Below are positions 1-35,051 of a stretch of 35,051 nt of DNA, in pieces. How positions within the stretch are numbered: the stretch's first letter is position 1; each line of letters starts with the position of its first letter. The notes beneath the pieces were generated by a model that saw only the letters and a list, made by a program, of their open reading frames with translations, searched no databases and was not told the DNA's origin. Source of the stretch: a virus. The translations under genes were made by a program, and so were the position numbers. Where the stretch lies: positions 1 to 35,051 of the IMG/VR virus record IMGVR_UViG_3300031857_000668. One strand, written 5' to 3'.

Positions 1-1413
1 GCGATTGGAACCAGGCAGAGTGGTCTTCCGGATAGATTTTCGGAGGCGGACGACAAGAACGCCAAAGACCCCCTTGGCAAGTTTGTTAACGGCATTGAGC
101 GCCGTATTGCTCGCCTGCGTGCGCTGCTTGATGGCGAAAAAGAGATGCCGCAGGAGCTTGCGGACTTTCAGGAGCGCCTAACGAACCTTGGCGGAGCCAC
201 TGCGTTTGATGGAGTTGGCTATTCTGCTGCACAGGTTGAAAACGCCAAAGAACTTGTTGGCACGATGGCGTCTTTGAACGACCAGGTGCAGAAGCAGAAC
301 AATCTCAACACGCAGTCCAAGTATGCCATGGATGGCATGGCAACTCTGCTTGCTTCGGTTTCGGCGGAGCAGCAGAAGTGGGACCGTGTGCTTCGCTCTG
401 GTGGCATTGACGAGACGAATACCGCGCTCGAGTCGGTTAACAAGCAGCTGGAGAAGTTTCGCGAGAACATTCAACCGCGTGACCAGGAGGCGTTTGATGC
501 GATGGCAAAGCGCGTCTCAGATATGGCGCGTGATAATGCGGCAAACGCAAAAATCTCCGAGCTTATGCTGCTGATTGAGCAGGACCGCGATAAGCTGCTT
601 GTCCGTTCTGCGGACGTTCGCGCTCGGGAGGTCGAGCGGTTCAAGCAATTGCTTGACCTCTATGTGAAACAAAATCTGCTGACCGACGAGCAGGCGGCAA
701 AGATTCGTAAGCTGGCAGACGAGTGGGCGAATCAAAAGACGCAAATTCAAGCCCTTGAGTCGCCGCTTGGTCAGCTCGCGAAGGAGTGGGCCGATGTAAC
801 GGCCAACATGAAGAAGTCCACCGCCGAATGGGTGAGTTCTGGCGTTGACGCCTTTATCGAGTTTGCGATGACGGGTAAAAACACCTTTAAGGACTTTGCC
901 AAGCAAATTCTTAAGGACATTGCGAAGGTCATTCTTCGCGCCATCATTGCGCAGGCAATTTTGTCCGCGATTGGCGTAACTCCTGGCCAGACGGCCAGCA
1001 CAGGCAGTGCCTTTAAGGACATTCTGGGCAATATGTTTGGGGCAAACATTGGCGCGGCTAGCGCAAAAGGCAACGTGATGACGGAGTGGGGTCCGGCGCC
1101 GCTCAAGCGTTGGGGCGAGGGTGGTATTGCCCGCCGTCCGATGGTGTCGGTGTTTGGCGAGGGTGCGAAGCCTGAAGCCTATGTGCCGCTGCCCGATGGC
1201 CGGACTATCCCCGTTACCGTGCAGGGCGGGATGAGCGGCGGAAATGCACCGCCGGTCACCGTCAACGTCATCAACCAGACTGGCCAGCAGGCTACGGCAG
1301 AGCAGCGTGGGCCGGCCCGCTTTGACGGCAACAGCTTTGTTTTGGATATCGTCATGAAGGCGGTAAACCAGCCCGGCCAGTTCCGCGACTCCATGCGTAA
1401 TGCAGTTCGGTAA
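1..1413 (+). CDS. Tail tape measure protein, C-terminal part (truncated by window edge)
   Basis: The reading frame is open from base 1, so the gene begins upstream and only its last ~470 residues are here. The tape measure protein sets tail length and sits in the tail lumen. The visible part is rich in charged coiled-coil sequence, followed by a segment around 840-1000 (VDAFIEFAMTG, then FKDFAKQILKDIAKVILRAI) that matches the conserved C-terminal domain of lambda-type tape measure proteins. A glycine-rich stretch follows (about 1060-1250), with the 'EGGIARRPMVSVFGEGAKPEAYVPL'-type pattern common near the end of these proteins. The next genes are M-, L- and K-like, which is the lambda order and supports the call. 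Confidence 0.88.
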   Translation, partial: AIGTRQSGLPDRFSEADDKNAKDPLGKFVNGIERRIARLRALLDGEKEMPQELADFQERLTNLGGATAFDGVGYSAAQVENAKELVGTMASLNDQVQKQNNLNTQSKYAMDGMATLLASVSAEQQKWDRVLRSGGIDETNTALESVNKQLEKFRENIQPRDQEAFDAMAKRVSDMARDNAANAKISELMLLIEQDRDKLLVRSADVRAREVERFKQLLDLYVKQNLLTDEQAAKIRKLADEWANQKTQIQALESPLGQLAKEWADVTANMKKSTAEWVSSGVDAFIEFAMTGKNTFKDFAKQILKDIAKVILRAIIAQAILSAIGVTPGQTASTGSAFKDILGNMFGANIGAASAKGNVMTEWGPAPLKRWGEGGIARRPMVSVFGEGAKPEAYVPLPDGRTIPVTVQGGMSGGNAPPVTVNVINQTGQQATAEQRGPARFDGNSFVLDIVMKAVNQPGQFRDSMRNAVR

Positions 1414-1440
1414 AATAAGTCACGGGCGAGTACAATAGGT
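1411..1440 (+). promoter_or_regulatory. AAGTCAC-type intergenic element before the M-like gene
   Basis: The 32-base gap between the tape measure and M-like genes holds TAAAAT directly followed by AAGTCACGGGCGAG (AAGTCAC at 1417-1423) and TACAAT at 1431-1436. The block is close to the one at 16226 (AAGTAACGGGTGAATAACAT). It may be a promoter or an mRNA leader element. TACAAT ends ten bases before the start codon, and AGGTGA (1437-1442 region) could serve as SD. Function is not shown. Confidence 0.4.
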
Positions 1441-1445
1441 GATAT

Positions 1446-1811
1446 ATGGCGGACTTTCCCCCAGTAACAATGAGCGCCAAGGAGGACTCCCGATATCGGT
1501 CGGAGACTCAGGCCGACCCCGCTATTCGGCAGGAAATCGAAGGCGGCTATGTGGTTACGCGCCCCAGGTACACCCGCGCACCCCGAAAGACCTTTAAGAC
1601 TGGGTTTACGGATATCTCGCAGACCGATAAGGCGGCTTTTCAGACCTTCTACGACTCGAAGAAGGGCGGCTCCGAATCGTTCACCTGGGCGGATCCAGTC
1701 ACAGCTACCGTCTATACGGTTCGGTTTGTCGGCACGCCTGAGATTCAGTACGCGGGTCGCGGCCCAAGCTTTCGCTGGAACATCACCAATATTGGGTTGG
1801 AGCAGGTCTAA
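1446..1811 (+). CDS. Minor tail protein, gpM-like
   Basis: A 121-residue protein placed between the tape measure and the L-like gene, as gpM is in lambda. The central part (RPRYTRAPRKTFKTGFTDIS, then DKAAFQTFYDSKKGGSESFTW) follows the pattern of the phage minor tail protein M family, which helps build the tail tip. There are no membrane segments. The ATG has AGGTGAT upstream as a possible SD. Its stop overlaps the start of the next gene by one base (TAATG), so translation is probably coupled. The call rests on gene order as well as similarity. Confidence 0.7.
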   Translation: MADFPPVTMSAKEDSRYRSETQADPAIRQEIEGGYVVTRPRYTRAPRKTFKTGFTDISQTDKAAFQTFYDSKKGGSESFTWADPVTATVYTVRFVGTPEIQYAGRGPSFRWNITNIGLEQV

Positions 1812-2446
1812 TGCCAAATCGCGGCATTTCCGTATCTACAATTCTTGAGAAGAACAAGCTCACCTCAGGGGTTGCGTTTGTTGTTTTGGCGAAGCTGGAG
1901 ATTCTCAACACTGCGACCCAGACCTTTGTTGAGACGCTTTATCTTGCCAACAACACCGAGAATGTCGTGTTCGGTGGGCAGACCTATATTGCCTTCCCGT
2001 TCCGCATCGACCTTCGATACGAGGCCGGCGCGGTTCCAGAAATCACCATGTCGGCGACCGACTTCCAAAGCGTGCTGCTTGGGAAGTTGAACACCTATGC
2101 GGGTGCCACTGGCAGTCGCGTGACCATCATCATTGTCAACACTGCCAACTTGGCGCAAGGCGCCGAAGTCGAGGAAGTGTTTGAGGTCATTGGCACGTCG
2201 GCAAGCGAGTGGGTCATCTCGATTCGACTTGGTGCGGAGTCGCCCCTTGCTCGCCAGTTCCCTGCTAGGACTCAGATGAAAGACCGCTGCTCCTGGAAAT
2301 ATAAGAGCGCGGAGTGCGGCTATACGGGTTCAATGCCAACTTGCGACCTCAGTTTGCAGGGCGCAAACGGTTGTGCGGCCCACAACAACACCATCAACTT
2401 TGGTGGTTTTCCTGGCATTCAGAACCGGGGCATCAGGTATGGCTGA
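1811..2446 (+). CDS. Minor tail protein, gpL-like, with four-cysteine cluster
   Basis: A 211-residue protein in the lambda gpL position. The N-terminal two thirds match the tail-tip L family (for example VVFGGQTYIAFPFRIDLRY and the glycine-alanine-glutamate turn near residue 138). The C-terminal part has four cysteines at residues 160, 169, 178 and 188 (DRCSWKYKSAECGY, then MPTCDL and NGCAAH). Lambda gpL binds an iron-sulphur cluster through four C-terminal cysteines, so a cluster is likely here too, by family knowledge. The start overlaps the M-like stop, and the end overlaps the K-like gene by eight bases. Confidence 0.8.
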   Translation: MPNRGISVSTILEKNKLTSGVAFVVLAKLEILNTATQTFVETLYLANNTENVVFGGQTYIAFPFRIDLRYEAGAVPEITMSATDFQSVLLGKLNTYAGATGSRVTIIIVNTANLAQGAEVEEVFEVIGTSASEWVISIRLGAESPLARQFPARTQMKDRCSWKYKSAECGYTGSMPTCDLSLQGANGCAAHNNTINFGGFPGIQNRGIRYG

Positions 2447-2807
2447 TCTCGAATACGCCGACCTAATTGGCGTTCCGTTCAAAAAGGCCGCTCGAGGCCC
2501 GGATTCGTTCGACTGCTACGGCCTTGTCAGGGAGATGTGTCGGCGGGCAGGTAAAGACGTGCCGAACTACCCAACCCACTCCTCACTTGAAACGGAGAAC
2601 GCTCAGATTCTGTCTGGGATGGAGGAGTGGAAGCCAACCACCGAGAAGCCCGGCGCAGTTGCCGTCTTCCGCGTGATGGGCAAGCTCCATGTTGGCTACA
2701 TTCTGCCGTACGGCAAGATGATTCACGCTTGGGAGCGGTCTGGCGGCGTTATCGTTGAACGCTTTGAACCTTGGAAACGCAGGGTGATTGGCTACTATGA
2801 ATACTGA
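2439..2807 (+). CDS. Tail tip NlpC/P60-type cysteine peptidase, gpK-like
   Basis: A 122-residue protein with the papain-like NlpC/P60 pattern: GPDSFDCYGLVREM with catalytic Cys26, HVGYIL with His84, and a second histidine at 96 (MIHAWERSG). Lambda gpK has this domain and acts in tail-tip assembly. In related phages it may cut peptidoglycan peptides during DNA entry. I chose the ATG at 2439, because an upstream in-frame start at 2373 would add 22 residues unlike the family and lies deep inside the L-like gene. It is short compared with lambda gpK, which also has an N-terminal JAB/MPN peptidase domain that is absent here. Confidence 0.82.
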   Translation: MADLEYADLIGVPFKKAARGPDSFDCYGLVREMCRRAGKDVPNYPTHSSLETENAQILSGMEEWKPTTEKPGAVAVFRVMGKLHVGYILPYGKMIHAWERSGGVIVERFEPWKRRVIGYYEY

Positions 2808-5800
2808 ACTGGCAGAAATTGCCCACCAAGAGATTGCTCCGGCTGGTCATTTCAAGCTTCTTGAAATCACCAATCCGTTTGAGCCTCACAAGCATGAGGA
2901 TAGCTTCGTCCCGTGGAGCGAGGGGCTTACCGTCGCCCAGGCGCTGGCTGGCCGACTTGACCCGGAGACTAGCGTTGTCTGTCTTAACGGCGGGGTAGTC
3001 TCGCCGGAGTCCTGGGAGACGACCCTTGTCCCCGACCAGTCCTGTCTTGCCATCTGCGAGATGCCGCAGGGTGGTGGTGACGCCAAGGACATTCTTCGAC
3101 TTGTCCTGGTTGTCGCAATCATTGCGACGGGCCAATACTATCTTGGCGCTGCGCTCACAGCCGGAACTATCGGAGCGGGAACATTCATTGCTGGCACCGT
3201 TGCTGTTGCTGCTGGTGCCGCAATCCTTGTCAATGCGCTAATTCCGCCTGTAATGCCGGACATGGAGGACCAGAGTGATTCCTCCAGCTACGGCATTGAC
3301 GGCGCAAAGAACACCTCTCGGGAAGGCGTCAAGGTTCCGGTCTGCTACGGCAAGTTTCGGATGGCGGGCAACATCATTTCGTTGCACGTCCGCAATGCTG
3401 GTAACACCCAGTATCTCTACGGCCTCTATAACGCAGGTGAAGGTCAGGTTGCCGGTATCACCGACCCGGAGATTAATGACCAGCCTATCGCCAACTTCTC
3501 CAATGTCGAAATCGACACCCGACTTGGCACGCCGACTCAGCAGCCTATCGACTGGTTCGAGTCGAGCGTCTCCGCTGTCAGCCGTGGCGTCACGATTGGT
3601 ACTGGCTGGTCGACCTACACCGGCCTGAATGTCATTGACCGCTTTCGGTTGGACTTCGTTGCCCCTACGGGCATTTGGCGAGTAGACGACAAGGGTCGCA
3701 AGAAGACCGTCACGGTAACGCTTGAGGCCGAGTATCGCCTCGTTGGTGGAAGCACCTGGACGACGCTTGTTCCTGGCACCGAGCCGCTGTCGTATGCGCC
3801 GTCGTACAACTACTTTGGCTTCAACAACTACGACCCGTCTGGCTCGAGCACCGGCTATACCGGGGACGAAAGCCTCCCAAGTTTGACTTCTGGCGACACC
3901 GTTTCTAACGGCACGATTTTCAGAGGCGGCGTTCCGGTTGGATTCGTAGGTACAGAGGCGTTTTACGGTGGCGCATTGTCAGTCACCAGTGACCAAACCT
4001 CGCCGTATCGGTGGAGCGTTTATTCGCCCACGCTGACGCAGGGCACCTATGAGGTTCGAGTTCGCCGCACTAACGCGCAGACCGAAACCGACAAGCAGCG
4101 GGACTCGGTCGTTTGGTCCGACTACAACGAAATCGTTAACGACAAGGTTGCCTATCGCAACACGGCCCTGCTTGCGCTGAAAATCAAGCTGACCGACCAG
4201 CTGTCCAGCCTGCCCAACGTGACCTATATCAACCATGGTCGCGTCATCAAGTATTGGAGCGGCTCCGCCTGGAAGGACGGCCCGAGCAGCAACCCGGCTT
4301 GGATTGCCTACGACATGATTACCAACGGCCGCTTTGGTGCGGACGTTGACCCCTCGCGCATTGATATCGACCGCTGGAAGGAGTGGGGCGATTACTGCGA
4401 TGACGTAAACCTGACCTTCAATGGCGTCTTGGATGTTGGGCAGACCTTCTGGGATGCCCTGCAAATCGTCCTGCGCGCTGGTCATGCCCGACTGGTGCGG
4501 GTTGGCACTCGCTACTCCGTAGCAATCGAGATGCCGACCTCGCCGAGCATGATGTTTACCTCTGGCAACATCATCAAGGGCAGTTTCGGCCAGCAGTGGA
4601 CTGGCGTCGAAAGTCGTGCAAACGAGGTCGAAGTTTCTTACTTCGACAAGGAAGACCACTACAAGCGTCACACCATCAAGGTCTATGACGCCGCAGTTGA
4701 CCCGAATACGCGACAAAACACGGCTTCGCTCACCTTGATTGGTGTTGTCGACGCGGACCGCGCAACTAAGGAAGCCATCTTCCAGCTCAAGATGAACCGG
4801 TACATTCGGTCCTTGTGCTCGTTTGAAGCCCCGCTTGAGGCCATCGCCTGCACCGTGGGCGACACCGTTCTCGTTCAGCACGACCAGCCTAACTGGAGCG
4901 TCGGTGGACGTCTTGAGAGCGGTTCTACGACGACCAACATCAAGCTCGACAGACCCGTAACCCTTGCGGCAGGCACGACGTATAAGCTTCTGGTGCACTT
5001 TGGTGCGCTTGTTCGCTTGACAGGGACTGTCTCTGCTATCGCAGGGAACACGATTAGTCTTAGCGGCTACACCGGTCAGACGAATATTCATCGGCTTGTC
5101 GTCGCTGGAAAGGATTACCAGGTCACTGGCTTTCATGCCAACGGCGTCTACATCGACGAGGCGCCGACCTTCTCTGTGGGGGCAACCTACAACGCCTACG
5201 AGACGGATGTAATCGAGACGCGAACCGTCTCGAGCGCAGCCGGAACCCATACGCAGGTCACGGTTACGGCTGGCTTCCCGGTCGCCCCGGCTCAGTTTGC
5301 CAACTTCATGATTGGCGAAAATGCGCAGGTCACCAAGGCCTGGCGCATCAATGGCATTGAGATGGGTTCTTCGGACATGACTCGGAAGCTCAACTGCTTC
5401 GAGTATGCGCCGGAAATCTACGACTGGACTGGTACGGCCGTGCAGCCGGACGACAGTTATAGCAATGTCGTGCCGCACGTCACCAATCTTGCTATTTCGG
5501 AACTCAGCGTTCCGGATGGCACCTCGATTGTTAGCGAGCTGACTGCCAGCTGGACTACGCCCGTCGACTTTACCGAGTATGACGCCGTTGACCTGTACAA
5601 GTCGACCGATGGCGTGCCGTTTGAGTACCTGGCTACCGTCAAGGCACCGCAGACTTCGTATTCGTTCTCGGCCGACCCCGGTGTAACGGTTCAGCTGAAG
5701 GCCCAGGCCAGGTCCATTGATGGCCGATTTGCGCCATTCTCGAGCGTGCCGCTGGTTAGTAGGCTTGTGGCGGGCGACACCGTTGCGCCGGCCGTCCCAA

Positions 5801-8800
5801 CTTCCGTCACGCTTTCGGTCGGTCAGATTGGTTTGGCAGTTGGCTTTGTTCGGCCCAATGACCTCGACTATGTTGGCTCGCGTATTTTCAGGAACACGAC
5901 CAACAACTCGGGCACGGCAACCCATGTTTTTACTACGGACGCAACTCAGCAGGTCTACAACGACCTTCAGGCAAACGATCCGTCGCAGGATTACTACTAC
6001 TGGGTCCGGTCGGCAGACAATTCGGGCAACCTCTCGGCATTTGTGCCGACGACCCCCGCGTTTGCCAAGCCTACCGGCATTCTTGTTAACGGCTATCTGA
6101 CCAATGAATCGGTTGTGTTGTCGGCAGCCAATGACGGCACTGTTTCCAGCTTTGCGCCGGCGACCGGCACCTTTAAGGTTTTCGAGGGCGCGACGGATGT
6201 AACCGCCCAAACTGCTTTCTCGGAAGTCTCCGAGACGGGCTGTACCGGCACGATTAATGCCAGCACTGGCGTGTATAGCGTTACCGCCATGTCGAGCAAC
6301 ACGGCAAGTTATGTCGTGAGGGCCACCTACAAGGGTGTGGTCATCGACAAGGTGTTTTCGCTGTCTAAGGCGGTTGCTGGTACGGCCGGCCCTCCGGGCA
6401 GCGGCGCCCCTGGCATCTCAAGCTCGCTTTCGCCCTCGGCGGTTTCGCTGTTTGCTTATGCCGACGGGTCGATTCCCTCTTATGCGGCGGCAAACGGTCG
6501 ATTTAGGCTTTACGAAGGCGCAAACGATGTCACCGCGAGCGCGACCCTTACTGCCACGCCTGGGTCTGGCGTAACTGGCACTGTTAACACGGCGGATAAC
6601 ACGCCGGTTAACGGTCAGCCAAAAGGCTATTTCCGAGTTACCGAGCTGACTGCCGACTCTGGTTTGCTGACGATTTCTGCGACCTATAGCGGCCAGACTT
6701 TTACGGCCGTCTTTAGCGTATCCAGGGTTAAGACTGGCTATGAGATTGTCGCGGTGTTGCCGACCACGAACCTCTTTGAAGGTCGCGTGGTTTATCTCAC
6801 CACCGATGACAAGCTCTACCGCTACACCGGCTCGGCGTGGACTACAGCCGTGCCCGCCGTCGATATCAGCGGGCAGATTGCCGACTCGCAAATTTCTGCG
6901 GTAGGCGCGAGCAAAGTCACCGGGCAGCTGGTGAACTCGCAGATTGCCGACCTTGCTGCCAGCAAAATTACCGGCCAACTGACGAACTCGCAGATTGCCG
7001 ACCTTGCGGCGGCGAAGGTTTCGGGCCAACTCACCGACGCGCAGATTCAAGCCATCGCCGCAGCCAAAGTTACCGGCACGCTTGTCGATTCACAGTTGGC
7101 AGGCATCAGCGCGTCGAAGATGACCGGGCAACTTACCAACTCCCAGATTGCCGACCTCGCCGCAACCAAGATTTCGGGCCAGTTGTCGGATTCGCAGTTG
7201 GCTGCCATCGCGGCCGCGAAGGTGACCGGGCAGTTGGTCGATGCGCAAATCGCTGCTGTAGGCGCTGCCAAAATCACCGGACAGTTGACCGCATCGCAAC
7301 TCAACATAGGCATCGGCGGCGGAAACCTGCTACGCAACAGCGGCTTCGAGGTTGGCGGCGGCAGTCCGTCCGGTGTGGCGGGCGACTGGTTGGCGTTCAA
7401 CGGCGGCGCGGGCGACGCTGGGCGCGTTGTCTCGACCTCACTCGACCCCGGTATGCCGGGCCTTATCGGCTCGCTCTGCCAGTTCGTTCAGATTGTCTCC
7501 GCGACTAACAGCACCGACACCGGAATCCTTGCGACGCAAAGCAGCCCGGTCATCGCGGGGCAGACTTACACCGGCTCCGCCTACATCAATCCGAATGTGG
7601 GCGGAAAGCTTGCGGTCCTGTTGAGGTTCGCAGACGCGGGCGGCAACGGGCTTGGCGACTTTTATTCGGCCACCGCAACCGCAAACACATGGGCGCGTTA
7701 CGTTGTCTCCGCCGTCGCTCCTGCGAACTCCACGCAGGTCTATTTCATGGTGCGCGGCATTACGGCAGCAAGCGAAAGTTTCCGCGTTGACGGGGCACAA
7801 CTTGAGCAGGCAACGCTGCCATCGACCTACGCCCCGCGCCCGGATGAGATTCTTGCAGGGGCTGTAGGCACCACGCAGATTGCCGACAACGCAGTGACCA
7901 CCGCCAAACTCGTTGCGGAATCGGTGGTTGCCGGGAAGATTGCAGCCGGTGCCGTCGAAACCACCAAGTTGGCTGCCAGCGCGGTGACCGCCGACAAGTT
8001 GGCGGCGAACTCGGTTACGGCGGGCAAGGTGGCTGCAAAGGCTATCACCACCGAAAAACTGCTCGTGTCCGGCATGGGCGCATCGCTGTGGGGCGATACC
8101 TGCTTCCAAGACCCTTCGGCGTGGGTTGTCTCTAACTGGCACGACCTTCCAATCCAAGCGGCAGTGAGTGATGGCATCGCGGGCGGCACCACGATGCGCA
8201 CACCGACCGGCACCGGCTCCAGTGCGCGAGGCGCTCGTCGCGTGCCTGTCACCGTGGGCAAGACCTATCGCATTTCGCTCTATGCTCGCCGCTCCTCTGA
8301 TGCCAACGGCTTCTTGTATCTCCGAATCGACGGCAGCACTGCCGAATCCGGCTCGTACGAGGAACGCGGCTATTGGATTGAGGGCGTATATCCGGGCACT
8401 GCATGGACGCGCTACACGGCAACGGTAGTGGCCGCCCAGCCCTTCTGGTCACCGATGGTGCTGCTCAACTACGCGGCAACGGCTGGGTGGATGGAAGCGC
8501 AGGACATTCGCATCGAGGAAGTAATTCCCGGCGAACTCATCGTAGATGGCGCAATTATCGCGTCAAAGATAGCCGCAAATGCTGTCACCGCAGATAAGAT
8601 TGCGGCCAACGCCGTTACTGCAACTCAAATCTCTGCTGGCGCGGTCACGACGCAGAAGATAGCGGCCGGTGCAGTTACTGCCAACGAAATCGCCGCTAAT
8701 GCGGTTACGGCCGCCAAGGTTGCAGCGCAGGCCATCACGGCGGAGAAACTGCTCGTCGCCGCTCCCGGTTCCGCGCTCAATGCCGACCCGGCCATGGCTG

Positions 8801-11520
8801 ACCCATCGGCGTGGGCCAATTACAGTGGCGCTGCAACGTTCATCAATGGCGTGACCGATGGCAAGGTCGGCGTGACCTCGGCACGCAACCCTTCTGGCGG
8901 CGTGCAGGCGTGGATGAACGATGCAAAGAGCGTTCCTCTAGACCCTGCCAAAACCTATCGCGTACGGGCTTGGGCGCGCACCGTCAGCGGCTCCGGCTCC
9001 ACCATTTACATCGGCCTCGCGCTGTTCGACAACAGCGGCAACAACATCTCGGGCGACGGCGCGCAGTGGTCATATGCAACGGCGTCCGGCCCGCAGCCCT
9101 CTGGTTCGTGGACGGAATACTCTGCCGACTACGGCGCAGGCACCGCACGCCCGTTCCCGAGCAACGCTCGTTACATGAGGACGCTGTTCATCATCGGATA
9201 CGGCGGCGGCAACAGCGTTCACGAAATCCAAGACCTCCGATTGGAGGAGGTGCTACCGGCAACGCTCATCCAAAACGGCGCGGTCACCACTGACAAACTG
9301 GCGGCGAACTCCGTCGTTGCCGCGAAGATTGCCGCTGGTGCCGTCGTGGCTGGCAAGATTGCCGCCGATGCTGTGACTGCCAATGAAATCGCGGCGAACG
9401 CCATCACCGCGCCAAAGATTTCGGCTGGCGCGGTCACGACGCAGAAGATAGCGGCGCAGGCCGTCACCGCGAACGAGATTGCGGCGCGCACCATCACGGC
9501 CGAACGGCTTGCGCTCGGCGCGCTCGACAACCTCGCGCCAAACGGCAACTTCGCCACGGGCAACTTCAGCGACTGGCGGCCTTGGTACAACGGCAACGAG
9601 GTGCTTGCGCGTGGCGCGGCGGGCGTTCCCGCTGGCGCGCCCGCTAATTTCGTCTGCCGGATGTACAGCCTTGCTGGCGCAAACGATTCGACCATCTTCA
9701 ACTGCGGCAAGGTGTATAGCGACACCGACGCATGGAAATACGGCATCCAGTGCCGCCCCGGCGAGCAGTATCGCTTCGCTCTCGATGCTGCGTCCACCGT
9801 ATCGGGATATGCAGGCATCCTGTTCTATGTTTACTACGCCAAAACAGATGGCACGTACAACAACGCCACTTTGGTCGGCACTTACACGGTGTCTGGCTCG
9901 TGGGCGACCTTTTCGCCTCCAATGTTTGAGGTTCCGGCAGACGCGGTGGCGTTCTGGCCGTACATTTACGTGCAGAGCACCTTCGGCGGTGGCGGCTCTG
10001 TCTACTTCACCAATCTCCGCGTCATTCGCGCCGCGTCGGCGGAACTCATCGTTGACGGCGCTGTAATCGCATCAAAGATTGCCGCCGGAGCCGTGGTTGC
10101 CGACAAGATTGCAGCCAACGCGGTCACGACCGGGAAACTTCTGGTCACCGGGGTGGGCGCGTCGATTGTTGATGACCCGAACACGCAAGACCTTTCCGCG
10201 TGGACAAGCGGTAGCACAATCACCATCGTCAACGACACGAGTTCTCCGACCGGGAAGGCGCTCGAAGTGTCGTCAGTGGGTCAAACGACTTACAGCGAGC
10301 GCATGGTTCCGATTGATGCGACCAAAAATTACCTTGCCACGATTTGGGCGCGACAGGTAAGCGGCTCGCCGGGTTCGTACTTCCTCATCGCGTTCTATGA
10401 CGCGGCTGGAAGCCTGCTAATCGGCGGCAACTATCCGACCGGCTGGTACAGCGCGGGCAGTTTCCATTATTGGGGCCGCGCAAATGAACTCATCCCTTCG
10501 GTATGGACGGAGTACCGCTATGCCTTCGGGCCGGGCGAGACTGCGAAGATTCCGCCAGGCGCGGCGTTTCTTCGTATCGGCGTTCTCGCCAACTACAGCG
10601 GCGCAGGCGTGTCCCGGTTCACGCGGCTTTCGGTTGTCGAAAAAACCGGCGCAGACCTTATCGTAGACGGCTCGGTTATCGCGCAGAAGGTCGCAGCCGG
10701 AGCAATCACGGCTGACAAGATGGCCGCCAACTCGGTGACCGCCAACGCCATCGCGGCTGGCTCCGTCACTGCCGCGAAGATGGCGGTTTCGACGCTCGAT
10801 GCCATCAGCGCCAACGTGGGCACGCTCACCGCTGGTGTCATCCGCAACGCCGCCGACACCTACCGCACCGATGTGACCAACGGCCGCACCATCGTACAGA
10901 TTGGCTCGCTGATGAAGGTTACCGGCGCGCCGTTCGGCAGCAGCAGCCAGTTCATCGAGTGGTTCGGCCCGTATCAGAGCAACCTCGCCAACTGCACCGA
11001 ATCGAACGCGACGGCGTACCTCAAAACGAACGGCGCTGCCTACTTTGGCGGCTCGCTTTCGGCGGGCACGCTCACGAATCGCGGCGAGACAAGCGACCTT
11101 TCGACCTCGGCGCAAATTATCGTCGGGCCGTTCGGCACGAATGGCGACCCGAAGTTGGTCACCGTGTCGTACTCGTACAGCGGCACTTGGACGGAGTTCC
11201 AGAACCAATCGAGCGGCTCGTCAAGCGGCACCATCAGCGCCACCGTTCGGCTCTATCGGAAAATCGGCGCGGGCAGCGAAACCGAGGTTGCCACGCTCAA
11301 TGTGTCGGGCAACTGGAGTTACTACACGGACGGTGAGCAGCAGCCGGGCGGCATCTACTACCGCTATTGGGAGCAAGCCATGAGTGGCTCGGTCACGTAC
11401 ACCGATTCTGACAGCAGCATGGGCGACCGCACCTATCGTGCGACCGTCACGGCACGCTCGACCGCATTTGGCACTGGCAGCAACAGCCAGCGCGTTTCCA
11501 TCGTAAGCACAGAGGAATAA
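2797..11520 (+). CDS. Giant central tail fibre / tip attachment protein, gpJ-like with N-terminal gpI-like domain
   Basis: A 2907-residue host-specificity protein. The ATG at 2797 follows AGGGTG; an in-frame TTG at 2788 is an alternative. Layout by position: 2797-3250, a gpI-like part (small alpha/beta region with LTVAQALAGRL, then two hydrophobic glycine-rich segments); about 3270-5400, the gpJ tip-attachment core (SREGVKVPVCYGKFRMAGNI); about 5460-6060, two fibronectin-III-like domains; 6085-6720, two copies of an Ig-like domain separated by GPPGSGAPG; 6859-7317, nine 17-residue repeats; 7318-10689, five beta-sandwich (carbohydrate-binding-like) modules separated by decapeptide linkers; 10780-11520, an unrecognised C-terminal region that may bind the receptor. 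Third codon positions look richer in G/C after about 6850 than before, which may mean the distal half was acquired separately. Confidence 0.9.
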   Translation: MNTELAEIAHQEIAPAGHFKLLEITNPFEPHKHEDSFVPWSEGLTVAQALAGRLDPETSVVCLNGGVVSPESWETTLVPDQSCLAICEMPQGGGDAKDILRLVLVVAIIATGQYYLGAALTAGTIGAGTFIAGTVAVAAGAAILVNALIPPVMPDMEDQSDSSSYGIDGAKNTSREGVKVPVCYGKFRMAGNIISLHVRNAGNTQYLYGLYNAGEGQVAGITDPEINDQPIANFSNVEIDTRLGTPTQQPIDWFESSVSAVSRGVTIGTGWSTYTGLNVIDRFRLDFVAPTGIWRVDDKGRKKTVTVTLEAEYRLVGGSTWTTLVPGTEPLSYAPSYNYFGFNNYDPSGSSTGYTGDESLPSLTSGDTVSNGTIFRGGVPVGFVGTEAFYGGALSVTSDQTSPYRWSVYSPTLTQGTYEVRVRRTNAQTETDKQRDSVVWSDYNEIVNDKVAYRNTALLALKIKLTDQLSSLPNVTYINHGRVIKYWSGSAWKDGPSSNPAWIAYDMITNGRFGADVDPSRIDIDRWKEWGDYCDDVNLTFNGVLDVGQTFWDALQIVLRAGHARLVRVGTRYSVAIEMPTSPSMMFTSGNIIKGSFGQQWTGVESRANEVEVSYFDKEDHYKRHTIKVYDAAVDPNTRQNTASLTLIGVVDADRATKEAIFQLKMNRYIRSLCSFEAPLEAIACTVGDTVLVQHDQPNWSVGGRLESGSTTTNIKLDRPVTLAAGTTYKLLVHFGALVRLTGTVSAIAGNTISLSGYTGQTNIHRLVVAGKDYQVTGFHANGVYIDEAPTFSVGATYNAYETDVIETRTVSSAAGTHTQVTVTAGFPVAPAQFANFMIGENAQVTKAWRINGIEMGSSDMTRKLNCFEYAPEIYDWTGTAVQPDDSYSNVVPHVTNLAISELSVPDGTSIVSELTASWTTPVDFTEYDAVDLYKSTDGVPFEYLATVKAPQTSYSFSADPGVTVQLKAQARSIDGRFAPFSSVPLVSRLVAGDTVAPAVPTSVTLSVGQIGLAVGFVRPNDLDYVGSRIFRNTTNNSGTATHVFTTDATQQVYNDLQANDPSQDYYYWVRSADNSGNLSAFVPTTPAFAKPTGILVNGYLTNESVVLSAANDGTVSSFAPATGTFKVFEGATDVTAQTAFSEVSETGCTGTINASTGVYSVTAMSSNTASYVVRATYKGVVIDKVFSLSKAVAGTAGPPGSGAPGISSSLSPSAVSLFAYADGSIPSYAAANGRFRLYEGANDVTASATLTATPGSGVTGTVNTADNTPVNGQPKGYFRVTELTADSGLLTISATYSGQTFTAVFSVSRVKTGYEIVAVLPTTNLFEGRVVYLTTDDKLYRYTGSAWTTAVPAVDISGQIADSQISAVGASKVTGQLVNSQIADLAASKITGQLTNSQIADLAAAKVSGQLTDAQIQAIAAAKVTGTLVDSQLAGISASKMTGQLTNSQIADLAATKISGQLSDSQLAAIAAAKVTGQLVDAQIAAVGAAKITGQLTASQLNIGIGGGNLLRNSGFEVGGGSPSGVAGDWLAFNGGAGDAGRVVSTSLDPGMPGLIGSLCQFVQIVSATNSTDTGILATQSSPVIAGQTYTGSAYINPNVGGKLAVLLRFADAGGNGLGDFYSATATANTWARYVVSAVAPANSTQVYFMVRGITAASESFRVDGAQLEQATLPSTYAPRPDEILAGAVGTTQIADNAVTTAKLVAESVVAGKIAAGAVETTKLAASAVTADKLAANSVTAGKVAAKAITTEKLLVSGMGASLWGDTCFQDPSAWVVSNWHDLPIQAAVSDGIAGGTTMRTPTGTGSSARGARRVPVTVGKTYRISLYARRSSDANGFLYLRIDGSTAESGSYEERGYWIEGVYPGTAWTRYTATVVAAQPFWSPMVLLNYAATAGWMEAQDIRIEEVIPGELIVDGAIIASKIAANAVTADKIAANAVTATQISAGAVTTQKIAAGAVTANEIAANAVTAAKVAAQAITAEKLLVAAPGSALNADPAMADPSAWANYSGAATFINGVTDGKVGVTSARNPSGGVQAWMNDAKSVPLDPAKTYRVRAWARTVSGSGSTIYIGLALFDNSGNNISGDGAQWSYATASGPQPSGSWTEYSADYGAGTARPFPSNARYMRTLFIIGYGGGNSVHEIQDLRLEEVLPATLIQNGAVTTDKLAANSVVAAKIAAGAVVAGKIAADAVTANEIAANAITAPKISAGAVTTQKIAAQAVTANEIAARTITAERLALGALDNLAPNGNFATGNFSDWRPWYNGNEVLARGAAGVPAGAPANFVCRMYSLAGANDSTIFNCGKVYSDTDAWKYGIQCRPGEQYRFALDAASTVSGYAGILFYVYYAKTDGTYNNATLVGTYTVSGSWATFSPPMFEVPADAVAFWPYIYVQSTFGGGGSVYFTNLRVIRAASAELIVDGAVIASKIAAGAVVADKIAANAVTTGKLLVTGVGASIVDDPNTQDLSAWTSGSTITIVNDTSSPTGKALEVSSVGQTTYSERMVPIDATKNYLATIWARQVSGSPGSYFLIAFYDAAGSLLIGGNYPTGWYSAGSFHYWGRANELIPSVWTEYRYAFGPGETAKIPPGAAFLRIGVLANYSGAGVSRFTRLSVVEKTGADLIVDGSVIAQKVAAGAITADKMAANSVTANAIAAGSVTAAKMAVSTLDAISANVGTLTAGVIRNAADTYRTDVTNGRTIVQIGSLMKVTGAPFGSSSQFIEWFGPYQSNLANCTESNATAYLKTNGAAYFGGSLSAGTLTNRGETSDLSTSAQIIVGPFGTNGDPKLVTVSYSYSGTWTEFQNQSSGSSSGTISATVRLYRKIGAGSETEVATLNVSGNWSYYTDGEQQPGGIYYRYWEQAMSGSVTYTDSDSSMGDRTYRATVTARSTAFGTGSNSQRVSIVSTEE
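6859..7317 (+). repeat. Nine in-frame 51-bp repeats coding for a 17-residue motif
   Basis: Nine successive units of the form (S/A)K(V/I)TGQL-x-(N/D)SQIA-x-(L/I)AA, each exactly 17 residues, lie in the fibre gene. The DNA has diverged more than the protein, so the period is kept by selection on structure and not by recent slippage. A regular hydrophobic period like this suggests a rod-like trimeric stalk, but the fold is not known. Confidence 0.85.
7879..10779 (+). repeat. Five tracts of decapeptide repeats alternating with beta-sandwich modules
   Basis: The unit is ten residues, (I/L)AA-x-(A/S)VTA-x-K, for example IAANAVTADK. Tracts lie at 7879-8058 (6 units), 8569-8748 (6), 9298-9507 (7), 10078-10137 (2) and 10690-10779 (3). 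Between and before them are five modules (7318-7878, 8059-8568, 8749-9297, 9508-10077, 10138-10689). Several of these open with a pattern like NLLRNSGFE or NLAPNGNFA, or DPSAW/DLSAW, and close near (L/F)R(I/V)-x-E followed by (E/D)LIVDGA. The opening and closing patterns resemble jelly-roll carbohydrate-binding modules. Confidence 0.82.
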
Positions 11521-11522
11521 TC

Positions 11523-11936
11523 ATGGCACTTAAGAAATCGCTAACCCTTCCTTCGGGCCACGTCTGCGAATACTGGCGCATCGTTCGCGTGCAGCAGGAC
11601 TTCGCCACCGGCACCGGCACCGTCATCATCGCGGGCTACCTCGATGAGCAGGCACGGCTCGACGGCAAGGCACCGGCATCCGATGCGCTCGTGGCGCTCG
11701 AAGGCTACCTCGGTCACGGCGGCACTGCGGCAGCCTACGAGTGGGTCAAGCAGCAGCCGCAGCAGATTCCCGGCCGCGTCGAGCGCGTCACCGACATGGT
11801 GGTGCCACCGATGCCGCCGACGTTTGACGAGAATGGCCAGCCGCTGCCGCCGCCACCTCCGCAGCCTGTTGTTCGCGAAGTATGGGTGCCTGCCACGCAG
11901 GGTCCGCCGCTGTTCGCTGACGCGGAAGACTGCTGA
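11523..11936 (+). CDS. Small protein encoded after the tail fibre
   Basis: A 137-residue protein starting two bases after the fibre stop, with GAGGA in the end of the fibre gene as SD. The first ~80 residues look like a small folded domain (LTLPSGHVCEYWRIVRVQQD). The rest is proline-rich (PPMPPTFDENGQPLPPPPPQ). I do not recognise a family. The tight coupling to the fibre gene suggests a role in fibre assembly, a tail-fibre chaperone, or a virion part, but this is inference from position only. Confidence 0.75.
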   Translation: MALKKSLTLPSGHVCEYWRIVRVQQDFATGTGTVIIAGYLDEQARLDGKAPASDALVALEGYLGHGGTAAAYEWVKQQPQQIPGRVERVTDMVVPPMPPTFDENGQPLPPPPPQPVVREVWVPATQGPPLFADAEDC

Positions 11937-12018
11937 CTGTATAAGGGCGACCTTATACATAGAAAGTAAGTCACGAATGACGAAGGCTGGTATACTAGTC
12001 AGTACAGATTGGTAGGAG
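11937..12018 (+). promoter_or_regulatory. Hairpin, AAGTCAC element, -10-like TATACT and SD before the lysis genes
   Basis: Just after the stop codon is a perfect 9-bp stem, TGTATAAGG/CCTTATACA (11938-11946 and 11951-11959), with a GCGA tetraloop of the GNRA type. There is no T-run, so it is not a classic terminator. AAGTCAC follows at 11968-11974 within GTCACGAATGAC, a short inverted repeat. Then comes TGG-TATACT (-10-like, 11991-11996), 17 bases after AAGTCA, and the SD TAGGAG at 12013-12018. This is probably the promoter region for the lysis cassette. Confidence 0.55.
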
Positions 12019-12023
12019 TCGCA

Positions 12024-12533
12024 ATGCTGTTTCTTTCGGCTGGTCATCATCCGGCAGCACCAGGCGCAGCTTGGAAAGGCTTTGTTGAGCATCAGGAGGC
12101 CGTTAAGTGGGTGACCCACCTTGCGCGCCTTATGCCCAACGCCATGATGGTGCCAACTGGCGACCTCGGCAGAAAAGTTGCCTGGATTAACGCCAGGGCA
12201 AAGAAGGGCGACCTTGCGGTGGAGATCCACTTCAACGCCGCTACGCCCTCTGCCAAAGGCTCGGAAACGCTCTTTGCCCCTGGCTCTATAAGCGGCCAGG
12301 CCTGGGCTGGAGAAATTCAGGCTTGCGTCTCTCAGTTCTTCTTCCCGAATCGCGGAACGAAGATTGGCTGGTATCAGGCGGACCCCGCGAAGGGTCCGCT
12401 GGCCTTCCTTTCTAAAACTAAGTGTACGGCAGTCATTGTGGAGCCGGAGTTCGTCTACTGGGCGGACCAAATCTACGCCAACCGTGCGGCGTGTTGCGAC
12501 GCCCTTGCCAGAGTTCTTTGGAGAGCAGTATGA
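12024..12533 (+). CDS. Endolysin, zinc-dependent N-acetylmuramoyl-L-alanine amidase (Amidase_3-like)
   Basis: A 169-residue protein with the motif order of Amidase_3 enzymes: SAGHHP with His8, glutamates 22 and 25 in VEHQEAVKW, VEIHFNA with His69, and VEPEFV with glutamates 140 and 142. These fit the zinc ligands and catalytic glutamate of enzymes that cut the bond between muramic acid and L-alanine in peptidoglycan. There is no signal peptide or wall-binding domain, so release would need a holin, and a holin-like gene follows. The ATG at 12024 has SD TAGGAG five bases upstream. A TTG at 12009 is less likely because it would contain the SD. Confidence 0.82.
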   Translation: MLFLSAGHHPAAPGAAWKGFVEHQEAVKWVTHLARLMPNAMMVPTGDLGRKVAWINARAKKGDLAVEIHFNAATPSAKGSETLFAPGSISGQAWAGEIQACVSQFFFPNRGTKIGWYQADPAKGPLAFLSKTKCTAVIVEPEFVYWADQIYANRAACCDALARVLWRAV

Positions 12534-12757
12534 CCGACGAAGTGATGGTGAACCTTAAGGACTGGGTTCGGGGCGCACTCCGCTCCCGGACGATGTATTG
12601 GAACGTCCTGCTGGCAGTTCTGGCGGGCCTCGAGCTGTTCGGGGCGCACCTTACCACCCTCTTTGGTGCAAAGGCCGCCGCAGCGATTCTGCTCATTGGT
12701 GGCGCGGCAAACATTGCCCTGCGCGCCATCACGACGACCCCGCTCCCGCATCGGTAA
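12530..12757 (+). CDS. Putative holin, two transmembrane segments
   Basis: A 75-residue protein whose ATG overlaps the endolysin stop (ATGA). After a charged N-terminus (VNLKDWVRGALRSRT) there are two hydrophobic segments, about residues 23-45 (YWNVLLAVLAGLELF onward) and 49-66 (AAAAILLIGGAANIAL), and a short polar tail. Size, topology and position between amidase and spanins fit a small holin that forms inner-membrane holes for endolysin release. Small membrane proteins diverge quickly, so the call depends mostly on context. Confidence 0.7.
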   Translation: MTDEVMVNLKDWVRGALRSRTMYWNVLLAVLAGLELFGAHLTTLFGAKAAAAILLIGGAANIALRAITTTPLPHR

Positions 12758-12762
12758 GGGTT

Positions 12763-13110
12763 ATGCCTTTCCTGGACCCCAGAGTGTGGGCAGCAATTCT
12801 GCTGACCCTTCTCCTCGGCTACGGCATTGGGTACGGCCACCACGCCTGGAAGACTTCCAAGCGTGACGCGGCGGTAGAGGCCGTTCAGACCACTACCCAG
12901 GAAGTCACCACAAGCACCATTACGACCGTTGACACGGCGGGCGTGGACAAACTTAAGGCTCAACTTTCCGCAACGCAGCGGCGTGCTGCGACGCTCCAGG
13001 CTCAACTCAGTGAGGCCAAGAATGCGAATCCTTCTTCTGCCGGTTGTCGCCTTCCTGTCGGGTTGCGCGACTCCATCAATCACCATCTCGATGCCTCCGG
13101 TGCCCCGTGA
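12763..13110 (+). CDS. Inner-membrane spanin (Rz-like)
   Basis: A 115-residue protein with an N-terminal membrane anchor (about residues 7-24, VWAAILLTLLLGYGIGYG) followed by a polar periplasmic part with coiled-coil character (KLKAQLSATQRRAATLQAQL). This is the layout of the inner-membrane spanin subunit, which with a lipoprotein partner joins the inner and outer membranes for the last step of lysis. TAAGGG at 12755-12760 is the SD, and the ATG at 12763 gives a clean signal anchor. The partner gene starts inside this one in another frame. Confidence 0.82.
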   Translation: MPFLDPRVWAAILLTLLLGYGIGYGHHAWKTSKRDAAVEAVQTTTQEVTTSTITTVDTAGVDKLKAQLSATQRRAATLQAQLSEAKNANPSSAGCRLPVGLRDSINHHLDASGAP

Positions 13111-13294
13111 GTACCTGGAGTCATGCCCCGAGCGTGCTGCGGCACCACTCACAGATGCTGACCAATACGACCTCGCTCGTGCGCTGGTAGAGGCGGGAAC
13201 GTGGGGGCGCAGTTGCAAGGCCAAGCTTGATGCCTTGATTGACGCCGTGAAAGTCAGAGAAGCAGTCGCAGACCAGCTGGAGAACCGGAAGTGA
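13022..13294 (+). CDS. Outer-membrane spanin lipoprotein (Rz1-like)
   Basis: A 90-residue protein starting inside the Rz-like gene in the +1-shifted frame and running past its end. The N-terminus MRILLLPVVAFLSGCATPS is a lipoprotein signal peptide with lipobox LSGC, so the mature protein would begin at Cys15 and be anchored in the outer membrane. The overlap with the inner-membrane subunit is typical of two-component spanins. The mature part, about 75 residues with two further cysteines, is longer than lambda Rz1. It ends in a GTGA overlap with the next gene. Confidence 0.85.
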   Translation: MRILLLPVVAFLSGCATPSITISMPPVPREYLESCPERAAAPLTDADQYDLARALVEAGTWGRSCKAKLDALIDAVKVREAVADQLENRK

Positions 13295-13593
13295 CATCCG
13301 AAAACCAAGACGACAAGGACCTCATCAATTACCGGCTGTCTCGGATTGACGACACGCTGGAGGCGATGGCGAAGAACCTAGAGCGGCTTACGACGCTCGA
13401 GTTGCGCCATGCAACAACGCGCGAGGAAATCGACAAGGTTGTGAAAGCCGTCAACAGCCACGATCACCGAATTAAGGCCGTCGAAATCGAAATGCCAATG
13501 CTCAAAACCATCAAAGGGTGGGTAGTTGGCGCCGTTCTGTTCATGGTCGCCATGGTGGGTGCAGCAGTCATCAAGATGATTCTGAACGCCTAA
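13291..13593 (+). CDS. XhlA-like coiled-coil protein with C-terminal membrane segment
   Basis: A 100-residue protein whose GTG start overlaps the spanin stop (GTGA). Residues 1-75 are charged and helical with heptad-like spacing (LEAMAKNLERLTTLELRH), and residues 78-97 form one membrane segment (WVVGAVLFMVAMVGAAVI). The layout matches XhlA-type and related holin-accessory proteins that act with a holin at the cytoplasmic membrane. It is the last gene of the lysis group. It could also be a second holin or an antiholin, and the sequence does not tell these apart. Confidence 0.65.
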   Translation: MTSENQDDKDLINYRLSRIDDTLEAMAKNLERLTTLELRHATTREEIDKVVKAVNSHDHRIKAVEIEMPMLKTIKGWVVGAVLFMVAMVGAAVIKMILNA

Positions 13594-13609
13594 CTAGCGC
13601 AGACCGGGC

Positions 13610-13629
13610 GGTAATGCAGTTGCATTACC
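13610..13629. promoter_or_regulatory. Perfect inverted repeat between lysis and replication modules
   Basis: GGTAATGCA-GT-TGCATTACC is a perfect 9+9 inverted repeat in the 58-base gap before the phosphoesterase gene. There is no T-run, so a Rho-independent terminator is unlikely. The two-base centre fits a dimer-binding operator better than an RNA hairpin, although a hairpin with a larger opened loop is possible. It marks the border between the late and the replication genes. Confidence 0.6.
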
Positions 13630-13651
13630 TGGGCTAACTTCATGAGGATGT

Positions 13652-14986
13652 ATGCAGAAGGGAAAGCTTTCCGACAACGACTTTGCGTCCGCTTATAACA
13701 ACGTCCAGAAATACCCACTCACGGCAGACCTTGCGGAAGCACTCGGCCTTACCCGCAAGCAGATTTCTGACAAAGCACGCCGCCTTCGGGCGGCTCGCGG
13801 CAAGGGCAAGCGGTCGGTCCCGGAGCTGATTCATCGCGGTGAGTACCACCCGCCGCTGATGTCGGAAAGCGCCGAGAAGTATCAGGAAGAGTACAGCGCG
13901 GAAGACTGCCTTTCGGAGCTTCGTCGGATTGCCGAGGCGCACCCGGACAAGGTCATCACCCGAAACTTCTTCCGGACAAACTCAAGCATCTCTGAGTCCA
14001 CCTGGAATCGGTACTTCGGTACCTTCGAGGAGTTCAAGCGGCAAGCCAACATCAAGCTTTCCCGGCAAGCCCACGCCCTTGAGCGCAACATCGCGGTACA
14101 CGCATCCAGAGACCATTACAGGGCGTTGTCCGCTGAACGCATGGGCTACGAGGGTAAGTACGATAGGCCCCGCGAGGGACGCTATAAGACGATTCTAGTG
14201 GGGTCCGACTTGCATGACCGCGAGTGCGACCCGTTCTGGTTGCGCACCTTCATTGACGCGGCCCGACGCATTCAGCCCGACGTTATCTGCCTTAACGGCG
14301 ACGTGTTCGACCTGCCCGAATTTGGAAAATACACGGTCGACCCCCGCGACTGGGACGTGGTTGGCCGGATCCAGTTCGTGCATGACCACATTCTCAAGCC
14401 ACTCCGAGAGGCTGCACCGAATGCCCAGCTGGATATCATCGAGGGAAATCATGAGGCCCGTCTTCTTAGAATGCTTGCGGACGCGACTCCTGCAATGCGC
14501 GTACTTCTATCAGACCTTCATGGCTGGACTGTTCCGAAGCTTCTGGGTCTAGACAAGTACGAGTGCAACTATGTTGCCAAAATGGATTTGTCCGTCTTCA
14601 ACAAGACTGACTTCAGCCGAGAGTTGGCGAAAAACTACAAGTCCTACTTTGGCTGCTTCATAGCCCACCACTTCCCGCACGCTCGGAGGATGGGCGTACC
14701 CGGCTGGAATGGACACCATCACAGCCATGAGATTTGGCAAAACTACAACCCGATGTATGGAACCTATGAGTGGCACCAGCTTGGCGCCGGCCATAGGCGT
14801 ATGGCCGAGTACTGCGAAGGCGAACGGTGGTCGAATGGGTTTCTGATTGCCCACGCCGACACACAGACTCAGGCGACAGCAATGGAGTATGTTCAGGTGA
14901 CGAATTTCGCGATTGTCGGCGGCAAGTTCTATCATCGAACCACCGAAGAGGGTGGCAACAACGTCGCAATTTGGCCTGGCAAGTAA
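13652..14986 (+). CDS. Calcineurin-like metallophosphoesterase with N-terminal DNA-binding-like domains
   Basis: A 444-residue protein. The catalytic domain starts near residue 180 and has the full family set: SDLHD (Asp186, His188), NGDVFD (Asp217), EGNHE (Asn266, His267), IAHHFPH and GHHHSH (from His355). These bind two metals that cleave phosphoester bonds. Residues about 20-45 look like a helix-turn-helix (LTADLAEALGLTRKQISDKA). Residues about 77-135 match the homing-endonuclease-associated repeat pattern (SAEDCLSELRRIAE, then WNRYFGTFEEFKRQANI). The two N-terminal parts suggest DNA binding, so DNA may be the substrate. ATG with SD GAGGA. Confidence 0.8.
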   Translation: MQKGKLSDNDFASAYNNVQKYPLTADLAEALGLTRKQISDKARRLRAARGKGKRSVPELIHRGEYHPPLMSESAEKYQEEYSAEDCLSELRRIAEAHPDKVITRNFFRTNSSISESTWNRYFGTFEEFKRQANIKLSRQAHALERNIAVHASRDHYRALSAERMGYEGKYDRPREGRYKTILVGSDLHDRECDPFWLRTFIDAARRIQPDVICLNGDVFDLPEFGKYTVDPRDWDVVGRIQFVHDHILKPLREAAPNAQLDIIEGNHEARLLRMLADATPAMRVLLSDLHGWTVPKLLGLDKYECNYVAKMDLSVFNKTDFSRELAKNYKSYFGCFIAHHFPHARRMGVPGWNGHHHSHEIWQNYNPMYGTYEWHQLGAGHRRMAEYCEGERWSNGFLIAHADTQTQATAMEYVQVTNFAIVGGKFYHRTTEEGGNNVAIWPGK

Positions 14987-14990
14987 GCCC

Positions 14991-15695
14991 ATGTCCAAAG
15001 TCAGGAAGCGAACCAAGAAAGAGAGCTTGGCTGCGGAACTGGGTACGGACCACAAGGTAGAAAAGCGAGACGACTCCAAGCTAGAGCCAAAAACTGCCGC
15101 CCAGTCAGAGTATCTGACGGCGATTCGGTCGTCAGTTGTCACTTTTGGTGTCGGCCCCGCAGGAACTGGCAAGACATACATTGCGACCTGTGAGGCAGCA
15201 GAGGCACTTAAGAGTCGGCAAGTCAGAAAAATCATCGTTACGCGCCCAGCTGTGGAGGCAGGCGAGGAGCTCGGCTTTCTCCCTGGCTCGCTGGAAGAGA
15301 AGTTCGACCCGTATTTTCGGCCTGTAAAGGCGATTCTCGAGGCCCGACTTGGCAAAAGTCAGGTCGAGTACATGGTGAAGCGGGGCACAATCGAGGCGCT
15401 ACCGCTGGCCTATATGCGTGGGCATACCTTCGACAACTGCTTTGTCCTCTTCGACGAGGCACAAAATGCCAGTTCCGTTCAGATGAAGTTGTTTCTGACC
15501 CGCGTTGGCAATCACTCGAAAGTCGTGGTCAACGGCGATATCAGGCAGCGTGACATCCCGAATGCGAATGGCTTGGAGGACGCTGTACACCGCACCCGGT
15601 CGATTGGCGGCGTTAGCGTTGTCAACTTCACCAAGGCGGATATTGTGCGCTCCGGGATTTCGCAGCGCATTGTCGAAGTCTACGAGACTGACTGA
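14991..15695 (+). CDS. phoH: PhoH-like ATPase
   Basis: A 234-residue protein with Walker A GPAGTGKT (residues 55-62), TRPAVEAGEELGFLPG, Walker B VLFDEAQNA (Asp155-Glu156) and NGDIRQRD, all hallmarks of the PhoH family. PhoH proteins are helicase-like ATPases of uncertain cellular job, common in phages and often next to replication or RNA-processing genes. The ATG at 14991 lies four bases after the phosphoesterase stop. The N-terminal ~45 residues before the ATPase core are lysine-rich (VRKRTKKESL). Confidence 0.88.
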   Translation: MSKVRKRTKKESLAAELGTDHKVEKRDDSKLEPKTAAQSEYLTAIRSSVVTFGVGPAGTGKTYIATCEAAEALKSRQVRKIIVTRPAVEAGEELGFLPGSLEEKFDPYFRPVKAILEARLGKSQVEYMVKRGTIEALPLAYMRGHTFDNCFVLFDEAQNASSVQMKLFLTRVGNHSKVVVNGDIRQRDIPNANGLEDAVHRTRSIGGVSVVNFTKADIVRSGISQRIVEVYETD

Positions 15696-15713
15696 AAAAA
15701 CAAAGCCGCCCGA

Positions 15714-15725
15714 TATAATCAACCC
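15714..15725 (+). promoter_or_regulatory. -10-like TATAAT immediately before a start codon
   Basis: TATAAT at 15714-15719 is separated from the ATG at 15726 by six bases (CAACCC). A transcript from this -10 would start at or next to the A of the ATG, giving a leaderless mRNA. The short gap has no SD. CTGAAA lies 16 bases upstream of TATAAT as a poor -35. The upstream run GAAAAAACAAAG recurs near 22160 and 22247. Confidence 0.5.
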
Positions 15726-16208
15726 ATGATTGTTGATGCTATCGGAAAGAGTAACGGGCCTTACTTTGGTAGACACTTCAGCGACCTGGAGCTAGACTCT
15801 AGGTCACTGACTTCAATTCCAGAGAAGTATCTTGCTGGCGAAGCAAGACTGTATACGACTAAGAATGCAAAGTACCGCAGCCTACATCCTATGGCCGCTA
15901 CGATGCTCTTTGCAGAAGCCTATGTCGCTGCCTACAGATGGGCACTTCGGAAGCGAGAAGACTTCAGGCTGGTTGATAAGCACCGTATCTTTTCGGCGGC
16001 CAACCCTATGGACGACACCGAGCAGAATCGGGTCGGCCTGTGGGCAGCTCGCCGAGCAGCCGATTCCATCGGTGCAGACTATGAGCAATTTTGCTTCCAT
16101 GCTCTAGACTATTCAGAGCGTGCAGGTTGGAAGCGACTCGCCTTACCTCGCGAGTTGGCAAACAGCAATGTCGTTGAAGCGGTCGTCAAGAAATTGGCCG
16201 GCCATTGA
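15726..16208 (+). CDS. Protein of unknown function, 160 residues
   Basis: A soluble 160-residue protein with no membrane segment or motif that I recognise. It contains a long probable helix (HPMAATMLFAEAYVAAYRWA) and a second one near residue 95 (GLWAARRAADSI). It lies between the PhoH-like and the Hfq-like genes, and it seems to have its own promoter because a -10-like box abuts the start codon. No SD is present, so translation may be leaderless. Position suggests nucleic-acid metabolism, but no function is proposed. Confidence 0.75.
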   Translation: MIVDAIGKSNGPYFGRHFSDLELDSRSLTSIPEKYLAGEARLYTTKNAKYRSLHPMAATMLFAEAYVAAYRWALRKREDFRLVDKHRIFSAANPMDDTEQNRVGLWAARRAADSIGADYEQFCFHALDYSERAGWKRLALPRELANSNVVEAVVKKLAGH

Positions 16209-16216
16209 TTTTTGTC

Positions 16217-16243
16217 TCAAACAGTAAGTAACGGGTGAATAAC
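16217..16243 (+). promoter_or_regulatory. AAGTAAC-type element before the Hfq-like gene
   Basis: AAGTAAC at 16226-16232 within AAGTAACGGGTGAATAACAT lies 18 bases before the ATG. It aligns base for base with the block at 1417. No good SD is visible before the ATG at 16244, so the element may act as a leader or translation signal. A GTG at 16235 is in frame, but it would lie inside the element. Confidence 0.4.
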
Positions 16244-16555
16244 ATGAGTGATGAAAACGTGACCATTCGTCAGCAACTTGGACTTCCCGAGCGGGGTCGA
16301 GTTCGTGCCTATGGAACCAGCCGGTCGCCGGTTCGCAAGGAAGTTAACCGCAAGGAAGGCCATGACGCCTTGATTGATATGCTGCGGCACAAGAATGTCC
16401 GCATCACAATCGTGGCAATCTCCGGTGAGGAGCACGTCGGTCGTCTTAGCCAGTCGGACCGCTTTACCGTGTCGTTCTTCCGGGATGGCGAGGAAAACCC
16501 GACCATCTTCTTCAAGCACGCCATCGAGTCGTTCACCCTCGAAATCCTGGAGTAA
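16244..16555 (+). CDS. Hfq/LSm-like RNA-binding protein
   Basis: A 103-residue protein whose residues about 41-97 align without gaps to the first ~45 residues of the Hfq core and to its Sm2 motif. An N-terminal helix HDALIDMLRHKNV is followed by Sm1-like RITIVAISGEEHVGRLSQSD-RFTV (the G-x4-G-x5-D-x-F spacing of Hfq) and Sm2-like FFKHAIES (Lys91-His92), compared with YKHAIS in E. coli Hfq. The loop between Sm1 and Sm2 is slightly longer. The rim Arg16 equivalent is kept. The distal-face Tyr25 is replaced by Val and the proximal Gln8 by His, so RNA preference may differ. A ~38-residue basic extension precedes the core. It is followed three bases later by the helicase. By family it would form a ring and bind RNA. 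The role in the phage is unknown. Confidence 0.78.
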   Translation: MSDENVTIRQQLGLPERGRVRAYGTSRSPVRKEVNRKEGHDALIDMLRHKNVRITIVAISGEEHVGRLSQSDRFTVSFFRDGEENPTIFFKHAIESFTLEILE

Positions 16556-16558
16556 GCC

Positions 16559-17881
16559 ATGTCCGAGGAACTCGAGAAGTTCCAGTTTGACGAGGCTTTC
16601 CAGACCACCATCGTGGCCCTGCTGTGCAGGGACGTGGACTTTCACATCCGTACGGATGGCCTCATTAAGCCGGAGCAGTTCTCCAACGAACTAGAGGCGG
16701 GCATTGCGTCCTGCTTTCTGGAGTACTTCCAGAAATATCGCACCATCCCTCGCGGGAAGGGCGCGATTACCGAGGTCATCAAGGATGGGATTGTCAAAAA
16801 GAAATTCCGCAAGGGGGTAGTCCATGAAATCCCGGCCACCCTGACTGCGCTGAATGATGTGGTCATCGCGGACCGGGACTTCGTAATCGACAAGGTCGCC
16901 GAGTTCGCTCGGCACCAGGCCTTGAAGGTGGCAATTCTCGAGTCCGTCGACCTGGTGGACAAAGGCAAGTTCGACGATGTTGAGCGCGTGGTCAAGCGCG
17001 CCAGCGAAGTCGGCGTGGTGGAGACCGACCAGGGCTACTCCTACTTCGACACCATCGAGGAGCGGAAGCTTTACCGCGAAGACCTGGTGGCTGGCCGAAT
17101 CTCGAAGTCTGGCATCACCACCGGCATCGAAATCATGGACACCATCCTCTACCACGGCGGGTGGGGCCGGAAGGAGCTGTCCATCTACATGGGCGGCCCC
17201 AAGTCCGGCAAGAGTATGGCGCTGATTGATTCGGCTCGAGCCGCCTGCTTTGCTGGCCACAACGTGATGTATGTCACGCTGGAACTTTCCGCCAAGATTG
17301 TTGCGGAGCGGCTCGACGCCAACATCTCCGAAATCAGCCTGTCGACGCTTGGAATTTCCGCCTTAGAGGTCGCCGACCGTATAGAAACGGCAAGAAAAGA
17401 CTGTGGCTTACTTCGTATTCACGAGTTCCCAACGGGTTCCTTGACGCCAAAGGCGTTGGTACGGCTGCTCCATCATTACAAGGCGAAAGGCACGACCTTC
17501 GATATGGTCGTCCTGGACTACTTGGACCTGATGGCGCCGGACTATCGGACGACAGAATCCATCGAAAACTCCAAGCAAATATACACCGGGGTCCGCGCCA
17601 TCGCTCAGATGGAAAATTTGGCCTTGGTATCTGCGACCCAGACCAATCGAGAAGGTTTCCAGCAGGCTGTTCAAAGGATGGAGCACGTTTCCGAGGACAT
17701 TAACAAGGCGCGCATCGTCGACCTTCTTATCTCTATCAACTCCACGGAAGACGAGAAGGCCAGACAAGAGGCGCGGCTTTACTTCGCAGCGTCGAGAAAC
17801 CAGGAAGATGGAATCACCATTCGTGTTAAGCAGGCGCTCGAGCGCGCGAAGTTCATTGCTAGGGTAATTGGTAAAGAGTAA
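16559..17881 (+). CDS. Replicative DNA helicase, DnaB/gp41-like
   Basis: A 440-residue RecA-fold helicase. Walker A is GGPKSGKS (residues 212-219, Lys218) and Walker B is VVLDYLDLM (Asp320). A glutamine-rich motif (LVSATQTNREG) and a conserved arginine region (RNQEDGITIRV) follow. These are features of the DnaB family, the ring helicase that unwinds DNA at the fork with 5'-to-3' polarity. The N-terminal ~180 residues have the helical content expected for a DnaB-type N-terminal domain. It sits directly before the primase gene and three bases after the Hfq-like gene. Confidence 0.85.
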   Translation: MSEELEKFQFDEAFQTTIVALLCRDVDFHIRTDGLIKPEQFSNELEAGIASCFLEYFQKYRTIPRGKGAITEVIKDGIVKKKFRKGVVHEIPATLTALNDVVIADRDFVIDKVAEFARHQALKVAILESVDLVDKGKFDDVERVVKRASEVGVVETDQGYSYFDTIEERKLYREDLVAGRISKSGITTGIEIMDTILYHGGWGRKELSIYMGGPKSGKSMALIDSARAACFAGHNVMYVTLELSAKIVAERLDANISEISLSTLGISALEVADRIETARKDCGLLRIHEFPTGSLTPKALVRLLHHYKAKGTTFDMVVLDYLDLMAPDYRTTESIENSKQIYTGVRAIAQMENLALVSATQTNREGFQQAVQRMEHVSEDINKARIVDLLISINSTEDEKARQEARLYFAASRNQEDGITIRVKQALERAKFIARVIGKE

Positions 17882-17886
17882 TCCGA

Positions 17887-18966
17887 GTGTCGGAGTTAAA
17901 CGAAATCTTGGAGGCGTTGGACTTGGAGTCCTACTTGGACCACATGGGGGTCGAGTATAGGACGCGCCCTGGCTCTTCGGGCAGGCAGCTGAACATCAAA
18001 ACCTGCCCGTCCTGCGGAGACAACAATTGGAAAGTCTACGCCAACGAATCTACGGGCCTTGGCAACTGCTTCAAAGGCGGTTGCCAGCTTGGAACCTTCA
18101 ACAAGTATAAGTTCATCCGTGCGCTCCTTGGAGACGCAGCCCATCGCGAAGTCATCGCACATATAAAAGAGAGCGCGTCAGCGATGGGATGGCGGGCGCG
18201 GAGGAAGGCTGCGGCAGTAGATTGGAGCGGGAGCGTCGAGTTGCCGACCAGCATTGAATTGCCAGACATTGACGGCAACAATCTGGAGTATCTCGAGAGC
18301 CGTGGAGTCACGGGCGACTTGGCCCGGTTCTTCAATCTTCGTTACTGCCATACTGGCGGGCACAAGATGGAAGTTGATGGGGCCGTCTACCGCCAAGACT
18401 ACTCTGGTCGGGTCATCATTCCGATATTCGACCTGGAGGGCAACCTCAAGACCTTTCAGGGCCGCGACATTACCGGGGCGAAGGAGCCGAAGTATCTATT
18501 CCCGCCTGGGCTGAGTGCGTCGGGCCGCTATCTCTATAACGGTCACAACGCTTGGCAGTCCAGCCACATTGTCGTGGGCGAAGGCGTGTTCGATGTGATA
18601 GCCATTCATGCAGCATTGCAGGAAGATCCGGCACTTCGTAATGTCGCTGCGGTAGGCACCTTCGGTATGCACCTATCTGTGGGGCTTGAAGGCGACACGC
18701 AGATAGATGCCTTTGCGTCCCTGAAGGCAGCAAACCTGCGAACCGTCACCATAATGTGGGACTCGGAGCCAGCCGCACTTAGGTCTGCTATTAAGGCGGC
18801 GGATAAGCTCCGTGGCATCGGTTTGACGGTCAACATCGCCATTCTTCCAAAGGGTAAAGACCCCAACGAGGTATCTGGCGCGGTTGTTCGGAAGCAGTTT
18901 CTTGGTGCCGTCAATCCATCTGATGCCGCCGGCGCAAAGTCTCTCCTCAGGGCCATTATGTTTTGA
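17887..18966 (+). CDS. DNA primase, zinc-finger plus TOPRIM
   Basis: A 359-residue primase that makes RNA primers for replication. The N-terminal zinc ribbon uses Cys40, Cys43, Cys61 and Cys66 (CPSCGDNN, then GNCFKGGC). The TOPRIM domain has GEGVFD (Glu232), a WDSE motif (Asp292) in place of the usual D-x-D, and KGKDPNE (Asp325). It is shorter than bacterial DnaG (about 580 residues), lacking a DnaG-type C-terminal helicase-binding domain. The GTG start at 17887 lies five bases after the helicase stop. The pairing with the helicase supports a primosome role. Confidence 0.85.
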   Translation: MSELNEILEALDLESYLDHMGVEYRTRPGSSGRQLNIKTCPSCGDNNWKVYANESTGLGNCFKGGCQLGTFNKYKFIRALLGDAAHREVIAHIKESASAMGWRARRKAAAVDWSGSVELPTSIELPDIDGNNLEYLESRGVTGDLARFFNLRYCHTGGHKMEVDGAVYRQDYSGRVIIPIFDLEGNLKTFQGRDITGAKEPKYLFPPGLSASGRYLYNGHNAWQSSHIVVGEGVFDVIAIHAALQEDPALRNVAAVGTFGMHLSVGLEGDTQIDAFASLKAANLRTVTIMWDSEPAALRSAIKAADKLRGIGLTVNIAILPKGKDPNEVSGAVVRKQFLGAVNPSDAAGAKSLLRAIMF

Positions 18967-18986
18967 CCGCGCAACTACCGTCCCAA

Positions 18987-19028
18987 AAATCACGGGCGCG
19001 TGTAAGATATAAGTAACGACTGAGGAGG
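18987..19028 (+). promoter_or_regulatory. Double AAGTAAC-type element with -10-like box and SD
   Basis: The gap holds AAATCAC (18987-18993), the inverted repeat CACG-GGCG-CGTG (18991-19002), TAAGAT (19003-19008), then AAGTAAC (19011-19017) and GGAGG (19024-19028), all before the ATG at 19036. The part GTGTAAGATATAAGTAAC aligns with the block before 30398. It is likely a promoter plus leader for the group that starts at 19036. Confidence 0.5.
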
Positions 19029-19035
19029 TGTGTGT

Positions 19036-19659
19036 ATGACGGCGAAGGCAATTCATGTCCGACGCGCTCAAATTGAGTTTGTCGCCGAAAACGATTTTGG
19101 AAACCATACGACCAGGTACAAATGGGAGGTACTGAGTTCCACGTCGCTGGCTAAAATCTTCATCGCGGAGCGATACGGCTTTAAGGGTGAAACCTGTTGG
19201 GCTTGGCTTTTGAACTCGCCCACTGCCGCCATTACGCATTTGGCCGCTAGATTCCACAAACTCACGCTCAAGTACCAGGACAACAGACCAAAATTTATCT
19301 TTCACGACGGCAAGCATCTGGGTGACGCTTTGCTACTCAACGCCGAAATACCTCCAATTTCAAGTTGGGTGTCGGGTATGGTCAATGACGAGACGAAGAT
19401 GAGGCCCTTCAGAAACGCGCTGTACCGATTCGGTACGGACCTTCGGCCCTCTCCTGCGACATCCGGGGATATCGAGGCGTTTGTCACCAGCATCCATGCG
19501 TATGCTATGGCGACAAACATAAGTTATCCGGTCATCCCGTCTGGACTGTCAGTTACTCCAGTACCGACTTCAGCAGCCGGTCTTTCTGCTGCATTTGAGT
19601 CGCCTATTGAATTGCCTATCGAGTCGACTTCCAGGCCTGCAACTTGGGGTGCATGGTAA
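19036..19659 (+). CDS. Protein of unknown function, 207 residues
   Basis: A soluble 207-residue protein that I do not recognise. The ATG at 19036 follows GGAGG at seven bases, so it is preferred over the upstream GTG at 19030. The first ~150 residues look globular (TRYKWEVLSSTSLAKIFIAE, FIFHDGKHLGDALLL). The last ~45 are rich in Pro, Ser and Thr. Its stop overlaps the start of the next gene (TAATG). It begins the group that leads to the ligase and guanylate kinase genes. Confidence 0.72.
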   Translation: MTAKAIHVRRAQIEFVAENDFGNHTTRYKWEVLSSTSLAKIFIAERYGFKGETCWAWLLNSPTAAITHLAARFHKLTLKYQDNRPKFIFHDGKHLGDALLLNAEIPPISSWVSGMVNDETKMRPFRNALYRFGTDLRPSPATSGDIEAFVTSIHAYAMATNISYPVIPSGLSVTPVPTSAAGLSAAFESPIELPIESTSRPATWGAW

Positions 19660-20180
19660 TGACTAAGCCACTTGAATACTCAAAGCGCGGCGACAACACG
19701 CTGACCGTGAATTGCTCGGTCTACGGTGGGCATCGGCACTACGCTGTATGCCTCAATCTCATTGAGCGGATTGAGAAGCGCGACTACCAATCGAAAGACG
19801 CGGCTTGCATACGCGCCTTCAACTGCGGCGGTTGCCCTGCCAAAAAGATGCGCTCGGAGGAGCGACAGGCTGGACACGCGCTCTTTTATACCCCACGCGA
19901 ACCCACACCAGCCACAGGCGGCAGACCAAAGCCGGCGGTTGATGTGCTGAGTCCAAGTTTCCAGCGCGGATGGGACCGGGCTGGACTAGCAATTGCGGCA
20001 ATCAAGAGGCGCGAATCCGGGTTGCCCGAGCCTGTTGAGACTGCCCCGCGACCCGAAAGGTCGGCTCCGGTCAGTCGCCCGACCAGACGACCTGCCAGAG
20101 TCGAGCCACAAGTCAGCACAGGAAATCTGTATGCAGATTTGGTAAATAAGATGATGGCAGAGCAAGCCAAAGATAAATAA
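19659..20180 (+). CDS. Cysteine-containing protein of unknown function
   Basis: A 173-residue protein starting at the ATG that overlaps the previous stop. An in-frame ATG at 19653 would add two residues. The first half has several cysteines, ending in ACIRAFNCGGCPAKKMR, a possible metal site. The second half is low-complexity and rich in Pro and Arg (SAPVSRPTRRPARVEPQ), with a short conserved-looking end (YADLVNKMMAEQA). No family is recognised. The arginine-rich tail could bind nucleic acid, but that is speculation. Confidence 0.68.
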   Translation: MTKPLEYSKRGDNTLTVNCSVYGGHRHYAVCLNLIERIEKRDYQSKDAACIRAFNCGGCPAKKMRSEERQAGHALFYTPREPTPATGGRPKPAVDVLSPSFQRGWDRAGLAIAAIKRRESGLPEPVETAPRPERSAPVSRPTRRPARVEPQVSTGNLYADLVNKMMAEQAKDK

Positions 20181-20204
20181 TCAGACTAACTTGGTGAGGT
20201 AAAA

Positions 20205-21497
20205 ATGAATCTGATTTTGTCGGAATGTGTTAACCAGGTCCGCGCAGCGGGTAGCCGCAAGGAAAAGGTGGACCTGTTTAAGAAGTTTGTGGAGACCGTG
20301 CCAAACTTTGGCGAAATGGTTTCCCTTGCGATGGACCCCTCGATTGCCTTCAATGTTGGCAAGAACAGCGTGGAGCTGCGACTCTCAATCGCCGAGAAAG
20401 TTACCGGGGTACTTAATTCGAAGGACTTTGAGACGCTACGGCTTTTGGCAAGTCGCAAGATGAATAGAAGCAAAGGCGCAGAGTGGGCCAACAAGCGGTG
20501 CTCGGAACTGTTGTTCGACGAGGCACAACTTCTTGTTGCCATTCTCGACAAGGACCTGTCCTGGGGCCTGGGCGCAGGCACCATCAACACGGCTATTCCG
20601 GGCTTTCTGTTTGAGTTCTCCTGTATGCTCGCCGAGCCGTACGACAGTCGGAAAATCGAATATCCGTGTCGCATCGAGCCTAAGTACGACGGTATGCGGG
20701 TGCTCTCGGTCGTGGATGCGTCTGGCGTCAAGTTCTACACCAGAAGCGGCAAACCTGTGACCTCCCTACCCGAATCGCTGGAAAAGTCGCTGCAAAATAT
20801 TGCCAACAAGTTGTGTTCCGACGAAGGGTGCGACGCCGTAGTTATTGATGGCGAAGTGATGGGCAAGTCTTTCAAGGAGACGATGGAAAAGGCCCGTCGC
20901 AAGTCTGAAGTTTTCCACGATGCGACCTACCATGTATTTGACTGGCTGCCGTACGAGGCCTTCAGAAAGGCTGGCAAGCAGTCTTGGACGGAAAAGAACT
21001 ATGCGGCGCGTCGGCAGGCTCTTGTCACTGCGGTTAACCTGTCCGCGCTCAAATTCAACGACGGTCCGGCCTCCATTAGTTTCCCTCCGTCCTATGTGGC
21101 TTCCTCCGAAGAAGAAGTCACCCATTACTATGGCGCCTTCCGAGACAAAGGCTTCGAGGGCGCAATCATCAAGGCGCCTAATAGCGGCTATGTCGGCAAG
21201 CGGTCTTCAGCCTGGATCAAGATGAAGGCCGAGGACTCCGAAGATTTGGAAATCATCGGTTTCGAGGAGGGCGAAGGCAAGTTTGTCGGCACTCTCGGCG
21301 CTCTTATTGTGGACCGCAAGGGTGTGCCGGTTCGTGTCGGCTCGGGCATCAGCGACGAGGACCGAAATCTCATCTGGCGCAATCGAGAAGTTTATCGCCA
21401 CAAACTTGCGGAAGTTCAGTTCCAGGAAGTCACGGAGGCCGGCTCGCTTCGGCACCCGCGCTTCGTTTCCCTCAGAATGGATAAGTCGGAGTGGTGA
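20205..21497 (+). CDS. ATP-dependent DNA ligase
   Basis: A 430-residue ligase that seals nicks in DNA using ATP. Motif I is KYDGMR, with the AMP-accepting lysine at residue 160. Motif III-like VIDGEVMGKS, motif IV EGAIIKAPNSGY and motif V SAWIKMK follow in order, then an OB-fold region (ALIVDRKGVPVRVGSG). The length fits phage ligases with an extra N-terminal DNA-binding part (about 150 residues). The ATG has SD GAGGT. It overlaps the next gene as TGATG and probably joins Okazaki fragments made by the helicase, primase and polymerase of this phage. Confidence 0.88.
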   Translation: MNLILSECVNQVRAAGSRKEKVDLFKKFVETVPNFGEMVSLAMDPSIAFNVGKNSVELRLSIAEKVTGVLNSKDFETLRLLASRKMNRSKGAEWANKRCSELLFDEAQLLVAILDKDLSWGLGAGTINTAIPGFLFEFSCMLAEPYDSRKIEYPCRIEPKYDGMRVLSVVDASGVKFYTRSGKPVTSLPESLEKSLQNIANKLCSDEGCDAVVIDGEVMGKSFKETMEKARRKSEVFHDATYHVFDWLPYEAFRKAGKQSWTEKNYAARRQALVTAVNLSALKFNDGPASISFPPSYVASSEEEVTHYYGAFRDKGFEGAIIKAPNSGYVGKRSSAWIKMKAEDSEDLEIIGFEEGEGKFVGTLGALIVDRKGVPVRVGSGISDEDRNLIWRNREVYRHKLAEVQFQEVTEAGSLRHPRFVSLRMDKSEW

Positions 21498-22117
21498 TGA
21501 AACCTATCAATGCAATCGTAAGCCTTACTGGTCCGTCGCTCTCTGGAAAGACGACCCTTATGCGGACCCTGCAATCGCGGGGCGGCTTCAAGGAGATTGT
21601 CAGTCACACTACCAGACCCTCTCGCGCAGGCGAGCGGGACATGGTGGATTACTATTTCGTCTCGGACGAGGAGTTTGAGTCCGTAGAAATGGCCGAGCGG
21701 GTAGAGTACGGCGGCTATAAGTACGGCGTAGCGGTTCACAGTGTAAAAGCCGCAATCCAGAGCGGTCAGGTTCCTATCGTTATCGTGGAGCCAAACGGCG
21801 CGATGCAGTTGGCTAGGGTCGCCAACCAGTACGGCTGGAAACACATCAAGGTATTCATCAACATCACGCCGAGCCTTCAGCGGCATAGGTTTGCTCAGCG
21901 GATGTTCCAGGATATCGAAGCCGACTGGGAGATTTACAGGCGACGCTTTCTCCTGACCCGTGCGGAGCTGGAGTGGGTTTCGTTGATGCCATGGGATTAC
22001 TGCCTGGAGCAGTTTGAAGAGCGGTCGCAGGATTGGCAGGTCAACCAGTTGACCAGGTTCATTTTTGACCGTCTTCACCAGTCAGAATCAGGCTCTCAAT
22101 CCGACACAGCGGACTGA
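21497..22117 (+). CDS. Guanylate kinase
   Basis: A 206-residue nucleotide kinase that would convert GMP or dGMP to the diphosphate. The P-loop is GPSLSGKT (residues 12-19). The family signature SHTTRPSRAGERDMVDYYF follows, with the glycine-tyrosine turn YGGYKYG and VEPNGAMQL where guanylate kinases have an aspartate-glycine-alanine pattern. The last ~40 residues are extra. Start and ligase stop overlap (TGATG). It fits a nucleotide-supply role during replication. Confidence 0.85.
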   Translation: MKPINAIVSLTGPSLSGKTTLMRTLQSRGGFKEIVSHTTRPSRAGERDMVDYYFVSDEEFESVEMAERVEYGGYKYGVAVHSVKAAIQSGQVPIVIVEPNGAMQLARVANQYGWKHIKVFINITPSLQRHRFAQRMFQDIEADWEIYRRRFLLTRAELEWVSLMPWDYCLEQFEERSQDWQVNQLTRFIFDRLHQSESGSQSDTAD

Positions 22118-22279
22118 GCAATCGCTTTGGCTTCCACATAGAGTAAGTCAGTGCCAACAACAAGAAAAACAAAGTTGGTCATTTATCGGTATCTGATTGG
22201 TAAGTGCTTGGAGAGTCTGTAATCCAAGCACTTTCTTTCTATACTAGAAAAACAAAGTCACCCATGACGGAGGTATCTG
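22118..22279 (+). promoter_or_regulatory. Complex intergenic region with hairpin, -10-like box and AAGTCAC elements
   Basis: This 162-base gap holds no gene. It contains AAGTCAG (22145), GAAAAACAAAG near 22162 between CCAAC and GTTGG arms, TTGGTAAGT (22197-22205), a perfect 10-bp stem AAGTGCTTGG/CCAAGCACTT (22202-22211 and 22224-22233) with a 12-base loop followed by TTCTTTCT, TATACT (22240-22245), a second GAAAAACAAAG, AAGTCAC (22255-22261) within GTCACCCATGAC, and SD GGAGG (22269-22273). CTGTAA lies 17 bases before TATACT. The hairpin could end upstream transcripts while the box starts new ones. Confidence 0.6.
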
Positions 22280-24469
22280 GTGAAGCCCACAAAAGTAGAA
22301 ATTCTCCGAGAGTCAATTGCAAAAATCGTGCCATTGCTCTCCGGGCGCGGTGTCGAAGTCACGCAGGTCGGCACTAAGGCGTATGTCTCTTATCATCCCA
22401 AGACCTTCGTCCCGGAGCGGGTAAACATCCCGTACATTCCGGACAGCGCGCCGGATGCCCTGCTGATTGCCATTCAAGGCTTCGTTGACCACGAGTGCGC
22501 GCACATTCTGTTTAGCAATGCGAAGTTTGTGGAAACTGCCAGACACTCGAAGGTCGGCAGCATCTACGGTGTCATCGAGGACACCTTCATCGAACGAAAA
22601 ATGAAGGAGGCTTACGGTGGTTCTAAGGAGAATCTCGTCAAGACCTGGTCGTTCGTCGAGGAGCACATTCTCAAGGAGCCGCTTGCTAAGGCGGTTGCAT
22701 CAGGCAGCAAGGAAGCAATCTTCGGCACACTGCTTGTGCCGCTCATGCGCTTCTGGTCTGGCCAGAAAGAGTGCGAGGCGCTGATTAAGCCGCACCTGCC
22801 CACTATCGAGCCGATGATTAAGGCAATCGGCAGCGACTTGATTGACCGGATTCGTACCGTCAATTCTTCGGAGGACGGCTACAAGTTGGCGGTTGCGATG
22901 CACAATCGGCTTGAGGAACTCAAGCGTCGCGTCGAGGAAGAGGAAAGGAAAAAGAAGGAGAAGGAGGAGGGCGAAAAAGGCGAAGGCGAGGACACCTCTG
23001 GCGGCACGCCCGATGCAGATGGTGATTCTTCTGGCCCCACCCGTCGCAGCAAATCTAGCGCCTCTGACTCCGGCGACTCCGGCGACCCTGATGACGGCCC
23101 CGGCGATGAGTCTGAGGACGAGCACCCCGAGGACGGACATCCGGAGGAGGACTCTGCGGACGACTCTGACTACGAGGGCGATTCCGACGAGGATGACTCT
23201 GATGAGGAGGACTCTGAGGGTGGCTCCGACGAGGATGACTCTGATGAGGACTCTGATGAGGAGGACTCTGAGGGTGGCTCCGACGAGGATGACTCTGATG
23301 AGGACTCTGATGAGGAGGACTCTGAGGGTGGCTCCGACGAGGATGACTCTGATGAGGACTCTGATGAGGACTCTGATGAGGACTCTGATGAGGACTCTGA
23401 TGAGGACTCCGAAGATGAGAGCGAGGACGAGGACTCTGAGGAGGGCCTCGACGGCGAAATCGCAGAGTCAATTGCGGATGTCATCAAGGCTATCGAGGAG
23501 GCAAAAGACCTCGACGCGATGATGGATAAGAAAATCGCTGAGGAGATTGAGAAGGCCCACGCGGCGTCAAGATACACGCCGCTTACTAGGGACTTGGATG
23601 ATATCTCCGAGTTTCGTCCGCGCGCAGGTGTGCCGACCCAACTGAGGCAAATGGCTGCAATGGAGGCCGCCGTTAGCAGTCATATCGGGCCTTTGCAGCG
23701 TCATTTGGAGCGATTTGTTGCGGCCCGCTCTCACAGCCGCATGATTCCAGGCTATCGCTCGGGCCGAATCAACCCAAGCGCCTTGCATCGCATTGCGACT
23801 GGCGACGAACGCTTGTTCAGGCGCAAGTATGTAAGCCGGACTAAGGATGTTGCGGTCAGCCTTGTTGTTGACCTTTCTGGCTCGATGGGTGGGTCAAAGA
23901 TTGATTTGGCTATGAAGGCGGCATTCGCCCTGTCCTCATCGCTTGATAGGCTCAATATCACGCACGAAATTATCGGCTTCACCACTAATTGGCCGAGCAA
24001 GGTTGGCGTGTATCTTGCAGAAGTAGGCGCAGACCGCCATAAGTATTCGCGGTCTGAGGCTGTTTATATGCCTATCTTCAAGTCTTTCAACAGCCGCTTT
24101 AATTCAGAGCGACGCCGCGCAATGGCTTGTTATGACGAAATTGACCTGGCAAACAATATTGACGGCGAGTCGGTCGAATATGCCGCCAAACGGCTGTGGG
24201 CGCGTCGAGAGGCCCGCAAACTGATGATTGTCCTGTCTGACGGCCTGCCGTGCGCTGAGGGCGACCGTTCCGCACAAGACTGGCATCTTGCCGAGACGGT
24301 CAAGCGAATTCAGTCCGGCGGTATCGAAGTATTCGGCATTGGCATCATGTCCGCTGCCGTCAAGCGGTATTACCGCAATCATGTTGTCATCAACAAGTTG
24401 GATGAGCTTCCGACTACCGTTATGCGGCAGCTGGAAGTCATGCTGCTTGACTCGACAAAAGCCGCGTAG
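22280..24469 (+). CDS. CobT-like VWA-domain protein with HExxH motif and acidic repeat
   Basis: A 729-residue protein. The GTG start follows GGAGG. Residues 71-75 are HECAH, a zinc-metallopeptidase-type HExxH, followed by GVIEDTFIERKM, which may give a third ligand. Residues about 250-390 are extremely acidic (Asp, Glu, Ser). The C-terminal VWA domain has MIDAS DLSGS at 531-535 and MIVLSDGLP later. The same overall plan is seen in CobT, the partner of CobS in cobalt chelation, and in VWA partners of MoxR ATPases. The next gene is CobS-like, so the two likely form an ATP-driven remodelling pair. No other B12 gene is here, so a cobalamin role is doubtful. Confidence 0.8.
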   Translation: MKPTKVEILRESIAKIVPLLSGRGVEVTQVGTKAYVSYHPKTFVPERVNIPYIPDSAPDALLIAIQGFVDHECAHILFSNAKFVETARHSKVGSIYGVIEDTFIERKMKEAYGGSKENLVKTWSFVEEHILKEPLAKAVASGSKEAIFGTLLVPLMRFWSGQKECEALIKPHLPTIEPMIKAIGSDLIDRIRTVNSSEDGYKLAVAMHNRLEELKRRVEEEERKKKEKEEGEKGEGEDTSGGTPDADGDSSGPTRRSKSSASDSGDSGDPDDGPGDESEDEHPEDGHPEEDSADDSDYEGDSDEDDSDEEDSEGGSDEDDSDEDSDEEDSEGGSDEDDSDEDSDEEDSEGGSDEDDSDEDSDEDSDEDSDEDSDEDSEDESEDEDSEEGLDGEIAESIADVIKAIEEAKDLDAMMDKKIAEEIEKAHAASRYTPLTRDLDDISEFRPRAGVPTQLRQMAAMEAAVSSHIGPLQRHLERFVAARSHSRMIPGYRSGRINPSALHRIATGDERLFRRKYVSRTKDVAVSLVVDLSGSMGGSKIDLAMKAAFALSSSLDRLNITHEIIGFTTNWPSKVGVYLAEVGADRHKYSRSEAVYMPIFKSFNSRFNSERRRAMACYDEIDLANNIDGESVEYAAKRLWARREARKLMIVLSDGLPCAEGDRSAQDWHLAETVKRIQSGGIEVFGIGIMSAAVKRYYRNHVVINKLDELPTTVMRQLEVMLLDSTKAA
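23192..23413 (+). repeat. Nested tandem repeat coding for the acidic region
   Basis: A 42-base unit at 23192-23233 is followed by two identical 54-base units (23234-23287 and 23288-23341, DDSDEDSDEEDSEGGSDE) and then by several 12-base GACTCTGATGAG units (DSDE) to about 23405. Near-identity at the DNA level points to recent slippage or unequal recombination, so the copy number probably varies among relatives. Confidence 0.88.
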
Positions 24470-24478
24470 TCGAGCACT

Positions 24479-24567
24479 TGGTAATCAATCGGTAAGTCAT
24501 TGGTAAGTGTTGTTACCAATGGGGTTGTCTTGTATATTGCAATTGTCGCGTTATCGCACTTTGGAGG
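24479..24567 (+). promoter_or_regulatory. Hairpin, sigma70-like promoter and SD before the CobS-like gene
   Basis: TTGGTAA occurs near 24479 and TTGGTAAGT at 24500-24508; AAGTCAT is at 24494. A perfect 9-bp stem CATTGGTAA/TTACCAATG (24498-24506 and 24513-24521) has a GTGTTG loop. TTGTTA (24510-24515), 17 bases and TATATT (24533-24538) make a reasonable sigma70-type promoter whose -35 lies in the hairpin. The SD TTGGAGG (24561-24567) is five bases before the GTG. Confidence 0.5.
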
Positions 24568-24572
24568 TGTTT

Positions 24573-25730
24573 GTGTCCAGTAAGATTACTTGTCAAATCT
24601 GCGGCGAGCAGGTTCACGCCATTCAGAAGCACTTGGCGGAGGCGCATCCGGACGTGAGTCTGGATGCTTACAAGGCCCAGTTCCCAGACTCGCCAATTCT
24701 GAGCGAGGCCGCAAGGGCAAAAATTGCCGAGCGGCGTGCTCAGGAAACTAAGTCGGGCGTGACTGATGTGGCTGCCCCTCGTGGTGTCCCGACCAAGCCC
24801 GGTACATTTCTGCATGAGGTCTTTGACCTGGGTACGGTGCCCGCCGCTATGTCGGCATCCGGCAAGCCCATTCCCATTGCTGTCCTGGACGATATCGAAG
24901 GCGAGTACGGCACTGCGATGGTGCCGGCCGTCGACAAGTCCTATGTGTTCAACATCGACCTGCTCAAGACGGTGTTGATGTGCCTGGAAATGAATATGCC
25001 TTGCTATCTGTGGGGCCACATGGGTACGGGCAAGACCACTATCTACGAGCAGGCGTGTGCGCATACGCGCCGCCCGATGATTCGGGTCAACCACACCGTC
25101 AACACAGAGGAAGCGCACATTCTGGGCCAGCACGTCTTCCGTGACGGGCAGACGGTCTATCAGCCGGCCTGGCTGCCCATCGCGATGCGATATGGACTTG
25201 TCTATGTCGCCGACGAGTACGACTTCTGTGTGCCGCACGTCCTGTCGGTCTATCAGTCGGTTCTCGAGGGTAAGCCGCTCATTATCAAGGACGCCGACCC
25301 CGAATGGCGTGTCGTTCATCCGCACCCGAACTTCCGGTTCCTTGCGAACGGCAACACTAACGGCACCGGCGACTCGACGGGCATCTATCAAGGTACGCAG
25401 TTGCAGAACGCGGCGAACTACGAACGCTTCGCCGTCGTGCAGCGTGTGGAGTTCATGGACGCAAGCATCGAGAAGCGCATCCTCATCAGCCGCTGCGGTC
25501 TCGGCAGCAAGGATGCGGACCACTTCATCAAGTTTGCCAGCCTGATTCGTCAGGAGGTCGACAAGAGTTCCATCAGCACGCCGATTACTCCCCGGTCGCT
25601 CATCAATGCCGCCCGACTCGGCATCGTCAAGGGTGACTTCAAGGTGGGCCTGTCGCTTGCTTACATCAATCGCCTGCCGCCCGTCGAGCAGGAGGTTGCG
25701 CGTCAGTTGGTGCAGAGGATTTTCACCTGA
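24573..25730 (+). CDS. CobS/MoxR-like AAA+ ATPase with N-terminal zinc finger
   Basis: A 385-residue protein starting at GTG 24573, five bases after SD TTGGAGG. The first ~45 residues match a C2H2-type finger found in many phage proteins, CQICGEQVHAIQKHLAEAH followed by SLDAYKAQFP. The AAA+ core has Walker A GHMGTGKT (from residue 148, Lys154) and Walker B VADEYD (Asp214, Glu215), then sensor-type FLANGNTNGTGD and the EKRILISRCG region seen in CobS. In CobS-CobT the ATPase drives metal insertion. In phages the target is unknown. The stop overlaps the next start (TGATG). Confidence 0.82.
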   Translation: MSSKITCQICGEQVHAIQKHLAEAHPDVSLDAYKAQFPDSPILSEAARAKIAERRAQETKSGVTDVAAPRGVPTKPGTFLHEVFDLGTVPAAMSASGKPIPIAVLDDIEGEYGTAMVPAVDKSYVFNIDLLKTVLMCLEMNMPCYLWGHMGTGKTTIYEQACAHTRRPMIRVNHTVNTEEAHILGQHVFRDGQTVYQPAWLPIAMRYGLVYVADEYDFCVPHVLSVYQSVLEGKPLIIKDADPEWRVVHPHPNFRFLANGNTNGTGDSTGIYQGTQLQNAANYERFAVVQRVEFMDASIEKRILISRCGLGSKDADHFIKFASLIRQEVDKSSISTPITPRSLINAARLGIVKGDFKVGLSLAYINRLPPVEQEVARQLVQRIFT

Positions 25731-26374
25731 TGACAGCGCCAGCGCAGCCTCCAAAATGGGAGGACTACGAGCGGTTTGTGGCACAGCTGTCCTGGAAATC
25801 TCACCGGAGATCCAGGATGGCTGGACGCCCAATGGAATTTGACGACATTTTCCAGGAGGCGGCTACAGCCTATGTTCGCGCGCTGAGGACATTCAAGCCG
25901 GAACTCGGGTTCCGATTCATCACTTATCTTGGCGCCGCCGTTAATTCGTCCCTTGCCAACTACAAGAAAAAGATGGACCGCCAGCTGGTTGGTAGGACGG
26001 TCAGTCTGGACTCGATGTTGGAAGAGGACGGGGATGCCCACGAGGTGTTTCCTGGGTACGACCCGTCGCCACTCGATGAGTTGATGGCGACGGACTCCCT
26101 TGAAAACTCCTTGAGAGAACTGGGTCCGCTCGGCGAACAGATGATTGAGTGGATGATTAGCCCGCCTCCGGAAATTGAGGCGGAACTCAACGCGCTTCGT
26201 TGGAAATTTGCCGAAATGAATCGGCGTGGAATTCGACGCAATGCCGTCAATCTTGAAATGGACATTCGCTTTCTGTTTGGCGAACTCCTGCCCAAGTTGA
26301 TTCCGGAGAATCAGGCGGCAATCAAGAGGCTTAGGGCCAAAGTACAGGGGGTGGTAGGTGCATGGAACATCTAG
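25730..26374 (+). CDS. Sigma-70 region-2-like transcription factor
   Basis: A 214-residue protein. Residues about 34-80 fit sigma region 2: MEFDDIFQEAATAYVRALRTFKPELGFRFITYLGAAV matches the DLIQEG...A-x-x-x-FDP-x-x-G-x-x-F-x-TYA pattern, the core-binding and -10-recognition part. The C-terminal half has helices, but I see no clear region-4 helix-turn-helix. That is like small phage sigma factors such as T4 gp55, which work with co-factors. It may direct host RNA polymerase to phage promoters, possibly the recurring elements listed here. Start overlaps the previous stop, and the end overlaps the next gene by 13 bases. Confidence 0.7.
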   Translation: MTAPAQPPKWEDYERFVAQLSWKSHRRSRMAGRPMEFDDIFQEAATAYVRALRTFKPELGFRFITYLGAAVNSSLANYKKKMDRQLVGRTVSLDSMLEEDGDAHEVFPGYDPSPLDELMATDSLENSLRELGPLGEQMIEWMISPPPEIEAELNALRWKFAEMNRRGIRRNAVNLEMDIRFLFGELLPKLIPENQAAIKRLRAKVQGVVGAWNI

Positions 26375-26988
26375 AAAGACCAGGCTGCTTCGGGTTTGTG
26401 GTCTGTTACGAGCCAGGCTCGGAGTTCTGCTCCGGGTGTAATCACGAGGAAGCCTGTGCGGCGGTTGTTTCTGAGCGTCGCACAGCGTTGGAAAAGTTAC
26501 TCGCGGGTAGGGTAGCGGGGGGTGCGCGAGGCCCGCTGAAACGGGCTGCAATGCGCCCTAGCGTAGCGCCTGCTACACCCGCTCCCGTTGTGCATATCGC
26601 AGTAGTGGAGACAGTCGTGGAAATCAAGGCAGAAGTACCCAAGCGTGGTGGTTCGGAACCCAAGCGGTATGCCGCAGGGGAAATGAGCAAGAAGGCTCGC
26701 CAGCTGGACGAGTCGCTCAAGCGGCTCAACATCAATGCGGTCGAAAGTCTGAAGGCGGGTAGGAACCCGATGGAGGGCTTCGACAGGCTTAGTTTCTTCA
26801 AGATTGCCTGCGACCTGCTCCTGGCTGACGGCGCCCTCGACCGCGCCAAACTGCACAAGGCGTATACCGACAATCTTGGGTGGGACTCCAAAACGGCAGC
26901 GTCCCATCTGTCCATCATCGCATCTTACATGGTCGCGACAGGAATCCTTGCTGTGGACGGCAAAATGCTCATCCGAGTTGCCCGATGA
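26362..26988 (+). CDS. Cysteine-cluster protein of unknown function
   Basis: A 208-residue protein. The N-terminus GCFGFVVCYEPGSEFCSGC and a further Cys32 give a cluster (Cys9, 15, 23, 26, 32). This resembles the CFG...P..C-x2-C-x5-C motif of many phage and bacterial proteins and is a likely metal or iron-sulphur site. A Pro/Ala/Arg-rich linker (about 50-85) follows. The C-terminal ~100 residues are helical (DRLSFFKIACDLLLADGALD, then ASHLSIIASYMVATGIL) and may be a winged-helix-like domain. It sits between the sigma-like and polymerase genes and overlaps both (ATGA with the latter). Confidence 0.72.
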   Translation: MEHLERPGCFGFVVCYEPGSEFCSGCNHEEACAAVVSERRTALEKLLAGRVAGGARGPLKRAAMRPSVAPATPAPVVHIAVVETVVEIKAEVPKRGGSEPKRYAAGEMSKKARQLDESLKRLNINAVESLKAGRNPMEGFDRLSFFKIACDLLLADGALDRAKLHKAYTDNLGWDSKTAASHLSIIASYMVATGILAVDGKMLIRVAR

Positions 26989-29900
26989 TTTGGCTGAATG
27001 CCCGGACGCACTTCTCGCTCGGCGAGAGTGTGGTCAAGATTGACGAGTTGGTTGACGCCGCAAAGGAGCAGGGCGTTCATGCCATCGGACTTATGGACAC
27101 GATGAATGTGTCCGGCATGATTGACTTCTGCAAGCGGTGCAAGGAGGGCGGCATCAAGCCCATCGTCGGCGTGCGACTGCGGGTTGTGGATGACCCGCTC
27201 TATCGGAAGCCCGGCCTTGGTGAACCCAAGAAGGACAACTACGAATACTATCCGAATGTCTACATCCGGAATCACGACGGTTGGCTCTCGGTTCTGAGGC
27301 TGCTGTCCAAGGGGCTGAGTGAGGACTACTTCTACTACAAGCCGCGCATCGGGCTGGATGACTTGCTCGAGGAATTGGAACGCGGCGGGCTTATCGTCAC
27401 CTCTGGCGACTTCAACGGCGTGTTCACGCATCCTAGTGCGGCTAAGATTTGGACCGCCATTGAGGCGGCAGCGGGAGAACTGGCCTGCGGCGAGGTCGTG
27501 CCGCTCAATACTCCGTTTTGGGATAGGTACAATTTCGAGGTCATCAAGCACACGAAATCCCACGCCGTCACCTGGCCCATCCTCTACCTGACCGGGGAGG
27601 AAGCGGAAGCGCGCGATGTGGCGTCCGCAATCATCTCCAATCACAAGATTACCGACCGGTTCCGGCATATCCCGCATACCCGGTGCCATCACCCTGTTGA
27701 TGCCAGTCAACTCCGCTCCCACAAGGAAGGCACTTACGGGCGGCTCGGCATCAAGCCTACGGTCGAGTACGAAATCGAGCCGCGCATCGAGTTCTCCTGG
27801 TCAAAATTGCCGGTCACGCTGCCTAGCATTGCTACTGGCGAGACCGAGTTCGATATGCTTGTGCGCCTGTGTAAGAAGGGCTGGAAGGAGCGTTTCAGCC
27901 AGGAGATTCTCGGACACAAGCCAGGCCCAGAGGAGTTGCCCAAGTATCAGGAGCGCCTCAAGTACGAACTTGGCGTCATCCGCAAGATGGGCTTTGAGCG
28001 GTACTTCCTGGTCGTCGCAGATGTGGTGAACTGGGCCAAGTGGAACGGGATTCTTGTAGGCCCCGGTCGAGGCTCTGTTGGCGGCAGTCTTGTCGCCTAC
28101 CTGACGCGAATCACGGATGTCGACCCCATCCGCTTCAACCTACTTTTCGAGCGTTTCATCAACCCGGAACGCCTCGACTTGCCCGACGCGGACCTCGACT
28201 TTCAGTCCTCCCGCCGCGAAGAGGTTATTCAGTACCTAGTCGACAAGTACGGTCGGGACATGGTGGCCGGCATTTCTAACTTCTCGACGATGGCATCCGC
28301 ATCAGCCCTGCGCGATGTAGGTCGCGTCTACAACATCGACCTGCGTGAAATGGAAATCACGAAGTTGGTGCCGAAGGAGCACGGCAAGCCCTACGAGTTG
28401 GAGCGTGCTGCTGACGAAGTGCCGCAAATCGACAACTTCCGGGTCAAGCATCCGGCTATCTGGAAGACAGCGACCCGTCTGGAGGGCGTCATGCGGTCGT
28501 TTGGCCGTCACGCTGCTGGCGTTGTCGTCGCTGGCGAGCCGCTTTCAAATCGTGCCGTAGTCGAGACGCATCGCGGCGAACCCGTGGTCAATTGGGACAA
28601 GGTGTTCGTGGAAGACCTGGGGCTGGTGAAGATGGACGTTCTCGGTCTGTCTACGCTGGATGTCATCGGGTTGGCGCTCAAATACATCGAGCAGCGGCAT
28701 CGCATCACCATTGATATGACCACGCTGCCGCTTGATGACCCCAAGACCCTGGACTCTTTCGCAGAGGGCCAGACGGTCGGCGTGTTCCAGTTTGAATCAT
28801 CGGGAATGCGGACGCTGCTCAAGGACTTGGGCATGGGTGGCAAGTTGACTTTCGAGGACTTGGCCGCCGCTACCTCGCTGTATCGCCCCGGCCCGAAGGA
28901 CTCTGGTCTGCTGGACGACTATGTGGCTATTCGTCAGGGCCTGAAGAGGCCCTACTACGAGCATCCCAACATGATTCCTGCGCTGGAAACAACGGGCGGG
29001 GTCATGGTGTACCAGGAGCAGGTCATGCAGATTACCCGCGACCTGTGCGGATTCTCTGCCGCAGAAGCCGACGCTGCTCGAAAGGCGATGGGCAAGAAGG
29101 ACAAAGACAAGATGGAGGCCCTGCGCGCCAAGTTTGTGGCGGGCGCGCAAAGTCACTCGGGTATGGAGTCGAGGCCCGCTAATGGCTTGTTCGACAAGAT
29201 TATGAATTTCGCCGCGTACGCCTTCAATCGAAGCCACGCTGTCGAGTATTCCGTAATCTCGTACTGGACGATGTGGCTCAAGGTCAATTACCCGGCAGAG
29301 TTCTACGCGGCGGGCCTGACGATTCTCGGCGACGACAAGCTGGAGGGCCTGGTGCGTGACGCCAGGAAGCGAGAAATCGAGGTGATGCCGCCCCGCATCA
29401 ACACCTCCACTCAGCGGTTTGAGATTATCGACGGACTGAAGGAGCGTTCCGAGAAGTTGCCCAATGCAGTCTTGATTGCGCCATTTAGCCGCGTCAAGGG
29501 AATCTCCGAAAACACGGCCCAGTCTATTCTCGAGGCGCGCAACAAGGCAGGTAAGTTCCTCAGTCGGAAGCATCTTGAAGGCATCGTCAACAGGACGAAG
29601 GTCAATGTTCGTCATCGCGACGCGCTGGACAAGGTCGGTGCTTTTCATGGCATCGAACCGGGAAGTCTGCCGCCCCTGCATCCCGACCGTCGCAAAGACC
29701 AGATGGCCCTCATGCCCGGTCTGATTATCGACATGGTCAAGGCAGACCGGGCAATCGTCACCGGAGAGGCAATCAAGAACATCCTGATTTCCGAAGTTGT
29801 CAGGCCCGTTCAGTCCTGTAAGGGCTGTAGCCTCAGCGGTGGCGTACACCCGATGCCTAGACTCGGTGCTAAAGCCAAGTTCATGGTGGTCACCGACTGC

Positions 29901-30323
29901 CCGAACTACTCGGAGGAGGCTGAGAACAAGATGTTCTCAGGCAAAGCCTCCGGGTTCTTGAGGGAGGCGCTGAACTCGGCAGAACTGAAGGCAGCAGACG
30001 CTTACTTCACCTCGCTGGTCAAATCGCCCAAGTCCGGCAAGTTGCTCTCCAATGAGCAAATCAACGGCTGCGCCGGCTACTTGATGAAGGAAATTGAGAT
30101 TCTCAAGCCGCCCGTAATCTTGGCGCTTGGTAGTTCGACTGTGAATTATCTGGTGCCGGGGCTAAAGGGTGGTGTGCAGGAGCATACCGGCAGGGTTCAC
30201 TACAACCCCAAACTGGATGCCAATATCGTCATTGGATTCAACCCCGCGATGATTGCCTTCGATTCATCCAAGCAGACGGCGCTGAACGAGATTTTGGCGA
30301 CCGTCGCTGAATTGGTAAGTTGA
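26985..30323 (+). CDS. dnaE: DNA polymerase III alpha subunit (DnaE) fused to a family-4-like uracil-DNA glycosylase domain
   Basis: A 1112-residue replicative polymerase. The ATG overlaps the previous stop (ATGA). The N-terminal PHP domain (about 1-270) has lost metal ligands: LNARTHFSLGES stands where active PHP domains have H-x-H, and LMDTMN where they have D-H. The catalytic core is intact: GPGRGSVGGSLVAYL, PDADLDF with Asp401 and Asp403 (same numbers as E. coli), and VKMDVLGL (Asp551). A helix-hairpin-helix (VKGISENTAQSILEARN) and a clamp-binding-like QMALM (906-910; E. coli has its motif near 920) follow. From about residue 940 the usual OB and tau-binding domains are missing. Instead there is a glycosylase-like domain: CKGCSLS (Cys945, Cys948), FMVVTDCPN where family 4 has GEAPG, NGCAGYLMKEIEILKPPVILALG, and GFNPAM where it has HPA. 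Confidence 0.85.
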   Translation: MIWLNARTHFSLGESVVKIDELVDAAKEQGVHAIGLMDTMNVSGMIDFCKRCKEGGIKPIVGVRLRVVDDPLYRKPGLGEPKKDNYEYYPNVYIRNHDGWLSVLRLLSKGLSEDYFYYKPRIGLDDLLEELERGGLIVTSGDFNGVFTHPSAAKIWTAIEAAAGELACGEVVPLNTPFWDRYNFEVIKHTKSHAVTWPILYLTGEEAEARDVASAIISNHKITDRFRHIPHTRCHHPVDASQLRSHKEGTYGRLGIKPTVEYEIEPRIEFSWSKLPVTLPSIATGETEFDMLVRLCKKGWKERFSQEILGHKPGPEELPKYQERLKYELGVIRKMGFERYFLVVADVVNWAKWNGILVGPGRGSVGGSLVAYLTRITDVDPIRFNLLFERFINPERLDLPDADLDFQSSRREEVIQYLVDKYGRDMVAGISNFSTMASASALRDVGRVYNIDLREMEITKLVPKEHGKPYELERAADEVPQIDNFRVKHPAIWKTATRLEGVMRSFGRHAAGVVVAGEPLSNRAVVETHRGEPVVNWDKVFVEDLGLVKMDVLGLSTLDVIGLALKYIEQRHRITIDMTTLPLDDPKTLDSFAEGQTVGVFQFESSGMRTLLKDLGMGGKLTFEDLAAATSLYRPGPKDSGLLDDYVAIRQGLKRPYYEHPNMIPALETTGGVMVYQEQVMQITRDLCGFSAAEADAARKAMGKKDKDKMEALRAKFVAGAQSHSGMESRPANGLFDKIMNFAAYAFNRSHAVEYSVISYWTMWLKVNYPAEFYAAGLTILGDDKLEGLVRDARKREIEVMPPRINTSTQRFEIIDGLKERSEKLPNAVLIAPFSRVKGISENTAQSILEARNKAGKFLSRKHLEGIVNRTKVNVRHRDALDKVGAFHGIEPGSLPPLHPDRRKDQMALMPGLIIDMVKADRAIVTGEAIKNILISEVVRPVQSCKGCSLSGGVHPMPRLGAKAKFMVVTDCPNYSEEAENKMFSGKASGFLREALNSAELKAADAYFTSLVKSPKSGKLLSNEQINGCAGYLMKEIEILKPPVILALGSSTVNYLVPGLKGGVQEHTGRVHYNPKLDANIVIGFNPAMIAFDSSKQTALNEILATVAELVS

Positions 30324-30391
30324 TTGGTACTTTCGCGGAATTGCTGTAATCCAATTTACTAGTGTGTAGAGTTAAGTCACCCATTAAGGAG
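30311..30391 (+). promoter_or_regulatory. Intergenic element before the coiled-coil gene, similar to the one at 22197-22273
   Basis: TTGGTAAGT (30312-30320) overlaps the polymerase stop. CTGTAATCCAA starts at 30344, TAGAGT (-10-like) is at 30367-30372, 17 bases after CTGTAA, AAGTCAC is at 30374-30380 and AAGGAG is close to 30386-30391. The same words in the same order occur before the CobT-like gene. A weak stem AATTGG/CCAATT (30310-30315 and 30351-30356) is possible. Confidence 0.5.
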
Positions 30392-30397
30392 TTTCAT

Positions 30398-30901
30398 ATG
30401 TCCGTAAATGAAAGCAAGTTGGATGAGTTTCTGACGGCGCACAATTTCGCCCAGGCCACATCCATCAATCCGACCGACCTGGATTCGGAACTCATCAGGA
30501 TGGCCGCGCTGTATTCGGACTTCGGCGTTGTCGCAGCGAAGGCCCGCTCTCAGCGTGATGCCTGCAAGACGACCCTGGAACTTGTCGAGGCAAAGCTGGA
30601 CAAGGCGCTGCGTGACAAGTTTGCAGCGGCGGGCGAGAAGGTCACCGAGAACAAGATTCGCTCGGAACTGGTCTTGCAGAAGGTCTACATCGAGGCGGTT
30701 GGCTTTCTTAACGAGGCTAACTCAATTCTGTCGGTGGCCGAAACGGCGCTGACTAGCCTGGAGATGAAGCGCGATATGCTCATCCAGCTCAACAAGAACT
30801 CCGAGCGTGAGTGGGCCTACTCCAGTGCGCTGGTGCCGACCTCTGACGCTAAGGAAATCGCCAACAAGGCTATTCGCGGCCTTGCATCGAAGCGCGCATA
30901 A
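30398..30901 (+). CDS. Coiled-coil protein, possible recombination- or replication-accessory factor
   Basis: A 167-residue, highly charged and almost fully helical protein (AKARSQRDACKTTLELVEAK, VTENKIRSELVLQKVYIEAV, SLEMKRDMLIQLNKNSEREW). Its order of parts (N-terminal helix, K-x-TE-x-x-I segment, long helix ending near K-R-x-M-L-x-x-L) is that of a widespread but poorly known phage family found near replication or recombination genes, sometimes compared with UvsY-type mediators. I see no direct evidence for that function. The ATG at 30398 has AAGGAG upstream and its own probable promoter. Confidence 0.7.
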   Translation: MSVNESKLDEFLTAHNFAQATSINPTDLDSELIRMAALYSDFGVVAAKARSQRDACKTTLELVEAKLDKALRDKFAAAGEKVTENKIRSELVLQKVYIEAVGFLNEANSILSVAETALTSLEMKRDMLIQLNKNSEREWAYSSALVPTSDAKEIANKAIRGLASKRA

Positions 30902-30941
30902 CAGCCGCTGGAAGTACGGTTGGCAAACGGGGGCAAAAGCC

Positions 30942-31199
30942 ATGAACAAGTTTGAGTATATCGGCTGGACCAAAGACGACCCAACTCCACGACACATTGT
31001 CGGCGGTCCACCAACTGGCTGGATATTTTCTGATGCCATCAGGCTGGCAAAGTGTCCAAATTGCGGCAGCGATCCAGGCTATCTCTGCGAAACGCCCAAA
31101 GGAAGGAAGGCGTCGCATCCGCACGACGAGCGCGTTAGGAAGTCGATGAACAGCGTGCCGCCGGTAAACATAGTCACCGTACGGGAGGTGAGTCCGTGA
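30942..31199 (+). CDS. Small phage zinc-finger protein
   Basis: An 85-residue protein with CPNCGSDPGYLCETPKGRKA followed by HPHDERVRKS. The C-x2-C-x7-C...H-x3-R layout is typical of a small zinc-finger domain common in phage genomes. It probably binds one zinc and may bind DNA or protein. The ATG at 30942 is chosen because upstream in-frame sequence overlaps the previous gene and is unlike the family. GGGGG about ten bases upstream is a weak SD. It ends in VREVSP and overlaps the next GTG by four bases. Confidence 0.72.
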   Translation: MNKFEYIGWTKDDPTPRHIVGGPPTGWIFSDAIRLAKCPNCGSDPGYLCETPKGRKASHPHDERVRKSMNSVPPVNIVTVREVSP

Positions 31200-31405
31200 G
31201 TCCAAGCAACGAACTGGTTACCGAGTGGGTCTTGATTGCGGAGGAGACTTCGCGAGGACGGCGCTTCCTCGCCTTCGCCACTCTCGCCGCCGAGTGGGGT
31301 GCGAAGCAGGAGCGTGAGGCGTGTTTAAAGTTGGCTACTGAGGCTGGTAGGAATAAGGCTGGTGTAGCCGCCGCCATTCGCGCACGCGGGAAAGTGAAGC
31401 CGTGA
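31196..31405 (+). CDS. Small accessory protein of the 'REAC' family
   Basis: A 69-residue protein starting at GTG (GTGA overlap). After an N-terminal helical half it has AKQEREACLKLATEAGRNKA and ends AAIRARGKVKP. The EREAC...AAIRARG pattern recurs in the proteins at 31617, 31886 and 33750, so these are paralogues. The family is common among phage hypotheticals of Burkholderia-like hosts. Function is unknown. The C-terminal KP comes from sequence that also carries the start signal of the next gene. Confidence 0.62.
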   Translation: MSPSNELVTEWVLIAEETSRGRRFLAFATLAAEWGAKQEREACLKLATEAGRNKAGVAAAIRARGKVKP

Positions 31406-31620
31406 AGGGGTGCATCGGATGCGTTCATGCAGACTGGAAGAAAACGGGGAAGGGTAACCTCCATCCGTCAGGCGACGGGTGGTGCAAGTACCCGTATGTT
31501 GTGCCGCCACTTCCGGCCTCGATGTATTTCATTTTTAGCGAACTTAAGCCATACGGAGGACAAATCAATCGACATTATGAAAAGGACGAGGTTTGTCCGA
31601 CTCGGGAGGCGAAGCCGTGA
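31402..31620 (+). CDS. Small CxxC protein
   Basis: A 72-residue protein with GTG start in a GTGA overlap. CIGCVHADWKK, GDGWCKYP and VCPTRE give four cysteines spaced like a small metal-binding domain of phage hypotheticals. The protein at 32595 has a related beginning (CKGCVYH...DWC). It contains an unusual hydrophobic middle (VVPPLPASMYFIFSELKP). Function is unknown. Confidence 0.62.
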   Translation: MKGCIGCVHADWKKTGKGNLHPSGDGWCKYPYVVPPLPASMYFIFSELKPYGGQINRHYEKDEVCPTREAKP

Positions 31621-31889
31621 ACCGCGAGGACATCATCCGCATGATGCGAAGCGTTTGCGACACAGACAAAGTGGACGCATGGCACAACGAGTTTTGGACG
31701 GTAACTCAAGACGAACTTGAACGCTTTGCCGCCCTCGTCGCCGCCCTCGTCGCCGCCCATGAGCGTGAGGCGTGTGCGAAGGTGTGTGAGGATGCAATCA
31801 GCCCGTATGTCACCGATAGCGGGGGCATGAAGTTGGTCACGCTTGCTCTTGCCACTGCCATCCGCAAGCGAGGGGAGGTGCAGCCGTGA
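31617..31889 (+). CDS. Small accessory protein of the 'REACAKVC' family
   Basis: A 90-residue protein with GTG start in a GTGA overlap and GGGAGG as SD. The N-terminus reads (V/M)NREDIIRMM, similar to the protein at 33750. The middle has AALVAALVAAHEREACAKVC and the end AIRKRGEVQP. The in-frame AALV duplication comes from a 12-base repeat. This is a longer member of the paralogous group, with a 26-base stretch identical to the gene at 33750. No function is known. Confidence 0.65.
   Translation: MNREDIIRMMRSVCDTDKVDAWHNEFWTVTQDELERFAALVAALVAAHEREACAKVCEDAISPYVTDSGGMKLVTLALATAIRKRGEVQP
31761..31786 (+). repeat. 26-bp direct repeat, copy 1 (EREACAKVC coding)
   Basis: This stretch (GAGCGTGAGGCGTGTGCGAA then GGTGTG) is identical to 33846-33871, 2085 bases away, and codes for the EREACAKVC core in both genes. 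Partly matching copies occur near 31310 and 31990. Identity at DNA level suggests gene duplication or recent exchange. Confidence 0.85.
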
Positions 31890-32086
31890 GCCGCGATTGG
31901 ATTGCAGGACTTTGCCCGGAAATCCAAGCTTGGCAAGTCGACTTAATTGCCGAGCACATAGAGGCGCACTGTCGGTCCTGTATCGCCCATGAGCGTGAAT
32001 CGTGTGCCAGGCTAGTAGACAGGCTTGTAGAACTCCGTGCCCCGGCTTCAACCTATTCATCCGCTATCCGCAAGCGAGGGTTGTGA
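31886..32086 (+). CDS. Small accessory protein, diverged 'REAC' family member
   Basis: A 66-residue protein with GTG start in a GTGA overlap after GGGGAGGTG. It has DLIAEHIEAHCRSCIAHERE, then SCARLVDRLVEL, and ends SSAIRKRGL. ERESCARL and AIRKRG relate it to the proteins at 31617 and 33750. It is the only family member here that ends without the KP or QP tail, and it is followed by a four-base gap instead of an overlap. Function is unknown. Confidence 0.6.
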   Translation: MSRDWIAGLCPEIQAWQVDLIAEHIEAHCRSCIAHERESCARLVDRLVELRAPASTYSSAIRKRGL

Positions 32087-32090
32087 AGCC

Positions 32091-32231
32091 GTGAGTGAGA
32101 AGCCCGAAACAGTCAAAGCCTTGCAAGAAGAAGCCGAGAAAGAGGCTAAACGACTCAAACAATTGGGTTGGACGCGGACAGATTTTGTGAATGCCCTCAT
32201 CGCGGAACTCGACAAGGAAATAAAGCCATGA
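32091..32231 (+). CDS. Very small helical protein
   Basis: A 46-residue protein starting at GTG 32091, four bases after the previous stop. It is charged and helical (ETVKALQEEAEKEAKRLKQL), followed by GWTRTDFVNALIAELDKEIK, and ends in KP. It may be part of a small DNA-binding or regulatory protein, but no family is recognised. The GTG is chosen because it fits the chain of coupled starts. It overlaps the next ATG by four bases. Confidence 0.5.
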   Translation: MSEKPETVKALQEEAEKEAKRLKQLGWTRTDFVNALIAELDKEIKP

Positions 32232-32401
32232 ACGACGAGCAGGTTATTGCGTTGATGCTGATGCCATTAGCCGGGATGTTTGGCTTTCCTCTTTACTTTG
32301 AGGGCAAGCACAAGGCGACTCGCATTGTCGGCGCTGTGTGGGTTGCCGTCTGGTGGCTCCCACCGCTTGCCATGCTCTGGATTAAAGCGGTGTTCGGATG
32401 A
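32228..32401 (+). CDS. Small membrane protein
   Basis: A 57-residue protein with ATG in an ATGA overlap. It has two hydrophobic segments, about residues 6-22 (VIALMLMPLAGMFGFPL) and 31-55 (RIVGAVWVAVWWLPPLAML), with a short charged loop (EGKHKATR). It is likely an inner-membrane protein. The next gene codes for another two-segment membrane protein, so the two may work as a pair. Holin-like or exclusion-type roles are possible but not supported. Confidence 0.58.
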   Translation: MNDEQVIALMLMPLAGMFGFPLYFEGKHKATRIVGAVWVAVWWLPPLAMLWIKAVFG

Positions 32402-32598
32402 CTACTGCCTATTTATTGCTTGGGTTTATTGCTAACGCCATGCTTGGTGCTGCCGTTTGGGCGACAGTAGACGACGAAAGGCAAACCTTGCTTGCATGGT
32501 ATCGCTCATGCCCGAGGCAGATTGCCTGGTTTGCACAGCCGCTAGCACTGACGGCATGGCCCGTCCCGCTGATTTTGTGGTGGTGGAAGAAGCGATGA
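32398..32598 (+). CDS. Small membrane protein
   Basis: A 66-residue protein with ATG in an ATGA overlap. Segment one is residues 4-23 (AYLLLGFIANAMLGAAVWAT), segment two about 43-62 (IAWFAQPLALTAWPVPLILW), and it ends in WWWKKR. The loop between them is polar. It is likely in the inner membrane together with the preceding protein. Tryptophan content is high. No family is recognised. Confidence 0.58.
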   Translation: MTTAYLLLGFIANAMLGAAVWATVDDERQTLLAWYRSCPRQIAWFAQPLALTAWPVPLILWWWKKR

Positions 32599-32750
32599 CC
32601 AAGCACTGCAAAGGCTGCGTGTACCACAACATCGGGAAGCGCGGTACGAAACACGAGGACTGGTGCACGCGCCACAGCAATTTTGCAAAGAAGGCTCGGT
32701 CAATCTGCATTCTGCAAGGAACCAAGAAACTGAGGGAGGTTAAGCCATGA
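32595..32750 (+). CDS. Small cysteine/histidine protein
   Basis: A 51-residue basic protein with ATG in an ATGA overlap. It has HCKGCVYHNIGKRG, EDWCTRHSNF and a fourth cysteine (SICILQG), a likely small zinc site, and ends LREVKP. The start resembles the protein at 31402. Its short size fits the family of small phage metal-binding proteins. Function is unknown. Confidence 0.58.
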   Translation: MTKHCKGCVYHNIGKRGTKHEDWCTRHSNFAKKARSICILQGTKKLREVKP

Positions 32751-33124
32751 CCGGCAACATCACGCTGTCCCGCGAGGTGATGGAGCAGTTGTTGAAGATG
32801 CTGGAAATGGTAGAACCCTACGCTGACCAGCTCACGGACTACAGCAGCACTGCTGCTGAATGGCCGCTAAACCTGCTGCCGGAGAAAGTTAGCGAAGCCA
32901 TCACCGCCCTCCGCGCCGCCCTCGCCGCGCCGCAACCGGAGAGCAAAACCCCCGCATGGTGGGTGGATGGACTGACTGCAACCCTGATGCGCGAAGGCGT
33001 GAACAAGCACCGCGCCAGAGAGATTGCCGTGGGGTATTGGGAAGCGTACTGCCAGATACCGGGAATCGAGGAGGACATTGAAGAATGTTGGGTGGCAAAT
33101 CTTCCACGAGGAGACAAGACATGA
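32747..33124 (+). CDS. Accessory protein with 'ALRAALAAP' element
   Basis: A 125-residue protein with ATG in an ATGA overlap after GGGAGG. The N-terminal half has a helical region (SREVMEQLLKMLEMVEPYAD) and the phrase AITALRAALAAPQPES, which recurs in the proteins at 33121 and 34458. The C-terminal half (WWVDGLTATLMREGVNKHRA onward) is a separate helical part. It ends RGDKT, as the protein at 33947 ends EDKT. This is a phage hypothetical of mosaic type with no known function. Confidence 0.62.
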   Translation: MTGNITLSREVMEQLLKMLEMVEPYADQLTDYSSTAAEWPLNLLPEKVSEAITALRAALAAPQPESKTPAWWVDGLTATLMREGVNKHRAREIAVGYWEAYCQIPGIEEDIEECWVANLPRGDKT

Positions 33125-33753
33125 GCGACAAAGACACAATCACGCTGCCGCGCGAGTTGGTGGAACGGGCGTTGCGAGTGGCTGAGGTCGCGAGCAAACA
33201 CGCAGGGCTTTGGACAGCAGACCCGCTTATTGAACACTTTCGCGCCGCCCTCGCCGCGCCGCGCCCGGAGCCGGTGGCGATGTTTGACGAGCGGATGGGG
33301 CAGCCTGTGCTGTTGCCCCGTTCGCCAATGCTTGAAGATGGACAATTCCTCTACACCGCCCCACCCGCAGCCGCGCCGGACGATGTTGAAGCACTGCGGC
33401 GGGATGCCGAGCGGCTGCGGGAGGAAGTGCGGAATTGGAAGAAGTCTTTTGTTGGATATGTATATGTCAAGAACGAAGATTACGCCGAACTTATTGGCAA
33501 GCGTGACGCACTCAAAACCGACAACGAGCGGCTGGCGGCACAAGGAGATGCGCTGTTGAGAGTGCTTTGCCGTGCGATGAATGGTGCGGAGTGGGCTGAC
33601 AAGCACATACATTCCGACGCTGATGAAGCGGTGCAGAATTGGGAGTTGAAAATCTCCATGCCCGTTCCCCTTTCCGAGCCAGACAAATCACTAGAAGCCG
33701 CTTTCCACAGATTCGTCTCCGCCACGCTGCGGAGACAGGAGCCGCCGCGATGA
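33121..33753 (+). CDS. Accessory mosaic protein with Ala/Pro linkers and coiled coil
   Basis: A 210-residue protein with ATG in an ATGA overlap. It has a helical N-terminus (LPRELVERALRVAEVAS), then FRAALAAPRPEPVAMFDERM, a segment ending LYTAPPAAAPDDVEALRRDA, a coiled coil (ERLREEVRNWKK, later ALKTDNERLAAQGDALL) and a C-terminal part (PDKSLEAAFHRFVSATLRRQ). The EPVAxx...(L/Q)YTAPP layout matches a large group of modular phage proteins of betaproteobacterial and pseudomonad phages. The function is unknown. Confidence 0.65.
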   Translation: MSDKDTITLPRELVERALRVAEVASKHAGLWTADPLIEHFRAALAAPRPEPVAMFDERMGQPVLLPRSPMLEDGQFLYTAPPAAAPDDVEALRRDAERLREEVRNWKKSFVGYVYVKNEDYAELIGKRDALKTDNERLAAQGDALLRVLCRAMNGAEWADKHIHSDADEAVQNWELKISMPVPLSEPDKSLEAAFHRFVSATLRRQEPPR

Positions 33754-33950
33754 ACCGCGAGGAACTTGAACAAGTCATTTACGAACGCACCCGCGACTTT
33801 GTCTCGCGGCGTGTGATGGACTGCATCCTCGAATTGATTGCAGAGGAGCGTGAGGCGTGTGCGAAGGTGTGCGAAACCGAAGGAAGCGTTGACGATTTAC
33901 CAGAGCATTACGCCGACGCCATTCGCTCACGCGGGGAGGTGCAGCCGTGA
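33750..33950 (+). CDS. Small accessory protein of the 'REACAKVC' family
   Basis: A 66-residue protein with ATG in an ATGA overlap. MNREELEQVIYER is followed by LELIAEEREACAKVCETEGS and the end DAIRSRGEVQP. It is closest to the protein at 31617, with a shared N-terminus (NRE), core and C-terminus. The shared 26-base DNA stretch is at 33846. Function is unknown; the kept cysteines (AC-x3-C) may form a metal site or disulphide. Confidence 0.65.
   Translation: MNREELEQVIYERTRDFVSRRVMDCILELIAEEREACAKVCETEGSVDDLPEHYADAIRSRGEVQP
33846..33871 (+). repeat. 26-bp direct repeat, copy 2 (EREACAKVC coding)
   Basis: Identical to 31761-31786. It lies at the same place in a paralogous gene and is followed by the same GEVQP end and GTGA junction. 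Confidence 0.85.
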
Positions 33951-34150
33951 GCGACCTGACCAAGCCGGAGGCAGACACCGTGTTCGATTGGCTGCGGCAG
34001 TATCGAGAGCGAAAAGCGCGCAATCACCGGCTGCAACGGGTGTTGAAAGAGTGCCTGAAAGAAATGCAGGCAAGTGTCATGTTCGGTGACACCAAGACCC
34101 ACAAAGATTTGATAGCGCGGATTCGCATTGAATTGGAGGACAAGACATGA
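33947..34150 (+). CDS. Small basic helical protein
   Basis: A 67-residue protein with GTG start in a GTGA overlap after GGGGAGGTG. The sequence is basic and helical (DWLRQYRERKARNHRLQRVL, then KDLIARIRIELEDKT). The ending EDKT and the following junction (GGAGGACAAGACATGAGCGA) closely match the junction at 33109-33127. It may bind nucleic acid by its charge, but no family is recognised. Confidence 0.57.
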   Translation: MSDLTKPEADTVFDWLRQYRERKARNHRLQRVLKECLKEMQASVMFGDTKTHKDLIARIRIELEDKT

Positions 34151-34461
34151 GCGACCGTGAACTGCTTGGACTCGCAGCGAAGGCGGCGGGGATTGATTAC
34201 CACGCAACCCGCGAGGACGGGACGAAGTGCATCCACGATGGCCGGGGGTACTGGAACCCCCGCGACGACGACGGCGATGCGCTGCGGTTGGCGGTGAAGT
34301 TGGGGCTGACCGTAGCGCAGTTGATAACTAGCCGCGAAGTTTATGTATTCAACCACGAAGAAACGGTTGAGGTGTACGAAGATTACGGCACCGACCCCGA
34401 CGCCGCCACCCGCCGAGCCATCTTCCTTGCTGCGGCAGAGATCGGGAGGAACATGAAATGA
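34147..34461 (+). CDS. Phage ABA-sandwich-like protein
   Basis: A 104-residue protein with ATG in an ATGA overlap. LAAKAAGIDY, GRGYWNPRDDDGDALRLAVK and the end DAATRRAIFLAAAEIGRNMK match the conserved pattern of the phage ABA sandwich family (WNP-x3-DGDALRLAV...RRA-x3-AAAEIG). This family is frequent in phages and prophages of Burkholderia and enteric bacteria and has no known function. The match is one of the better host hints in the window. Confidence 0.72.
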   Translation: MSDRELLGLAAKAAGIDYHATREDGTKCIHDGRGYWNPRDDDGDALRLAVKLGLTVAQLITSREVYVFNHEETVEVYEDYGTDPDAATRRAIFLAAAEIGRNMK

Positions 34462-35051
34462 GCGACCGTGAAGCGATGAAGTTGGCGTTGGAGGCGTTGA
34501 TGGTTTCACGCCCGATATCCGCAGACCGGCATAAGGTCGTTGGCGCTATCGAAGCCCTCCGCGACCGCCTCGCCGCGCCGGAGCCGGAGCCGGTGGCGTG
34601 GCAATACAAAGACGAACCGTCGTTTGACGGAAACTGCTGGCATGACAATTATCAAGTCACGACAAGCAAGCAGGTGGCGCAGTTCAAAGACAAAAACGCA
34701 CAGCCGCTCTACGCCGCCCCACCCGCAGCCGCGCCGCGCCCGGAGCCGAGTGGGTATGCGTATCGCTACAACGATGGCGTGTTGAGGTTTAACGGCGGCA
34801 GCACGATAAACGGAGCGCCACCGATTGAAGTCCTGCCGTACTGGTTCGCCCCACCCACAGCCGCGCCGAGCGAGGATATCGATGCCCTGCGGCAAGAACT
34901 TGCTGCGGTGTTGAGCGACTGGAACTCGTTGGTTCGTGCGTCCGGCTCTCGTACCAATGGCGGTGCTGTTGGTCATGTTGCGGCCCTGCGGCGGGATGCC
35001 GAGCGGTACAGGTGGGGCGTGGAAAACGCCCGGTGGATACGGCATGAGCAC
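34458..35051 (+). CDS. Modular accessory protein (truncated by window edge)
   Basis: The ATG at 34458 overlaps the previous stop, and the frame stays open to the end of the window (198 codons). It begins MSDREAMKLALEALM, then AIEALRDRLAAPEPEPVAWQ, a Trp/Tyr-rich segment ending QPLYAAPPAAAPRPEPSGYA, a second such segment ending WFAPPTAAPSEDIDAL and a coiled coil with ALRRDAERYRWG. The EPVAWQ...PLYAAPP layout is the common modular phage protein also seen at 33121. The repeated proline-rich joints suggest growth by duplication of modules. Function is unknown. Confidence 0.7.
   Translation, partial: MSDREAMKLALEALMVSRPISADRHKVVGAIEALRDRLAAPEPEPVAWQYKDEPSFDGNCWHDNYQVTTSKQVAQFKDKNAQPLYAAPPAAAPRPEPSGYAYRYNDGVLRFNGGSTINGAPPIEVLPYWFAPPTAAPSEDIDALRQELAAVLSDWNSLVRASGSRTNGGAVGHVAALRRDAERYRWGVENARWIRHEH

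Follow-up and report, generated by a model that had tools for sequence, protein, structure and literature searches.

Does a phage replicative polymerase that ends in a uracil-DNA glycosylase (UDG) fold still sense or remove uracil, or does the fold serve another purpose there? The question is raised by a gene in the 35,051-nt stretch of viral DNA analysed here (the window), for which an earlier note had proposed a DnaE polymerase with a UDG domain in place of its C-terminal OB and tau-binding domains. The open reading frame and its coordinates were confirmed; its ATG start at 26985 overlaps the stop codon of the preceding ORF in a shared ATGA. The gene and its parts are as follows.

26985..30323, plus strand: DnaE-UDG fusion polymerase gene, 1112 aa (stop codon 30321-30323)
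26985..27797, plus strand: PHP domain, residues about 1-271 (Pfam PHP at 6-165)
27855..28646, plus strand: palm/thumb catalytic region, residues 291-554, with D401, D403 and D551 (Pfam DNA_pol3_alpha)
28653..29156, plus strand: fingers, residues 557-724 (Pfam finger match)
29376..29657, plus strand: helix-hairpin-helix (HhH) region, residues 798-891 (Pfam HHH_6)
29700..29714, plus strand: clamp-binding-like QMALM, residues 906-910 (Q in 34/49 and L909 in 46/49 of the representatives described below)
29769..30320, plus strand: UDG-fold domain, residues 929-1112, in the OB/tau-binding place (Pfam, profile search, AlphaFold model and structure comparison)

The core of the polymerase is that of DnaE, not of family A. 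The protein scored 706.7 bits with TIGR00594 (DnaE; cut-off 434.35), and PHP, palm, fingers and HhH are all present and in order (Pfam E-values 2.2e-24 for PHP, 1.9e-83 for DNA_pol3_alpha, 1.1e-51 for the finger match and 5.3e-13 for HHH_6); in structure comparison, Pol III alpha structures match residues 1-919 with Z 43.0. The catalytic triad D401, D403 and D551 was found where expected and is invariant in 31/31 aligned sequences, window included. QMALM, also in place, fits the pattern of the internal clamp-binding motif that follows HhH and may be that motif; its Q is replaced by R in 14/49 representatives, and a helix predicted at 900-909 runs into it.

Sequence matches to Pol III alpha stop at 888-910, and the last 184 residues, up to the protein end, are UDG; the structure rows 5fku and 3e0d reach 1074 and 1082, respectively, with few extra aligned residues. 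Neither an OB nor a tau-binding domain was detected in the window DnaE by Pfam, profile or structure comparison. Pfam UDG matched residues 962-1101 (1.5e-12; 48.2 bits, cut-off 24.3), a profile made from eight sequences, the window's included, found a family-4 UDG structure at 1.1e-18, and family-4 structures match residues 928/932-1112 with Z 24.8-24.9. The AlphaFold model of the domain (pLDDT 91.7) superposed on 4zbx with Z 24.4 and 2.2 A over 181 residues; the family-4 enzymes of Thermotoga (TM0511), Sulfolobus (4zbx) and Thermus (1ui0) share the fold (Z 23-24). With Pfam, profile and model in agreement, the fusion of DnaE with a family-4-type UDG fold is genuine. Chance motif matches are ruled out by the Pfam and profile-to-structure matches, and a diverged OB or tau domain, like an unrelated fold, by the UDG-fold match in structure comparisons. 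The glycosylase domain is thus present as had been proposed, though its boundary lies nearer 929 than ~940. The score with TIGR00758 (family-4 UDG), 55.5 bits, is below the curated cut-off of 125.3, as is that of L048 (95.7), a member of the intact-motif lineage discussed below; the score with TIGR03914 (UdgX) is 37.4 bits, below its cut-off of 189.95. In UdgX the loop that follows the Cys motif holds a covalent His; reading the window protein by eye, we saw no His between K1013 and C1029.

The earlier note knew of no other case of this arrangement; a search for further proteins with both DnaE and UDG domains found many in phages and plasmids, which rules out a single odd contig. Thirty phage records align end to end with the window DnaE, as do plasmid records and 44/80 of the viral loci read (best 80 of 170). 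Among phages of this kind is PhiR41_1 (PV340561), whose listed host is E. coli K-12. Plasmid records matching the domain numbered 999 (313 Klebsiella, 218 Escherichia, 154 Acinetobacter), some standalone UDG genes included. The DnaE proteins of SSU5-, nickie- and RHph-type phages and of plasmids (PHROG phrog_405) have the full-length architecture with the same C-terminal domain at 37-48% identity to the window protein, and in SSU5, nickie and RHph the neighbours are CobS/CobT-like, ligase, helicase or primase genes, as in the window. One such fusion, Rhizobium phage RHEph10 gp048 (AGC36092.1), carries the GenBank note 'uracil-DNA glycosylase-like', with no mechanism given; unlike in the window, the cluster Cys are missing from its alignment row. 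A literature search found no description of a DnaE-UDG fusion, and a genome scan with the window protein found no relative. The Pfam UDG match is unique to this domain in 10/11 records searched; the other, G004, has two matches, both within 1149-residue ORFs. A dUTPase gene (PF00692) was seen on a 58-kb contig with an identical DnaE, and in 4/11 records in all.

Residue counts were made on 49 representatives with <85% identity, chosen from 90 C-termini (the window, 77 viral loci and 12 phages); L127 and L128, which do not differ from the window, and L193, whose end is cut off, were left out. The window-lineage loci were found via one pattern over residues 1036-1045, so that conservation of E1036, P1042 and P1043 is in part a product of this selection; the pocket positions lie outside the pattern. 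The 20 references comprise seven UDGs of a second DnaE lineage and 13 standalone phage UDGs (from 15, with L108 and L059, a near copy of L053, omitted), the standalone ones partly preselected for Glu or Cys1014 (patterns EAPGADED and KCRPKDNK), though not for Asn or His. The 80 cellular loci were found via patterns containing Glu, or Asn and Cys1014, and therefore His alone is a free control there; it is present in 80/80 of these family-4 genes (best 80 of 509 relatives). In alignments of the crystal structures TM0511, 4zbx and 1ui0, for whose selection no motif was used, Glu, Asn and Cys are present, and His is seen in 4zbx, the sole family-4 structure alignment reaching that far. In these enzymes Glu and His are catalytic, Asn reads uracil and Phe is the stacking residue. 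The replaced positions are the following.

29895..29897, plus strand: Asp971, replacing the catalytic Glu of GEAPG (D in 49/49 representatives; E in 20/20 references)
30012..30014, plus strand: Ser1010, replacing the uracil-reading Asn (N in 0/49; N in 20/20 references)
30024..30032, plus strand: Ser1014 (lost Fe-S Cys) and Lys1016 (Cys in 0/49; K1016 in 49/49, Pro in references)
30240..30245, plus strand: Asn1086-Pro1087, replacing His-Pro of HPS (N in 41/49; H in 20/20 references)

The motifs on which the proposal had been based, CKGC (945-948), TDCPN (970-974), KS (1013-1014), NGCAGYLMKEIEILKPPVILALG (1027-1049) and FNPAM (1085-1089), were all recovered, and their alteration holds for the 49 representatives against the 20 references: Asp and Asn stand for Glu and His, and one Fe-S Cys is lost. 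The aligned relatives have these altered motifs in common, as an alternative set. Position 1010 is Ser, Ala, Thr or Gly in 49/49, and position 1086, where not Asn, is Ser or Ala (7/49) or His (1/49). The stacking Phe is kept in 4/49 representatives, the window among them (Phe984), against 18/20 references. Outside the classic motifs K1061, D1078, G1084 and R922 are near-invariant in the window lineage. Compared with family-4 UDGs the domain thus has its catalytic Glu and His, its Asn and one Cys replaced, and judging from these residues it probably no longer removes uracil. The near-fixed D971, N1086 and K1016 suggest that the pocket retains some specific use and is not just a scaffold.

The remaining cluster ligands and a candidate substitute are listed here.

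29817..29828, plus strand: CxxC (C945, C948), first two family-4 cluster ligands, kept (with C1029 in 39/49)
29847..29849, plus strand: His955, a candidate to stand in for the lost ligand Cys1014
30069..30071, plus strand: Cys1029, cluster ligand kept (39/49 representatives)

The window protein has three of the four family-4 cluster Cys. His955 is present in 39/39 representatives that keep C945, C948 and C1029 and in 2/10 of the remainder, and loss of the KC ligand may be offset by this His. As the joint loss of His955 and Cys goes back to two independent pairs on supported branches (three on all; median sign-test p 0.5), the association is suggestive only. The 10/49 representatives without the full set retain the UDG-fold domain nonetheless; the SSU5, ANB28 and Rhizobium phage versions, unlike the window's, have no cluster Cys. 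A standalone UDG, L108, also lacks the four Cys, yet keeps Glu, Asn and His.

The dN/dS of the domain was 0.141 with L003 and 0.220 with L131 (fingers 0.141 and 0.175, respectively) and 0.063 with L130, rough values since dS was >1 in all three comparisons. The fastest-evolving part of the protein is PHP (0.234 against L003). Over longer distances, divergence is greater in the UDG-fold domain than in fingers or palm, with mean identities to the window of 0.472, 0.591 and 0.617, respectively (27 rows). By these codon comparisons the domain is under purifying selection, and simple decay was rejected on this ground.

A second phage DnaE lineage (L008, L047-L052 and L295, the last placed there by ORF length and motifs alone) carries a C-terminal UDG with intact motifs: unlike in the window lineage, Glu, Asn, His and four Cys are all kept in 7/7 aligned. 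Six members have an extra stretch before the UDG, while L052 does not; in five proteins this stretch gave E 0.087 and probability 0.7% in HHalign against five other phage DnaE C-termini and a best E of 0.16 against PDB, so that an OB fold is not established in it. In an unrooted DnaE tree L052 adjoins the window lineage (support 81), and the other five adjoin DnaE without UDG (support 81), a placing that would fit one fusion event or two. A cellular scan with the second-lineage UDG gave 509 relatives, of which the best 80 include no ORF >452 aa, hence no DnaE fusion. The UDG fold is fused to phage family-A polymerases too (PMBT14, Serbin, LysYB1 and the phiLo polymerase, PDB 9qhs); these belong to another polymerase family and have the UDG at the N-terminus, whereas it is C-terminal in the window. 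Glu, Asn and His are intact in 7/8 of their aligned UDGs; in L096 Asn has independently given way to Ser and His to Asn, with Glu kept. On sequence grounds, a replicase that senses or removes uracil is plausible in the second lineage, for which a better case can be made than for the window lineage.

We consider it about an even chance (roughly 0.5) that the domain, descended from a family-4 UDG, is a non-excising C-terminal DNA-binding module that replaces the OB domain in a phage DnaE replicase. It is predicted to excise no uracil, to have a remodelled pocket with, in most members, a putative metal site (C945, C948, H955, C1029), and to act as a DNA grip or template-guiding module beside HhH and the candidate clamp-binding region, where it would take over from the absent OB domain. 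A UDG fold serves as a polymerase accessory in poxviruses, where vaccinia D4 is part of the D4-A20 processivity factor; unlike the window domain, D4 belongs to family 1, forms a subunit of its own and has kept its activity. A broader scenario, rather unlikely in our judgement, is that phage DnaE gained a family-4 UDG that would still be an active glycosylase in the second lineage, while the Asp/Asn pocket and Cys3-His metal site of the window lineage would read or excise a base other than uracil during replication.

It had been suggested that the domain binds template uracil uncut, so that the polymerase stalls or rejects it. The fusion of a UDG fold to a replicase, Phe984 in the window and the dUTPase genes in 4/11 records, from which some of these phages appear to limit uracil, are in line with this idea, but the absence of the uracil-reading Asn from all 49 representatives and the scarcity of the stacking Phe weaken it for the window lineage, where we find it improbable. 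Only slightly less so is an active glycosylase of altered specificity, its Asp/Asn site removing some other base ahead of the polymerase. Other UDG families have Asp and Asn at catalytic positions, and Asn-Pro motifs too, so that activity on some base is possible; the catalytic positions are near-fixed rather than drifting, L096 arrived at Ser and Asn independently, and selection on the domain is purifying. Against these points stand Ser or Ala (7/49) and His (1/49) at position 1086, one Fe-S ligand gone in 49/49 and a TIGR00758 score far under its cut-off. An unlikely reading, too, is a protein-docking module that brings in a replisome partner from phage or host, in place of the tau-binding function; the C-terminal location and the near-invariant K1061, D1078, G1084 and R922 fit docking, but the pocket positions themselves are near-fixed. 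A passive, decaying relic of an active UDG is highly improbable: the SSU5, ANB28 and Rhizobium phage versions have lost cluster Cys and several motif residues, and the SSU5 domain scores 14.9 bits, under the Pfam cut-off, but purifying selection (dN/dS 0.06-0.22 in three comparisons) disfavours decay, and positions 971, 1016 and 1086 show replaced invariants, not drift.

In this fusion a bacterial-type (family C) replicase, on phages and plasmids alike, has taken up the fold of a repair enzyme in its OB/tau-binding place. Comparison of the intact and remodelled lineages offers a test of whether base-excision or base-reading activity can reside in a replicase, and of how Pol III alpha functions when it has no OB domain.

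The gene is split at residues about 721-736 in 20/80 relatives (best 80 of 170 loci); two split loci gave no Rfam match reaching the gathering score. The fusion has a bearing on annotation as well, for the C-terminal half of one split version is annotated as 'uracil-DNA glycosylase family protein'.

The fusion gene and its neighbours in the window are as follows.

22280-24469: VWA protein, CobT-like, bearing a long acidic tract of Asp/Glu/Ser repeats
24507-25730: MoxR/CobS-like ATPase, adjoining the CobT-like gene
25730-26374: sigma-like gene
26362-26988: uncharacterised phrog_3616 protein; its stop overlaps the DnaE start
26985-30323 (+): DnaE-UDG fusion ORF encoding 1112 residues

The dnaE genes of the phages SSU5, nickie and RHph likewise adjoin CobS/CobT-like genes.

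Pfam assigned to the fusion protein the domain order PHP, DNA_pol3_alpha, finger, HHH_6 and then uracil-DNA glycosylase (UDG; residues 962-1101, 1.5e-12). In phmmer searches E. coli Pol III alpha matched residues 4-892 (2.3e-136) and the C-terminus matched family-4 UDG structures. In the full-length AlphaFold model (pLDDT 89.0, pTM 0.80) residues 1-919 were superposed by 4iqj, which we take to be Thermus Pol III alpha (Z 43.0, 872 residues, 5.0 Å), while residues 928-1112 matched 1vk2 (Z 24.8) and residues 932-1112 matched 4zbx (Z 24.9); the Pol III structures 5fku and 3e0d reach residues 1074 and 1082, adding only few aligned residues. The fold search advised by the earlier note, run with the domain modelled alone (pLDDT 91.7), returned the UDG family-4 fold (4zbx, Z 24.4, 2.2 Å, 181 residues). 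As the window polypeptide ends with the UDG domain, no OB or tau-binding domain was found in it. Thus Pfam, phmmer and structure superposition bear out the proposal of a DnaE with a UDG-fold C-terminus instead of the OB/tau domains.

The window's lineage forms one group in unrooted trees (SH-aLRT 100). We compared the active site in 49 of its representatives (<85% identity) with 20 references.

Residues at UDG positions (window DnaE numbering) in 49 representatives and in 20 references (13 standalone phage UDGs, partly preselected for Glu and Cys1014, and seven second-lineage UDGs)
971: D 49; references E 20
984: F 4, window among them; references F 18
1010: S 19, A 15, T 12, G 3; references N 20
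1014: C 0; references C 20
1016: K 49; references P 20
1086: N 41, S 6, H 1, A 1; references H 20

The Glu, Asn and Cys of the references are the same as those seen in family-4 crystal structures. The glycosylase motifs are indeed altered, as had been read from the sequence for those at 971, 1014 and 1086; in the window, positions 1010 and 1016 differ from the references as well. Four reference invariants (at 971, 978, 1016 and 1086) were swapped for another near-invariant residue; two of these are the classic catalytic positions. C945, C948 and C1029 occur together in 39/49 representatives, with His955 in all 39 of these and in 2/10 of the rest; in 80 cellular family-4 genes this position is mostly Q (37) or N (17), with H in 4. 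By sequence, His955 may be a candidate fourth ligand standing in for Cys1014; losses of Cys/His955 on the tree (2-3 independent only) are too few for a sign test to reach significance. Closer to the polymerase, the QMALM stretch (Q in 34/49 representatives, L909 in 46/49) overlaps a predicted helix and is plausible as a putative clamp-binding motif.

One could suppose that such a domain is decaying. With UDG-domain dS >1 in all three comparisons, dN/dS between the window and the related locus L003 was 0.141 for both the UDG domain and fingers, 0.100 for palm/thumb and 0.234 for PHP; against L131, it was 0.220 for the UDG domain and 0.175 for fingers. Among 27 more distant sequences, conservation of the UDG domain (0.472) was lower than that of fingers (0.591) and palm (0.617). 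The dN/dS values, together with the near-invariant replacement residues, argue for a kept function and disfavour decay. A UDG fused to a family-A polymerase (locus L096) has the same Asn-to-Ser and His-to-Asn changes, as if the altered pocket had been reached more than once, which would count against a dead pocket. Our best view is that the UDG domain would be a repurposed non-excising module, taking the OB domain's place in DnaE and binding DNA without excising bases; we infer the steps between UDG fold and DNA grip. A dUTPase is encoded on a 58-kb contig whose DnaE is identical to the window's; if the contig is the same phage, the window's phage encodes dUTPase.

The fastest-evolving domain of the window DnaE is PHP (26985-27797; dN/dS 0.23 and 0.53). 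The usual first metal-binding motif of PHP is HxHxxxS; by eye, it appears lost in the window (NARTHFS), and exonuclease activity is therefore unlikely.

A search for other proteins with both DnaE and UDG was also run. Of 60 phage matches listed, 30 cover the fusion end to end (99-100% of the query; some are GenBank/RefSeq pairs of one phage), including SSU5, Cyrano, nickie, hairong, RHEph10, RHph and ANB28; the remaining 30 stop at residue 887-937. At least 80% of the query was covered at one place in 36 of 50,697 phage records and in 909 of 72,556 plasmid records, the latter counted by coverage with the UDG part not confirmed in each. The C-terminal domain matched in 999 plasmid records, some standalone UDG and UdgX genes among them, with at least 80% of the domain in 877. 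IMG/VR held 170 confirmed relatives of this domain; among the best 80 of the 170, one ORF ran through the polymerase in 44 (two identical to the window), 20 were split and 16 were cut by the contig end. PHROG phrog_405 covers residues 4-1111 of the window DnaE. A Pfam UDG search of 11 records gave a single match in 10, and two in a record of 215,656 bases (G004), both in 1149-residue ORFs.

Fusion of UDG to family-A phage polymerases is an already known kind: UDG-fused phage matches carry the annotation DNA polymerase I or family A, and one database name in use is 'Phage SPO1 DNA polymerase-related protein'. PDB 9qhs, which matches the window UDG domain model (Z 15.3), has UDG joined to a family-A phage polymerase, whereas in the window it is joined to DnaE. 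Of 80 viral ORFs with a UDG match, 36 have a second match, to references of family-A polymerase (E up to 1e-4), and six have one to DnaE, which suggests that UDG and phage polymerases were paired repeatedly. The earlier note knew of no described DnaE-UDG case, and our search of open-licence literature found no published description: none of the passages retrieved from PMC7824862, PMC2147016, PMC8150378 and PMC7581432 contains one, and the words uracil, UDG and glycosylase are absent from the main texts of PMC11348598, PMC12926913 and PMC12386605. Still, homologues are many, and the GenBank note on RHEph10 gp048 reads 'uracil-DNA glycosylase-like'.

A second lineage is formed by phage DnaE proteins with UDG at the C-terminus (L008, L047-L052), with Glu, Asn, His and four Cys present in 7/7. 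An extra stretch precedes UDG in six of the seven (L052 is without it), with no convincing PDB match in five aligned proteins. L047 and L051 contain intein splicing domains. L295, unusually long at 1512 aa, resembles this lineage by ORF length and motifs.

In the 20 split loci among the best 80 relatives (e.g. L208:1486-5729; L007/L130), the break in the DnaE gene falls within fingers, at residue ~721-736. The N-terminal part is upstream in 20/20 and an HNH/NUMOD4 match lies between the two parts in 17/20, many of which nearly duplicate a single Acinetobacter version; no Rfam match was found in L208 and L130. On an Acinetobacter plasmid the second half of the split DnaE is annotated 'uracil-DNA glycosylase family protein'.
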